This document shows, one piece after another, positions 1 to 58,916 of a stretch of 58,916 nt of DNA. A program made the position numbers and the translations under genes. Below the pieces are notes generated by a model, which saw only the letters and a list, made by a program, of their open reading frames with translations, was not told the DNA's origin and searched no databases. Numbering within the stretch: the stretch's first letter is position 1; each line of letters opens with the position of its first letter. This DNA is from Neisseria sp. (GTDB taxonomy: Bacteria > Pseudomonadota > Gammaproteobacteria > Burkholderiales > Neisseriaceae), in the NCBI RefSeq assembly GCF_030523955.1, contig NZ_JAUNHL010000009.1, forward strand, positions 1 through 58,916. Direction: 5' to 3'.

Positions 1-455
1 TCGGTAGGTGTAACCGGGTCGGTAGCAGAGGAGCTGCCGTTGCCGGCTGATGCTGCCAGTGCGACACCGCCGACAGTAGCGAGGCCGATGGCTCCTGCTG
101 CTGCCAACGACATCGGAGCGCTTGATGCGATGCCTACTTCGGCGGCCAGCAGTTGCTCGGATGCTGTTTGGGCGAATACGCCGTCAATACCGATGTGGCC
201 GCTGTCTGCAGTTAAGAAATGGTTTTGATAGTTTTTCAGAATCAGCTCGGGAGTCTGGCCGGCCTGCTCACCTGTGTAAACCCATAAATCTTCGCCGACT
301 ATCTGGGTTTGCGGCGGGGTAACCGGATTACCTTGTGCATCGAATAATTGATAGATGGTTTCGGGTTGTGCCTCTAAAGTAATGGGCTCGCCGGAAACTA
401 AAGAAATGTTTTGGACCTGATTATTGTGGGTAATACGTAAGGTGTAATGTGACAT
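1..455 (-). CDS. N-terminus of a large BapA-like surface adhesin (partial)
   Basis: The frame is open from an ATG at 453-455 to the window edge, giving 151 residues. An in-frame TAA five codons upstream makes this the first possible ATG. The protein begins MSHYTLRITHNNQVQNI. A stretch ending in TPELILKNYQNHF (about residues 66-80) resembles the prefix domain of BapA/LapA-type adhesins, and an Ala/Gly-rich segment (about 120-143) is followed by Ser/Thr/Pro-rich sequence where repeats usually begin. Proteins of this type are very long, exported by type I secretion, and build biofilms. The function is inferred from this N-terminus only, because the repeats and C-terminus lie outside the window. 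There is no clear Shine-Dalgarno sequence. Confidence 0.6.
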   Translation of the reverse strand, partial: MSHYTLRITHNNQVQNISLVSGEPITLEAQPETIYQLFDAQGNPVTPPQTQIVGEDLWVYTGEQAGQTPELILKNYQNHFLTADSGHIGIDGVFAQTASEQLLAAEVGIASSAPMSLAAAGAIGLATVGGVALAASAGNGSSSATDPVTPT

Positions 456-820
456 GATAATAACTTTTTAAATTATTTATTATGGAAGTAAGATGGTGGG
501 ATTATAAGGGGGGATGAAGCAAGCGGGATATCCGTCTTTTGCGTGCTGGCATATCTTTAACTACCTTAAAGAAATTTAATAAAGTAAAAATACTGAATAG
601 AAACTATCAAATAACTTTATTATTTGTTTTTTAATGTTTATTTTAATTTTTATAAAAAAATGCCTGTCTGAAAAAACGGCGACTGTGTCGGTTTTTTCAG
701 ACAGGCATTTCAGATATACGGGTTATTTTCAGGAAGGAAGGTCGTTTTAAGGAAACAATAAAGGCTGTGTAATTGCCACTTTTGTGGCCTGATGGTTTTT
801 CAGACAGGCATATAAAAACT
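456..820. other. Gene-free stretch between adhesin and fhuB
   Basis: This 365-base gap is AT-rich around 470-660, where the promoter of the leftward adhesin gene should lie. It holds one DUS hairpin at 661-707 and a single DUS at 799-810, 11 bases past the fhuB stop. No other structure was seen. Confidence 0.5.
661..707. terminator. DUS-pair hairpin
   Basis: Two inverted uptake sequences form a stem of 17 base pairs (arms 661-677 and 691-707) closed by a 13-base loop. A and T runs lie inside the stem. It lies between fhuB and the adhesin start, both leftward, so it probably insulates the fhu operon from upstream transcription. Only the structure is seen; termination is inferred from the known role of DUS pairs in Neisseria. 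Confidence 0.6.
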
Positions 821-2788
821 TTAATTCTTGCGCATCAGCCAGAGAAAATATGCGCCGCCAACTAGGCTTGCCATCAGGCCGGCCGGAATTTCATAGGGAA
901 ACAGCCAGATGCGGCCCAGCCAGTCGGCAGCCATCATCACCGATGCACCGATGCAGGCGGCGGCGCTCAATTGGCGGGCGGTTAAGCGGGCACCAAAAGC
1001 TTGGGCCAGATGCGGTGCGAGCAGGCCGATAAAGCTTAAAGGGCCGATTAACAGGGTGGAAAAAGCCGTCATCACGGCGCTTAACACGATTAAGCTGCGG
1101 CGGGCCCACAATACGTTCAAGCCCGCTGCTTGGGCAGTGGCTGCGCCCAAGCCCAGCAGGGTCAAGCAGGGGGCAAGCGGCCGTACAATGAGCAACAGAA
1201 ATACCGCGCCCGCCGCTACCCAGAGGGATAAGACCGGTTGCGCGTGATAAGTAGAGCCGGATAGCCAGACCAATAATTGTTGGATACGGTAGTCGCCGCT
1301 GGCCGACCATACCCTGATCGCTGCATCGTTCAAGGCGGCCAGCGCCATACCGGTTAACAAAACTTTTTCCGGCTGCAAACCGTTTTTGCGGTTCAGCCAC
1401 ATCATCAGGCCGAGCGCTGCCAAGGCTGCTGCCAAGCCGGCCAACCAAAATACCGGGCTGCCGGAAGTGGTGCGCCAAACCATTACCGAAGCCATCGCGC
1501 CCAAGCCGGCAGCCGAGCTGATGCCGAGCAATTCGGGGCTGGCCATCGGGTTGAGGGTGAGCTTTTGCAGCAATACCCCGCACACGGCCAATACGGCGCC
1601 GCAAGCGGCGGCCAGCAGTACGCGCGGGTAACGCAACGTCAGCAGGTAAGCATCGGCGCTTGCCTGCCAGCCGTCTTCATTGTGGCCGATAAATAAGGCG
1701 CAAACGGCAATTAATGCGGCAATCAGCGGCAGCCACGGCAGCAGCCATCCGCGCGAAACAGTTGCCGGAGCGGCAGGCGGCGCCAATGTTTGCGGCGGAC
1801 TGTGGCGCAGCATCAGCCACAACAGAATCGGCGCGCCTAGCAAGGCGGTTACCGAACCGGTGGGCAATTCGATGCCGCTGTAATGTTGCAGCAATACCAA
1901 GAGGTTATCACTCAACAGCAAAATCGCCGCCCCCCACAGCCAGGATAAACGGCAGCGGCGTGCAAAGTCGGCCACGCCCAATTGGCGTATGGCAGCCGCC
2001 GCAGCCAAACCGACAAAGCCCATCATGCCGACCAATGCCACCACATTGGCGGCCAATACCGCCGCTACCGCCAGCGTGATCAGGCGGATGCGGCGTACCG
2101 GAATGCCTAAAGAGGCGGCTTGTTCGTCACCCAAAGCCATAATGGATAAGGGCTTGATGAGGAACAGTAATACAAGCGTTGCGGCCAGCATGCGCCAAGC
2201 AAGGCTAAGGCTGTCGTACCAGCCGTCTTGTACCAGCGAGCCGCTGCCCCACAGCATCACACCGCGGGCTTCCTCGCTGTAAAACAGCATCAGAATGCCG
2301 TTTACCGCGCCCAGATACAGGCTGACGACCAAGCCGATTAATACCACGCTCAAAGGTTGCCAACTGCGTTTGCCGGAGAGCCACAATACGATGATTAAAG
2401 AAAATAATGCACCGGAGAGAGCTGTTAAACCGCCGCCGCGTATCAATAAACCGGGGGCAAACAAGGTGGCCAGCAACAAAGCGGTTTGCGCGCCGCTGCT
2501 CACTGCCAGCGTACTGTCGGCGGCCAAAGGATTGCGCATGGCCTGTTGCAACAGGGTGCTGGCCAGCGCCAAACAGCCGCCCGCCAGTAGCGCCATCAGC
2601 ATGCGGGGCAATACGGCATCGCGTACCAGCAAAGCTTCCACCGGCAGGCTTTCGGCTGCGGCAAAAAAATCGCTGAACGGCAGCGGCCATTGCAGGCCGA
2701 TAATCGTCAAGCTGCTGCCCAAACACAAAACGGCCAGCAGCAAGCTGCCGTTGCGCAGCAGTTTGTTCGAAGCAAAAACCGTTACCAT
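821..2788 (-). CDS. fhuB: Siderophore-iron ABC transporter, fused double permease (FhuB type)
   Basis: This inner-membrane protein of 655 residues contains two tandem FecCD-type permease halves, each rich in hydrophobic helices. That is the arrangement of FhuB, which forms the whole channel for ferric hydroxamates. FhuB of E. coli has about 660 residues. I chose the ATG at 2786-2788 (MVTVFASNKLL), because the longer open frame adds 27 residues with no family character. This start overlaps the fhuD stop by 7 bases, which implies translational coupling. It is the last gene of the receptor-ATPase-binding protein-permease set. Substrate specificity for hydroxamates is inferred from gene order and the double-length permease. 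Confidence 0.88.
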   Translation of the reverse strand: MVTVFASNKLLRNGSLLLAVLCLGSSLTIIGLQWPLPFSDFFAAAESLPVEALLVRDAVLPRMLMALLAGGCLALASTLLQQAMRNPLAADSTLAVSSGAQTALLLATLFAPGLLIRGGGLTALSGALFSLIIVLWLSGKRSWQPLSVVLIGLVVSLYLGAVNGILMLFYSEEARGVMLWGSGSLVQDGWYDSLSLAWRMLAATLVLLFLIKPLSIMALGDEQAASLGIPVRRIRLITLAVAAVLAANVVALVGMMGFVGLAAAAAIRQLGVADFARRCRLSWLWGAAILLLSDNLLVLLQHYSGIELPTGSVTALLGAPILLWLMLRHSPPQTLAPPAAPATVSRGWLLPWLPLIAALIAVCALFIGHNEDGWQASADAYLLTLRYPRVLLAAACGAVLAVCGVLLQKLTLNPMASPELLGISSAAGLGAMASVMVWRTTSGSPVFWLAGLAAALAALGLMMWLNRKNGLQPEKVLLTGMALAALNDAAIRVWSASGDYRIQQLLVWLSGSTYHAQPVLSLWVAAGAVFLLLIVRPLAPCLTLLGLGAATAQAAGLNVLWARRSLIVLSAVMTAFSTLLIGPLSFIGLLAPHLAQAFGARLTARQLSAAACIGASVMMAADWLGRIWLFPYEIPAGLMASLVGGAYFLWLMRKN

Positions 2789-3654
2789 GGCCGCTCCTGT
2801 GTTTTCGGCAAATATTCGGCCAGTTGGCCGGCAAAATGCGTCATCGAAGGCAGCGCGCCATAACTCCAAGAGCGTTCCAATACGCGGCGGTTGGCGCTTT
2901 GTGCAAACGGCAATCTCTGCCAGATGGCGTTTTTCTGCAAAGCGCTATGCAATAGCGGCGGATGCGGCGGCACGATAATCAGCAGAGTGCCGGGGGGAAG
3001 TTGTGCCAAACGGGTTAACGGAATATTGGCGAACCCCCAAGCATTTGATTCGCCCCGCCAGGCGTTTTGCAAACCCAATTGGTTCATTACCGCATGATAG
3101 AGCGAGCTTTCGCCGTAAATGCGCAGATGGCGGCTGTCGATAAACTGCACCACTGCCAGCGGCCTGCTGCGGTAGGGGGCTACGGCGTGGCGGGCCTGGA
3201 CGAGGCTTTGCAGACTGCTGCGGATCAATTGTTCGGCCGCGGCTTCTGCTCCGACCATTTTGCCGAGCGTGCGGGTGGCGGCCACGGTATGCTCGAAGCG
3301 TATGCCTTTGTCGTCGGCAAAATCCAGCTCGCTAACCGGCGCGATTTGTTCGAACTGCGGTTTCAAGTGGGCAAACCAGGAGGATTGGATAAAACGGTCG
3401 GGTTTGAGCTGGTAGAGCCGTTCCAGATTCGGTTGGAAACGCAAACCGGCATCAAGGATTTGATCGGGCAGCGCGGGTTGGTTCACCCAAAACTGATAAG
3501 CGCGTTTGTCGCCGACGCCGATCGGCGGCAGCTTCATGGCTGTCAGCGTTTCGGCTACCGACCAATCACTGGTGGCGATCCGCGGCGCAGCCTGTGCGTT
3601 AAATGGCAGCCACAGCGCGGCCAGTAGAATAAGGTGCCTGAAAAAACGGGGCAT
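2782..3654 (-). CDS. fhuD: Periplasmic iron-siderophore binding protein (FhuD type)
   Basis: The 290-residue protein has a clear signal peptide (MPRFFRHLILLAALWLPFNAQA), followed by the conserved opening RIATSDWSVAETLTAM of class III binding proteins. It should carry the ferric siderophore across the periplasm to FhuB/FhuC. A frame extending upstream begins with GTG at 3661-3663, but the ATG at 3652-3654 has a GGAG element 8 bases ahead, so I place the start there. The gene lies between fhuC and fhuB in transcription order. Two DUS hairpins separate it from fhuC, so fhuDB expression may be reduced relative to fhuC or depend on a further promoter. Confidence 0.85.
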   Translation of the reverse strand: MPRFFRHLILLAALWLPFNAQAAPRIATSDWSVAETLTAMKLPPIGVGDKRAYQFWVNQPALPDQILDAGLRFQPNLERLYQLKPDRFIQSSWFAHLKPQFEQIAPVSELDFADDKGIRFEHTVAATRTLGKMVGAEAAAEQLIRSSLQSLVQARHAVAPYRSRPLAVVQFIDSRHLRIYGESSLYHAVMNQLGLQNAWRGESNAWGFANIPLTRLAQLPPGTLLIIVPPHPPLLHSALQKNAIWQRLPFAQSANRRVLERSWSYGALPSMTHFAGQLAEYLPKTQERPW

Positions 3655-3704
3655 GTTAAACACTCCGGTTGGGATAGCGGCAAGAGAAAAGGAAACTTGC
3701 CCTT

Positions 3705-3739
3705 AATGCCTGTCTGAAAAAGATTTTCAGACAGGCATT
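3705..3739. terminator. DUS-pair hairpin 1 between fhuC and fhuD
   Basis: Inverted uptake sequences form a near-perfect 16-bp stem with a 3-base loop. It is one of two such hairpins placed 46 bases apart inside the fhuC-fhuD gap. Confidence 0.65.
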
Positions 3740-3784
3740 ATTGTTTTTATATGATGTTTTACGAAATATCCGGTAGGGTTTCCT

Positions 3785-3819
3785 AATGCCTGTCTGAAAA
3801 TCTTTTTCAGACAGGCATT
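3785..3819. terminator. DUS-pair hairpin 2 between fhuC and fhuD
   Basis: A second near-identical DUS stem-loop lies 12 bases beyond the fhuC stop. It is well placed to end or attenuate the fhuC transcript before fhuD. Confidence 0.65.
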
Positions 3820-3831
3820 GGATATACCGAA

Positions 3832-4596
3832 CTAAGGCAGGGCAATCGGATGGCCAGTTTTCGGATGAGCGATGATGTCCATCTCAACCGTATAAATCGA
3901 GTGCAGCGCTTCGCGGTTCATGATGTCGGCCGGGCTGCCTTGCCGCAGCAGCCGGCCTTGTTTCAGCGCAATCAGTTGATCGCAATAACGGGCGGCCAGA
4001 TTGATATCGTGGATAACAATCACAATGCCCAGTTGCAGATGGCGTGAGAGATGGCGAATTAATTCCATCACTTCGAGCTGATGGGCGATGTCCAGCGCTG
4101 CCAAGGGTTCGTCCAGCAGCAGGAAACGGCTTTGTTGTGCCAAACACATGGCCAGCCAGATGCGCGAACGCTCGCCGCCGGAAAGGGTATCGACCATACG
4201 GTCGGCAAAGGCTTCGGTATGGGTTAGAGCGAAAGCTTGGTCGACGGCGGTCTGGTCTTGCTCGCGTTTGCCGCCGAATAAGCCGCCCCAAGCGTAACGG
4301 CCCATGGCGACCAATTCGCGGGCGGTGAGCGAAGTGGCAGCGGGCAGATGTTGCGGCAGATAGGCGATCTGCCGGGCGTATTCGCGACTGCTGTAATCAA
4401 ATATGGATTTGTCATCAAACAGAATGCGGCCGCCGGCCAAGGGGTATTGGCGGGTGAGCAGTTTGAGCAGAGTGGATTTGCCCGAGCCGTTGTGGCCGAT
4501 GAGTCCGTAAACCCGATTCGGATAGAATGCCAAATCCAAGGGATGTAATATCGTGCGCCCTTGCAGGGCAAAGGAGGCTTGTTCGAGTCGGAACAT
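3832..4596 (-). CDS. fhuC: Iron-siderophore ABC transporter ATP-binding protein (FhuC type)
   Basis: The 254-residue ATPase has the Walker A motif GHNGSGKST (34-42), signature LSGGE (138-142), Walker B FLLLDEP (158-164) and the switch histidine in VIHD (about 195-198). It energises FhuB-mediated import of ferric siderophores. The start is the ATG at 4594-4596, with GGAGGA 11 bases upstream. A longer frame running up to 4764 reads through intergenic repeat sequence and is not credible. It lies between the receptor gene and fhuD, the same order as fhuACDB in E. coli. Confidence 0.88.
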   Translation of the reverse strand: MFRLEQASFALQGRTILHPLDLAFYPNRVYGLIGHNGSGKSTLLKLLTRQYPLAGGRILFDDKSIFDYSSREYARQIAYLPQHLPAATSLTARELVAMGRYAWGGLFGGKREQDQTAVDQAFALTHTEAFADRMVDTLSGGERSRIWLAMCLAQQSRFLLLDEPLAALDIAHQLEVMELIRHLSRHLQLGIVIVIHDINLAARYCDQLIALKQGRLLRQGSPADIMNREALHSIYTVEMDIIAHPKTGHPIALP

Positions 4597-4633
4597 GAAT
4601 CTTCGGATCCTCCGTAAGGGAAAAAACAAGGGA

Positions 4634-4658
4634 AAGCCTGTCTGAAAGCAGACAGGCT
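4634..4658. repeat. Degenerate DUS inverted pair
   Basis: A short stem-loop of two uptake-sequence copies carrying A in place of the first T (AGCCTGTCTGAA, 11 of 12), between fhuC and the 166-bp element. Confidence 0.6.
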
Positions 4659-4677
4659 TCCGTTTGATGAAAAACGT

Positions 4678-4843
4678 TAGGGTCTGTCGACAATTAACGC
4701 AACGGCGGTGTTTTTGGTCAAAAATCCCCGTCTGCGGCGTTAAAAATGCTCGCAAGGTGTTCAACCTTGCTGTGCTTTTTGCCTTGCATACGCGGTTTTT
4801 GCCTCAAAAAACCGCTTCGCCGGTTAATTGTCGACAGCCCCTA
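4678..4843. mobile_element. 166-bp miniature inverted-repeat element (MITE-like)
   Basis: The ends TAGGGTCTGTCGACAATTAA and the complement of TTAATTGTCGACAGCCCCTA match over about 20 bases with one mismatch. Inside are two small hairpins: GCAAGGT/ACCTTGC around a 5-base loop, and a GCGGTTTTT/AAAAACCGC pair. No reading frame of note is contained. The element ends 7 bases past the fhuA stop. The size, terminal repeats and lack of coding capacity fit a non-autonomous transposable element. Its ends differ from Correia elements. The parent transposase is unknown to me. Confidence 0.7.
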
Positions 4844-4850
4844 GCGGTGT

Positions 4851-6959
4851 TTAAAACTTATAGCTGACTTTGCCGGTGATGCTGCGCTCGGCACCGTAAT
4901 AGCAGTTGTAATCGCAGCCGCTGATGTATTTGCGGTTGGTGATATTGTCGGCATTGAGCTGAACTTCCCAATCATCGGCGATGCGGTATTTGGCGAAAAC
5001 ATCGAATACGGTGGAGGAAGGCACTTGGTAACCGGAATACAGCGAACCGGATTGGGTGTAGCTGTTGCCGGTGTAGCGGATGCCGGCGCCGATGTCCAGG
5101 CCGTTCAACGCTCCTTTGGTGAACTGGTAAATACCGCGCAGGCTGGCGCTGTGTTTGGGAATCAGCGGATTGCGTACGGTATTGCCGTTGTCATCGGTGA
5201 TGCTGCTCAGGTAGGTATAGGCAAACGCGCCTTTGATGTTGTCGGTAATCTGGGCTTCGGCTTGGATTTCAATGCCTTTGCGTTTAATCGGACTTTCGCT
5301 GCTGACAGTGGCGCCGATGTTGTTGCTTACCAGTGCGCCTTTGTCGCGTGCTTTGAATACCGCCAGCGACAAGCTGCCGTCCACCCAGCTTGGCAGATAT
5401 TTGATACCGGCTTCGTATTGTTCGGTGGTTTTCGGATCGTACAGCGTTTGGTTGCCGCTCAAGCCGGTGGGCAGGCTGAACGATTCGCTGTATGCGATAT
5501 ACGGGTTGATGCCGTAGGGGGCAAAATACATCAGCGAGCCGGAATAAGAAGTGTGGTTGGCTCTAACCGATTGGCCGTTGCTCACTTCTTCACTGCGTGC
5601 GCGGTCGTGACGGATGCCGGCGGTGATGCCGAAGGTATCAAACAGCTTGGTGCTGTTTTGCAGGTAAAAACCCAATTGGCGCGATTTTACGCCGGTATTC
5701 GGTGCATTAACGGTATAAGCCTGGCCGTAAGAGGCGGCGGGGTTGTAAACGTTAACTGCTGCGCCGCTGCCGAATAAAGTATAGAGCGCATCGACTTTCT
5801 GATGACGGTAATCGATACCGCCCAGCAAGGTGTTATCGATGTTTTCGTTTTGGAAGCGCCAGCTTAAGCGGTTGTCGAAGCTGTGGCTTTTGGCGGTGCC
5901 GTCGTTAAATACCACGCCGCGGTTAACCGAATAATCGTTATCCGCCGACAAGGCTTGCGCAGCCCAATTGGCATCGTAAGCAGAAGGATAGGCATAAGCA
6001 CCGAGATGGCGGTTGCGGATATGTTGGTAGCGGTAATTTTGGTTGAACTTTAAGCCGTTGCCGAAATCATGGCTGAATTCGTAGCCTATCGATTTGGCGA
6101 CGTTTTTTTCATGGTCTTGGGTCGGGTCGCCCAGATTATTGTTGGGATCGATATAGCCCAAATCGGTGGCGACTAAGGTGCCGCTTTGCGGCATAAAGTT
6201 AGAGCTGGGCACGCCTACGTCTTTTTGGATGCTGCCCAATAAAGTCAGGTTGGTGCGTTCGCTGAAATCGAAGCTGAGCGAAGGGGCAAAGTAATAGCTT
6301 TCGTTGCGGGTACCGTTCCAATCGCCGTCGGCATGCTTATAGCTGCCGACCAAGCGGTAACGCAGGCTTTGGTCTGCATTTAAGGCACCGGTGTAATCGG
6401 CGGCGATGCCGCGCTGCTCTTTATTGCCGATGTGCGCTTCAACCGAACCGTGGCCGACTTGCGATTTATGCGGCCGCTTGCTGATGTAGTTGATCAAACC
6501 GCCGGCGTTGGCGGCGCCATAGGTAAGCGAATCGCTGCCTTTGGTGATTTCTACCGCCTCTACGCCGAAGGTTTCTACATGCGGGGTGAAGAAGCCGTAT
6601 TCGGCAGCCGGCAGGCCGTCGAAAGATTGGCTGGCAGTAGTGCCGCGGATGCGGAACCAGTTGGTGTTGTTGTCGGAACCGAAAGGTTGGTTGGTAAAAC
6701 CGGATTGATAGCGGCCGATTTCATCCATTTTTTCCACGCCTTGATCGGCAATTTCATCTGCCTTGATGCTGACCGCGGATTTGGCTTGGCGGAAGGGTAC
6801 AACCGATAATTTGTTGATGGAACCGGATACGGTGATGGTTTCCAGCTCAGTAGCCGGTGCTTCGGCCTCAGTGTTTTGATTTTCGGCAAAAGCCGGTGTG
6901 TAAGCGGCCAATACGGCCAGCGCAACCAAGTGATAGCGGAATCTTTGAGGGTTGGTCAT
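4851..6959 (-). CDS. fhuA: TonB-dependent siderophore receptor (FhuA-like)
   Basis: This outer-membrane receptor has 702 residues: signal peptide MTNPQRFRYHLVALAVLAAYTPAFA, a TonB box (ETITVSG), a plug domain with the typical FRIRGT and EVTKG-like (EITKGSDSLTYG) segments, a long beta-barrel, and C-terminal phenylalanine (GKVSYKF). It should bind a ferric siderophore and import it with TonB energy. I chose the ATG at 6957-6959 because it begins the signal peptide. The longer frame adds 13 residues. A Fur-box-like site lies about 25 bases upstream. The ligand cannot be read from sequence; a hydroxamate is inferred from the downstream fhuCDB-like genes, so the symbol is tentative. Confidence 0.8.
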   Translation of the reverse strand: MTNPQRFRYHLVALAVLAAYTPAFAENQNTEAEAPATELETITVSGSINKLSVVPFRQAKSAVSIKADEIADQGVEKMDEIGRYQSGFTNQPFGSDNNTNWFRIRGTTASQSFDGLPAAEYGFFTPHVETFGVEAVEITKGSDSLTYGAANAGGLINYISKRPHKSQVGHGSVEAHIGNKEQRGIAADYTGALNADQSLRYRLVGSYKHADGDWNGTRNESYYFAPSLSFDFSERTNLTLLGSIQKDVGVPSSNFMPQSGTLVATDLGYIDPNNNLGDPTQDHEKNVAKSIGYEFSHDFGNGLKFNQNYRYQHIRNRHLGAYAYPSAYDANWAAQALSADNDYSVNRGVVFNDGTAKSHSFDNRLSWRFQNENIDNTLLGGIDYRHQKVDALYTLFGSGAAVNVYNPAASYGQAYTVNAPNTGVKSRQLGFYLQNSTKLFDTFGITAGIRHDRARSEEVSNGQSVRANHTSYSGSLMYFAPYGINPYIAYSESFSLPTGLSGNQTLYDPKTTEQYEAGIKYLPSWVDGSLSLAVFKARDKGALVSNNIGATVSSESPIKRKGIEIQAEAQITDNIKGAFAYTYLSSITDDNGNTVRNPLIPKHSASLRGIYQFTKGALNGLDIGAGIRYTGNSYTQSGSLYSGYQVPSSTVFDVFAKYRIADDWEVQLNADNITNRKYISGCDYNCYYGAERSITGKVSYKF

Positions 6960-6983
6960 GTTGTGTGTCTCTTTGATTAAAAT

Positions 6984-7002
6984 CATTATGAAAATCATTC
7001 TC
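6984..7002 (-). promoter_or_regulatory. Fur-box candidate for fhuA
   Basis: On the minus strand GAGAATGATTTTCATAATG matches 14 of 19 positions of the Fur consensus, ending about 24 bases before the fhuA ATG. Iron-dependent repression is expected for a siderophore receptor; binding is inferred. Confidence 0.6.
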
Positions 7003-7087
7003 AGATTGTGAATTGTAGAGATTTTTTTCAGACAGGCATACGGGTATGTACGATTAAATAGAATAATTGATAATTAATATCAGAAAA

Positions 7088-7103
7088 TGTGGTTTAAACC
7101 ACA
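7088..7103. repeat. Perfect 16-bp palindrome
   Basis: TGTGGTTTAAACCACA reads identically on both strands, about 130 bases upstream of fhuA. It could be an operator, but I recognise no regulator for it. Confidence 0.5.
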
Positions 7104-7322
7104 CAAAATAATCCGAGGCAGAGCCTGAAAAAAGTAGTCGATAGGATCGAAACGTTTTTTTGTTTTCGCAACACTGCGGTTGATTTCAAACTGAAGATGC
7201 GGTGAGCGGCCACAGCGGTTTGTGGGATTGCGATACGCAAACCGGTGGATGATTTCAGACAGGCATCGGTTGGCCTGGGGGATTGATGCCTGTCTGAAAA
7301 AACGAATATGGTTTTATCCGGC

Positions 7323-8930
7323 TCAATTGGCCTGTTCAGACAGGCATCCCTGCTTCATTGCCAGAATGCGGTCTGCATGGTGGAAATATTTATCATCGTG
7401 GCTGATGGCAAATACGGTATGACCTTGCTGTTTTAACAGGGGCAGTAATTCTTGGTAGAAGAGTGCGCGAAATTCGGGGTCTTGATCAGCCGCCCATTCA
7501 TCCAGCAGCAAGATGCTGCGCTGTTCGGCGGCGGCCAGCAGTAGTGCCAGCCGCTTTTTTTGCCCTTGCGAAAGCCGTTTGTTGAGTAGTTTTCCTTGTT
7601 CGATTTTGGCTTTGTCGGCCAATTGCAAATGGGAAAGCCAGTTTGCTATCCATTCGTCGGCTACTTCGCGGCCGAAGCCGTCCATTAATTGGTCGAACAG
7701 ATGAAAATCGGTAAATACGCTGGCAAACAGTTGACGGTAGGCGCGGCGGTTGTGTTCGGTAATTTCGATATTATCGACAAAAATCCGTCCTTCGCTGGGT
7801 GTGTAAAGCCCTGCAAGCAGCATGCATAAGGTGGATTTGCCGGAACCGTTGGCACCAATCAGAAATAGGGTTTCGCCGCGGCGTATGCTAAGCGAAGTGG
7901 GCTGTAGCGCAAAAATCTGGCCGGCTTGACTCGGGTAGTGGTAGCTGACGTTTTCCAAGCGGATTTGCTGCCAGTCGGCCGGCAATAGGGCGGTATCGTG
8001 AAAGCTTTGTTGCGGTTCGCTCAAGTCGAGCTGCTCCAGTGCTTGAACCGCAATTCGGCTTTGTAATATGGCCGGCAGCGCGCCGATGGCGGCGGTTAAC
8101 GGCCCGCGCATCAAAAGAACGGTCATGGCGATCACCGCGGCTTCGTTGAGGCTTGCCCAGTCTTGGTAGGCGGCCAGGTAAAAGATAATACCGACGGCGG
8201 CCAGCATCACGCTGTTGCCCCAATTGACGGCAAACACATGGTAAACATCGGCACGAATGTGGTGATCGCGTTTGAGGGCGGCTTCGCTGCTGAAGTCTTC
8301 ATGATAAAAGCGTTCAGCGCGGTAGCGGTTGAGGCTCAGTTCCTTATGGCCGTTTAGGCCGGTTTGGTAGTGCTCATAGAGCGTATCTTCCGAACGGCGC
8401 ATCAGATGGAAATGACGGTAATGGCCGCGTACCAGCAGGTGGCTCAAGGCAATCATCAGCAGCATCAGGCAGGCAACCACGGCGAACAGGCGCGGGGAAA
8501 GCCACAGAATATAGAGGCTGCAACAGGCAACAAATAATACACCCTGCAACAATTCGGGTAATCGGGTAAAGGCAATCGATATGCTTCGGATGTCGTTAGA
8601 CAAACTGGCGAGAATTTTGGCGTGGCCGGTTTGCTGAATCTGCATCCAGGGGGTATCGAGTATTTGTTTCAACAACCGGATCTGCATTTGATAAACCAAG
8701 CGGTGTCCGATGGTGGAAAGCAGGATTTGGCCGGCGGTGCTGCTGATTAAATACACTGCCAAAAGACCGATAAAAAACAGCAGGGTATTTTCACCACCTA
8801 CGGCATGGAGCAGGTTTTGGTTGATATAGGAGAGCAGCGCGATGCTGAGCAGACCGGATAATAAGGTAAGCAACAACATGGTGGTAAAGAGCGTGCGGTG
8901 TTGGTGCAGCAATTGGCGTAGAAGCGGCAT
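7323..8930 (-). CDS. Peptide/siderophore export ABC transporter (PvdE/SyrD/YojI family)
   Basis: This half-size exporter has 535 residues: an N-terminal membrane domain (about 1-300, six hydrophobic helices) and a C-terminal ATPase with Walker A GANGSGKST (359-367), a family-typical signature LSQGQKKRLAL and Walker B ILLLDEWAADQDP. The LSQGQ signature and DEWAADQ form point to the cyclic-peptide or siderophore export family (PvdE, SyrD, YojI). It lies upstream of the receptor on the same strand. No siderophore synthetase gene is in the window, so it may recycle or secrete a ligand made elsewhere or detoxify a peptide. Its last codons include a DUS (7335-7346, encoding LSEQ). Confidence 0.8.
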   Translation of the reverse strand: MPLLRQLLHQHRTLFTTMLLLTLLSGLLSIALLSYINQNLLHAVGGENTLLFFIGLLAVYLISSTAGQILLSTIGHRLVYQMQIRLLKQILDTPWMQIQQTGHAKILASLSNDIRSISIAFTRLPELLQGVLFVACCSLYILWLSPRLFAVVACLMLLMIALSHLLVRGHYRHFHLMRRSEDTLYEHYQTGLNGHKELSLNRYRAERFYHEDFSSEAALKRDHHIRADVYHVFAVNWGNSVMLAAVGIIFYLAAYQDWASLNEAAVIAMTVLLMRGPLTAAIGALPAILQSRIAVQALEQLDLSEPQQSFHDTALLPADWQQIRLENVSYHYPSQAGQIFALQPTSLSIRRGETLFLIGANGSGKSTLCMLLAGLYTPSEGRIFVDNIEITEHNRRAYRQLFASVFTDFHLFDQLMDGFGREVADEWIANWLSHLQLADKAKIEQGKLLNKRLSQGQKKRLALLLAAAEQRSILLLDEWAADQDPEFRALFYQELLPLLKQQGHTVFAISHDDKYFHHADRILAMKQGCLSEQAN

Positions 8931-8938
8931 GGATTTTC

Positions 8939-8957
8939 CAGAATGATAATGCGAATG
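8939..8957 (+). promoter_or_regulatory. Fur-box-like site at exporter start
   Basis: CAGAATGATAATGCGAATG contains a full AATGATAAT core and matches about 12 of 19 consensus positions. It lies 9 bases upstream of the exporter ATG. Confidence 0.4.
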
Positions 8958-9008
8958 ATCAGATGAGCGCGAACAATGCCGTTTATCGGTTTAAATGTCA
9001 ATAAATTT

Positions 9009-9027
9009 GAGAATTATTATCAAATTT
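9009..9027 (+). promoter_or_regulatory. Second Fur-box-like site upstream of exporter
   Basis: GAGAATTATTATCAAATTT matches about 12 of 19 Fur consensus positions, roughly 80 bases upstream of the exporter start. Two weak sites together make iron regulation more plausible. Confidence 0.35.
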
Positions 9028-9074
9028 TAGAAGGATAAGTATAAAGATTGAAGGCTGAGGTATTGCCGGCATGA

Positions 9075-9105
9075 TAAAAAACGGCCCGAAAAGAATTTCG
9101 GGCCG
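9075..9105 (-). terminator. Intrinsic terminator of lldP
   Basis: A perfect 10-bp GC-rich stem (CGGCCCGAAA at 9082-9091 with TTTCGGGCCG at 9096-9105) has a 4-base loop. On the minus strand it is followed by a run of T. It lies 20 bases past the lldP stop. Confidence 0.88.
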
Positions 9106-9124
9106 CCGGTTGGCAAAGATTTTC

Positions 9125-10771
9125 TTATTTATGGAAGAAAATCAGTGTCCATGGCAATACATAGGCTTGCAGCACGGTCATGATGCCGATGAAAGTACAG
9201 AAAATCAGACTGTGTTTCACGGTAAAGCGGAACAGATCGGACTCTTTACCGGCCAAACCTACTGCTGCACAAGCAATGGCGATAGATTGCGGAGAAATCA
9301 TCTTGCCGGTTACACCGCCGGTGGTATTGGCTGCAACCGCCAGCTCGGGAGAAATACCCACTTGGTGTGCGGTGCTGGCTTGCAGCGAGCCGAACAGGGC
9401 GTTGGCGGAAGTATCGGAACCGGTCAGGAATACGCCCAGCCAGCCGAGGAACGGCGAGAAGAACGGGAAAGCGGCACCGGTACCGGCCAATACCAAGGCC
9501 AGAGTGGAAGACAAGCCCGAATAGTTGGCTACGAAGGCAAAGCCCAATACCAAACCGATGGACAAAATCGAGAAGCGCAACTCGTGCAGGGTTTCAACAA
9601 AGGTTTTCACTGCGTCTGCCGGTTTCATTTTCAACAGGATGATGGTAACGAAAGAGGCCAACAGGATGGAGGTACCCACTGCGCTTAACAAGTTGAGTTT
9701 GTAAACGGCGGCGTAAGCGGTCGGTTCTTGGACCACGGGAGCGGCTTTCATCACCAGATTGTGCAGGCCCGGCCATTTGATTTCAATCAGGCTGAAGCTG
9801 TCCAAAAAGGTTTTCAGTGATTTCATGGTCCACAGGCTGACAAATACGGTCAGGATGGCGAAAGGCGACCAAGCTTTGATGATTTGACCGGTAGTGTATT
9901 CGGATGCTTTGCGCGCTTCCGGTTTTCTCATGCCTTGGAAGGTGAAGATTTCAACCGGCTGCCATTTTTTCAGGAACAGCGACAAACAGATCAGGCTGAT
10001 CAGTGCGGAGGTAACGTCGGGCAGTTCCGGGCCGATAAAGTTGGCGGTAATGAACTGGGTAATAGCGAAAGATACGCCGGCAACCAACAGCGCAGGATAA
10101 GTTTGTTTGATACCGCGCATACCATCCATCATGGCAATCAGCCAGAAGGGAACGATAATCGACAGAATCGGCAATTGACGGCCGGCTACTTGGCCGATGT
10201 GGTAAGCATCCAAGCCGGATACTTGACCGGCAACGATAATCGGGATACCCATGGCGCCGAAGGCTACCGGAGCGGTATTGGCAATCAAGCACAAACCGGC
10301 TGCGTACAGCGGATTAAAGCCCAAGCCTACCAGCAGGGCGGCGGTAATCGCCACCGGTGCACCGAAGCCCGCCGCACCTTCCAAGAAAGCACCGAACGAG
10401 AAGCCTACCAGAATCATTTGCAGACGCTGGTCTTCGGTAATGGAGATTACCGAAGCGCGGATAATATCGAATTGGCCGGTTTTTACGGTGATTTTATACA
10501 GGAAAACGGCGGTGATGATAATCCAGGCAATCGGCCATAAGCCGTAGACAAAGCCGTAAGCCGCAGAGGATAAGGCCATGCCGGCGGGCATGCCGAAGGC
10601 AAAAATCGCTACCAGAATGGAAATCAGTAGCGTAAAGAAACCTGCTACATAGCCCTTCATCTTCAGTATTGTCAAGGCGACAAAGAAGAAGACGATGGGG
10701 AGCAGGGCGACGGCGGCAGTCAGGTAGAGGCTACCGCCTACCGCCGAATAATTTTGAATCCAAGTCTCCAT
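9125..10771 (-). CDS. lldP: L-lactate permease
   Basis: The 548-residue protein is hydrophobic throughout, with a dozen or more membrane helices, and matches the LctP/LldP family in length (551 in E. coli) and in segments such as [20 protein letters not shown] and [11 protein letters not shown]. It imports lactate with protons across the inner membrane. Start ATG 10769-10771 has GGAG nine bases upstream. It is the last gene of the lut/lld set. It is separated from lutB by 323 bases containing a strong hairpin, so it may have its own promoter. In Neisseria, lactate uptake is important for growth on host mucosa. Confidence 0.93.
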
Positions 10772-11094
10772 TTGTTCAATCTCCGAAATAATAGTGAGTC
10801 AGGTTTTTTTGCTGCATCCTGCCTCAATGGAGATGGGGCAGTAGAGCGGGGTGATTCTTGAAAGAATCTTGGGCACAGAATTAAATCAAACATATATTGT
10901 CCGCCGAATGTAAGAAGCGGATGGTATGTTTATTTAATTTTCTGCTTATCGGCAGCGCCGGATAAATCGGCAGCAGCCACAAAAAATACGAAATCATTCT
11001 TTCTTTTTGATTTCGTATTTTTTCAGACAGGCATTCAAGAAACGGTATGCCTGTCTGAAAAACGCTGATAAATTTTGTTTGGTAAATAGCCAGC
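10772..11094. other. lutB-lldP intergenic region
   Basis: This gap contains a perfect 16-bp hairpin (10981-11022), two outward DUS (11022-11059) and AT-rich sequence (about 10880-10945) that could hold an lldP promoter. No gene was seen. Confidence 0.5.
10981..11022 (-). terminator. Strong hairpin after lutB
   Basis: Arms AAAAAATACGAAATCA and TGATTTCGTATTTTTT pair perfectly over 16 bp with a short pyrimidine-rich loop. T or A runs at both ends suit a bidirectional intrinsic terminator. It lies about 70 bases past the lutB stop and before lldP. Confidence 0.75.
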
Positions 11095-12540
11095 TTAGCG
11101 GTTTTTGTTTCTCTCTTCGATGAGTTGGTGCAGTGTTTTCGGTGCGGGTTGCAGCGGGATATGATTCTGCGTCCAACCCATTTGCTTGCTGGGTGTGAGC
11201 GAACGGAATTTGGTGGCCGCCCAACCAAAGGCGCGGTAGGCCTTCTTACCGCTGAAAATACCGTTGAAAGTACGCCAAGCCAGTTGTTCTCCCAGATTAT
11301 AAGAAGCGCCTTGGCCGCGTAGCGGGTGGGCTACTTTTTCCGAAGGCGGCCGCTGAGCTTCTTCGCGCAGACGGATCAGCAAATCGGGAATGGGAATGCG
11401 CACCGGGCAGACTTCGGCGCAAGCACCGCACAATGAAGAAGCGGTAGGCAGGTCTTTGGTTGATTCCAAGCCCATCAGATGCGGGGAAATGATTTCGCCG
11501 ATGGGGCCGGGATAAGTGGTACCGTAGGCTGCGCCGCCGATGCGGGTATACACTGGACAATGGTTCATGCAGGCGCCGCAGCGGATGCATTGCAGGGTTT
11601 TGCGCAATTGTTCGTCGGCATAGGCTTGGCTTCTGCCGTTGTCCAGCAATACCAGATGCATTTCCTGCGGGCCGTCCAACTCGGCGCTGCGGCGTGGGCC
11701 GGTAATCATATTGAAATAGGTGGTAATCGGTTGGCCGATGGCGCTGCGCGGCAGCAGGCTGTATAAGGGCGGAATATCGGATAATTTGGCCACCACTTTT
11801 TCAATACCGGTAATGGCGATGTGTACCGGCGGTACGGTGGTGGTCAGCCGGCCGTTACCTTCGTTTTCCACCAAGCACAAGGTACCGGTTTCGGCTACTG
11901 CGAAGTTTACGCCGGAGAGGCCGACGTCGGCGGTGCGGTAAATATCGCGCAGCGCATGGCGGGCAAAGCTGGTTAGTTGGTCAACATCGTCGGTAAGCGG
12001 GGTTTCGATATTTTCGTGAAACAGCTCGCTCACTTGCTGTTTGGTTTTGTGAATGGCAGGCATCACGATGTGGGTGGGCTTTTCGCCGGCCATTTGTACG
12101 ATGTACTCGCCCAAATCGCTTTCTATCGCGCGGATGCCTTTGTCTTCCAAATAGTGGTTGAGTTCGACCTCTTCGCTCACCATCGATTTGCCTTTTACCA
12201 CCAGCTTGCCGTTTTTGGCGCTGATGATGCTGTGAATGATTTGGCAGGCTTCATCGGGGGTTTCCGCCCAATGTACCTTTACGCCCAATTCCGTAAGCTT
12301 GGTTTCCAGTTGTACCAGCAACTCCGGCAGGCGTGAGAGCGAGCGCTGGCGGATGTGTTCGCACAGTGTACGCAGGGCTTGTAATTCGTGTTCGTCGGAC
12401 AATACCATTTTGCGCTTGGTCATCAGCATGTCCATGGCGGTACGCAGGCTTTTGCGCAGCGGTGCGTCGGCCAGTGCGCCGACGGCATTTTGCTTGAAGG
12501 TTTCCGGCTTGGGATGGAAATGGACGGTTTGTGTGTTCAT
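11095..12540 (-). CDS. lutB: L-lactate dehydrogenase complex, iron-sulfur protein LutB/LldF
   Basis: The 481-residue cytoplasmic protein has the LutB layout: a DUF162-like N-terminal domain (about 60-300) with AETGTLCLVENEG, then a double ferredoxin-type domain with C318, C321, C324, C328 and C371, C374, C378. With LutA and LutC it oxidises L-lactate to pyruvate and feeds electrons to the respiratory chain. Start ATG 12538-12540 has GGGGAG upstream. It follows lutC after a 74-base gap that carries a DUS. A hairpin follows its stop. Confidence 0.93.
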   Translation of the reverse strand: MNTQTVHFHPKPETFKQNAVGALADAPLRKSLRTAMDMLMTKRKMVLSDEHELQALRTLCEHIRQRSLSRLPELLVQLETKLTELGVKVHWAETPDEACQIIHSIISAKNGKLVVKGKSMVSEEVELNHYLEDKGIRAIESDLGEYIVQMAGEKPTHIVMPAIHKTKQQVSELFHENIETPLTDDVDQLTSFARHALRDIYRTADVGLSGVNFAVAETGTLCLVENEGNGRLTTTVPPVHIAITGIEKVVAKLSDIPPLYSLLPRSAIGQPITTYFNMITGPRRSAELDGPQEMHLVLLDNGRSQAYADEQLRKTLQCIRCGACMNHCPVYTRIGGAAYGTTYPGPIGEIISPHLMGLESTKDLPTASSLCGACAEVCPVRIPIPDLLIRLREEAQRPPSEKVAHPLRGQGASYNLGEQLAWRTFNGIFSGKKAYRAFGWAATKFRSLTPSKQMGWTQNHIPLQPAPKTLHQLIEERNKNR

Positions 12541-12554
12541 CTGATGTGCTCCCC

Positions 12555-12580
12555 GCTTTTCAGACAGGCATGAAAAGCGT
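12555..12580. repeat. DUS embedded in a larger palindrome
   Basis: A single DUS (12559-12570) is embedded in a stem of CGCTTTTCA and TGAAAAGCG with an 8-base loop. It lies within the lutC-lutB gap and could modulate expression between the two genes. Confidence 0.5.
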
Positions 12581-12614
12581 TTGTCGATTCGTTTTTATGA
12601 TCTTCATTCGGTAT

Positions 12615-13307
12615 TTAATCCGCTAAATCGGCAGGATTGATATGCTCGGGCAATACGGCCAATACCACCATATCGCGCGGCCCGTGGGCACCAAAAGCCA
12701 GCGTGAGCTGGATATCGGCGGTTTTCGAGGGACCGGATACCAGCACGACATTGGTGGGCATGCCTTCTGCCATGTTTTCGCCCTGCATGGCGCTGTAAAA
12801 ATCGTCATACATAGTGGCGGTGTCGAACAGGCAGATGTGTACCGGCGGTACCAAGCTTTGGCTGCGCGGTTGTTCTACCGTAGGCCACAGCATCAGGGTG
12901 CCGGTGTGGGCGATGCCGCAGCGGCTGTCGGTAAATCCGGCGTCTATATCTGCGAAAAATTCGTCTTTCCAGTCTTCAATCGGGCGCTCGAACGCCTTAA
13001 CTTCAATACCGGCGGCTTTAACGGCAGTAGCGGCGGTTTGGCCGTGTTCGGTTTGCAGCGGCAGCAGGATATTGCGCAAACCTTTCTGTTGAGCCACCTC
13101 TACCAAGGTTTTTGCCCAATCGTTAGCGCGAACCCAGTAAATTTCGGTTTTTACCGCCCGCATGGCGGCGGCCCAATGTTTGAGCCTGTCGACTTCATTG
13201 TCCCAATGCGGGCTCATCTCTTGGTAATACTCAGCAGTTTCAGGCTCTTTGAGCGGTGTGGCATTGGCCATGCGCAGCTTGGCCAGAATATTGTCGCGGG
13301 CACTCAT
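12615..13307 (-). CDS. lutC: L-lactate dehydrogenase complex subunit LutC/LldG
   Basis: The 230-residue protein is of the LutC/YkgG (DUF162) family, with the conserved CGIAHTGTLMLWP and PPVHICLFD segments. It is the third part of the LutABC lactate oxidation complex; its precise catalytic share is not settled. The ATG at 13305-13307 overlaps the lutA stop (ATGA) and has GGAGG upstream, so translation is coupled to lutA. In many bacteria the order is lutA-lutB-lutC; here lutC precedes lutB. Confidence 0.92.
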   Translation of the reverse strand: MSARDNILAKLRMANATPLKEPETAEYYQEMSPHWDNEVDRLKHWAAAMRAVKTEIYWVRANDWAKTLVEVAQQKGLRNILLPLQTEHGQTAATAVKAAGIEVKAFERPIEDWKDEFFADIDAGFTDSRCGIAHTGTLMLWPTVEQPRSQSLVPPVHICLFDTATMYDDFYSAMQGENMAEGMPTNVVLVSGPSKTADIQLTLAFGAHGPRDMVVLAVLPEHINPADLAD

Positions 13308-14074
13308 GCTTTACCTCCGGTACGCTCCAGCAAGAAAGTAGCGATGTGTTTGGGCTTGGGCATACCCGGCTCGTCTTTGGCGATTTTGCCGCCGATGTTG
13401 AGCATACATCCGGCATCGGCGCTGATGATTTCCACCGCTTCGGATTCCTTCAGCGCACAAACTTTATCGCTTACCATCGCGCCGGATATGTCGGGGTGTT
13501 TTACCGAGAAAGTACCGCCGAAACCGCAACATTCGCTTTCATGATCATGTACCACACGTTCGACGTTGGCTAAGCTGTCGACCAGTTTCCAGCCGGAAAT
13601 ATGTACATTCATTTCGCGACGGGCGGCGCAAGAGGTATGTACTGCTACTTTGGCCGGAGTGCCTTTATCTTCGGGTTGGTAACCGATGGCCAGGAGAAAA
13701 TGGGTGAATTCCACGATGCGTGAAGCCACTTCCTGAGCTTGGCGTTCATAAACGCTATCTTTGAATAATACCGGCCAGCTGTGTTTCATCATGCCGCCGC
13801 AGGAACCGGACGGAACGACGATAGGCCAGGGGTTGGGAAACAGGTTTAATTGTGTTTTGGCAACATTAAATGCTTCTTTCGGATGACCGGCGGAGTAGGC
13901 CGGCTGGCCGCAGCAGCTTTGCTCCATCGGGAAGTGTACGCGGATGCCTTGTTGCTCCAACAGGGTAATGGCATCCATCCCTGCCTCGGGCATGAAAATA
14001 TCCAAAAGGCAGGTGCCGAAAAAATAAACGTCGGTAGGACGTTTCGGGAAAACGGGAGATTCCTGTGTTGACAT
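13304..14074 (-). CDS. lutA: L-lactate dehydrogenase complex subunit LutA/LldE
   Basis: The 256-residue protein has two cysteine-rich CCG domains: QSCCGQPAYSAGHP in the first half with PSGSCGGM, and HDHESECCGFGGTFSVKHP in the second. These bind redox cofactors in LutA/GlpC-type proteins. It is the first gene of the lactate operon. The ATG is at 14072-14074. A perfect LldR-type operator lies 27 bases upstream, so the operon should be induced by lactate. Confidence 0.92.
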   Translation of the reverse strand: MSTQESPVFPKRPTDVYFFGTCLLDIFMPEAGMDAITLLEQQGIRVHFPMEQSCCGQPAYSAGHPKEAFNVAKTQLNLFPNPWPIVVPSGSCGGMMKHSWPVLFKDSVYERQAQEVASRIVEFTHFLLAIGYQPEDKGTPAKVAVHTSCAARREMNVHISGWKLVDSLANVERVVHDHESECCGFGGTFSVKHPDISGAMVSDKVCALKESEAVEIISADAGCMLNIGGKIAKDEPGMPKPKHIATFLLERTGGKA

Positions 14075-14507
14075 GGTTTGTGATCCGGTTGTTTTTGGTG
14101 AATTGGTCAGACCAATTTATGTAGTTGTTTGTTACTTTACAAAAGCTTTGCATTCGGGTCAAGCAAAAGAAGGATAAAAATTTAGATTTTTTTGATGGAT
14201 TTGACTGGGCAAAGCGGCGACTTACGGTACAATCCGTGGCAATATCGCGGTAGGTAATATTGGGTGCAACGATTGGCAACGACACCTAATAAACATGTTA
14301 ACGAGTGAAAATCTACTGTTTTGCAATTTAACTGTATCATTTGGAAATGGTGATTTTGAGTGTTTTGTGTCAATAAAAATAATTTTTTAATATATCATGG
14401 CAATCGATGTTGTCGGTTGTGGGGAAAGTATAATGGTTAAAAACACGGATATCGGTTGGAACGGCAGGGTTAAATAACCGAAAAATAATTTGATTAAGGT
14501 ATGAATT
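14075..14507. other. Divergent lutA / lldR control region
   Basis: This 433-base gap carries the operator at 14101-14117. A plausible lutA promoter lies in AT-rich sequence around 14115-14145 on the minus strand. The remainder up to 14507 is AT-rich, contains the start region of the regulator and shows no gene. Confidence 0.6.
14101..14117. promoter_or_regulatory. LldR-type operator
   Basis: AATTGGTCAGACCAATT is a perfect palindrome with a 3-base centre and fits the FadR/LldR-family pattern TNGTNNNACNA. It lies just upstream of lutA and faces the gene for a GntR/FCD regulator, so autoregulated, lactate-responsive repression is the natural inference. Confidence 0.85.
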
Positions 14508-15302
14508 ATGCAACAGCATGCGTCTCTTTCTGAAAATAATGCGGTTCGTTTACCGAGTATCGGCGGCCAGATTGCCGCGATTATCGAGGAGCGTATCCTG
14601 AAAAATGTGTATCCGATAGGCTTCAAACTGCCGCCGGAGCGCCAGCTTGCGGAGGATTTTAATGTGTCGCGCCAGTCGGTACGTGCGGCTTTACGAATTC
14701 TGGCTACTCGCGGCATGATCCAGTCCCGCCAGGGAGATGGCCATTATGTTTCTGAAAAAATTGAAAAAAATTTTCAGTTCGGCTGGGAAGATATTTTGGG
14801 AGAACACGGCGGGTTGGAGCAGGATGTATTGGATTTCCGCCGAGGGCTGGAAGGGTTGATGGCTTCTTTGGCTGCACAACGGCGAACCGAAGCAGATTTG
14901 AAAAGGATGAGAAATTGGCTCGACGAATTGCGCCGCTCTTACGAGGAAGAACAAATCGACCGACAATCAATAGCCGATGTTGCTTTTCATCAGGCGGTGG
15001 CTGAGGCAACCCATAATTTGTTGTTTACCCGCTTGTCCGATAGTTTGTTGCGCCTGTTGCATCGTCATACCCGCCAGAATCTGGCTAATATGTTTGGTTC
15101 AGACCGTTTAAAAAACGATTTGATGGAGCAGCATGAAGCAATTTATGCGGCCATCGAACGGGGCGATAGTGAAGCAGCGGCTCAGGCGGCAGGATTGCAT
15201 TTGGATTATGTGCGCGACAGTTTGCAGCGCGCCCGTGACCAACATGAACGTGAGGCAGTATCGAATGCTTTAGTGCATACCGATACGCACAAGAAGAAAT
15301 AG
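14508..15302 (+). CDS. lldR: Lactate-responsive GntR/FadR-family regulator
   Basis: The 264-residue protein has an N-terminal winged helix (about 15-80) with the GntR motif LPPERQLAEDFNVSRQSVRAAL, and a C-terminal all-helical FCD ligand domain (about 100-230) with the metal-site style D..FH..(V/A) and H residues (DVAFHQAVAEATHN, H..I..A). It is divergent from lutA-lutC-lutB-lldP, and a perfect operator lies between. Start ATG 14508-14510 has an AAGG element upstream. It is probably a lactate-sensing repressor or dual regulator as in E. coli LldR. The effector is inferred from context. Confidence 0.87.
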   Translation: MQQHASLSENNAVRLPSIGGQIAAIIEERILKNVYPIGFKLPPERQLAEDFNVSRQSVRAALRILATRGMIQSRQGDGHYVSEKIEKNFQFGWEDILGEHGGLEQDVLDFRRGLEGLMASLAAQRRTEADLKRMRNWLDELRRSYEEEQIDRQSIADVAFHQAVAEATHNLLFTRLSDSLLRLLHRHTRQNLANMFGSDRLKNDLMEQHEAIYAAIERGDSEAAAQAAGLHLDYVRDSLQRARDQHEREAVSNALVHTDTHKKK

Positions 15303-15320
15303 GAATAGCTTGTATCGATT

Positions 15321-15350
15321 ATGCCTGTCTGAATAATTTCAGACAGGCAT
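15321..15350. terminator. DUS-pair hairpin after lldR
   Basis: Two perfect inverted DUS copies form a 13-bp stem with a 4-base loop, 18 bases past the lldR stop. It is the first of two hairpins between convergent lldR and glgP. Confidence 0.75.
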
Positions 15351-15395
15351 TTGTTGTTTATTTTGCCCCTTGGGCTTAAAACCATCTGGAAATAA

Positions 15396-15429
15396 AAATG
15401 CCTTTCTGAAATTATTCAGACAGGCATTT
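15396..15429. terminator. DUS-pair hairpin after glgP
   Basis: A second DUS stem-loop lies 16 bases past the glgP stop. One arm reads TGCCTTTCTGAA, a single-base mutant uptake sequence, which introduces a mismatch in the stem. Confidence 0.7.
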
Positions 15430-15444
15430 GGGGCTAAGGCCGAT

Positions 15445-17931
15445 TTATTGCTGAATCACATGCGGATCATGTGGCAGTTCTTTATCGGTCAGCGGTTTGA
15501 TGTGCCAGATACCGTCTGCGTAATCTTGAATCGATCGGTCAGACGAGAAATAGCCCATGTTGGCGATGTTAATCAGTGCGGAGCGGCGCCATTTTTCCGG
15601 TTGACGATAATAGTCGTCCACTTTGTACTGGGTATCGACATAGCTGCGGAAGTCGGCAAGCACTTGGTAGTAATCGCCGCCTGCATGCAATACGTCGCTG
15701 TAACGGCCAGGTTCTTGCGGCGAGAATACGTCGGTGGCGATTTGGCGAATGATGCGGCGAAGATCCGGGTCTTGTTCCATGTAGCTGATCGGATCGTAGC
15801 CTTGGCGGCGGATGGCTTCTACCTCTTCTACCGTGTTGCCGAAGATAAAGATATTCTCATCACCGACATGCTCCAGAATCTCAACGTTGGCACCGTCTAG
15901 CGTACCAATGGTCAATGCACCGTTAAGGGCGAATTTCATGTTGCCGGTGCCGGAGGCTTCGGTGCCAGCCAATGAAATTTGTTCGGACAAATCGGCGGCG
16001 GGAATAATCATTTCGGCGAGGCTGACGCTGTAGTTCGGGATGAATACTACTTTAATCAAATCGCGCACGCGGTCGTCATTATTGATGATACTAGCGGCAT
16101 CATTAATGAGACGGATGATTTTTTTCGCCATATAGTAGGCGGAGGCGGCTTTACCGGCGAAAATGAATACGCGCGGCTGCCAGTCGGCATCGGGATTTTC
16201 CAGAATTTTGTTGTAACGGTCGATGATGTGCATCAGGTTCAGCGCTTGGCGCTTGTATTCGTGAATGCGTTTGATCTGTACGTCGAACAAAGCCTGCGGG
16301 TTGATTTTAATGCCCAATTCTTTTTCGATGTAATCGGCCAAGCGTTGTTTGTTGTATTGTTTCACTTCGGCAAATTCGGCCTGTACTTTTTTGTCATCTA
16401 CCAATTTGTTCAGATTGGTGAGGTGATCCAGATGCAGGCGCCAGTCTTTTTCGCCGAGGTTCTTGTCGAGGAAGGCGGCCAGCGGCGGGTTGGCCACGGC
16501 AATCCAGCGGCGGGGAGTCACGCCGTTGGTCACGTTGGTGAAACGGTCGGGGAAGATGCGGGCGAAGTCAGAGAAAATCGAAGTTTTCATCAAATCTGAG
16601 TGGATTTTGGCCACGCCGTTGACTTTGTGCGAACCAATAACGGCAAGCCAAGCCATGCGTACGCGACGGCCATGTTCTTCATCGATAATGGAAACGCGGC
16701 GGATAAAGTCATCATCATAATGGCCGATCGCACGCAGGGCATCAATGAAATATTTGTTGATTTCCAGAATGATGTCGAGGTGGCGCGGCAACAGGCGACC
16801 CATCAGGTCGATAGACCAAGTTTCCAGCGCTTCGCTCATCAGGGTATGGTTGGTGTACGAGAAAATTTTGCATGACATGCCCCAAGCTTCTTGCCAGCTC
16901 AAGCCTTCTTCGTCAAGCAGGATGCGCATCAGTTCCGGAATGGCCAATACCGGGTGGGTATCGTTCAGGTGGATAGCAACTTCATCGGCCAAAGTGCGGA
17001 TGTTGGGGAAGCGGCATTTATGGCGGGCAATAATATCTTGAATAGAGGCTGATACCAGGAAGTATTCTTGTTTCAGGCGCAGTTCGCGGCCGCTGTCGGT
17101 CGAGTCGTTGGGGTAGAGTACGCGCGAGATGTTTTCATCGCTGGTTTGCGCACGCATGGCGGAGAAGTAATCGCCTTTGTTGAATTCGGCCAGGTTGAAC
17201 AGGTCGCCGGCGTGGGCGGTCCACAAACGCAGGGTGTTGGCTACATCGCCGCCGTAGCCCGGAATGATTTCGTCGTAACCTAATGCGGTAATCTGTTCGC
17301 CCGGTTCCCAGTGTTTGATGCTGCCGTGGCTGTGCAACTGGCCGCCGAAGGAAACAGGATAGCTTTTGTTCGGTCGCAAAAATTGCCAAGCCATGTCTTG
17401 TTCCAGCCACAAATCGGGTTTTTCGATTTGTTGGCCGTCTACGATTTCCTGCTTGAACATACCGTATTGATAACGGATACCATAGCCCATGGCCGGAATG
17501 CGCAAGGTGGCGAGTGAATCGAGGAAACATGCGGCCAAGCGACCCAAACCGCCGTTGCCCAGGCCGGGATCTTCTTCTTCTTCGGCCACTTCTGAGAATT
17601 CCAGGCCGAGTTGTTTGAAGGCTTCGTTAAAGGTCTCAAATACGCCTTCGTTAATCAGTGCATTGACAAAGGCACGGCCCATCAAAAATTCCATGGAAAG
17701 GTAGTACACCATGCGTTTTTTGTTTTCGATGTGGCTGCGGCGGGTTTTCAGGAAACTCTCGGTCATCAGATCGCGGGCGGCAAACATGGCGGCGTTGAGC
17801 CAGTCTTCATGTTTGGCTTCGCGGGGATCTACACCGAGGGTGAAAATCAGTTTGTATACGATGGATTGGCGGACGAAATCGGCATCCGGCTTGGGCATCC
17901 GATATTCGTATTCTGGAAGTTTGTTAACCAT
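15445..17931 (-). CDS. glgP: Glycogen phosphorylase
   Basis: The 828-residue enzyme releases glucose 1-phosphate from the ends of glycogen. The pyridoxal-phosphate site [20 protein letters not shown] is intact near residue 650, and the family segments [20 protein letters not shown] and [16 protein letters not shown] are present. I chose the ATG at 17929-17931 with AAGGAA upstream. The longer frame up to 18075 adds 48 residues that run through a DUS repeat. It is last in the glycogen cluster, 147 bases after glgA, so synthesis and breakdown genes are probably co-regulated. Confidence 0.94.
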
Positions 17932-18004
17932 AGTGTTATTCCTTTTTTGTGAATTATGACTGATTAATATCGTGGTTGAGGTAAGTTGAGATAGAGTATT
18001 GATT

Positions 18005-18038
18005 TCAGACAGGAGTATCAAGAATGCCTGTCTGAAAA
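18005..18038. repeat. Imperfect DUS pair upstream of glgP
   Basis: An exact DUS at 18025-18036 and a partial complementary copy at about 18004-18013 could form a weak stem between glgA and glgP. Confidence 0.5.
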
Positions 18039-18078
18039 CACGGTGTTTTACAGGAGATATTCGTTCAGTTTCCAAACA

Positions 18079-19518
18079 TCAGTAAGTCTGTTGATAACAT
18101 TCATTATAGTTTTCGGCTGCGATGTGCCAACCGAAGTCTTGCTGCATGGCTTGCTTACGGATGCTGCTCCAAGTACGCGATCCCCATAGGTTGGCAGCCT
18201 GATTCAGGGCATTGGATAAGGCTTCCGATGAAACTTCTTCAAAAACAAATCCGGTGGCAGTTTTGTTTTTGATGCTGGCGTTATCGCTATCGACCACTGT
18301 GTCTGCCAGACCGCCGGTTTTGCGTACTAACGGCAGGGTGCCGTATTTCAGGCCATAAAGTTGGGTAAGGCCGCAGGGCTCGAAGCGGCTGGGAACCAAA
18401 ATAATATCGGCTGCTGCAATCAGGCGGTGGGAAAGTTCTTCGTCGTAGCCGATGTGTACGGCTACTTGATTGGGGTAGGCGGCAGCAAGCGTCTTAAATG
18501 CTTGCTCGATACCGGGTACACCGCTGCCGAGCAAAATGAATTGCAATGGTGCGCCTTCGGCCAGTTTTCGGTTTAATGCATCCAACAGTAAATCCGCGCC
18601 TTTTTGAGAGGTTAGGCGTGAAATCATGGTCAGTAACAAGGTATCGGTATCCACTGGTAAACCGAACTGCTCTTGAATAGCGGTTTTATTGACTTTTTTG
18701 CCTTGCATGGCCCGCAGATGATAAGGCTTTTCCAAATGCTTATCGTGTTGCGGGTTCCATACTGCATCATCTACTCCGTTGAGAATGCCGCTGAGCCGGC
18801 CTTCAGAGTGACGGGTTTGCAATAAACCGTGCAAGCCGCAGGCTGCGGGTTCTTGGGTAATTTCCGCTGCATAAGTGGGGCTGACGGTAGTGATATGGTC
18901 GGCGTAAAACAGTCCGGCTTTAAGAAATGATAATTGGCCGTTAAACTCCAAACCTTCCACTTGATACATGGAAGATGGCAAATCCAATTCTGCTAAATGT
19001 TTGGCTTGAAACATGCCTTGGTAGGCAATGTTATGAATGGTAAAAACACTGCGTACGGGCGACTGCCAATGTTTGAGATAAGCGGGTGCTAATCCGGTCT
19101 GCCAATCGTGCGCATGCAGGATTTCCGGTTTGCCCCAGTTCTCGTCCAAGCCGCAGGCAAGGGCAGCCGCCGCCCAGCTTAAAACGCCGAAACGGATAAC
19201 GTTGTCGCTGTAATCGGTGTAATGGGCATCGTGATAAGGATTGCCTTCGCGGTCGAACAAGTGGGGAGCATCAACCAAATAAAGGCCGATACCGTTGAAA
19301 TCGGTAAAACGGACGGTGACATAACCGCCAAAGGTGTCGCGCGAGGCAATTTCAATAGTTTCAGGCAATGCTTCGCGTACTTTGCGGTAATAAGGTAACA
19401 CTACGCGCACATCGTCGCCGCGTTTTTGCTGGGCAAACGGTAGCGCACCTAAGACGTCGGCTAAGCCACCGGTCTTGATTAAGGGATAAAGTTCAGAAGT
19501 TGCATGCAGTATTTTCAT
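18079..19518 (-). CDS. glgA: Glycogen synthase (ADP-glucose)
   Basis: The 479-residue GT5-family enzyme has the N-terminal ADP-glucose motif KTGGLADV (residues 16-23) and the C-terminal segment PSRFEPCGLTQLYGLKYGTLPLVRKTGGL. It extends alpha-1,4-glucan chains from ADP-glucose made by GlgC. Start ATG 19516-19518 has GGAG upstream. It lies 224 AT-rich bases beyond glgC, with a 12-bp hairpin after glgC, so glgA-glgP may also use its own promoter. Confidence 0.95.
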   Translation of the reverse strand: MKILHATSELYPLIKTGGLADVLGALPFAQQKRGDDVRVVLPYYRKVREALPETIEIASRDTFGGYVTVRFTDFNGIGLYLVDAPHLFDREGNPYHDAHYTDYSDNVIRFGVLSWAAAALACGLDENWGKPEILHAHDWQTGLAPAYLKHWQSPVRSVFTIHNIAYQGMFQAKHLAELDLPSSMYQVEGLEFNGQLSFLKAGLFYADHITTVSPTYAAEITQEPAACGLHGLLQTRHSEGRLSGILNGVDDAVWNPQHDKHLEKPYHLRAMQGKKVNKTAIQEQFGLPVDTDTLLLTMISRLTSQKGADLLLDALNRKLAEGAPLQFILLGSGVPGIEQAFKTLAAAYPNQVAVHIGYDEELSHRLIAAADIILVPSRFEPCGLTQLYGLKYGTLPLVRKTGGLADTVVDSDNASIKNKTATGFVFEEVSSEALSNALNQAANLWGSRTWSSIRKQAMQQDFGWHIAAENYNECYQQTY

Positions 19519-19692
19519 TACAATCTCCAGATTTGATAATGGTAGCCTAAGGCTTCGTAATTATTATTGTGTTTGGTTATTTTATCGCGTTCAGATAGCT
19601 ATTTACAGGACAAGCCGGTTTTATTTGAGTATCTGTTTGTATTAGTTGTTATTTTGTTACATAAATTATACCAGTTTACGGTTATTTTTATT

Positions 19693-19725
19693 ACACGGGC
19701 CGACGATGATTTAGTCGGCCCGTGT
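19693..19725. terminator. 12-bp hairpin after glgC
   Basis: Arms ACACGGGCCGAC and GTCGGCCCGTGT pair perfectly around a 9-base loop, about 20 bases past the glgC stop. No T run follows on the minus strand, so it may attenuate transcription, stabilise the mRNA end or mark processing instead of acting as a classic terminator. Confidence 0.6.
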
Positions 19726-19742
19726 ATGGTGCAGACGGTGGT

Positions 19743-21053
19743 TTATTTGGTTTTTGCCTGTTCCCGTTTTTGTAGCATATCGGGGGTGACCAATACCACT
19801 TCGCCACTACTGCTGGTACGGAAGTATTTGGCATCCTCTTGCTGATCAATGCCTATCTGCATACCGTCAGGGATAACGCAGTTGCGTTCGATAATGCAAT
19901 TTTTGAGATGACAGTTTTTACCGACGGAAACCCCCGGCAATATTACCGCCGAATCGATAACGGAACCTTCGTCCACCGTTACCCGGCCGAACAATACCGA
20001 AGAAGTAATTTCGGCATCATTGATGATGCAGCCGCCGCTGACCATCGAATTATCTAAGGTGCGCCGGCTTTTGTTTTTATAGAAAAACTTGGCGGGCATG
20101 GATTGGGTGGGCAGGCCGCGAACCGGCCATTGATTGTCAAACAGATTCAGCTGCGGATGCTCGGTTACCAAATCCATGTGGGTGCGCCAGTAGCTGTCGA
20201 GGGTACCGACGTCGCGCCAGTAGATGCTGCCTTCGGCATTGCGTCCCATGCACGAGCGCTCGAACGGATGGGCATACAATACACCTTCTTCCAATGCGCG
20301 CGGAATCACGTCTTTGCCGAAATCGTGATGGGTGTTTTCGCGGCAGACTTCTCTTTCCAAGGTACTGTAAAGATAGTCGGCATCGAATACGTAAATACCC
20401 ATGGAGGCCAACGAAGAATCCGGCTTTTCTCGCATGGCGGGGGGATCGGCCGGTTTTTCAACGAATTGTTGCACTTTCAGGTGTTCGTTGACCGCCATGA
20501 TGCCGAATTGGTCGGCTTCGCTGCGTTTGACTTCGATACAGCCTACCGTGCATTTTGCGCCGCTGTTAATGTGGTCGCGCAACATTTGCATATAGTCCAT
20601 TTTATAAATATGGTCACCGGCCAGAATGAGCACGTATTTCGGTTTGTAATGCTCTTTCATGATGGTGACATTCTGCCACACGGCATCGGCAGTGCCGCGG
20701 TACCACATAGACTCATCTACTTGTTGGCGGGCGGGCAGCATATCGACAAACTGGCCGCGTTCGCGCGGAAGGAACGACCAGGCATGTTGCAGATGTCGAA
20801 GCAGCGAGTGGGCTTCGTATTGGGTAATCACGCCGATTTTCAACAAATTGGAATTCAAGCAGTTGGATAAGGTGAAATCAATGATTCGCCAGTTGCCGCC
20901 GAAATAGACGGCCGGTTTGGAGCGGCGATCGGTCATTTCATACAACCGGGAACCGCGGCCGCCTGCCAGTATCAACACGAGCGTGTTGTCTGCAATACTG
21001 CTGCTGCTTAAATACCGTTTGTTTTCAATTTCTTTTTCGGTAAGGGTTGCCAT
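19743..21053 (-). CDS. glgC: Glucose-1-phosphate adenylyltransferase
   Basis: The 436-residue enzyme makes ADP-glucose, the committed step of bacterial glycogen synthesis. The nucleotide-binding opening LVLILAGGRGSRLYEMTDRR lies at about 25-45, and the C-terminal left-handed helix repeat region includes ITSSVLFGRVTVDEGSVI. Length is close to E. coli GlgC (431). Start ATG 21051-21053 has AAGGAG upstream. It begins only 23 bases after glgX, so the two are co-transcribed. Confidence 0.95.
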   Translation of the reverse strand: MATLTEKEIENKRYLSSSSIADNTLVLILAGGRGSRLYEMTDRRSKPAVYFGGNWRIIDFTLSNCLNSNLLKIGVITQYEAHSLLRHLQHAWSFLPRERGQFVDMLPARQQVDESMWYRGTADAVWQNVTIMKEHYKPKYVLILAGDHIYKMDYMQMLRDHINSGAKCTVGCIEVKRSEADQFGIMAVNEHLKVQQFVEKPADPPAMREKPDSSLASMGIYVFDADYLYSTLEREVCRENTHHDFGKDVIPRALEEGVLYAHPFERSCMGRNAEGSIYWRDVGTLDSYWRTHMDLVTEHPQLNLFDNQWPVRGLPTQSMPAKFFYKNKSRRTLDNSMVSGGCIINDAEITSSVLFGRVTVDEGSVIDSAVILPGVSVGKNCHLKNCIIERNCVIPDGMQIGIDQQEDAKYFRTSSSGEVVLVTPDMLQKREQAKTK

Positions 21054-21076
21054 AAATTTCTCCTTTGCTATTGAGG

Positions 21077-23077
21077 TCAGGTTTTTTTATGAAAAATCCA
21101 AATGCCCATATGACCGACACGGCATTCGGAATGGTTATGTTCGTAATCTTCTGATGGTGCGAGATGGCATTTCCAGCTACCGGTCGGAAGATAGAACATT
21201 TGTGTGCTGCGTTTGGCGTTGACCAATAGCAGCCATTCGTCGTCCAATAAAACCTGCATGGCTTTGCTGCTGCGGTTTTCCCAGTGTTTGTGCATTTCCA
21301 AACCTTCGGCGGTCATCCAGTGTACCCTGTCGTCCCACCATGCATCTTCGTGCAGCAAGGCAATATCGCGGCGTAAGGCCAATAGTTTTTGAACATAGCT
21401 TTCCAATTCGGCATTGCGGGCCCACCAGTCAAGCCAAGTGATGGCGTTGTCTTGACAATAACCGTTGTTGTTGCCGTTTTGGCTGTTGCCGAACTCGTCA
21501 CCGGACAGCAGCATGGGGGTGCCGTTGGCGAGGAATAGTGATGAGAGCAATGCTTTGCTGGTGTATTCGCGCAACTTTAGAATTTCGGCATTGTCGGTGC
21601 CGCCTTCTTCACCGTGGTTCCAACTCAAGTTATGGCTGTGGCCGTCTCGGTTTTGCTCGCCATTGGCTTCATTATGTTTCTCGTTGTAGCTGACCAAATC
21701 GCGCAAGGTGAAACCGTCGTGCGAGCAAATAAAATTAATTCCTTCGACAGGGGTGCGGCCGTGGTGACGGAATAGGTCGGACGAGCCGGCCAATCTTTCG
21801 GCAAAGGCTCCGAGGTTGCCGCTTTCCTGAACCCAGAAAGCGCGCATGTCGTCGCGGAAACGGTCGTTCCATTCGGCAAACGGCGGCGGAAAATGGCCGA
21901 CTTGGTAGCCGCCGGGACCGATGTCCCATGGTTCGGCTATCATTTTACGGGTGGCCAGCACCGGGTCTTGGTAAATCGCCTGAAACAATCGTCCGTAGGT
22001 ATTGAAGCCGGGTTCGCGCCCCAATACTACGGCCAAATCAAAGCGGAAGCCGTCGATGTGGAATTCTTGCACCCAATAACGCAGGCAGTCCATCAGCCAG
22101 CGGGTAACGTTACGTTCGGATAATTGCAACGTATTACCGGTACCGCTCCAATTGCTGTATGAGCAATTTGCTTCCTGCCAATACCAGGCCGGATTATCGA
22201 TACCGCGCTGGCTGAGCATCAGGCCGACACTGCGGTCTTGCTCGGCGGTATGGTTAAATACGATGTCCAGAAACACTTCGATACCGGCAGCGTGAAGGGC
22301 GCGTACGGCGCAACGCAATTCGTCGGCGGCGTTTTTGGGGGCTGCCGCATAAGAGGGCTCTACGCTGAAATGCGAATAAGTGTTATAGCCCCAGTAGTTG
22401 CTCAAGCCGTTTTGCTGAAGATGGTATTCGTCCAAATGCAGCTGTACGGGCAGTAATTCGACTGCCGTGATGCCCAATTCTTTCAGATAGGCAATGACTT
22501 TCGGATCGGCCAAGGCGGCGTAAGTGCCTGCGTGTTCCAAGCCGGGTATTAATTTGGTTAAGCCTTTTACATGGGCTTCGTAAATCACGGTATCCGGCCA
22601 TGGGATATCGGGAAAACGGTCGTCTTGCCAATCAAATGTGCTGGGTGCGGTTACAACGCTTTTGGGGGCGATGGCTGCGTTGTCGCGCTGGTCATCGTAG
22701 CGCAGCCAAGCCAACTCTTCCGGGTTGCAGTAATGCAGTGTGCCGTCTATGTCTCGCGCATAGGGATCGGCCAGTAATTTTTTCGGGTTGAAAAACAGGC
22801 CGAGCTCGGGGTAATAACTGCCGTATACGCGGTAGCCGTAACGTTGTCCGGCTTGCAAGCCTTCGACAAAGCCAAAATGGATATGGCGGTCGACATCCGG
22901 CAGGGTGAGGCGAGTTTCTTTTCCGTTGTCGTCAAATAGGCAGAGCTCTACTTTTTCTGCGCGTGAGGAGAATAAAGCGAAATTCACGCCGTTGTCTTTT
23001 AAAGTGGCGCCCATCGGGTAAGGGCTGCCTTTGCTTATGCTGAATTTTTTATCTTTTCTGGGGTAAAACTTATTCAT
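21077..23077 (-). CDS. glgX: Glycogen debranching enzyme
   Basis: The 666-residue GH13 isoamylase-type enzyme has an N-terminal CBM48-like domain (from GSPYPMGATLKDNGVNFALFSS) and catalytic regions with the nucleophile Asp in DGFRFDLAVVL, the acid Glu in MIAEPWDIG and the stabilising Asp in CSHDGFTL. It removes side chains from phosphorylase limit glycogen. I chose the ATG at 23075-23077, next to family sequence. The longer frame runs through a DUS and 39 unrelated residues. No convincing Shine-Dalgarno is visible at either start. Confidence 0.93.
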   Translation of the reverse strand: MNKFYPRKDKKFSISKGSPYPMGATLKDNGVNFALFSSRAEKVELCLFDDNGKETRLTLPDVDRHIHFGFVEGLQAGQRYGYRVYGSYYPELGLFFNPKKLLADPYARDIDGTLHYCNPEELAWLRYDDQRDNAAIAPKSVVTAPSTFDWQDDRFPDIPWPDTVIYEAHVKGLTKLIPGLEHAGTYAALADPKVIAYLKELGITAVELLPVQLHLDEYHLQQNGLSNYWGYNTYSHFSVEPSYAAAPKNAADELRCAVRALHAAGIEVFLDIVFNHTAEQDRSVGLMLSQRGIDNPAWYWQEANCSYSNWSGTGNTLQLSERNVTRWLMDCLRYWVQEFHIDGFRFDLAVVLGREPGFNTYGRLFQAIYQDPVLATRKMIAEPWDIGPGGYQVGHFPPPFAEWNDRFRDDMRAFWVQESGNLGAFAERLAGSSDLFRHHGRTPVEGINFICSHDGFTLRDLVSYNEKHNEANGEQNRDGHSHNLSWNHGEEGGTDNAEILKLREYTSKALLSSLFLANGTPMLLSGDEFGNSQNGNNNGYCQDNAITWLDWWARNAELESYVQKLLALRRDIALLHEDAWWDDRVHWMTAEGLEMHKHWENRSSKAMQVLLDDEWLLLVNAKRSTQMFYLPTGSWKCHLAPSEDYEHNHSECRVGHMGIWIFHKKT

Positions 23078-23141
23078 GTGTTGTGCGGATGGGGTTGGTT
23101 CTTTAAGAATAACGGCCGTATCTACAAATAGGTAGGGATTA

Positions 23142-23289
23142 TGCCTGTCTGAAAAACAGCGGTTATTTAAGTTATGGAAATTTTTGGAAAACAACCTGAA
23201 ACCGGCACGGGCTGTTTTGCAAAAACTTCTTGATGGCAGGTTTTGCTGTTTTTCAGACAGGCATTCTGTGTTGGCAATGCCTGTCTGAA
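23142..23289. repeat. Three DUS between the malQ-glgB fusion gene and glgX
   Basis: Exact copies lie at 23142-23153, 23252-23263 and 23278-23289. The first two form an inward pair with a large loop. The last two face outward. They separate the fusion gene from glgX. Confidence 0.75.
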
Positions 23290-23302
23290 AAAGCAGAAGG
23301 TA

Positions 23303-26300
23303 TTATTCCTGTTCTTGATTATCCAGATAGAGGAAAACCGTTGCCAACGGCGGTAAAGTCAGATTAAGCGACTGCGGGCGTCCGTGCGAAAAAATTTCTT
23401 CGGTGAATACTTCCGATCCCGAGCTGACGCCGCTGCCCTTGTATTGGCTTTTATCGGAGTTCATCACTTCGCGGTAGGTACCTGCCGCATTCACGCCGAT
23501 ACGGTAGTTTTCACGTACCACAGAGGTGAAGTTGCTGACTACAATCATGCGGTTGCCTTCACGGTCGCGTCGTTCGAAGGCGAATACCGAGTTATTGCCG
23601 TCATCGGCCACCAGCCATTCGAATCCATCCGGCCATTGGTCCAATTGATAGAGCGGCGCGTGTTCGCGATAGACATGATTGAGATCGCGCACGAAATCCT
23701 GCACGCCTTTGTGCCAGCCGCCGCCGTGTTCTTCTTCCAGCAGGAACCAGTCGAGTGCTTGGTCGTAGTTCCACTCGCGGCCTTGGGCAAATTCGCTGCC
23801 CATAAACAGCAGTTTTTTGCCGGGGAAGCCGTACATAAAGCCGTAGTAAGCGCGCAGGTTGGCGAATTTCTGCCAAGCATCGCCGGGCATTTTCGATAAC
23901 AGCGAGCCTTTGCCGTGCACCACTTCGTCGTGCGACAAGGGCAGAATGAAGTTTTCGCTGTATTGGTAAACCATGCCGAACGTCATCAGGTTGTGATGGT
24001 ATTTGCGGTTAACCGGGTCTTCCTGCATATAGCGCAAGGTATCGTTCATCCAACCCATATTCCATTTATATTGGAAATTCAGCCCTTCAGCGCGCGTAAC
24101 ATTGGCAAACGAAGTGGATTCTTCGGCAATTTCGGAAGCGGCGGGCACTTCCTGTTGCAACATGGTGTTGGTGTCGCGCAGGAATTTGATGGCTTCCAGA
24201 TTTTCGCGGCCGCCGTATTGGTTGGGAATCCACTCGCCTTCTTTACGAGAATAATCGCGGTAAATCATCGAGGCGACGGCATCAACACGCAAACCGTCGA
24301 AACCGAAACGCTCAATCCAGTAAAGGGCATTGCCTTGCAGGAAGTTTTTCACTTCGGTGCGACCGAAGTTGTAGATCAGCGTGTTCCAATCCTGATGGTA
24401 GCCTTCGCGCGGATCGGCATGTTCGTATAAGGGGGTGCCGTCGAAATGGTTAAGGCCGTGGTCATCTACCGGGAAATGGCCGACTACCCAATCGAGGATG
24501 ACGCTGATACCGGCATCATGCGCGGTTTGGATCAGGTATTGCAACTGTTGGGGCGAACCGAAGCGGCTGGTCGGCGCATAAAGGCCGGTGGCCTGATAAC
24601 CCCAAGAGCCGTCGAACGGATATTCGGAAATCGGCATGAATTCGATATGGGTAAATCCCATTTCTTTTACATAGTCGACCAACTCTTTGGCCAAATCTTC
24701 GTAAGTTATCCAGAAATTGTTTTCCACCCTACGTTTCCACGAACCCAGATGGACTTCGTAAATGCTGATCGGGCTGTCTACCGCATTGGCTTGGCGGCGG
24801 AAGGCAGGTTCCGGCATTTTTTCCGGCAAGCCGCGCACCACTGAAGCAGTGGTCGGACGCAGTTCGGAGGCGAAAGCATAAGGATCGGATTTCTGGCGGA
24901 CATTGCCGTTTGCATCAAGCAATTCGAATTTATACAAGGCATTAAACGGTACTTCGGGGATAAAGATTTCCCAGATGCCGGTAGAGGGGTGGAAGCGCAT
25001 CATATGACGGCGGCCGTCCCATTGGTTGAATTCGCCGATAACCGATACGCGGCGGGCATTCGGTGCCCACAGGCGGAAGTGCACGCCTTTAACGCCGTCC
25101 ATTTCCGCGAGGTGTGCACCCAATGTTTCATAAGGACGAAGGTGGCTGCCTTCGCCGAGCAGCCAGGAATCCAAGGGTTGCAGGCCGGAAGTGAAGCGGT
25201 AAGGATCTTCGATGCGGTAAGCTTCGCTGCCGGGATGTTGTACCAAAAGTGCATAATCGGGGGTATTGGGCGGCAAAATCACGGCAAAGAAACCGCGTGA
25301 ATCGGTTTTGTTCATTTCGATAATGACTTCGCCGCTGTTGCGATCGATCACGCTTACTTTTTCCGCATCGGGTTGTATGGTACGGATAACCTCGCCCAAA
25401 CCGTTGACACGGTGGCGGCCGAGATAGGAGAAGGGGTTGCCGTGGTTGGCAAAGAAAAAGCTATCAACCGTTTGCTGTTCGTCGCGATCGAGCGGGGGAT
25501 AAGCAGGCGTAGCGGAAGTATTTTTTTTCATATCTATTTCTTTCCTGATTGAGGCAAGTTCTTGGCAGACTTGTGGTTGCGAATCGAATGCGGTTACCGC
25601 CACCGGCAGTTTGCGTGCCCAGTTGGGATAACCCGAAGCGATACCGGGGATATTGAAATTGTGGCTGATATTGAGTAGGTTTTCTATCTGGAAGGCATAA
25701 AGGCGGCTTTTGCTCTGCATACCGAAAGTATGTACCGCGTGCAGCAACTCGGGCGTCATTTCATGCGGCATTTCACTGTTTTCAGACAGGCATCCCGCTT
25801 GTTTCAGTGCGTTAAACAAATCCTGTTTGTTGCGTTCACGCTCGGCTTGCGCTTCCGTTAGCGACAATTCACCGTCGAATACGCCCAGTTCGGCCATGTC
25901 GAGCAAATCCTGACCGCGCCAGAAACCGGCCAGCGGTGCGACATCGTGGGTGCTGGTTACCGTAATCGACTGTTCTGGATAGTGTTCGGGCAGGGTATAG
26001 CCGTTGCTGTGACGGTTGAAATACAACACGGAATAGGTGAATACCTGGTAGCGGAAGAGGGCTTCGCGCATATTGTCGGGCACCGTTCCCAAGTCTTCGC
26101 CGATCACCACGCACTGATGGCGGTGGCTTTCCAGCGCGAGAATCGCCATCATGGCTTCGAGCGGGTAATGTACATATGCACCGTTGGCGGCGTTTTCTCC
26201 CAGCACAACCCACCATAAACGGCAAAGTGCCATCACATGATCGATGCGTAAAACACCGTATAAGCGCATGTTTTCGCGCAATAGATCAATAAAGGCGCGA

Positions 26301-27607
26301 AAGCCGGTCTGTTGTAACGCAACCGGATGCAGCGGCGGCAATTGCCAGTTTTGCCCCAACGGGCCCAAGGGATCGGGCGGAGCACCGATAGAAGCATCGA
26401 GGCAGTAATTGCTGCGGTTTTGCCAAGTATCGGCGCTGCCGCGCGACACGCCGACGGCCAAATCACCGTAGATACCGAGGCGTACGCCGGCTTCGGCGGC
26501 GGTTTGTTGCACCTTATCCAGTTGTTCGGCGCATAACCATTGCAGCCACATATAAAAGCGCACTTCCCGAGCGTGTTCGACAGCAAAACGGCGCACGGCA
26601 TCGTGTTCGGGGTCTTGGTAATCTTTTGGCCAACCAAGCCAACCGATTTGTTCGGAAGAGCCAAAATGCTGGTCAATCGCTTCAAACAGCGCAAAGCCGG
26701 CCAGTTGGCTGCCTTTTTCTGCTATGAAACGGGCAAACCGATCTCCTTCTGCGCCTGTCGCATCGTTTTGGTGTTCTTCAAAATATTCAAAAGCTTTTTG
26801 CAGCGCCTCTTTTTTCAGTGCCCACACTTCGGTGTAATCCACCGTTTCACTGGCCCTTACGGCAGCTAGGCGGCTTTGCACTTTTTTACCGTTAAACCAA
26901 CGGCGTGCTTTGGGTGAACCGGTGAAAGCACTTATTTGATGCAGATCGAGATAAATCGGATTGAGCCAGATGCGGGAAGAGGGGCTGTACGGACTCGCCA
27001 TCGCCGGCGAGCGGGTGAATAGTGCATGCAGGGGATTAATGCCGACAAAATCCAAGCCGTTTTGTCCGGCAAAACGCATGGTTTCAGACAGGCATGAAAA
27101 ATCGCCTATCCCCCAGCTGGTGTCGGAATAAAGGCTGTATAACTGGATCGTTAAGCCGTTGAGGCGGTTGTCGCCGGCGAGAAAAGGGGGGCGGTATACC
27201 GTAGGCGGCGCCACGATTAAGAGGCAGCGCCAGACAATGTCCGAATCGTGCAACGAGGCGGTAAGGGTGTAATAACCGTCGGGAAGGGAAGGCAGGCGCA
27301 GTGCGAAAGAAGAGGCCTGTCTGAAACCGGATTCGACATTGAGTGCCAAATTCAAACCATTGTCGCCGCTGAGCAGAAATTCTGCTTCGTGCGGCAGGTG
27401 ATCGGGAGCAAAAAATTCGACCGGCATCTGGTGCGGCAAGACTGCCACCGTATCAAAAGCATCATCAGCCGGCGTTACCGTTGAGAGCAGAGCCACCAAT
27501 TCGGTTAATACTTCGTCGGAAGTGGGGTGATAGCGGCCATTGATATCATGATAGCCCAGCCCGATTCCCAAATGATTTGCTTGCGTTGAGAGCGTATTAT
27601 CGGTCAT
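23303..27607 (-). CDS. malQ-glgB: Fused 4-alpha-glucanotransferase / glycogen branching enzyme (MalQ-GlgB)
   Basis: One uninterrupted frame of 1434 codons encodes two enzymes. Residues 1-692 are amylomaltase (GH77), with LRIDHVM (nucleophile Asp), [10 protein letters not shown] (acid Glu) and [13 protein letters not shown] (Asp). Residues 693-1434 are GlgB (742 residues, near E. coli's 728) with a CBM48 region and [18 protein letters not shown] and [12 protein letters not shown]. All catalytic residues seem intact. At the junction the nucleotide sequence has AGGAAAG about 10 bases before an in-frame ATG (25529-25531) followed by eight A. Independent GlgB translation is therefore possible. MalQ reshuffles short glucans and GlgB adds alpha-1,6 branches. 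It is first in the glycogen cluster. Confidence 0.92.
25525..25550 (-). promoter_or_regulatory. Internal ribosome-binding site and GlgB start inside the fusion
   Basis: On the minus strand AGGAAAG precedes the ATG at 25529-25531 in the same frame as MalQ, and ATG is followed by an eight-A run (25521-25528). This looks like an ancestral glgB start retained inside the fusion. Confidence 0.6.
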
Positions 27608-27692
27608 CGTAGAATTCCATTGATTATATTGTCAGACCGGTTGATTTGAGTTTTAGTTTTAAAGAATCAGCCTTGGTAAGCAGTAATATAAT

Positions 27693-27905
27693 ATGAAAAA
27701 CCGTTTTGCTACTAGGCGTTATATTCTAAATTGGTTATCTCGAATGATGGTATTTTGTTATGATGCTGTTTTCAATGGGATTAATTTAATTGTTAATTTT
27801 TGTAATCAGTGCAATGAAAAACGGAATATAGAAAAAAACAAAGACTTGGAAAACGAAATCAGACAATTAAACAGGTTTTCAGACAGGCATTATTGTTTGA
27901 AGTAA
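27693..27905 (+). CDS. Doubtful small ORF (70 codons)
   Basis: The predicted peptide MKNRFATRRYILNWLSRMMVF... has a weakly hydrophobic middle and a Lys/Glu/Asn-rich C-terminal half. The frame ends inside a DUS that encodes FSDRH. There is no clear Shine-Dalgarno and no family I recognise. It is AT-rich like non-coding sequence. I list it because nothing else occupies this stretch, but I think it is more likely non-coding. Confidence 0.12.
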   Translation: MKNRFATRRYILNWLSRMMVFCYDAVFNGINLIVNFCNQCNEKRNIEKNKDLENEIRQLNRFSDRHYCLK

Positions 27906-27943
27906 AGGGGTACTCAATGCTGAATCAAACGCAGCGCTACTTT

Positions 27944-28101
27944 TATAGCGGATTAACTTAACTTTCGCTACGTCGTTGCTGCGCCTTAGCTCGGAGAGAA
28001 CGATTTTGTAAGCCGCTAAAGCGGCAACAGAATCGGTTCCGTACGACTTGTACTGTCTGCGGTTTGCTGCCTTGTATCGAAAGTTAATTAAATCCGCTAT
28101 A
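27944..28101. mobile_element. Correia-like repeat element, long form (158 bp)
   Basis: The ends TATAGCGGATTAACTTAA and the complement of TTAATTAAATCCGCTATA form terminal inverted repeats. The interior (GAGAACGATTTTGTAAGC..., CGGTTCCGTACGACTTGTAC, CTGTCTGCGG) matches the core of neisserial Correia elements, including the roughly 50-bp insert of the long form. Standard Correia ends read TATAGTGGATTAAC, so these ends are diverged. Confidence 0.8.
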
Positions 28102-28116
28102 GTTTATAAAAAGATA

Positions 28117-28157
28117 ATGCCTGTCTGAAAACTTCAGTTCGATTTTCAGACAGGCAT
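28117..28157. terminator. DUS-pair hairpin past ppiD
   Basis: Two exact DUS copies (28118-28129 and 28145-28156) face inward around a 15-base loop, between the Correia-like element and the ppiD terminator. Confidence 0.6.
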
Positions 28158-28172
28158 ACGGAATAAGCCAAA

Positions 28173-28199
28173 GCCCGATTATGCAGTCGATAATCGGGC
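28173..28199 (-). terminator. Intrinsic terminator of ppiD
   Basis: A perfect 10-bp stem (GCCCGATTAT with ATAATCGGGC) around a 7-base loop is followed on the minus strand by TTT, 8 bases past the ppiD stop. Confidence 0.75.
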
Positions 28200-28206
28200 A
28201 TCGGGT

Positions 28207-30054
28207 TTATTTATTCTCCAGCTTTTGGTTGCCTTGCTCGGCGGGAACACGTGTTTGCAGGTAAGACATCAAGCCGGCAAACACCGTATTGGTTTCAGCA
28301 TTTAGAAGCATTTGCTTGGCTTGCGGCAATTGCGCCTCGATATTTTCCGGCGGCAGAAGGGAATCCACTGCAATCAATACCGGTACCGGCAAGCCTTCAG
28401 CCAGGAAATAAACCGGTTTATTTTCGCTTGGGCGGGCTTTCAGCAAAGATTGATAGGCCTGTGGCGGCAAGTTCTGGCCGGCTTGTGCGGCAGTTAGTTT
28501 TTCCTGCGGCGACCATTTTAAATCAACTTTCTCACCGGTTTGCAGGTCAACCAAGGCTTGTTTGGCTTTTTCCTGTGCCATTTTTTCGGCTTGTGTGCGC
28601 AGATAATCGAAACGCACCTGTTCTTTAGCCTGTTCGAAAGATTGCTGGCTGGCGGCGCGTACATCGCTGGCGCGTACCACCGCTACCGTATTTTCACTAA
28701 CGGTAACCGGCTCCGAATTGCGCTTTTTCTTCAGTACATCGTCGCTGAACAAGGCTTTAACAAAATCGGCCGATAATTTTTGTTCCGCCACTTGCGCATC
28801 GGCTTCTTTGCGGGTCACCCATTCGTCGATAGAAACGATTTTCAAGCCAAGCTTGTCGGCCGCCTGCTTGAGGCTGTCGGGATGGTCGAATGCGGCGGCG
28901 GCCAATTCTTCGCGTGCTTTGGCAAAGCTTTCCTGCGCTTTTTTCATTTTCAAATCGGCTTCCAGCATCGGCCGGTCTTGTTCGAATGAGCCTTTATCCT
29001 GAATCTTGTTGAGCTTGATAATTTGGTAGCCGTATTCAGTGGTCAGTACATCGCTGATGTCTCCGGCTTTCTGCATAGCAAATACCTGATCTTCAAAGGC
29101 CTTAGGCAAGCCGCCGCCTTGTTGGATCCAACCTAAATTACCATTTTGGGAGGCTGTGGCCGGATCTTGAGAATATTTTTTCGCCAGTTCGCCGAATTTA
29201 GCCGGATTGGCTTTGACTTCGGCCAATATCTGTTCTGCTTGCGCTTTATTGGTAGATTGCTCGGCTTCCGTATTGCCTTTCGGAATCAGAATGTGTTGCA
29301 CTTCACGGCGTGGTTTATTGTTATTGGCAGACTGCTCGAATGCGGTTTTCAATTCTTGCTCGCTGACGGTTTGTTTGGCAGCCAAGTCGGCCAAGGACAG
29401 AACGACATATTGGAATTTCACCGCTTCCGGCAACATATAATCGGCTTTTTTCTCATTATAGAAATCTTGCAGGGATTTATCACTGGTATTGATTTGGCCG
29501 ACAAACTGCTGCGGATTGAAGCTTACCGAGCGCACCATGCGGGCTGATTGGGTTAGTTTGATGAGGTCGGTTGCCTGGCTGTCGGAAATGATATTGCCTT
29601 CGCCGCCGAGATTGATCAGGTTGTTCAGCAGCATGTCTTCTTCTGCGTTGGCCACAAATTGGTCTTCGCTTATATTGATTTGTTTTAAATAATCATTGAA
29701 TTTTTGTTGGCTGAATTTGCCGTTTTCTTGAAAAGCGGGCATGGAAACAATCTGCTGTTTCAATTTTTCTTTTGAAACGCCGATGCCCATCAATTTGGCG
29801 CCTTCCAATAAGTAAGCACGTTCTTGCAAGGCTTGCAGAATAGACTGTTCAGTTGCGTTCTGGCTGCCGGAAGCCTGTGCGTTTTGCAGCGCACGCTGAA
29901 CGTCTTGCACGGTAATCGGGCGCTCGCCGATTTTTACAATGTAGTCGGAAGAGGAGGTGGAAACGGAACTGGCGCCGAAACCGACAAAGGTTAGGGCAAT
30001 CAGACCCAGCAGGATTTTAGCCGGGCCGCTGAATTTCTCTACGGCTGCAAACAT
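28207..30054 (-). CDS. ppiD: Membrane-anchored periplasmic folding chaperone PpiD
   Basis: The 615-residue protein (E. coli PpiD 623) has one N-terminal membrane helix (about 12-32, ILLGLIALTFVGFGASS), a SurA-like chaperone region, a parvulin domain (about 250-355, from REVQHILIPKG to GYQIIKLNKI) and a C-terminal chaperone part. It assists folding of exported proteins at the periplasmic side of the inner membrane. The sequence lon-hupB-ppiD on one strand is the classic proteobacterial order. It has its own terminator downstream. Confidence 0.88.
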   Translation of the reverse strand: MFAAVEKFSGPAKILLGLIALTFVGFGASSVSTSSSDYIVKIGERPITVQDVQRALQNAQASGSQNATEQSILQALQERAYLLEGAKLMGIGVSKEKLKQQIVSMPAFQENGKFSQQKFNDYLKQINISEDQFVANAEEDMLLNNLINLGGEGNIISDSQATDLIKLTQSARMVRSVSFNPQQFVGQINTSDKSLQDFYNEKKADYMLPEAVKFQYVVLSLADLAAKQTVSEQELKTAFEQSANNNKPRREVQHILIPKGNTEAEQSTNKAQAEQILAEVKANPAKFGELAKKYSQDPATASQNGNLGWIQQGGGLPKAFEDQVFAMQKAGDISDVLTTEYGYQIIKLNKIQDKGSFEQDRPMLEADLKMKKAQESFAKAREELAAAAFDHPDSLKQAADKLGLKIVSIDEWVTRKEADAQVAEQKLSADFVKALFSDDVLKKKRNSEPVTVSENTVAVVRASDVRAASQQSFEQAKEQVRFDYLRTQAEKMAQEKAKQALVDLQTGEKVDLKWSPQEKLTAAQAGQNLPPQAYQSLLKARPSENKPVYFLAEGLPVPVLIAVDSLLPPENIEAQLPQAKQMLLNAETNTVFAGLMSYLQTRVPAEQGNQKLENK

Positions 30055-30170
30055 AGGGATAAGTCTTTATTAAGTAAATTAGTTAATCAAACAAACATGC
30101 CATTGTAACGTATTTTGCTGCCGGATGCCTGTCTGAAAAGTTATGGCGGACAATAAAGTCTGTAAAGAAG

Positions 30171-30198
30171 AAAAAGCAGACTTAAAAGTCTGCTTTTT
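30171..30198. terminator. Terminator after hupB (bidirectional)
   Basis: AAAAAGCAGACT and AGTCTGCTTTTT form a 12-bp stem around a 4-base loop with A and T flanks. It lies about 35 bases past the hupB stop. A single DUS lies at 30126-30137 beyond it. Confidence 0.85.
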
Positions 30199-30234
30199 AA
30201 CGATTCAGAAATTTTAGCGCTTCAGAAAACAGGA

Positions 30235-30504
30235 TTACAGCGCATCTTTCAAAGCTTTGCCGGCGCGGAATTTAGGCGTTTTAGCGGCGGCGATAGTCAA
30301 AGGTTCGCCGGTTTTCGGGTTGCGGCCTTGACGTGCGGCACGTTCGCCTACATAGAAGGTTCCGAATCCGACCAAGGTCACGGTATCACCTTTTTTCAAA
30401 GCACCTGTTACAGCGTTCATCATACCGTCCAAGGCTTTTGCTGCGGCTGCTTTGGAGATATCGGCTTCTTGAGCAATAGCTTCAATCAATTCAGACTTGT
30501 TCAC
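30235..30504 (-). CDS. hupB: Nucleoid protein HU-beta
   Basis: The 89-residue HU protein starts [12 protein letters not shown] and carries the DNA-binding arm segment [26 protein letters not shown]. The initiation codon is GTG (minus strand of 30502-30504); no in-frame ATG could give the universal MNKSELI start. It bends and compacts DNA as a dimer. A strong promoter lies upstream within the lon-hupB gap. Confidence 0.95.
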
Positions 30505-30586
30505 GATTAAGTCCCTTTCTGTATTACTATGGATGGAAACCCCGAAAAATCGGGCTTTTTAAGGTGGAAATTGATACATCACCGAC

Positions 30587-30616
30587 TTTATAACAAGCCT
30601 AAAATCGCTGTGTCAA
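30587..30616 (-). promoter_or_regulatory. Sigma-70 promoter for hupB
   Basis: On the minus strand TTGACA (30611-30616) and TATAAA (30587-30592) are separated by 18 bases. A small hairpin (CCCGA/TCGGG, about 30541-30555) lies in the leader before the GTG start. Confidence 0.72.
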
Positions 30617-30696
30617 GCGGGAATGCAAGAATAATCGGGCTTTTCAACATTATCTTGCTTCCCGCCGCAGCTTTTACAACACTAAACTACACTTTC

Positions 30697-33174
30697 TCAG
30701 TGCTTGGTTGCTTTTACGCTTGACTTGCCATTGGGGTTCGACAGGGTAGTGCTTGCGGCAGTTCCCTCCGTTATTGCCGGGGTTTTGTCCGACCATGGTT
30801 CAGGTTGTCGTTCCAAACCTAAAGAAAGTACTTCGTCTATCCATTTAACCGGATGGATCTGCAAGCCTTCTTTCACATTTTGCGGGATTTCCTCCAAGTC
30901 TTTAACGTTATCGTGCGGAATCATCACATGTTGGATGCCGCCGCGCAGCGCTGCCAGCAGTTTTTCCTTCAATCCGCCGATAGGCAATACTTCGCCGCGC
31001 AGGGTGATTTCGCCGGTCATCGCCACATCGGCGCGCACGGGAATACCGGTAAAAGCGGAAACCATCGCCAGCGTCATGGCAATACCGGCGCTGGGACCGT
31101 CTTTGGGCGTGGCACCTTCCGGTACGTGTACGTGGATATCGTGTTTTTCATAGAAATCCGGCGCAATGCCCAAGCTTTCGGCGCGTGAGCGTACGACGCT
31201 CCAAGCAGCGGTAATCGATTCTTGCATGACGTCGCCCAATTTCCCGGTACGCACAATATTGCCTTTGCCTTTGAGGGCAACCGCTTCTACGGTGAGTAAT
31301 TCGCCGCCGACTTCCGTCCATGCCAAGCCGGTTACTTGGCCGATTCGGTTTTCTTTGCCCGCAACGCCGAAATCAAAGCGGCGTACGCCGAGATAGTCGT
31401 GTAATGCTTCCGAGTTGACTACGATGGTATCGTCTTTGACTTTCGATTTTGCTTTGCTTTTCTTCGCAGTCTTGGCCGAATCTTCCGCCAATTGCACGGC
31501 CATCACGGCTTTACGGCAGATTTTGGCGATTTCGCGGTCAAGAGAGCGTACACCGGCTTCGCGGGTGTAATAGCGTACGATATCGCGTACCGCACTTTCT
31601 TCGATAACCAATTCAGTCGGTTTCACGCCGTTGCGCTTCATTTGTTTCGGCACTAGATACTGCATGGCGATATTGACTTTTTCGTCTTCGGTATAGCCGG
31701 AAAGCCGGATGATTTCCATGCGGTCGAGTAATGCCGGCGGGATATCGAGGCTGTTGGAAGTGGCGATAAACATCACGTCGCTCAAATCAAAATCCACTTC
31801 GATGAAGTGATCGGCAAAAGTGCTGTTTTGTTCGGGATCGAGCACTTCCAGCAAGGCGCTGGCAGGATCGCCGCGGAAATCGTTGCCGAGCTTATCGATC
31901 TCATCGAGCAGGAATAAAGGATTTTTTACACCGGCTTTGATCATGCTTTGAATGATTTTCCCGGGCATTGATCCGATATAAGTACGGCGGTGTCCGCGGA
32001 TTTCGCTCTCGTCTTTTACGCCGCCCAAAGCCATGCGCACATATTTACGGCCGGTGGCCTTGGCGATGGATTCGCCCAGCGAGGTTTTACCTACCCCCGG
32101 AGGGCCTACCAAGCACAAAATAGGGCCTTTTAATTTATCGGTACGCTTTTGAACGGCCAAATATTCCAAAATACGCTCTTTGACTTTATCGAGACCGTAG
32201 TGGTCTTCATTGAGCACCAGGTCGGCTTTTGCAATATCTTTGATAACGCGGGATTTTTTCTTCCACGGCAATTCCAACAGGGTATCGATATAATTGCGTA
32301 CCACGGTGGATTCGGCAGACATGGGCGGCATCATTTTAAGCTTTTTCAATTCAGACAGGGCTTTGTTTTGAGCTTCTTCGCTCATGCCGGCCTGCATGAT
32401 TTGTGCCTCCAGTGCTTCCAACTCTCCGCGTTCGTCTTCTTCGCCCAATTCTTTTTGAATCGCTTTAACTTGTTCGTTCAGATAGTATTCGCGTTGCGAT
32501 TTTTCCATCTGGCGTTTTACGCGGCCACGGATGCGTTTTTCCACTTGCAGAATATCCAATTCGGCTTCCAATTGGCCGAGTAGGAATTCCATGCGTTCGG
32601 CTACATTGGCGATATCCAGAATGGTTTGACGGAACTCCAGCTTCAGTTGCAGGTGGGCTGCAATGGTATCTACCAAGCGGCTGTGATCGTCTATACCTTG
32701 AATGGTGGCCACTACTTCAGCGGGGATTTTTTTATTCAGGCGGGCGAATTGATCGAATTCGTTCAACAGGGCACGCTTGAGCGCTTCCATGTCGCTGCTT
32801 TCGGATATTTCGTCTGCCACCACTTCAACTTGGGCAGAAAAATATTCTTCATTTTCTTCCACATGAATGGCTTTTGCACGGTTAATACCTTCAACCAATA
32901 CTTTTACGGTACCGTCCGGCAGTTTTAATACTTGCAGCACATTGGCGATTGTACCCATTTCGTGTAAATCAGTGACGCCTGGTTCCTCGTCGTTAGGATT
33001 ACGCTGTGCCAGTAAAAATACCGGTTGGTCGTGCTCGATGGCTGCGTCCAAAGCAGCTATCGATTTGGCACGGCCGACAAACAGCGGTAACACCATATGC
33101 GGGTATACCACGACATCGCGCAAAGGCAGCAAGGCTAAGGTGCCATATTCCTCTTTTTTATTTTTAGTAGTCAT
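30697..33174 (-). CDS. lon: ATP-dependent protease La (Lon)
   Basis: The 825-residue cytoplasmic protease has the N-terminal LON substrate domain (about 13-205), an AAA+ domain with Walker A GPPGVGKT (about 360) and Walker [11 protein letters not shown], and the C-terminal protease domain with the catalytic Ser in [10 protein letters not shown] and Lys in [12 protein letters not shown]. It degrades misfolded and regulatory proteins. A lysine/serine-rich insert ([15 protein letters not shown], about 595-610) lies before the protease domain. Start ATG 33172-33174 has AAGAGAC upstream. Confidence 0.95.
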
Positions 33175-33395
33175 AATTCGGTCTCTTCATGCTTTATGAT
33201 TGGTGCATCGGTTCAGCGGGGCTGGGATGCATAGGGATAGCCGGTATGTTGGGCTGGAAAAACATTTTTCAAGACTTGAAAATCCGCCGGGTGCATACAT
33301 TTGCCCGAACATAGATTCGCGGTATGATTTACGCTAAAATGAATCGTTGGCAAGTGTTTTTCTCGCATAAATCCCATTATTTCGAAATGGTATTT

Positions 33396-33433
33396 TTCAG
33401 ACAGGCATTGTATGCTGAAAATGCCTGTCTGAA
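33396..33433. repeat. Outward-facing DUS pair
   Basis: DUS at 33396-33407 and 33422-33433 point away from each other around a 14-base spacer, between lon and ybeD. A TATAAT follows at 33440-33445 and may be the -10 box for ybeD-lipB. Confidence 0.7.
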
Positions 33434-33462
33434 AAAACGTATAATTTAAATGAAAGTAAGCA

Positions 33463-33735
33463 ATGTCCGATAATGAACAGAAAAGTTTGGTCGAATTTCC
33501 TTGTAGCTTCCCGATTAAAATTATGGGTGAAAAGCATCCGGAATTTAGCGACTCAATCTTAGAAGCCGTACGCGAACACGCGCCGGATGCAGACAAAACC
33601 AGCTTGGTCGAACGCCACAGCAGCAAAGGCAATTATACCGGGCTGACTTTAACGGTGAATGTAGAAAATCAAGAACAATTGGACAATATTTACCGTGCAC
33701 TAACTTCCCACCCCAAAGTGAAAGTCGTTCTATAA
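33463..33735 (+). CDS. ybeD: UPF0250 (YbeD) family protein
   Basis: This 90-residue protein has an ACT-like compact fold by family and the typical opening SLVEFPCSFPIKIMG and ending YRALTSHPKVKVVL. The molecular role is not established. Its gene is next to lipB in many proteobacteria, as here (3 bases before the lipB ATG), which suggests a link to lipoate metabolism. Confidence 0.88.
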   Translation: MSDNEQKSLVEFPCSFPIKIMGEKHPEFSDSILEAVREHAPDADKTSLVERHSSKGNYTGLTLTVNVENQEQLDNIYRALTSHPKVKVVL

Positions 33736-33738
33736 ATC

Positions 33739-34350
33739 ATGAAAACCGTTCAATGGGGGCTGGCAGAATACGGCAGCACTTTCGAAGCGATGAAAGCGTT
33801 TAACGAGGCGCGCAACGAAGATACCGAAGACGAACTGTGGATAGTCGAACACCCGCCCGTGTTCACCCAAGGCATGGCGGGGAAGAGCGAACATTTGCTG
33901 GTTCGCGACGATATTCCTGTGGTGCAGATTGATCGCGGCGGCCAAATCACCTACCACGGCCCCGGCCAGTTGGTGGTCTATACCATGATCGACTTCAAAC
34001 GCCGCAAAACCAGTGTCCGCCATATTGTAAGCGCTCTTGAAAACAGCATTATCGCCACGTTGGCCGAATACGGCATCGACGCTGCCGCCGATCCCAAGCG
34101 CCCCGGTGTGTATGTAAACGGGCGCAAAATCGCCTCTTTGGGGTTACGGATTAAAAACGGTTCGGTTTATCATGGATTAGCATTAAATATAGATATGGAT
34201 TTAACCCCGTTTACCCACATTAATCCCTGCGGCTACGCAGGCATGGAAATGACGCAGATGGCTGATTTTCTCAAGCCTTGCCCGCCGCTTGCCGAAGTAG
34301 CCGGAAAACTGGCCGCCCATTTGCAGAAAAAGCTGGAAACGCCTGCGTAA
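33739..34350 (+). CDS. lipB: Octanoyltransferase (lipoate biosynthesis)
   Basis: The 203-residue enzyme moves octanoyl groups from acyl carrier protein to lipoyl domains of dehydrogenases. [16 protein letters not shown] and the catalytic cysteine in [12 protein letters not shown] are both present. It starts 3 bases after ybeD and leads to lipA after 180 bases. The intergenic region has one DUS-like sequence (AGGCTGTCTGAA, 34353-34364). Confidence 0.93.
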
Positions 34351-34530
34351 AAGGCTGTCTGAAAGACATTTTTTGAATGTAAAACAGCAGTTTGGCAATT
34401 TTCAGTTAAGCCGCTTCAGCATAAAGAACACCGCACCGACTGGGCTTGTGTTTACCATACGGCCGCATGCCTGTGGCATGAGCCGTAACCGTCCAGCCAT
34501 CTAAAAACCGTTAACCCGAAATATACAATC

Positions 34531-35508
34531 ATGAACAACGAAACCGTCAAATTAGACAATGCACAAGGCGTCAAACACAAAGGCGCCGCCAAAACCGCGC
34601 GCATTCCCATCAAAGTTGTGCCCTTGGAAGAAAAGCTGAAAAAGCCCGAGTGGATACGCGCCAAGATACCGACCGGCAAGAAGTTTTTTGAAATCAAAAA
34701 CATTTTGCGCGATCAGAAAATGCATACCGTATGCGAAGAGGCTTCTTGCCCGAATATCGGCGAATGTTTCAGCAAGGGTACCGCTACTTTCATGATTATG
34801 GGCGATATTTGCACCCGCCGCTGCCCGTTTTGCGATGTCGGCCACGGCCGTCCCAATCCTTTGGATGCGGACGAGCCGAAAAATCTGGCCGAGAGTGTGG
34901 CGGCGATGAAGCTGCGTTATGTAGTGATTACTTCGGTAGACCGCGATGATTTGCGCGACGGCGGTGCCCAGCATTTTGCCGACTGTATCAACGCCATCCG
35001 CGAAAAAAGCCCGCAAACCAAAATCGAGATTCTGGTGCCCGACTTCCGCGGCCGCCTCGATATCGCGCTGGATATTTTGGCGAAAAATCCGCCGGATGTG
35101 ATGAACCATAATCTGGAAACTCATCCGCGTTTGTATAAACAAGCCCGGCCGGGTGCGGATTACAAACATTCGCTGGAATTGCTGCGCCGCTATAAAGAGT
35201 TGCAACCCGATGTGCCGACCAAATCCGGTATTATGGTTGGATTGGGCGAAACCGATGAGGAAATCCGCGAAATCATGCGCGATATGCGCGAGCACAATAT
35301 CGAGATGATTACTGTCGGCCAGTATTTGCAGCCGTCGGACGGCCATTTGCCGGTATTGCGTTATGTGACGCCCGATCAATTCAAAGCGTTTGAGCAGGAA
35401 GCTTATGAAATGGGTTTTGTAAACGCAGCCATCGGTGCGATGGTGCGCTCCAGTTACCACGCCGATGTGCAGGCCGAACAAGCTTTGCATGAAAGTGTTC
35501 ACGATTAA
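34531..35508 (+). CDS. lipA: Lipoyl synthase
   Basis: This radical-SAM enzyme of 325 residues inserts two sulfurs into protein-bound octanoyl chains. The auxiliary cluster cysteines are in [12 protein letters not shown] and the radical-SAM cluster cysteines in [10 protein letters not shown]. The C-terminal SSYHAD segment with the conserved serine is present. It follows lipB and is followed by a DUS hairpin terminator. Confidence 0.95.
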
Positions 35509-35534
35509 CAGAATAGACAAAGCCAATCACTTTC

Positions 35535-35566
35535 AATGCCTGTCTGAAACCTTTCAGACAGGCATT
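35535..35566. terminator. DUS-pair hairpin after lipA
   Basis: Inverted DUS copies form a 15-bp stem with a 2-base loop, 27 bases past the lipA stop. Confidence 0.78.
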
Positions 35567-35586
35567 GTTTTATGAAGACTATTTGC

Positions 35587-35692
35587 TATAGCAGATTAAC
35601 TTAACTTTCGCTACGGCGTTGCTGCGCCTTGCCGTACTACTTGTACTGTCTGCGGCTTGCTGCCTTGTATCGAAGTAATTAAATCCGCTATA
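35587..35692. mobile_element. Correia-like repeat element, short form (106 bp)
   Basis: The ends TATAGCAGATTAACTTAA and the complement of TAATTAAATCCGCTATA flank a core with CGTTGCTGCGCCTTGCCGTA and TACTGTCTGCGGCTTGC, as in neisserial Correia elements without the 50-bp insert. It lies between convergent lipA and corA. Confidence 0.8.
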
Positions 35693-35705
35693 TAAAACGA
35701 TGAGT

Positions 35706-36812
35706 TTATAACCATTTTCTGCGGTTAAAAAATACCAGCAGTGAAATGATGATGGTGGCCATCACGCCGAGCAGGATGAAATAGCCGTAATGCCAGTGCA
35801 ATTCGGGCATATTGTCGAAGTTCATACCATAAATACCGGTGAGCAGGGTGAGCGGCATAAAAATCACGGTAATGACGGTGAGCAGGCGCATTTGCTGGTT
35901 GAGGCGGTTGGATTGGAACGAGAGGTGTACGTCCATCATGCCCCATACCATATCGCGCGAGGCTTCCAGTGATTCGACCAATTGCAGCATGTGGTCGTAT
36001 GCGTCGCGAATGTATAAGCGCAAATCATTGTCGAACATGGAATAATCGCCACGCATCAGGGCGTTGATGACCTCGCGCAGCGGTATCAGGGTGCGCCGCA
36101 AACGCACGGCATCGCGTTTGAGCGAATGGATGCGCAACAGCAAGGTGTTGGTATCTTCATCGTTTTTAAACAGGGTTTTGTCTATGGTTTCGGCGCGGGT
36201 ATTGTATTGCTCCAAGGTGATGAAATAATCGTCCACCAGCCGGTCGATGAAGAGATAGGCAAGATAGGCGATACTTTTGTTGCGGATGTGTTGGCGGTTA
36301 TCGGCAAACCGGCTGCGAATTTCGGTAAACAAACCCAGCGGGCGCGATTGGAAGGTTAAGACGAAATTCTGGCCGATAATGATGAATACCGGGTCGGATT
36401 GCAGCTTGGGGCCGTTGTATTGGAATACGCGGGCGGCGATAAACAGGTATTCGGGATACTCTTCGATTTTCGGCCGTTGTTTGTTGTTGAGAATATCTTC
36501 AATCACCAAATCGTGGATGCGGTAGGGGGCGAGGATTTGTTTGAGCAATTCGGAATCGTTGATGCCGATGCTGTGCAGCCAGCAGATTTTACCGGGCTCT
36601 ACCGGCCGGCTGATCAATACGTTGCCGTCTTCCGAGACCAACTGCCGGTTTTCTTGCAGTGTGAATTCATCGAGAATGCAGGATTCGGCGTTATAGAGCG
36701 TTTGGTAGACGGCTTGTTTGGGCGCATGGTCAATATTACTGCGCGCAGGGGGATCGAATATCATCTTGCGGTATGGCTCGAAAAAATATGAGAGATCTTT
36801 GCAAAAATCCAT
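35706..36812 (-). CDS. corA: CorA-family magnesium/divalent cation channel
   Basis: The 368-residue protein has a long cytoplasmic N-terminal funnel and two C-terminal membrane helices, the first ending in the signature YGMNF followed by MPEL. It should form a pentameric inner-membrane channel for Mg2+ or related ions. The first ATG (36810-36812) has only a weak GGA element upstream. An internal ATG 16 codons later is an alternative. A DUS pair separates it from ppx. Confidence 0.88.
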   Translation of the reverse strand: MDFCKDLSYFFEPYRKMIFDPPARSNIDHAPKQAVYQTLYNAESCILDEFTLQENRQLVSEDGNVLISRPVEPGKICWLHSIGINDSELLKQILAPYRIHDLVIEDILNNKQRPKIEEYPEYLFIAARVFQYNGPKLQSDPVFIIIGQNFVLTFQSRPLGLFTEIRSRFADNRQHIRNKSIAYLAYLFIDRLVDDYFITLEQYNTRAETIDKTLFKNDEDTNTLLLRIHSLKRDAVRLRRTLIPLREVINALMRGDYSMFDNDLRLYIRDAYDHMLQLVESLEASRDMVWGMMDVHLSFQSNRLNQQMRLLTVITVIFMPLTLLTGIYGMNFDNMPELHWHYGYFILLGVMATIIISLLVFFNRRKWL

Positions 36813-36895
36813 TTCTATCCAGGATTGATTGATGTTTCGTCATCCTCGAGCTTAGCGCTGATTTTTAAGATGTTAAAATGATTTGCAAAGGTCTT

Positions 36896-36941
36896 TGCCT
36901 GTCTGAAAACATAATACGATATATAAGTTTTCAGACAGGCA
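36896..36941. terminator. DUS-pair hairpin between ppx and corA
   Basis: Inward DUS copies with a 22-base loop that includes AT-rich sequence lie 25 bases past the ppx stop. Confidence 0.6.
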
Positions 36942-36965
36942 TTCGGGTTATTTAAACAATTTAAT

Positions 36966-38468
36966 TTATTGTGCCTGGATAACGAAATCCATATTGATTT
37001 TATGCCATTGCTCGGCTTCGAAAGCCAATGCATCGGCAGCCAGCGGATTTTCATCCAACCAATTTTGCGTGAGGCGCAGGATAAATTGTTGGGTTTGCGG
37101 GTCGTGGCGCAGCTGGGTGTTGTTCGGCAGATCCAAGGGCAGGCGTGCGCGGCAGAACAATACGGCCAGCCGCAGGGTGAGGATGGCAAACCACATCATT
37201 TGGTTATCGCCCACATATTCGGGCATTTTGCGCAAATCACCGCGCTGGCCGAGCGCAAGCGCCGCCAGAAGTTGTTGTTCTTTGCGGGAGAAGCCGGGCA
37301 TATCGGCATTTTCCAGAATATAGGCGGTGTGTTTGTGATAGGCGGTATGCGCGATATTGAGGCCGATTTCGTGCAGTTGCGCCGCCCAGTTGACATAACG
37401 CTGCCAGTAGCCAAGCTCTTGCACGGAAATATGTTGCGACACGCTTTGCAGGAAGGTTTGCGCCACTTTGGCCACGCGGTCGGCCTGGCTGGCGGCAACA
37501 TGATAGCGTTGGCGGAATTGTTCGACGGTTTGGTCGCGCATGTCTTGATTGAGCTGGCGGCCGATTAAGTCGTAAAACACACCGTCGCGCAGGGCAGCGT
37601 CGGTTACCATCATGTTTTTGATTTCCAACTCTTCGAACGCAGCCATCATCACGGCCAAGCCGCCGGCGAATACTTCTATCCGCTCGGGTTTCAAATCGTT
37701 AAACTTGGCTTTTTTCACACTGCCGGCCTCGCAGATGCGGCGGGCCAGATGTTGCATGCCGGCGTAGGTAATGTTTTCGTCTTCGCCCAACTCTTCGGCA
37801 ATCAGGTCGCGGATGGCTTTGGCCGAGCCGGAAGTGCCGACGGCGAAATCCCAGCCTTCGCGTTTTAACAGCTTGCTGATGCGTTGGATTTCCGCACGCG
37901 CGGCGTTGATGGCGGCTTGGAAGTTTTTCTGGCTGATTTTTCCGTTGAAGAAGCGCAGGCTGTAGGTTACGCAACCCAAGGGCAGGCTTTCGGTATGGAG
38001 CGGTTTGATATCGGCGCCGATAACGAATTCGGTAGAGCCGCCGCCGATGTCGATAACCAGCATTTTGTCGCCGTTGGGCGGCAGGGTGTGCACCACACCG
38101 GTATAAATCAAGCGCGCTTCTTCACGGCCGGCAATGATTTCAATCGGAAAGCCCAGCGCCGCTTCGGCCTTGGGCAGAAATTCGCGGATGTTTTTCGCGA
38201 CGCGGAAGGTGTTGGTGGCCACTGCGCGTACCTGATCGGCCTCGAAACCGCGCAGGCGCTCGCCGAATTTGGCCAGACAGGCCAGCGCGCGTTCTTGTGA
38301 TTCAGCATCAAGGTTTTTGTGTTCGTCGAGGCCGGCGGCGAAGCGGACCATCACCTTCAACGAGTCGATAACTTTAAGCTGGCCATCGATAATCTGGCAG
38401 ACTTGCAGGCGGAAGCTGTTGGAACCGAGGTCAACGGAGGCGAGCATGGATTTGGGGTTGATCGTCAT
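36966..38468 (-). CDS. ppx: Exopolyphosphatase (Ppx/GppA family)
   Basis: The 500-residue protein has the acetate/sugar kinase-fold motifs VDLGSNSFRLQV and VIDIGGGSTEFV, and a C-terminal helical HD-like domain. It trims inorganic polyphosphate and may also hydrolyse pppGpp. I favour the ATG at 38466-38468 (MTINPKSM), with a purine-rich GAAGA stretch before it. An ATG five codons earlier lacks any Shine-Dalgarno. Confidence 0.88.
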   Translation of the reverse strand: MTINPKSMLASVDLGSNSFRLQVCQIIDGQLKVIDSLKVMVRFAAGLDEHKNLDAESQERALACLAKFGERLRGFEADQVRAVATNTFRVAKNIREFLPKAEAALGFPIEIIAGREEARLIYTGVVHTLPPNGDKMLVIDIGGGSTEFVIGADIKPLHTESLPLGCVTYSLRFFNGKISQKNFQAAINAARAEIQRISKLLKREGWDFAVGTSGSAKAIRDLIAEELGEDENITYAGMQHLARRICEAGSVKKAKFNDLKPERIEVFAGGLAVMMAAFEELEIKNMMVTDAALRDGVFYDLIGRQLNQDMRDQTVEQFRQRYHVAASQADRVAKVAQTFLQSVSQHISVQELGYWQRYVNWAAQLHEIGLNIAHTAYHKHTAYILENADMPGFSRKEQQLLAALALGQRGDLRKMPEYVGDNQMMWFAILTLRLAVLFCRARLPLDLPNNTQLRHDPQTQQFILRLTQNWLDENPLAADALAFEAEQWHKINMDFVIQAQ

Positions 38469-38551
38469 ATTTTCTTCAATCATTCAATAGAAAATGAAAG
38501 GCGGCGTTCGCTTGGATCGGCAAAGCCGGCGTTGTCATTAAGATTAGTAAA

Positions 38552-38624
38552 GGCCTGTCTGAAAAAGTTTACTTTCAACCGCAAGAAAGTGATACGGAGC
38601 AGATAAATATTTTTCAGACAGGCA
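38552..38624. repeat. Distant DUS pair between ilvA and ppx
   Basis: A one-mismatch copy (GGCCTGTCTGAA, 38552-38563) and an exact copy (38613-38624) face inward. The loop of about 49 bases makes an efficient hairpin less likely. Confidence 0.6.
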
Positions 38625-38633
38625 TTTTACATT

Positions 38634-40163
38634 TTATTCTTTGCTGAGAAACAGCTTGAAGGCGGCATTGTCGCTAACATCGTGATGGACATAGCCTACC
38701 GATTGTAAAAAAGCGTTGAATTCGTCGATTTCAGCCGGCGGTACGTCTACCCCCATCAGCACGCGGCCGTAGTCGGCGCCGTGATTGCGGTAGTGGAACA
38801 GGGTAATGTTCCATACTCCGCGCATCTGGCTGAGGAAACGGGTGAGTGCGCCGGGGCGTTCGGGAAATTCAAACGTTACCAAGCGTTCGTTCTGTACTTT
38901 GGCGGAACGCCCGCCCACCATATAGCGGATGTGGATTTTGGACACTTCGTCTTCAGTAAGATCGGTATTGGGCAGGCCGGCGGCAGTCAGCTCTTCGCTG
39001 ATTTTCTTCAAATCGCGTGCGCCGGCAGATTGAATGCCGACAAAAATATGTGCAATCTTTTCATCGCCGTAGCGGTAATTAAACTCTGTGATGTTGCGGC
39101 TGCCTAAAACGTTGACAAATTTCAGAAAACTACCGCGCTGTTCGGGAATCGAGACAGCGAAAATACCCTCGTTGCCTTCGCCCAGTTCGCTGCGCTCGGA
39201 AACGTGGCGCAGGCGGTGGAAATTCATGTTGGCACCGCTGTTGACGGCAATCAGCGTTTGCCCTTGGCAGTTTTCGCGCTCGATATAGGCTTTCAAACCG
39301 GCCAATGCCAGCGCGCCGGAAGGTTCGGTGATACTGCGGGTGTCGTCGTAAATATCTTTTAATGCACCGCAAATGTCATCGGTATCGACCAAGATAATGT
39401 CGTCGAGCAAATCGCGGCACAAGGCAAAGGTTTCTTCACCCACCAGCTTCACCGCAGTACCGTCGGCAAACAGGCCGACATCTTTTAATTCCACACGTTC
39501 GCCCTTGTCGATAGACTGCTTCATCGCACAAGCATCAAAGGTTTCTACGCCGATAACCTTGATTTCCGGGCGCACATTCTTGATAAAAGCGGCTACACCA
39601 GCTGCCAGGCCGCCGCCGCCGATGGCCACGAACACTGCATCAATCGGCTTGGGATGCTGGCGGATGATTTCCAGTGCAATCGTACCTTGGCCGGCAATCA
39701 CATAAGGATCGTCAAACGGCGGGATATAGGTCAAACCGCTTTCGGCTACCAGTTTCATCGCATGATCATAAGCATCATTATAGGAAGTACCGGCCAGCAC
39801 GACTTTGCCGCCTCGCGCCCGAACCGCATCAACTTTAATCTGCGGCGTGGTTTCCGGCATCACAATGATGGCTTCGCAGCCCAATTTCTGCGCCGATAAG
39901 GCCACACCTTGCGCATGATTGCCCGCGCTGGCGGTAATCACGCCCTTGCGGAGCGCTTCAGGCGAGAGAGAGGCCATTTTGTTGTAAGCACCACGGATTT
40001 TGAACGAGAAGACAGGCTGCAAATCTTCGCATTTGAGCCAGATATGGTTATTCAGGCGTTGCGACAGGCTGCGCGCCGGCTCCAGCGGGGTTTCAATGGC
40101 AACATCATAAACGGAGGCGGTGAGGATACGGGTAAGGTAGTCGGAATGCAGATTTTTGGCCAT
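38634..40163 (-). CDS. ilvA: Threonine ammonia-lyase, biosynthetic
   Basis: The 509-residue enzyme (E. coli 514) starts isoleucine synthesis by converting threonine to 2-oxobutanoate. The PLP lysine lies in SFKIRGAYNKM and the phosphate-binding glycine loop in GGGGLAAG. Two ACT-like regulatory domains follow (about 325-509), so feedback inhibition by isoleucine is expected. Start ATG 40161-40163. Confidence 0.94.
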   Translation of the reverse strand: MAKNLHSDYLTRILTASVYDVAIETPLEPARSLSQRLNNHIWLKCEDLQPVFSFKIRGAYNKMASLSPEALRKGVITASAGNHAQGVALSAQKLGCEAIIVMPETTPQIKVDAVRARGGKVVLAGTSYNDAYDHAMKLVAESGLTYIPPFDDPYVIAGQGTIALEIIRQHPKPIDAVFVAIGGGGLAAGVAAFIKNVRPEIKVIGVETFDACAMKQSIDKGERVELKDVGLFADGTAVKLVGEETFALCRDLLDDIILVDTDDICGALKDIYDDTRSITEPSGALALAGLKAYIERENCQGQTLIAVNSGANMNFHRLRHVSERSELGEGNEGIFAVSIPEQRGSFLKFVNVLGSRNITEFNYRYGDEKIAHIFVGIQSAGARDLKKISEELTAAGLPNTDLTEDEVSKIHIRYMVGGRSAKVQNERLVTFEFPERPGALTRFLSQMRGVWNITLFHYRNHGADYGRVLMGVDVPPAEIDEFNAFLQSVGYVHHDVSDNAAFKLFLSKE

Positions 40164-40477
40164 GATTTAAGCAAAATAGAACAATGGAAAGAGGAGTCTT
40201 GCTTTGTTAAGAAGATGCAAGGAAAAGGTAAAACCATACTCCGTGTAAGGTTTTCATGCAAGAAAAAAAGCAGTTTACGGTATAATCGGCAGCCTGAAAA
40301 TCAAATAACAAGTCGGATGAATATTCCGAAGCCGGCGCTTTGAGCGGCAGTATCACCATACATACGGATTCCGGTGGGTTTTCACCGGATAGAAAACACT
40401 GATATTTAAGCTAAATTTAAGCGGGTCAGCCCAACAACGGTGCTCTCTCCGTCTTCTATCCTTCATACCGAATACCC
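40164..40477. other. ilvA / dacA-like divergent promoter region
   Basis: This 314-base gap has a TATAAT at 40281-40286 that could serve the rightward gene, without a good -35 box, and a small GC hairpin (TCCGGTG/CACCGGA, 40370-40389) in its leader. No gene was seen. Confidence 0.45.
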
Positions 40478-41725
40478 ATGAAAAAATATTTATCCGGCCT
40501 GATGCTGGCCGCTACCATGACCGCCATGGCTGCCGATGTGCCTAAAACACCTGCGGCTGCTTCTGCCAAAAACGCTACACCTCAAGCAGCTTCGGCACCC
40601 GCCTCAGCTGCTGCATCGGCAAGCAAGGCAGCCGAGCAAACTGCTATGCCGCAAGTACCCGAATTGGCTGCCACTGCCTATATCGTACGCGATTTGCAAA
40701 GTAATCAAACGTTGGGTGCTAAAGAGACCAATACCTTGATTGAGCCTGCCGCGCTGACTAAATTGATGACTGCTTATCTGGTTTTTCAAGCGCTGGATAA
40801 CGGCCAGCTCAAAGCGGATCAAGCGCTGAATGTTTCCCAGAACGCTTGGAAAGCCGAAGGTTCGCGAATGTTCTTGTCGCCGGATAAACCGGTGGTGGTT
40901 GCCGATTTGCTCAAAGGCATGATCGTACAGTCGGCCAACGATGCGACTCTGACTTTGGCAGAAGCGTTGGGTGAGGGCAGCGAAGCCGGTTTCGTCAAAA
41001 AAATGAATGATCAGGCCAAGCGCTTGGGCATGCTGGATACGACGTTTAAAAATGCCACCGGCCGTGCGGAAGACGGCCACCTTTCTACGGTAGGCGATTT
41101 GGCTAAGCTCGCCAGCGCTGTTATCCATGATTTTCCGAAATATTACCCGCTGTTCTCGATGCGTTCGTTTACTTACAACGGTATCGAACAGCCCAACCGC
41201 AATCTGTTGCTCTATCGTGATCCGAGTGTGGACGGTATGATGAGCGGCCATTCTCCGACCGCGGGCTATAACCTGGTTTCCTCCAGCCGCCGTAACGACC
41301 GCCGTGTGGTGGCGGTGGCGGTAGGCATGGACAGCCCCGAATCGCGGGCCGCCGAAAGCAGCAAACTGTTGAACTGGGCGTTGCAGGCATTTGATACGCC
41401 GAAACTTTACAGTGCCGGCCAGATTGTCACCCAGGTGAAAGTGTATAAAGGCGAGGCAACGGCGGTGAATGCCGGTTTTCTGGATGCCGTTTACCTCACC
41501 ATTCCGCACGGCGAGGGGAAAAACCTGAAACCGATTTTGGAGACCGAGCAACCGGTGGTTGCCCCGATTCGCAAAGGCCAGGTTTTGGGCAAAGTGAAGT
41601 TGACTTACGAAGGCAAAGTGTTGGCCGAAGTAAAAGTGGCTGCACTCAACCCGGTAGAAGAAGCCGGTTTGTGGGGGCGTATTCGCGACAATTTGGTTTT
41701 GTGGTGGCGTAAATGGTTCGGCTGA
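40478..41725 (+). CDS. DacA/PBP5-like protein with degraded active site
   Basis: The 415-residue protein has the PBP5 layout: signal peptide (1-19), an Ala/Pro/Ser-rich linker (22-60), a carboxypeptidase domain (about 62-300), a PBP5 C-terminal beta domain (about 310-395) and a C-terminal amphipathic end (WGRIRDNLVLWWRKWFG) that would anchor it to the membrane. In the SxxK motif Ser is Ala (A92-L-T-K95, codon GCG at 40751), and KTG has become M255-S-G. The SxN motif is S152-A-N154. By family chemistry it should have no D,D-carboxypeptidase activity, so it may be a structural or regulatory pseudoenzyme. The reading frame is otherwise intact. Confidence 0.85.
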   Translation: MKKYLSGLMLAATMTAMAADVPKTPAAASAKNATPQAASAPASAAASASKAAEQTAMPQVPELAATAYIVRDLQSNQTLGAKETNTLIEPAALTKLMTAYLVFQALDNGQLKADQALNVSQNAWKAEGSRMFLSPDKPVVVADLLKGMIVQSANDATLTLAEALGEGSEAGFVKKMNDQAKRLGMLDTTFKNATGRAEDGHLSTVGDLAKLASAVIHDFPKYYPLFSMRSFTYNGIEQPNRNLLLYRDPSVDGMMSGHSPTAGYNLVSSSRRNDRRVVAVAVGMDSPESRAAESSKLLNWALQAFDTPKLYSAGQIVTQVKVYKGEATAVNAGFLDAVYLTIPHGEGKNLKPILETEQPVVAPIRKGQVLGKVKLTYEGKVLAEVKVAALNPVEEAGLWGRIRDNLVLWWRKWFG

Positions 41726-41767
41726 GGACTTGCTTCGCAGGAAGTTAAGCGTTTCGTTTTTTTGATA

Positions 41768-41804
41768 AATGCCTGTCTGAATATTTTCTTTCAGACAGGC
41801 ATTT
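41768..41804. terminator. DUS-pair hairpin between dacA-like gene and sixA
   Basis: Inward exact DUS (41770-41781, 41790-41801) form a stem with an 8-base loop and serve the convergent gene ends. Confidence 0.72.
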
Positions 41805-41836
41805 GATTAATTATCTCGTTAATCCTCTGATTCAAT

Positions 41837-42307
41837 CTAATCGGCAAGCAAGATGGCGGGTGTAAGTGCAGCCACTAATTTCGCGTGGGTATAACCCTCG
41901 CTCTGCTGATAACGGAACCACCAGAAACCGCTTTTTTTCACCGACCAATCCAAACCGGCCTGCCAGTTGCCGTTGAGCAGGTAAGCGCACCAAGCGCCGA
42001 TCCAAGGTTGATGGCCGGTTATGACAACGGTTTGTTGCTCGCCAATGGCCGAAAGCAAGGCAGGGAAGACTCGAAAATCGGTTTCGGGATTCAGCTCGGG
42101 GCGGATAATCAGCCTGCGCCCGAGATAGGCGGCGGTCTCTTGGCTGCGTGCCGCTTCGGATGCCCATACCTGATAATCGGCCGGCAGATGGCGGTTCAGC
42201 CATTTTGCGGCTGCCTCAGCCTGACGGTGGCCTTTCTCGGTCAAACGGCGTTGTAAATCGGGCGGGCCGTATTCGGCATCGGCGTGCCGCCATAAGATGA
42301 TGTCCAT
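41837..42307 (-). CDS. sixA: Phosphohistidine phosphatase SixA-like
   Basis: The 156-residue histidine phosphatase has the catalytic RHADAE at residues 7-12 and the second histidine in VITGHQPW. In E. coli SixA removes phosphate from histidine on phosphotransfer proteins. The substrate here is not known. Start ATG 42305-42307 has AGGAG upstream. It lies 48 bases after recN on the same strand. Confidence 0.85.
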   Translation of the reverse strand: MDIILWRHADAEYGPPDLQRRLTEKGHRQAEAAAKWLNRHLPADYQVWASEAARSQETAAYLGRRLIIRPELNPETDFRVFPALLSAIGEQQTVVITGHQPWIGAWCAYLLNGNWQAGLDWSVKKSGFWWFRYQQSEGYTHAKLVAALTPAILLAD

Positions 42308-42355
42308 TATTTTGCTCCTGTGCTGAGGGTTTCATCAGGAAAGCGCCTGCCCGGC

Positions 42356-44017
42356 TCATGCGGAGGCCAGCGCCAGCAGTTCCGCCGCATGGCTGCGGGT
42401 GGTTTCTGTAATGGTTTCGCCGCCGAGCATGCGGGCGATTTCATTGATGCGGCCTGCTTGGTCGAGTACTTGGATTTCGCTGATGGTTTTGTCGTCGGCC
42501 AAATGCTTTTTCACTTGCCAGTGGTGTTCGCCGCAGGCTGCTACTTGCGGCAGGTGGGTAACCGCCAACACTTGGTGGCGTTGCCCCAGTGCACGCAGGG
42601 CTTTGCCGACGGTTTCGGCGACGCCGCCGCCGATGCCGGTATCCACTTCGTCGAAAACCAGGGTGGGTACCGGTGCATATTGGCTGGTAACGACTTGCAG
42701 GGCAAGGCTGATACGGGCGAGCTCGCCGCCGGAAGCGACTTTGTGCAAGGGTCTGAGCGGATTGCCCCGGTTGGCCGCCACTTGGTATTGAATGTGTTCG
42801 AGACCGTGTGCACCGGGCTCGCCGGGTAACAGTGCAATATGGAAGTCGGCCCCCGCCATCGATAATTCCTGCATCTTCAAGGTGGTTTCCGAACCCAGTG
42901 TTTGCGCGGCGTGGGCGCGTTCGGCGCTAAGTTGTTCGGCAACAGTTTGATAACGGGCTTGCCGTTCGGCTGCGGCCTCTTCCAATGCGGCAATATCGGC
43001 GGCGGCTTCCAACTGTTGCAAAGCAGCGGCGGTTTCGGCCAGTTTGGCCGGCAGGCTTTCCGGCTCGATGCGGTATTTGCGCGCCATGCCCATTAATTCG
43101 GCCATGCGCGCTTCCTGTGCCGCCAATTCTTCCGGCCGGATTTCGACATCGGATGCGACGTCGCGCATATTGGCGCTGATTTCGCCCAGCTCGGCTTCGA
43201 TGCTGGCCAATAATTCCAAGCTTTCGGCAAAACGCGGTTGGATGTTGCTGAGTTGTTCCAATGTTTTTTGGCATTGGTATAAGCGTCGTTGCAAGCCGTT
43301 GTCGCCGTCTATCAATTCGGCGGTTTCTTCCGCGGCCTGCAAGATTTCGGCGGCGTGTGCCAAGCTGTCGTGGCTTTGGCTGAGGTTTTCCCATTCTTCC
43401 GGCGCGGGATTGAGGCGGGATAATTCGTTGTGTTGCCATTCGAGGCGCTCGCGCTCGATTTGTAGGCTCTCGGCTTGGGTTTGCGCCTCATGCAGCGCCG
43501 ATACGGCTTCTTGCCATTCTTGCCAGGCGCGGTGTACTTGTTCGGCCAAGGGTTGTGCGCCGGCGAAAGCGTCGAGCAGTTTGCGTTGGGCGGCTTCTTG
43601 ATTGAGCGAATGATGGGCGTTTTGTCCGTGGATATCGATAAGCTGTTCGCCGATGTGTTTGAGTTGCGACAGGGTAGCGGCTTGGTTGTTGATAAAATTA
43701 CGGCTCTTGCCTTTGGCATCGATGATACGGCGGATGGCCAGCTCGTTTTCGTCTGCTTTCAGCAAGCCTTGTTCGCGCAATTGGGCTTGCAATTGGGGCA
43801 GATCGCTTAAATCGAACAGCGCTGAGAGCTGCGCTTCGGGCGCGCCGTGGCGGATCTGGCTGAAGTCGGCTTTGTCGCCAAGCAGCAGGCCGAGGGCGTC
43901 GAGGGTGATGGATTTGCCGGCACCGGTTTCGCCGGTAAGTACGGTAAAGCCGTTGTCGAAATCCAGATTGAGTTTATCGACAATAACGAAATCGCGGAGG
44001 GAAAGCGCCAAGAGCAT
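42356..44017 (-). CDS. recN: DNA repair ATPase RecN
   Basis: The 553-residue SMC-like protein has Walker A GETGAGKS (about 30-37), a central coiled-coil (about 150-360) rich in Glu/Gln/Ala, and Walker B LVFDEVDTGIGGG. It acts in double-strand break repair, and in Neisseria also in recombination after DNA uptake. I chose the ATG at 44015-44017 (MLLALSLRDFVIVDKLN), which fits the family start. A frame four codons longer begins with TTG. Confidence 0.92.
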   Translation of the reverse strand: MLLALSLRDFVIVDKLNLDFDNGFTVLTGETGAGKSITLDALGLLLGDKADFSQIRHGAPEAQLSALFDLSDLPQLQAQLREQGLLKADENELAIRRIIDAKGKSRNFINNQAATLSQLKHIGEQLIDIHGQNAHHSLNQEAAQRKLLDAFAGAQPLAEQVHRAWQEWQEAVSALHEAQTQAESLQIERERLEWQHNELSRLNPAPEEWENLSQSHDSLAHAAEILQAAEETAELIDGDNGLQRRLYQCQKTLEQLSNIQPRFAESLELLASIEAELGEISANMRDVASDVEIRPEELAAQEARMAELMGMARKYRIEPESLPAKLAETAAALQQLEAAADIAALEEAAAERQARYQTVAEQLSAERAHAAQTLGSETTLKMQELSMAGADFHIALLPGEPGAHGLEHIQYQVAANRGNPLRPLHKVASGGELARISLALQVVTSQYAPVPTLVFDEVDTGIGGGVAETVGKALRALGQRHQVLAVTHLPQVAACGEHHWQVKKHLADDKTISEIQVLDQAGRINEIARMLGGETITETTRSHAAELLALASA

Positions 44018-44069
44018 TCGGTTGTCCAAAGGGTTAAAAAGAGGCTTTATTATAGCTTCAAATGACCAG

Positions 44070-44103
44070 AAAAACAGGCGGAAAACATTTTGCTTTCCGC
44101 CTG
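44070..44103 (-). terminator. Intrinsic terminator of nadK
   Basis: CAGGCGGAAA and TTTCCGCCTG form a 10-bp stem around a 9-base loop, followed on the minus strand by TTTTT. It lies about 20 bases past the nadK stop. Confidence 0.88.
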
Positions 44104-44123
44104 AGTGCTAGGTTTGGTGCTTT

Positions 44124-45014
44124 TTAAATCAATTGCTCGCCCCAATGCAGTTTTTGGCGCAGGATGGTGTAGTAATTGTAATCGCTGGGGTGAAGAATGC
44201 GCAGGCTGTAGCGGTAGCGACGGATGCGGACTTTGTCCATGCTTTTGATGTCGAGATAGGATTGGCCGTCGAAATGTACGCGTGCGTCGCCGGCTTTGGT
44301 AATCAGAATATCGATTTCACAAGTATCGGGAATGGCAATCGGTCGGTTAGTCATCGATTGCGGGCAAATCGGCACCAGAGTGAGTGCGCGCAGGCTGGCT
44401 TGCAGAATCGGGCCGCCGGCGGCCAAGGCGTAGGCGGTGGAACCGGTGGGGGTGGAAACAATCAGGCCGTCGGAGCGTTGGGTGTAGACGAATTCTTTGT
44501 TGATGAATACTTCGAATTCGATCATCTGGCCGGCGCCGCCGCGTGAAATCACCGCATCGTTCAATGCGAGGGCGCGGTGGATGGCTTCGCCGTCACGGAT
44601 GAGGTCGGCTTCCAGCAGGATGCGTTCTTCGGAGCTGTATTTTCCGGTAAACATGCCGCGCAGCTGTTCGAGCATGGTCTCGTGCGAGACTTGGGTAAGA
44701 AAGCCGAGATGGCCTTGGTTGACTCCGATTAGGGGCACCCGGTAAGGCGCGACTTTGCGGGCAACCGAAAGGAATGTACCGTCGCCGCCCAGTACGATAA
44801 CCAGATCGCATTGTTTGCCGAGCATGTCTTTGGTGGTGACGATGCAGCGTTCGAGGTCTTCGGGGCGCACCACATCATCGGCCACGCTGTCGGCATCGAT
44901 GTAGACGTTGATGTTTTCTTCCAGCAGAAATTGAATTAAAGCATGCAAACAGGGTTCGACGCTCGGCGTTTGCGGGCGGGTAACGATACCGATATGTTGG
45001 AATTGGCTTTTCAT
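44124..45014 (-). CDS. nadK: NAD kinase
   Basis: The 296-residue enzyme phosphorylates NAD to NADP. It carries the GGDGT motif (LGGDGTFLS, about 76-80), the NE/D-type segment LALNDAVISRG and STPTGSTAYALAAGGP. Start ATG 45012-45014. A clear terminator follows, so recN is a separate unit. Confidence 0.94.
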   Translation of the reverse strand: MKSQFQHIGIVTRPQTPSVEPCLHALIQFLLEENINVYIDADSVADDVVRPEDLERCIVTTKDMLGKQCDLVIVLGGDGTFLSVARKVAPYRVPLIGVNQGHLGFLTQVSHETMLEQLRGMFTGKYSSEERILLEADLIRDGEAIHRALALNDAVISRGGAGQMIEFEVFINKEFVYTQRSDGLIVSTPTGSTAYALAAGGPILQASLRALTLVPICPQSMTNRPIAIPDTCEIDILITKAGDARVHFDGQSYLDIKSMDKVRIRRYRYSLRILHPSDYNYYTILRQKLHWGEQLI

Positions 45015-45079
45015 GACGAATGAAGACGTGTATGTGGTTGCTTGCGATTATATACAGTTATCTGCCTGCTGCGGGCTAA

Positions 45080-45139
45080 TGCCTGTCTGAAAACTTTAAG
45101 AGGGGCGGCCGATTGTGGCATTAAGGTTTCAGACAGGCA
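45080..45139. repeat. Inward DUS pair between msrA and nadK
   Basis: Exact copies at 45080-45091 and 45128-45139 with a 36-base loop lie between msrA and nadK. Confidence 0.65.
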
Positions 45140-45168
45140 TTGATGGAGAAGATTCGGAGCGGACGGTT

Positions 45169-45693
45169 TTAATCTTTCCACAAGCGGGCGTAACGCTCGC
45201 GGGCTTTGAAAAACTTGGGCCCGACAACCGCTTGGCAATAACCGGCGCCGGGATTTTGCAGGAAATAGCCTTGGTGATAGTCTTCAGCCGGCCAGAAGCG
45301 GGCGGCCGGGCGGATTTCGGTAACAACCGGTGCATCGAAATGGCCGGCGGCTTCTTGCACAAACGCTTCGGCTTCGGCTTTTTGCTTGGGGTTGAGGTAG
45401 TAAATGCCGCTGCGGTATTGAGTGCCCACATCATGGCCTTGGCGGTTGAGTTGGGTGGGATCGTGGATGGAAAACAGAATCTCCAAGAGTGTGCGATAGC
45501 TGACGATTGTGGGGTCGAAGGTGATTTGTACGGCTTCGGCATGGCCGGTATCACCTTGGCAAACGGCTTGATAGCTCGGGTTTTCGGTATGGCCGTTGAT
45601 GTAGCCCGACAGGGCTTGCTCGACGCCTTGAATGCGGTTGAAAACGGCTTCGATACACCAAAAACAGCCGCCGGCAAAAATAGCGGTTTCCAT
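45169..45693 (-). CDS. msrA: Peptide methionine sulfoxide reductase MsrA
   Basis: This 174-residue enzyme repairs methionine-S-sulfoxide. The catalytic cysteine lies in AGGCFWCIE (about 7-15) and the family segments GYINGHTENPSY and RSGIYYL are present. It is single-domain, unlike the large MsrA/B fusion protein PilB of pathogenic Neisseria, and has no signal peptide, so it is cytoplasmic. I chose the ATG at 45691-45693 because AGAGGA precedes it. The start is 1 base past the tadA stop, so the two genes are co-translated. Confidence 0.93.
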   Translation of the reverse strand: METAIFAGGCFWCIEAVFNRIQGVEQALSGYINGHTENPSYQAVCQGDTGHAEAVQITFDPTIVSYRTLLEILFSIHDPTQLNRQGHDVGTQYRSGIYYLNPKQKAEAEAFVQEAAGHFDAPVVTEIRPAARFWPAEDYHQGYFLQNPGAGYCQAVVGPKFFKARERYARLWKD

Positions 45694-45694
45694 A

Positions 45695-46534
<840 letters not shown>

Positions 46535-46627
46535 TTAACCACCTAGTCAATCTGATAAGAACTACACACCACATATTTAGAACAGCCTTGGTTAAGTGTT
46601 CAACTATGCTTAATCGGAATAAACAAA

Positions 46628-46662
46628 AAATGCCTGTCTGAAAAGTTTTCAGACAGGCATTA
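46628..46662. terminator. DUS-pair hairpin after cydB
   Basis: Inward exact DUS at 46631-46642 and 46648-46659 form a stem of about 15 bp with a very small loop, about 20 bases past the cydB stop. Confidence 0.78.
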
Positions 46663-46681
46663 TTGTTAAACAGAAGTTAGC

Positions 46682-47677
46682 TTAACCGTAGGTAAGTTCG
46701 GTGGCTTTGCCGCGGAACGCCCAATAGGCAAAGATACTGTAAGCAATAATACAGGGAACAGTGATGCTTACGCCGATTAAGGTAACGGCCAGAGTCGGCA
46801 CGCTGGCGGCCGCTTCCCATACGGTGAGCTGGCCGATAACGGCGTAGGGGAAGATACTGATGCCCAAGCCCAGTGCACACAATACCAATGAGGCTATCAG
46901 CAGGGCAAACGGCTGCCAAATACGCTCCTGCCAAATGTCTTCGCGGCGCAGCAATATCTTCGCGCGAATCAGGCAAAACGCGGCCAGTAGCGGAATCGGC
47001 ATGAGAAGCAAAAGATTGGGAAAAGTAAACCAACGCTGGAAGATGCTGCTGCTGACAAACGGCGTAGCCAGTGAAATCAGCAAGAGGCAGCCTACCAGCA
47101 ACCACCAAGACTCATTGGCCCATTGCCGGGCTTTTTTCTGCAACTCGCCTTCGGTTTTGGCAAGCAGCCAGCAGGCGGCCAATGATACGTAAACCGCCGG
47201 TACGGTGGCCATGATGCCGATTGAAAACAGATAATCCAAAGGACGGGTGCCGAAAGCGGTTACGTAACGGCCAAGCATCCAGCCCTGCGTGAGCGCCATG
47301 CCGGCCGAGCCTAGCATAAAGGCGATGTTCCACAAGCTTTTGTGGTTGTCGTCGGCTTTTACGCGGAAGTCGAATGCCGCGCCGCGCACAATCACGGAAA
47401 ACAGCATAAAGGTAACGGGCAGGTAGAGATTGCCTAAAATGAGGTTATGCGCTTTGGGAAATACGATAAACAATACGCCTACGCCCAGAACCAGCCAGGT
47501 TTCGTTGGCATCCCAAAATGGTCCGATCGAGCCGACCATTACGTTTTGTTCCTCCGCTTTGGCACGCGGCATCAGCATGCCCACACCTAAATCGAAGCCG
47601 TCGAGTACCACATACACGGTCATCGAAAAACCGAGTAAGCCCAAGAATACGAGGGGCAGCCAGTAACTCCAATCCAT
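46682..47677 (-). CDS. cydB: Cytochrome bd-type ubiquinol oxidase subunit II
   Basis: The 331-residue inner-membrane subunit has about eight or nine hydrophobic helices and the conserved opening YVVLDGFDLGVG and FWDANETWLV. It pairs with CydA to reduce oxygen with quinol electrons. Its ATG overlaps the cydA stop by one base (TAATG). The short length is like the CioB type. No small cydX-like frame is visible after it. Confidence 0.93.
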   Translation of the reverse strand: MDWSYWLPLVFLGLLGFSMTVYVVLDGFDLGVGMLMPRAKAEEQNVMVGSIGPFWDANETWLVLGVGVLFIVFPKAHNLILGNLYLPVTFMLFSVIVRGAAFDFRVKADDNHKSLWNIAFMLGSAGMALTQGWMLGRYVTAFGTRPLDYLFSIGIMATVPAVYVSLAACWLLAKTEGELQKKARQWANESWWLLVGCLLLISLATPFVSSSIFQRWFTFPNLLLLMPIPLLAAFCLIRAKILLRREDIWQERIWQPFALLIASLVLCALGLGISIFPYAVIGQLTVWEAAASVPTLAVTLIGVSITVPCIIAYSIFAYWAFRGKATELTYG

Positions 47678-49026
47678 TATTGATCCTCCGCTTTCAGACG
47701 GCCTGTTTGATGTACCTCATGTTCGGGGTGTTCGGCCATGTATTTTAAAACCATAATGTAAGAAATCAGCATAGCGGTGTATAACACCAGATACATTACC
47801 AATGTCAGGCCGATGCTGTCGGAAGGTACGATTTTGGTAACCGCATCTTCTGTGCGCAGCACGCCGTATACCAAAAACGGTTGGCGGCCGATTTCGGTCA
47901 CATACCAACCGGCAAGCGTGGCTACCCAGCCGGAAAAAGTCATACCGGCAAAAGTATAGAGCAACCATTTGGGCAGATGTTGCGGTTGCCAGCGGGTTTT
48001 GCGGAAACGGTACCAGCCGTACCAGCTTACCAAGAGCATCAACACGCCCACGCCCACCATCACACGGAAGGCGAAAAACACCGGTGCAACCGGCGGTTTG
48101 TCGGCAAACTCGCTCAAGCCTTTGATTTCGCCGTCCATGGTGTGGGTGAGAATCAGCGAGCCCAGATAAGGTACTTTTACCGCATAGTCGGTTTCTTGGG
48201 TTTCTTCGTTCGGCCAGCCGATTAAGGTAAGCGGAACCGGTTTTTCGGTATGCCACACCGCTTCGATGGCGGCCAGTTTGGCCGGTTGGTATTTATGCGT
48301 GTTCAAACCGTGCGCATCGCCGGCGAATACTTGCAGCACAATGCTGATAGCGGCAACAGTAAGGCCGGTTTTCAACACCTTTGGCGTGGCACTGTTACCT
48401 GATTTTTTCAGGATCTGCCAAGCCGACAGACCAATCAGCAGGAATGAAGCAGTTAGTGCGGAAGCCAAGAGTTTGTGAGTTAAACGGTAAGGGAACGAGG
48501 GGTTGAAAATCACTTCCAGCCAGTTTTTCACATGAATCACGCCTTGGGCATCTATCCAATGGCCTTGGGGTGTCTGCATCCACGAATCCAGCGCCAAAAT
48601 CCAAAAAGCCGAAATCGAGGTGCCGATGGCCACGATTACGGAGGCGGTCATATGCACTTTTTGGCTTACCCTTTCGCGCCCGAACAGCATGATGCCGAGA
48701 AAGCCCGCTTCCAAAAAGAACGCAGTCAACACTTCATAACCAAGCAAGGGGCCGGCGATGTTACCCGCCTTTTCCATAAAACCCGGCCAGTTGGTACCGA
48801 ACTGGAAACTCATGGTTACGCCGGAGACCACGCCGATGGCAAAGGTAACGGCAAAAACTTTTGTCCAAAAACGGTAAGCGGCCAACCAGCCCGCATCACC
48901 GCTATTGCCTGCTTTATAACGGAAATACACCACAAACCAAGCCAGCGCGATATTGATTACCGGAAAGAGGATGTGGAAACTAACATTGAGCGCGAATTGT
49001 AACCGGCTCAGGATTAATGCATCCAT
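47677..49026 (-). CDS. cydA: Cytochrome bd-type ubiquinol oxidase subunit I
   Basis: The 449-residue subunit has the haem-ligand histidine in SFHILFPVINIALAW, the GWYVTEIGRQPF signature and about nine helices. It is shorter than E. coli CydA (522), consistent with a short Q-loop, as in cyanide-insensitive CioA. Start ATG 49024-49026. A perfect 12-bp inverted repeat lies 25 bases upstream. An AG-dialect DUS (47693-47704) lies in its final codons. The class is inferred from length only. Confidence 0.92.
   Translation of the reverse strand: MDALILSRLQFALNVSFHILFPVINIALAWFVVYFRYKAGNSGDAGWLAAYRFWTKVFAVTFAIGVVSGVTMSFQFGTNWPGFMEKAGNIAGPLLGYEVLTAFFLEAGFLGIMLFGRERVSQKVHMTASVIVAIGTSISAFWILALDSWMQTPQGHWIDAQGVIHVKNWLEVIFNPSFPYRLTHKLLASALTASFLLIGLSAWQILKKSGNSATPKVLKTGLTVAAISIVLQVFAGDAHGLNTHKYQPAKLAAIEAVWHTEKPVPLTLIGWPNEETQETDYAVKVPYLGSLILTHTMDGEIKGLSEFADKPPVAPVFFAFRVMVGVGVLMLLVSWYGWYRFRKTRWQPQHLPKWLLYTFAGMTFSGWVATLAGWYVTEIGRQPFLVYGVLRTEDAVTKIVPSDSIGLTLVMYLVLYTAMLISYIMVLKYMAEHPEHEVHQTGRLKAEDQ
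47693..47704 (-). repeat. Foreign-dialect DUS (AG-DUS) inside cydA
   Basis: The minus strand reads AGGCCGTCTGAA, the AG-DUS dialect common in other Neisseria, instead of the local TGCCTGTCTGAA. It lies in the last codons of cydA (QTGRLKAED). Confidence 0.8.
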
Positions 49027-49376
49027 AACAAAATAAACCTTTTATTTTTTGAATTAATACAAAATAATATTTGTATTAATTATTAAACAGAGATTGCAAA
49101 ATGTTGTCAAGTGAACAAAGCGTTGCCGGGGAGAGGGTAATGTACAAAGAATGCCTTTATAGGCTTTGATTTTTAAGGGATTATAGACTTAAAATCTGTT
49201 TTTGATAAATGTTGTACCTATTAATGTGATAGAAAAAAACGTATAGTATTGAAAATACTGCCGGATTTAAACGGGGATTCTGATGGCAAATAGCAACGGA
49301 AGTAGCGAGTACGGGTTGCCCGATAGGTGAAACCGCTAGTGTGTGGTGTGGCGCCCAATCCAACCAAGGAGAATTT
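49027..49376. other. cydA / acuI divergent control region
   Basis: This 350-base gap holds the cydA operator-like repeat (49052-49081), AT-rich sequence to about 49260 and a leader of some 120 bases before acuI that contains a small CGGG/CCCG hairpin near 49314. No gene was seen. Confidence 0.5.
49052..49081. promoter_or_regulatory. Operator-like inverted repeat upstream of cydAB
   Basis: AATTAATACAAA and TTTGTATTAATT are perfect inverted arms of 12 bp around ATAATA, beginning 25 bases before the cydA ATG. The position suggests a repressor site or an mRNA leader hairpin. NsrR-type or other redox regulators are possible, but I cannot assign one. Confidence 0.6.
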
Positions 49377-50360
49377 ATGTTTAAAGGCATCAAAATTGAT
49401 AAAAACCCTGATTATCGTGTTGAGATTTGTAATGAATTGAGTGAAATGGATTTACCTGCGGGCGAGGTTACCGTAAGGGTACGTTATTCCACGCTCAATT
49501 ATAAAGATGCGTTGGCAATCACTAATAAAGGCCTAATTATCCGTGATTTTCCCATGATTCCCGGTATTGATTTTGCCGGTGAGGTCATAGCCAGCGAAAG
49601 CGAGCGCTTCAAACCGGGTGATGAAGTGATACTCAACGGCTGGGGTGTCGGCGAACGCCATTGGGGCGGTTTGGCCGAAATGGCACGGGTGCCGGCTGCG
49701 TGGCTGCTGCACAAACCAGAAGGATTAAGCTTATACGACTGTATGGCGTTGGGTACGGCCGGTTACACCGCAATGTTGTCGGTACAGCGCATCGTAGCGC
49801 ACGGTGTAAGAGCCGGGGAGGGTGACATTGTGGTCAGCGGCGCCAACGGCGGGGTCGGTAGCTTTGCCATCGCCATTTTGGCTCAAATGGGCTACGAGGT
49901 AACCGCATTAACCCGCCGCGTTAACGAGGGTGCTTATTTAATCGATACCTTGGGTGCCAAAGCAATCATGGAGGGCAGTGAATACAGTATAAAAGGTAAA
50001 CCTTTATTGAAAGAGCGCTGGGCAGGGGCGGTAGACAGTTTGGGCAGTCATACCTTGGCCAATATTTGTGCCGCTACCCGTTACGGCGGCATTGTGGCAG
50101 CGTGCGGCTTGGCACAGGGAATGGACTTTGAAGGTACGGTTGCTCCCTTTATTCTGCGCGGTGTGACATTGGCCGGTATCGATAGTGTGATGCGCCCGAT
50201 CGAAGACCGTATTTTTGCTTGGCAGCAATTGGGCGAAATTTTCCAAGGCTCGCCGTTGTTGTCTGAGATTAGCGAAGAGATTTTGCTGGAAGAGGTACCT
50301 GCGGCGGCAGAAGCCTTATTGGCAGGTAAAATCCGCGGCCGTGTGGTGGTGAAAATCTGA
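49377..50360 (+). CDS. acuI: Quinone/acrylyl-CoA reductase (YhdH/AcuI family)
   Basis: The 327-residue medium-chain dehydrogenase/reductase lacks the zinc-site residues and has STLNYKDALAI, PGIDFAGEV, the nucleotide-binding GANGGVGSFAIAIL and GGIVAACGLAQG. Family members reduce acrylyl-CoA to propionyl-CoA with NADPH. I chose the ATG at 49377-49379 with AAGGAG upstream. The longer frame starts 12 codons earlier. It is convergent with nrtD, with a DUS hairpin between, and is not part of that operon. Confidence 0.85.
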   Translation: MFKGIKIDKNPDYRVEICNELSEMDLPAGEVTVRVRYSTLNYKDALAITNKGLIIRDFPMIPGIDFAGEVIASESERFKPGDEVILNGWGVGERHWGGLAEMARVPAAWLLHKPEGLSLYDCMALGTAGYTAMLSVQRIVAHGVRAGEGDIVVSGANGGVGSFAIAILAQMGYEVTALTRRVNEGAYLIDTLGAKAIMEGSEYSIKGKPLLKERWAGAVDSLGSHTLANICAATRYGGIVAACGLAQGMDFEGTVAPFILRGVTLAGIDSVMRPIEDRIFAWQQLGEIFQGSPLLSEISEEILLEEVPAAAEALLAGKIRGRVVVKI

Positions 50361-50386
50361 ACAAGCGGCTTGCGTAAGTAATATAT

Positions 50387-50444
50387 AGCCTGTCTGAAAA
50401 CCGGTTTGCGTATTTGGGCGAAGCTAAAAGTTTTCAGACAGGCA
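50387..50444. terminator. DUS-variant hairpin between acuI and nrtD-like gene
   Basis: A one-mismatch copy (AGCCTGTCTGAA, 50387-50398) and an exact copy (50433-50444) form a 14-bp stem (GCCTGTCTGAAAAC) with a loop of about 28 bases between convergent genes. Confidence 0.6.
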
Positions 50445-50497
50445 TTTTTTCATCCTGTGTTATAGCCTATTGAACTAATTACCGGCATTCGCAAAAG

Positions 50498-51352
50498 TTA
50501 GATACTCCATGCATCGTGATTAAAATTAACAATAGTTGGTTGAGACGGGCGTTCGCTGCTTTGTTGCAATGCTTTGCTGCGGTGGACCAGAAAATCCAGT
50601 AGATGGTTGCGGATTTTATAATACTGGTGATGGTGGTGGATATTGTCACGGTGACGGGGCTTTGGAATGGTATTTTCCAAAATTTCCGCTAAAAAAGCGT
50701 GCGGGCCGTTGCTCATGAGAAAGATACGGTCGGCCAGCAAAATCGCTTCATCTATATCGTGGGTAATCATAAACACGGTTTGATGGGTTTCTTCGACAAT
50801 ATTGACCAATTCGTCTTGAATCACGCCCCGGGTCAGGGCATCCAAAGCACCGAAAGGCTCATCCATCAGCAAGAGTTCAGGCTGAGTAGAAAAGGCACGC
50901 GCAATGCCGACACGCTGTTTCATTCCGCCGGATAGTTGGCTGGGCTTTTTGTCTTTAACTTTGGCTAAGCCGACCATGTCGAGATAGAAATCGATTTTCT
51001 GATGTAATTCTTCGGCCTCAATGGCGGGCGTTTTGGCTTTAAGGGCAAAGCCGATATTTTCGCCAACGGTCAACCAAGGTAAAAGGGCATGGCTTTGGAA
51101 CACCACACCGCGCTCCAAGCCCGGTTTGACGACAGGTTTTCCGTGCATAACGATGCTACCGGAGCTGGCTTGTTCCAAACCGGCCAAAGCATTCAGAATG
51201 GTGGACTTTCCGCAGCCGGAGTGGCCGATTAGGCAGATAAATTCGTTTTTACGGATATCGAAGTTGACATTCTCAAAAACATTTTCGCCATCGCCATAGC
51301 GTTTAGTGAGATTGTCGACTTGAATTAAAGTTGTGACGTTATTATTCAACAT
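50498..51352 (-). CDS. ABC importer ATP-binding protein (NrtD/CmpD-like)
   Basis: The 284-residue ATPase has Walker [10 protein letters not shown] (about 43-51), signature LSGGMKQR, Walker [13 protein letters not shown] and the C-terminal [16 protein letters not shown] segment typical of NrtD/CmpD, the nitrate and bicarbonate importers. Histidines cluster just before this segment (HHHHQ). It overlaps the permease gene by 11 bases, so the two are coupled. It is the last gene of a five-gene operon. The substrate cannot be read from an ATPase sequence. Confidence 0.85.
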
Positions 51353-52217
51353 AGCTCACCTTTTTTTGCAAAATGCCAAACAGCATATCTAAAATCATGC
51401 CTACCAAGCCAATTAACAGAACGGCGAACATCACATTGGCAAGCGATAAATTGTTCCACTGATTCCAAACGAAATAGCCTATACCGGTTCCGCCAACCAA
51501 CATTTCGGCGGCGACAATCACCAACCAGGCAATCCCCATGGAAATGCGCATGCCGGTAACGATGGTGGGTGCGGCAGCCGGAATAACGATTTTGGCGGCG
51601 GTTTTCAGAGGAGAGAATTCCAGTGTTTTGGCAACGTTACGCCATTCGCGCCGAACCGATGCCACGCCGAAAGCAGTATTGGTCAGCATGGGCCAAATTG
51701 AGCAAATAAAAATCACAAAAATACTGGAGGCATTGGAGTCTTTAATGGTGTAGAGCGCAATAGGCATCCATGCTAACGGTGAAATCGGCTTCAGAATCTG
51801 TACAAACGGCATGGCGGCATTGCCCAGTACCGGCGACATACCGATCAGATAACCCAACGGAATGGCCACCAGCATCGCCAGTGCAAATCCTAATAACACC
51901 CGACCGATAGAATAGCCCAGCTGGATGCCGATACCTTTATCATTTAAGCCGTTATCATAAAACGGATTGGATAAATGCTTGATGGCGGTTTGAGCGAAAT
52001 CGGTCGGTGAAGGGAATTCGCTTTTTTGGCTGGATACAACTGCGCCGGGTTGGGTGAATTCGGGAATATCTCCCATGAGGATGCTGTATTCCAGTTTGAC
52101 CGGATCGGTCGGTGCATGGATTTGTTTGGGTAAGGTGGCAGCTTGCCATATGCCCAAAGTCGCCAGCACAATCAGCAAAGAGAGTAGATAGCCTTTGGTT
52201 TTAGTGGTTAATTTCAT
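51342..52217 (-). CDS. ABC importer permease (NrtB-like)
   Basis: The 291-residue inner-membrane permease has an N-terminal helix (about 9-28), a periplasmic stretch (about 30-95) and five to six further helices with the EAA-type loop [30 protein letters not shown]. It belongs to the nitrate/taurine/sulfonate permease family and is closest to NrtB in context. Start ATG 52215-52217 has AGGA upstream. It lies 16 bases after the binding-protein gene. Confidence 0.87.
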
Positions 52218-52233
52218 TATATTTTCCTAAGCC

Positions 52234-53625
52234 TTAAGCCTTTTTACCAATGGCAAATGAATTGAGGTACGCATCGGGGCGTTGGGCATCGAATGATTTG
52301 CCCATCACAGTAATACCCGGTTCTTTTTCGTTGAAGCGGTAGCCCATTTCGCGCATCTGCTTTTTGGCATCGGTTAACATAAATACTTGATTGGCGATGT
52401 CTTGATAATTGACATTGCCTTTAAGATAGCCCCAGCGTTTCATTTGTGTCAGCATCCATACGGCTACCGAATGCCACGGCATCACGTCAAAGCCCATGCG
52501 GTCGGGAAAGTCTTGGATATTGCCCGCACCGTCCGCAAACCGCCCCATAATGGATTGGCGCAACACCAGCTCGGGCTGGTTGAGATAGTTGGCCGGTGCG
52601 AGCAGTTTGGATAAATCTTTACGGATATTGGGATCGTTAGCCATAACGTTGGCTTTGATAATGGCGCGGTACATGGCTAAAAAAGTTTGCGGATATTCGT
52701 TGATAAACGCTTGCGAGGTGCCAAATGAACAGCATGGATGCCCATTCCAAATATCGCGGGAGAGGGTGTGAATATAACCTGCTTTATCCCAAACGGCCCG
52801 TTGGTTAAACGGTTCAGGGCCGAAAAAACCATCGATATTGCCGGCTTTCAGATTGGCAATCATATCCGGGGGCGTGGTCAAACGCAGTTTGACGTCTTTA
52901 TCGGGATCAATGCCATGCTCTGCTAAGAAATAACGCAGCAGGTAATTGTGAATGGAGTGTTCAAACGGAATGGCAAAAGTCATGCCTTTCCAATTTTTGG
53001 GATCTCGGTTGTCTTGATGTTTGAGTGCCATAACCAAGGCTTGGCCGTTGGTGTTTTGAATGGCGGCGACTTTCATATCTTGCTTGGCAGATCCCAGGCC
53101 TAAGTTGATGGCAAGCGGCATGGGGGCTAAGAAATGGGTAGCATCCAGCTCGCGATTCATCATTTGGTCGCGCACCAATGCCCAACCGGCACGCTTGTGC
53201 AGGTTGGCTTTAATACCTTGTTCTTCATAATAGCCCAAAGGGTCGGCCATAATCAGCGGCGTAGAGCATAAAATCGGTAAAAAACCAATATCGACACTCT
53301 TTTTTTCGGGTTTCAGCAGGGTAATGGCAGATGCTTCTTGCAACATGGCTAGCGGTAATACACTGGTGATGGCAGCCACGGCAGTACTTTTACCAACTGC
53401 TCTTAAAAAGGCACGGCGGGTGGGATCGTGTGGAAAAAGTGCTTTTACAGCCGCAGCCTCAATCATATCGGTGGCCGTATGCTCAACACGACTATTGTCT
53501 TGTACACCGGTGAAACGTTCATCCAGCTGCACGCTCTGATTGCATTCATGTTGGCTGCGGTGTTTGCCGCAGCTGCAGCCTAAATTCAACTGCTTATCTT
53601 CAAAAGGGCGGAAAATATTGGGCAT
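52234..53625 (-). CDS. ABC importer substrate-binding protein, Tat-exported (NrtA/CmpA-like)
   Basis: The 463-residue protein has the NrtA/CmpA binding fold (about 105-455), with PILCSTPLIMADPLGYYEEQGI and FGPEPFNQRAVW. A twin-arginine signal lies unusually late: R70-R71 in DPTRRAFLRAVGKS, then a hydrophobic run to about 95. Before it is a 65-residue N-terminal region with C17, C19, H22, H26 and C28, which could bind metal in the cytoplasm before export or regulate the signal. It is probably periplasmic. The ligand (nitrate, bicarbonate or another small anion) is not determined. It starts 24 bases after the rubredoxin-reductase gene. Confidence 0.85.
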   Translation of the reverse strand: MPNIFRPFEDKQLNLGCSCGKHRSQHECNQSVQLDERFTGVQDNSRVEHTATDMIEAAAVKALFPHDPTRRAFLRAVGKSTAVAAITSVLPLAMLQEASAITLLKPEKKSVDIGFLPILCSTPLIMADPLGYYEEQGIKANLHKRAGWALVRDQMMNRELDATHFLAPMPLAINLGLGSAKQDMKVAAIQNTNGQALVMALKHQDNRDPKNWKGMTFAIPFEHSIHNYLLRYFLAEHGIDPDKDVKLRLTTPPDMIANLKAGNIDGFFGPEPFNQRAVWDKAGYIHTLSRDIWNGHPCCSFGTSQAFINEYPQTFLAMYRAIIKANVMANDPNIRKDLSKLLAPANYLNQPELVLRQSIMGRFADGAGNIQDFPDRMGFDVMPWHSVAVWMLTQMKRWGYLKGNVNYQDIANQVFMLTDAKKQMREMGYRFNEKEPGITVMGKSFDAQRPDAYLNSFAIGKKA

Positions 53626-53649
53626 AATTGATAGGTTTTATTCGTTGGG

Positions 53650-55026
53650 TTAATGTTTTAGTTCGATTTTGGCCGTAGTTTTGCCTTGCTGTTTTTGAAT
53701 CAACAACAAGCGTTGGGCACTGTCTTCGCATACTTGCCACGGTTGTGCTTTATCGACCTTACCGGTTACGGAAACGTTAATCGATTTAGTTTTCAGACGG
53801 ATAAGCGGCGGACTGTGAATATAGCCCTTATGCTCCAGTCCGACGATGCGGTGGGCGATGGCTTCGGCTTGCTCGCGCAACGGTGCGACAAAGCGGCAGG
53901 CTTGCCCGCCGATGGCAATACAGTCGCCCAATGCAAATACATCGGGATGGGAAGTTTGTAAGGTACGCTCGTCTACGGCAATGCCTTGTTGGGAGTAATC
54001 CAGCCCGGCACGTTTAGGTAAACGCTCGTTGAGGGTTAAGCCGGTACTGGCGACAATTTCGTCGGCTATAAAACATTCGTCATTAAGTTGGATACGGTAT
54101 TGGCCGTTGCTTAGTGCGGAGACTTTTTGCAGGTGTGTATTACCGAGATAGCGGATACCTGTATGCTCCAGAGCCTGTTTCAGCCGTTCTCCGGCGATGT
54201 CGGGCAAAATTTCTGCCAAAGGCAGTGCTTCGCGGTTGATTAAGGTAACGTGATGGCCCGCTTTGGCGATGTCTTCGGCCAGCTCTACGCCAATCATGCC
54301 TGCTCCGACGATGGCAATGTGTTGGTTCGCTCGTGCGGCTAATTTGGCTTGTAAATCGGCAAACATATCGACATGATTGATCCGCCAGACACAATCAGGC
54401 GGCAAGGATGCCGGCAGAGCCGGTGCCGCGCCCAGCGCCAAAATCAAATGACGATAACCGAAATCGCCACGGGTAGTGCGTACTTGCCGTTTGTTGGTGT
54501 CGATGCGTGTTACGAAAGTGTGGGCGATCAGCCCGATATGCAGTTGTTGCGCCGATGATACCGCTGATTGGGAAATAAGTTGGTCGGGTGTCTTGTTTTG
54601 GCTGATGGCCACCGATAGTTGCGGTTTCATATACCGGTTGCCACTGTCGGCAGTAATCAGCGTAACGGGTAATTGTTTGTCTAAAGTGCGCAAGGCTTCG
54701 ATTACCGTCCAGCCGGCCGTGCCCCCGCCGATGACCACCACGCCGTCATTATCGGCGCAAGGGTTGAAAATCGGTTTGACAACCAGTTCATTACGGCAGA
54801 CGTAAGGTTCGAAATCGCGCTTGGTTACGCCGCACAATGGGCATTCCCAATCATCGGGGATGTCTTCAAAGCGGGTACCGGCAGGTAAACCGCCATCCGG
54901 ATCACCCAGTTGTTCGTCATAAATCCAACCGCAAGCACGGCATAAAAAGCGTTTCCAATCACCGCGGCCATCGGTGGGATTGCAGTCTGCATCCATATTG
55001 ACGGAAGTTAATAAGGGATTGCTCAT
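53650..55026 (-). CDS. Rubredoxin - FAD/NAD(P) reductase fusion
   Basis: The 458-residue protein begins with a rubredoxin domain (about 26-76): C29, C32 in CRACGWIYD and C62, C65 in CPLCG. It continues with a pyridine-nucleotide disulfide-reductase-type flavoprotein (98-450) with GGGTAGW for [23 protein letters not shown] for NAD(P)H and VFALGDC. It should pass electrons from NAD(P)H through FAD to iron, then to a partner oxidase. The likely partner is the neighbouring flavoenzyme (stop 10 bases upstream of this ATG). Start ATG 55024-55026 has AAGGAG upstream. Confidence 0.9.
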
Positions 55027-55036
55027 CACCGCTCCT

Positions 55037-56209
55037 TTATCGTGGCGATACGTCGGACAGTAATTGGTGCGACAAGTAGCGCAAGTGCTTAATCGCCGGC
55101 GTAACAATCGCTACAAAATGTGCTTCACGGATGCGGCGTTGCGGCGCAGCACTCATCAGGTAGCCTCTTGCGCCCTGATGTAATAAAGATGCTTGGGTGG
55201 CATTCAGCGACAGTGTTGCGCCTTGGATGCGCACATCCAACACATCCAAGAAAAAGTCTTTGTGTGTTTCAAAAGGTGTTTGCGCCAGGCTTAATGTTTG
55301 GGCAACCAAGTCATCCAATGCTTCTTGCAGGCCGCCTGCTTGGTCTTCTAAGAATTGGTTAACATGCCCCAGCTGGTTTTCTACTGCTATGATGTCGTTA
55401 ATCGCACCTTGAATAATGCCGGCACCAATGCCCAATTGCATTAATACGAACGCGCCCCGAATCCTTTGGATAAAAGGCGCGGCCGGGTCGGCGATAAGGG
55501 TGTTGTGAGGAACAAAATAATCGTTAAGTTCGATTTGCCAAGTGCTGGAACCTTCCATTCCGCTAAACGTTGGGCAGGGATTGAGCTTCCATTGGCCTTT
55601 ACGTTCTTCGTCAAACGACAATAAAAAGAAAATATTTTTTTCAACAGCCCTGTCTGCCTCTACGCTGGCAATCGCACCGCAGTATTGATCGGGTGCGATA
55701 TGGCTGATCCACGGCAAAGTGCCCGATACGGTATAACCGCCGTCTACTTTGTTTGCGCGTAGAATCATTGATTCGATATTGGCAAAAGTTTTCATTGGGT
55801 TGGACAAGGCGGTACCGCCGAAGCTGTGTCCGAGCATATGGCCGGGTAAAATGCGGTTGGCCAGTTCGGTATTATCGGATTGGTCGAGATATAAAGCACA
55901 TACTTGATGACACCATGATAGAAATCCGGTCGTACCGCATACTTCGCCGATTTTGGCAGTAGACAAAATGGCATCGCCCAAACGGTTTCCTTGGCTGTTG
56001 AGATGAGTAGAAAATGCGCCCAACCTAGCCAGCTCACTCATTTCTTTGATCGGGTAGTAACCTTTATCAATTGCAATCGGGTCAAGTAAGGTGTGGGCAG
56101 CTTTACTGATATTGTCGAAAAAATCCGGCTGGTTGCACCATTGTGTAATGGTAGGAAGCGGCTGGTTCGGCGCCGGGGTATCGTGATAGTAGGTGCTGAA
56201 TTGATTCAT
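55037..56209 (-). CDS. Acyl-CoA-dehydrogenase-fold flavoprotein of unknown substrate
   Basis: The 390-residue protein matches the acyl-CoA dehydrogenase superfamily: an N-terminal helical part, a middle beta domain ([16 protein letters not shown], about 160-175) and a C-terminal helical domain with [24 protein letters not shown]. The ending lacks the usual GT-EI-R motif of true dehydrogenases. The family also contains flavin monooxygenases and nitroalkane oxidases. I chose the ATG at 56207-56209 with AGGA upstream. It is the first gene of the operon with the rubredoxin-reductase and NrtABD-like importer. The function is unknown. Confidence 0.82.
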
Positions 56210-56270
56210 AATCATCCTATGAACATGTAAGAGTGTGTTCAATGAATTTTGGATAGCAAAGCAGGGCTTT

Positions 56271-56318
56271 TATAGTGGATCGGAGCCTTCAAGTAAGTTT
56301 GAATTAACCCACTCTATA
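56271..56318. repeat. 48-bp mini element with TATAG ends
   Basis: TATAGTGGAT on the left and CCACTCTATA on the right form imperfect terminal repeats. The left end matches standard Correia ends. It abuts the larger element directly. Confidence 0.5.
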
Positions 56319-56467
56319 GCGGAATAGCGGATTAACTTAATTTTCGCGAAGGTTCCGCTGCGTCTTTAACTCAAAAAGAACGATTTTGTAAGCCGCTAAA
56401 GCGGCAACAGAATCGGTTTCGTACGTGTGTACTGTCGCCTTGTATCGAAGTAATTGGGGCCGCTATA
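56315..56467. mobile_element. Degenerate Correia-like element, long form
   Basis: It contains GCGGATTAACTTAA at the left, the insert-type core GAACGATTTTGTAAGCC and CAACAGAATCGGTTTCGTAC, and CGCTATA at the right. About 150 bp remain, with decayed ends, upstream of the flavoprotein operon. Correia elements can carry promoters and IHF sites, so it may influence this operon. Confidence 0.75.
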
Positions 56468-56578
56468 TATTTATGGCTAACGGGAATAAGCGATAGCGTA
56501 AAAGGGTAAAGATACCGATAAAAATCCAACCCCAAACACTCAGGTTACGGGGTTGGTTGAATAACGGATACGGACCAA

Positions 56579-57127
56579 TTAAGGTGCGTAAGCTTGTAAT
56601 TCAGGGTTGATATCGTTTTGAGCGACATTGTTGGCATAATTACATAAGGTGGCCAATGCTACGCCCATTACTATATCTAATACATTTTGATCGTTGTAAC
56701 CTGCGGCTTTGACAGCTTGCAGTTCTTGATCAGATACTTTTCCGCGCTGATCGATTAATTGCATGGTGAATTGGGCCAATGCCTGATATTTTTCATTTTC
56801 TTCGATACGGGTGCGGCTGCGTAATGCGTTGAGCACGTTGTCCGGCATATGCAGCTTCAGTTTGCCGAGCTTGGTATGGCCGGCAACACAGAAATCACAG
56901 CCGTTGTGGGCAGCGGCGGTAATTTGAACCACTTCGATTTCTTCTGCAGTCAGGCTGTTGCTGCCGTTGAGTTTGCCGACTTCTTGATACATCGCCAAGG
57001 CTTGGGGCGAATTAGCCAATACACCGATTAAGTTGGGAATGAAGCCATTGTTTTTTTGAACCGTTTCCATGCGTTCTTTGGCTTGTTCCGGAGCAGATTC
57101 AATAGAGTGTACGGTTAAACGTGCCAT
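56579..57127 (-). CDS. AhpD-like carboxymuconolactone decarboxylase family protein
   Basis: The 182-residue helical protein has the redox CxxC in GCDFCVAGHT (about 75-84), with the following histidine, as in AhpD-type peroxidase partners. It may act as a small thiol peroxidase or reductase. It is upstream of the flavoprotein operon on the same strand, but more than 300 bases and two repeats separate them. Start ATG 57125-57127. The true substrate is unknown. Confidence 0.85.
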   Translation of the reverse strand: MARLTVHSIESAPEQAKERMETVQKNNGFIPNLIGVLANSPQALAMYQEVGKLNGSNSLTAEEIEVVQITAAAHNGCDFCVAGHTKLGKLKLHMPDNVLNALRSRTRIEENEKYQALAQFTMQLIDQRGKVSDQELQAVKAAGYNDQNVLDIVMGVALATLCNYANNVAQNDINPELQAYAP

Positions 57128-57270
57128 AATAATTTTGTCCTTAAATTGAAGAAGAATAAGAGTGCGCTAAAGTATAGGGTGAAGCGGTATCTTTTACAAG
57201 AGTGGCCGAAATGTGGTGAATATATATAGCTAAGCCCGAGTTTGATAACCGTCAAATACGGATACCTTGA

Positions 57271-57301
57271 ATGCCTGTCTGAAAACTTTTCAGACAGGCA
57301 T
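57271..57301. terminator. DUS-pair hairpin after mfd
   Basis: Inward exact DUS (57272-57283 and 57289-57300) form a stem of about 13 bp with a short loop, 8 bases past the mfd stop. Confidence 0.8.
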
Positions 57302-57308
57302 TGCCTTT

Positions 57309-58916
57309 TTATTTCCCCGCCAGTTGTTTCAACACTGTTTTCACGGTGTGAATCCGCGTTTCCACATCGTCCGACACTGCGCCCACGCGCAGTTTGTCGG
57401 CGCCGGCCATGCGCCAGTTTTTGTTGCTCTGCATCAGCATGATGATGTCGGCGGGGTCGAGGTTGTGGTGTTTGCCGAAGGTGAGGGTAACGGCTTCGCT
57501 GGTCGCATCAATCGCGTCTATGCCCATTGCTTTGGCGCTTAGGCGGATGCGGTGGCTTTCGATCAGGGTTTTCACCGGTTGCTCGGGCAGGCCGAAGCGG
57601 TCGACCAGCTCTTCGTGCACGGCGTTGATTTGCGCTTCGGTTTCGCAGGTGGCCAAACGTTTATATAAAACCAAGCGTTCGTGAATGTCGGGGCAGTAGC
57701 TTTCGGGCAGGAGTGCAGGGCTGTGCAGTTTGATTTCGGTGGTTACGCCCAAAGGCGCGTCCAAATCGGGCTGACGGCCTTTTTTGAGGTCGCGCACGGC
57801 CTGTTTGAGCATTTCGGTGTAGAGCGTGAAGCCGACCTGCATCATTTCGCCGCTCTGGCCTTCGCCGAGAATTTCGCCGGCGCCGCGGATTTCCAAATCC
57901 TGCATCGCCAGCGTGAAGCCGGCGCCGAGTTCGTCTGCCGCCGCAATCGCATCGAGCCGTTTTTCGGCGTCTTTAGTGATGTATTCGGGGGTGAGCAGGT
58001 AGGCGTAGGCTTGGTGGTGGCTGCGGCCGACGCGCCCGCGCAATTGGTGCAGTTGCGCGAGGCCGAATTTGTCGGCGCGGTTGATGATGATGGTGTTGGC
58101 GTTGGGGATGTCGATGCCGGTTTCGATGATGGTGGAACACAGCAACACGTTGAAACGCTGTTGCAGAAAGTCGCGCATCACCTGCTCCAGCTCGCGCTCG
58201 CGCAATTGGCCGTGGGCGACGCCGATGCGCGCTTCGGGCAGCAGTGTTTCCAGCCGTTCGCGCATATTTTCGATGGTTTCCACTTCGTTGTGCAGGAAAA
58301 ACACTTGCCCGCCGCGCTTGAGTTCGCGCAGCACGGCTTCGCGCACGCTGCCTTCGCTGAAGGGTTTGACGAAGGTTTTCACCGCCAAACGGCGGCTGGG
58401 GGCGGTGGTAATCAGCGAGAAATCGCGCAACCCTTCCAGCGCCATGCTGAGCGTGCGCGGAATCGGCGTGGCGGTGAGGGTGAGGATGTCAACATTGGCG
58501 CGCAGGCGTTTGAGCTGCTCTTTCTGGCGCACGCCGAAGCGGTGTTCTTCGTCGATAATCACCAAGCCCAAGTTTTTGAATTGAATGTCGTCCTGCACCA
58601 GTTTGTGGGTGCCGATCACAATATCCACCGTGCCCTCGGCCATGCCTTTGAGGGTGGCGGTGGTGGTTTTGCCGCTGTTGAAGCGCGACAGGCTGGCCAC
58701 TTTCACGGGAAAATCGGCGAAGCGGTCGGCAAAATTCTGCGCGTGCTGTTCCACCAGCAGGGTGGTGGGGGCGAGCACGGCCACCTGTTTGCCGCCCATC
58801 ACCGCCACAAACGCGGCGCGCAGGGCGACTTCGGTTTTGCCGAAGCCGACGTCGCCGCAAACCAATCTGTCCATCGGCTTGCCTTGGGTGAGGTCTTTCA
58901 GCACCGCGCCGATGGC
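57309..58916 (-). CDS. mfd: Transcription-repair coupling factor Mfd, C-terminal part (partial)
   Basis: The frame is open from the window edge to a TAA at 57309-57311, giving 535 residues. It includes the translocase core: MDRLVCGDVGFGKTEVALRAAF (Walker A), VIIDEEHRFGVRQKE, LTATPIPRTLSMALEG, a helicase C-terminal domain with LHQLRGRVGRSHHQAYAYLL, and the C-terminal TRCF domain. Mfd removes stalled RNA polymerase at lesions and recruits repair enzymes. The N-terminal half lies outside the window. Confidence 0.95.
   Translation of the reverse strand, partial: AIGAVLKDLTQGKPMDRLVCGDVGFGKTEVALRAAFVAVMGGKQVAVLAPTTLLVEQHAQNFADRFADFPVKVASLSRFNSGKTTTATLKGMAEGTVDIVIGTHKLVQDDIQFKNLGLVIIDEEHRFGVRQKEQLKRLRANVDILTLTATPIPRTLSMALEGLRDFSLITTAPSRRLAVKTFVKPFSEGSVREAVLRELKRGGQVFFLHNEVETIENMRERLETLLPEARIGVAHGQLRERELEQVMRDFLQQRFNVLLCSTIIETGIDIPNANTIIINRADKFGLAQLHQLRGRVGRSHHQAYAYLLTPEYITKDAEKRLDAIAAADELGAGFTLAMQDLEIRGAGEILGEGQSGEMMQVGFTLYTEMLKQAVRDLKKGRQPDLDAPLGVTTEIKLHSPALLPESYCPDIHERLVLYKRLATCETEAQINAVHEELVDRFGLPEQPVKTLIESHRIRLSAKAMGIDAIDATSEAVTLTFGKHHNLDPADIIMLMQSNKNWRMAGADKLRVGAVSDDVETRIHTVKTVLKQLAGK

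Follow-up and report, generated by a model that had tools for sequence, protein, structure and literature searches.

A possible thiocyanate-oxidizing operon of Neisseria sp. joining a pseudohalide-type importer to an acyl-CoA-dehydrogenase-fold flavoprotein and a rubredoxin reductase

One of the described systems close to the locus analyzed here is the cynFABDS cluster of Pseudomonas pseudoalcaligenes CECT5344, combining a Fis-type sigma-54-dependent regulator with the CynABD importer and cyanase; according to the sections of the report cited here, a contribution of CynABD to cyanate uptake was established by mutation, and CynF, the sigma-54-dependent regulator, is required for expression (PMC6627978). 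For thiocyanate, exploited by heterotrophs of several genera as nitrogen source, two enzymatic routes are described in the cited part of the literature, one relying on thiocyanate hydrolase and the other on thiocyanate dehydrogenase (PMC5328954). Here, we addressed a five-gene operon from a contig of Neisseria sp. (NZ_JAUNHL010000009.1, analyzed over 58,916 nucleotides and referred to as the window), which, with a likelihood that we place somewhat below even, combines an importer of pseudohalide anions with an NADH-driven chain feeding an acyl-CoA-dehydrogenase-fold (ACD) flavoprotein that oxidizes thiocyanate to cyanate.

The operon is located on the minus strand, and its genes (Table 1) are separated by gaps of 10, 24, and 16 bases plus one 11-base overlap; both this spacing and the composition proposed in an earlier note made from the letters of the DNA—ACD protein, rubredoxin-reductase fusion, and complete importer—are fully confirmed. 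Scanning of the operon gave nothing decisive as to promoter-like (13 versus 11.3 expected) and terminator-like sites (14 versus 8.4 expected, sd 3.4), and Rfam returned no match in the window at gathering scores. Judged from the letters, the inverted pair of DNA-uptake words following the operon is a possible terminator. The uptake word TGCCTGTCTGAA, which we take to be a mark of N. wadsworthii-like species, occurs in the window 44 times and not once between positions 50445 and 57271; this word-free stretch over the operon weakly hints at transfer.

Table 1. Features of the operon and its surroundings (positions in the window).
Feature	Position	Strand	Remark
ACD-fold (acyl-CoA-dehydrogenase-fold) flavoprotein, proposed pseudohalide oxygenase	55037..56209	-	alternative TTG start possible at 56242
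Rubredoxin - rubredoxin reductase fusion, proposed electron donor	53650..55026	-	PF00301 + PF07992, NorW-like
Substrate-binding protein, NrtA/CynA-like, HPCC motif	52234..53625	-	NMT1_2
ABC importer permease	51342..52217	-	TIGR01183 above cut-off
ABC importer ATPase, 284 aa	50498..51352	-	TIGR01184 above cut-off
AhpD-like protein with CxxC, upstream of ACD gene	56579..57127	-	occupies the place of OsmC in relatives
Inverted pair of DNA-uptake words 3' of operon	50388..50444	-	TGCCTGTCTGAA at 50433-50444 + partner arm

The ACD protein has the predicted fold that gives it its name, at a low identity of 12-19% to acyl-CoA dehydrogenases and group D flavin monooxygenases, and is approximately 78-79% identical to a Moraxella copy (L029). 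Its best NCBIfam match, 3-sulfinopropanoyl-CoA desulfinase, is weak (23.4 bits against the cut-off of 600), the HsaA model reaches an E value of 0.002 only, and the column of the catalytic Glu of butyryl-CoA dehydrogenase appears to coincide with invariant Thr370 in the alignment extended by hand past its end. The predicted fold is compatible with O2 insertion of the type attributed to group D flavin monooxygenases. The fusion protein combines a rubredoxin domain (PF00301) with an NAD/FAD domain (PF07992) and scores 251.6 against the NorW flavorubredoxin reductase equivalog with its cut-off of 392, and the four rubredoxin Cys are kept in 94 of 94 aligned homologues (duplicate loci included). 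Since the reductase is of the NADH-linked type, the ACD protein may be suggested to act as an oxygenase, with electrons presumably flowing toward it.

The conservation of this gene neighborhood was traced in named genomes, where 80 of 150 confirmed loci were kept and supplemented with L021, L022, L023, and L025 to 84; L022 and L040 are one place, leaving 83 distinct loci, with L043 and L044, which share an identical ACD stretch in different records, both counted. Neighboring genes were found by tblastn; because contig ends truncate many of the loci, all counts are lower bounds. Rubredoxin was detected in at least 81 and the reductase in at least 79 of the 83 loci, the four lacking the latter being L066 and L106 at contig ends, L025 with a separate rubredoxin, and L023 with neither. 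Close to the ACD gene, at least 54 loci encode a binding protein belonging to one or the other importer type, 67 OsmC, 57 a sigma-54 activator, 40 cyanase, 36 rhodanese, 8 persulfide dioxygenase, 7 AhpD, and 6 TauE. AhpD and OsmC never occur together; neither is present in nine loci, eight of them from Moraxella. OsmC has a single conserved Cys in 83 of 83 aligned proteins, which suits sulfur transfer, and the CxxC of AhpD-like proteins is kept in 16 of 16 (duplicates included in both counts). As for the identity of these neighbors, an example cyanase scores well above its family-model cut-off, example OsmC, rhodanese, and TauE proteins are matched in Pfam, an example metallo-beta-lactamase-fold protein matches Blh over its dioxygenase half (342.9 bits against a cut-off of 625), and an example activator is NifA-like, below the NifA cut-off. 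The interpretation of the earlier note is supported in part: its idea that the redox pair serves a flavoenzyme is borne out, as is the linkage of ACD gene, reductase, and importer; the importer, however, is no obligatory component, since 5 of the 11 loci from the Moraxella group (L032, L035, L037, L038, and L039) have the ACD-reductase pair and no importer within ~8.5 kb downstream. It was also unseen in 14 of the 18 distinct Neisseria loci of the 40% group, most of which have only ~1.5 kb of flank (18 and not 20, as L024 repeats L005 and L026 repeats L013).

The association with cyanase was evaluated in a separate, even sample of the class comprising 369 genomes, of which 14 gave an ACD match with an E value of 1e-30 or lower, including the window genome and a weak match of 123 bits (G382). 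Cyanase is encoded in 12 of these 14 carriers and in 38 of 355 non-carriers (Fisher p 8e-10, ignoring relatedness), the window genome and G382 being the two exceptions. The 12 cyanase-bearing carriers belong to 10 families, three of them sharing one genus; ACD and cyanase genes reside on one contig within ~10.5 kb in 10 of the 12, and OsmC, activator, and importer were present in all 12 fetched regions, which in G243 and G300 are split between two contigs. Rhodanese accompanies 4 of the 12, and persulfide dioxygenase and TauE none of the 15 regions of this sample; no 300-base ACD stretch common to the sample and the named loci was found. None of 20 cyanase loci taken from genomes without ACD contains OsmC, rhodanese, persulfide dioxygenase, TauE, or an importer of the second type, indicating that the sulfur genes follow ACD and not cyanase, with rhodanese and dioxygenase searched by one query each, so that other members may be missed in both sets.

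Permease and ATPase satisfy the nitrate-type NCBIfam models TIGR01183 and TIGR01184, and the core of the binding protein, for which the structure model is poor (pLDDT 57), aligns with nitrate and bicarbonate binding domains, the GHPGK/GQPKK stretch being represented by GHPCC. The basic residues of the nitrate site in NrtA are K269 and H196 in the cited part of its description (PMC8786288). The SxHN stretch is kept; in 23 of 23 aligned proteins PGK/PKK of the NrtC/CmpC domains is replaced by PCC (the column of NrtA K269 is not placed), and C298-C299 of the window protein are invariant. By eye, an RRAFLR stretch of this protein resembles a TAT-type signal. Of the 51 type-1 binding proteins linked to ACD, 50 carry H[PA]CC, a count leaving out one duplicate and L136, a locus without ACD; the sole exception is a distant protein with HPEK (L133). 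All 19 proteins of type 2, belonging to the second, SsuA/Sao-like (below cut-off) importer, carry the motif as well. In genomes without ACD, it is also found in 5 of 5 type-1 proteins whose genes immediately precede those of permease, ATPase, and cyanase; L153 has in addition two distant binding proteins of PEK type, encoded 6-9 kb away from cyanase. The motif is absent from all 30 loci representing the best NMT1_2 proteins of 185 genomes, a set biased to nitrate-like representatives. This distribution argues for an importer of cyanate or pseudohalide type and not of plain nitrate, and the presence of type 1 in plain cyanate clusters suggests that this importer may carry cyanate. Nitrate reductase does not adjoin the operon: PF00384 matches fall on three other contigs of the window genome, on one of which narG was read.

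The nearest relatives of the operon are found in Moraxella, and for L029, a metagenome bin, identity amounts to 78% for ACD, 87% for the binding protein, and 90% for the permease, bearing in mind that the named scan may omit close neighbors of the window genome. Among Neisseria, the best loci (L021 and L022/L040) reach 55%, 64%, and 71-73%, respectively, and across 35 same-genus genomes, 26 of which other than the window genome carry an ACD relative, the closest ACD is only 54-56% identical. Gene order including the AhpD gene is the same in the window, L029, L030, and L031. Cyanase, OsmC, and sigma-54 regulator were not found near the window operon; searches for cyanase gave no match for the window genome, for any of the 11 genomes of the Moraxella group, or for 44 of the 46 Neisseria genomes. 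A quick tree was built from 118 ACD rows, duplicates included and 114 of them different (SH-aLRT support, without bootstrap). In this tree the window clusters first with L029 and L030 (99); the other loci of the Moraxella group come next (12 rows in all, 99), and this clade further joins the cyanase-linked Neisseria loci L021, L022, and L040 (15 rows, 99). Long-branch warnings concern L135, L133, L131, L023, L124, L025, L048, L132, L125, L041, L020, L095, and two more, L041 and L048 adjoining the clade of the window. Potential sigma-54 sites, accepted at no less than 10 of 12 matches with expectation derived from shuffles and duplicate loci still included, precede OsmC in 36 of 82 cases (0.8 expected) and type-1 binding protein in 31 of 51 (0.5 expected); there were none before type-2 binding protein (0 of 19), AhpD (0 of 7), or the window genes tested. 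The simplest reading of these comparisons is descent of the window operon from a cyanase-linked, sigma-54-controlled cluster, with loss of both cyanase and this control.

In the proposed mechanism, the importer would take up a small pseudohalide anion, and electrons would pass from NADH via FAD reductase and rubredoxin to the ACD-fold flavoprotein, which probably activates O2 and oxidizes the sulfur of thiocyanate, releasing cyanate together with a sulfur unit. Cyanase of many relatives would then convert cyanate to ammonia and CO2, sulfur would exit by single-cysteine OsmC and rhodanese, in some of them also by persulfide dioxygenase and sulfite exporter, and the NifA-like sigma-54 activator would control the cluster. 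The window and Moraxella copies, in which neither regulator and sigma-54 promoter nor OsmC and cyanase were found, then appear as a stripped form, with the AhpD-like thiol protein presumably replacing OsmC in the window and its nearest relatives; since the window genome has no cyanase, the benefit there may be sulfur or detoxification and not nitrogen. Linkage to cyanase suggests cyanate as the product, the sulfur genes following ACD suggest a substrate that holds sulfur, and an importer for anions suggests a charged one; thiocyanate agrees with all three, cyanide with the first. Genes, linkage, co-occurrence, descent, and predicted fold are thereby shown, whereas substrate, use of oxygen, direction of electrons, and products are inferred. 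Weighing against the mechanism are the lack of a cyanase match in the window genome, the Moraxella group, and most Neisseria genomes, the ACD-reductase pairs without an adjacent importer, the regions of the separate sample without persulfide dioxygenase and TauE, the poor model of the binding protein, and a type-1 importer that may carry cyanate. Reduction of thiocyanate to cyanide was set aside, as NADH would be too weak a donor by an estimate from formation energies. Sulfonates, nitriles, and nitroalkanes, listed for growth tests in the earlier note, which named no substrate, appear disfavored, because the context of cyanase, rhodanese, OsmC/AhpD, and sigma-54 control seems to point to a pseudohalide.

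The main rival substrate is cyanide, with ACD acting as a monooxygenase that converts HCN, O2, and NADH to cyanate for cyanase, and rhodanese and sulfite exporter attending to the sulfur side of detoxification. We consider this unlikely. Such an enzyme was proposed, not demonstrated, in the cited part of the literature (PMC11049912), linkage to cyanase and rhodanese agrees with it, and diffusion of HCN explains the importer-free Moraxella loci better than thiocyanate does; yet HCN needs no importer, while a binding protein is so often encoded near ACD and the window operon retains the importer without cyanase, and the persulfide dioxygenase is left unexplained. Still less probable is a stress system destroying oxidized thiocyanate species or peroxides on mucosa, with AhpD as the true partner, the importer scavenging related anions, and the cyanase linkage elsewhere reflecting a different use. 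Pairing of ACD with an AhpD-like CxxC protein in the window, three Moraxella-group loci, and the 18 distinct Neisseria loci speaks for it, as does the lack of a cyanase match in these genomes except G002 and G013, which harbor a second, cyanase-linked ACD cluster; nesting of the window clade among cyanase-linked relatives and their sigma-54 control, which points to nutrition, speak against it.

Scavenging of sulfur from an organic sulfur anion, for instance a sulfonate, by ACD as a desulfonating monooxygenase would accord with the SsuA/Sao-like character of the second importer and with the ACD fold of the desulfinase giving the best NCBIfam match, however weak, but leaves unexplained both the cyanase in nearly all carriers and the HPCC motif common to cyanase-linked importers, and we regard it as improbable. 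Highly improbable is a plain nitrate/nitrite importer sharing its operon with an unrelated redox pair, notwithstanding the nitrate models satisfied by permease and ATPase, narG in the genome, the induction at 26 C of nrtABCD-annotated genes and a rubredoxin family gene of M. catarrhalis in the cited part of its description (PMC3699543), which are presumably homologous to the window operon, and the cyanate/nitrite cross-transport reported for such importers in the sections cited (PMC6627978). HPCC, found where nitrate-type proteins have PE or GK, and the linkage to ACD and cyanase contradict it, so that the nitrate reading was set aside and the doubt already expressed on it in the earlier note is supported.

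The tight tie to cyanase makes the cluster a direct candidate for the missing thiocyanate or cyanide step, and importers annotated for nitrate in Moraxella and Neisseria may in fact be labeled with a wrong substrate. Saliva and airway fluid are rich in thiocyanate, and the system could therefore matter for mucosal commensals. The cyanate part of the system is known; in the open-access literature, the search leaving subscription journals mostly outside, neither a description of the ACD-rubredoxin cluster nor an assay of the ACD enzyme was found, so that this part is new to the literature searched and has a fair chance to represent a new enzymatic route. We give an even chance to a third, flavin- and rubredoxin-dependent thiocyanate-breaking route (or to the postulated cyanide monooxygenase) operating across Alpha-, Beta-, and Gammaproteobacteria, with mucosal Moraxella and Neisseria retaining a cyanase-free version.

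With the NrtABCD nitrate and CmpABCD bicarbonate importers the locus shares homologous binding protein, permease, and ATPase, but differs from them by HPCC at the PE/GK position, by a single ATPase without the binding-protein-like domain of NrtC/CmpC, and by gene neighbors. The ACD fold is common to the window protein, acyl-CoA dehydrogenases, and group D flavin monooxygenases; the usual partner of the latter two is ETF or flavin reductase, whereas here it is rubredoxin reductase, and the usual Glu position of acyl-CoA dehydrogenases appears to be Thr. All three kinds of genes constituting cynFABDS are present in many relatives, while the window copy is devoid of cyanase and regulator, and ACD, rubredoxin reductase, OsmC, and rhodanese do not figure in the sections of the CECT5344 report cited here (PMC6627978); this comparison is by gene kinds, and the window binding protein does possess HPCC, as in the importers directly before cyanase. 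Finally, thiocyanate dehydrogenase of Thioalkalivibrio, representing the cyanate pathway, is a thiocyanate:cytochrome c oxidoreductase, in contrast to the ACD-fold protein coupled here with rubredoxin reductase of NADH-linked type.

The pair formed by the acyl-CoA-dehydrogenase-fold flavoprotein (ACD) and rubredoxin reductase is present at the Moraxella loci L032, L035, L037, L038 and L039 of ACD relatives, and neither the importer nor OsmC, AhpD or cyanase was found at these five, the search covering the locus stretch only. More distant ACD proteins, accompanied by AhpD, are encoded at the Neisseria loci L005-L020, L027 and L028, comprising 18 distinct representatives (L024 repeats L005 and L026 repeats L013); rubredoxin is mostly a separate gene there, and an importer of type 2 (SsuA/Sao-like below cut-off) occurs instead at four of the 18. 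A single strain of Malikia spinosa harbors two copies of the cluster (L051 and L056), one combining OsmC, cyanase and an importer of type 1 (NrtA/CynA-like), the other AhpD and an importer of type 2, with cyanase not nearby.

Alignment of 23 homologues of the importer's binding protein revealed C17 and C19 of its N-terminal cysteine motif to be invariant in all of them. For a signal-peptide region, it is unusual to carry a metal-type motif that is conserved.

Position of the cysteine motif in the binding protein
Feature	Location	Gene	Context
CxCGxH-type cysteine motif	Binding-protein N-terminus	52234-53625	Upstream of TAT-like signal

The uptake word TGCCTGTCTGAA is frequent in the window, and none of its 44 copies falls within 50445-57271.

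As for the OsmC-like homologues (exemplified by L021:10998-11537), only a single conserved cysteine is present in the alignment (83/83); peroxidase members generally possess two.
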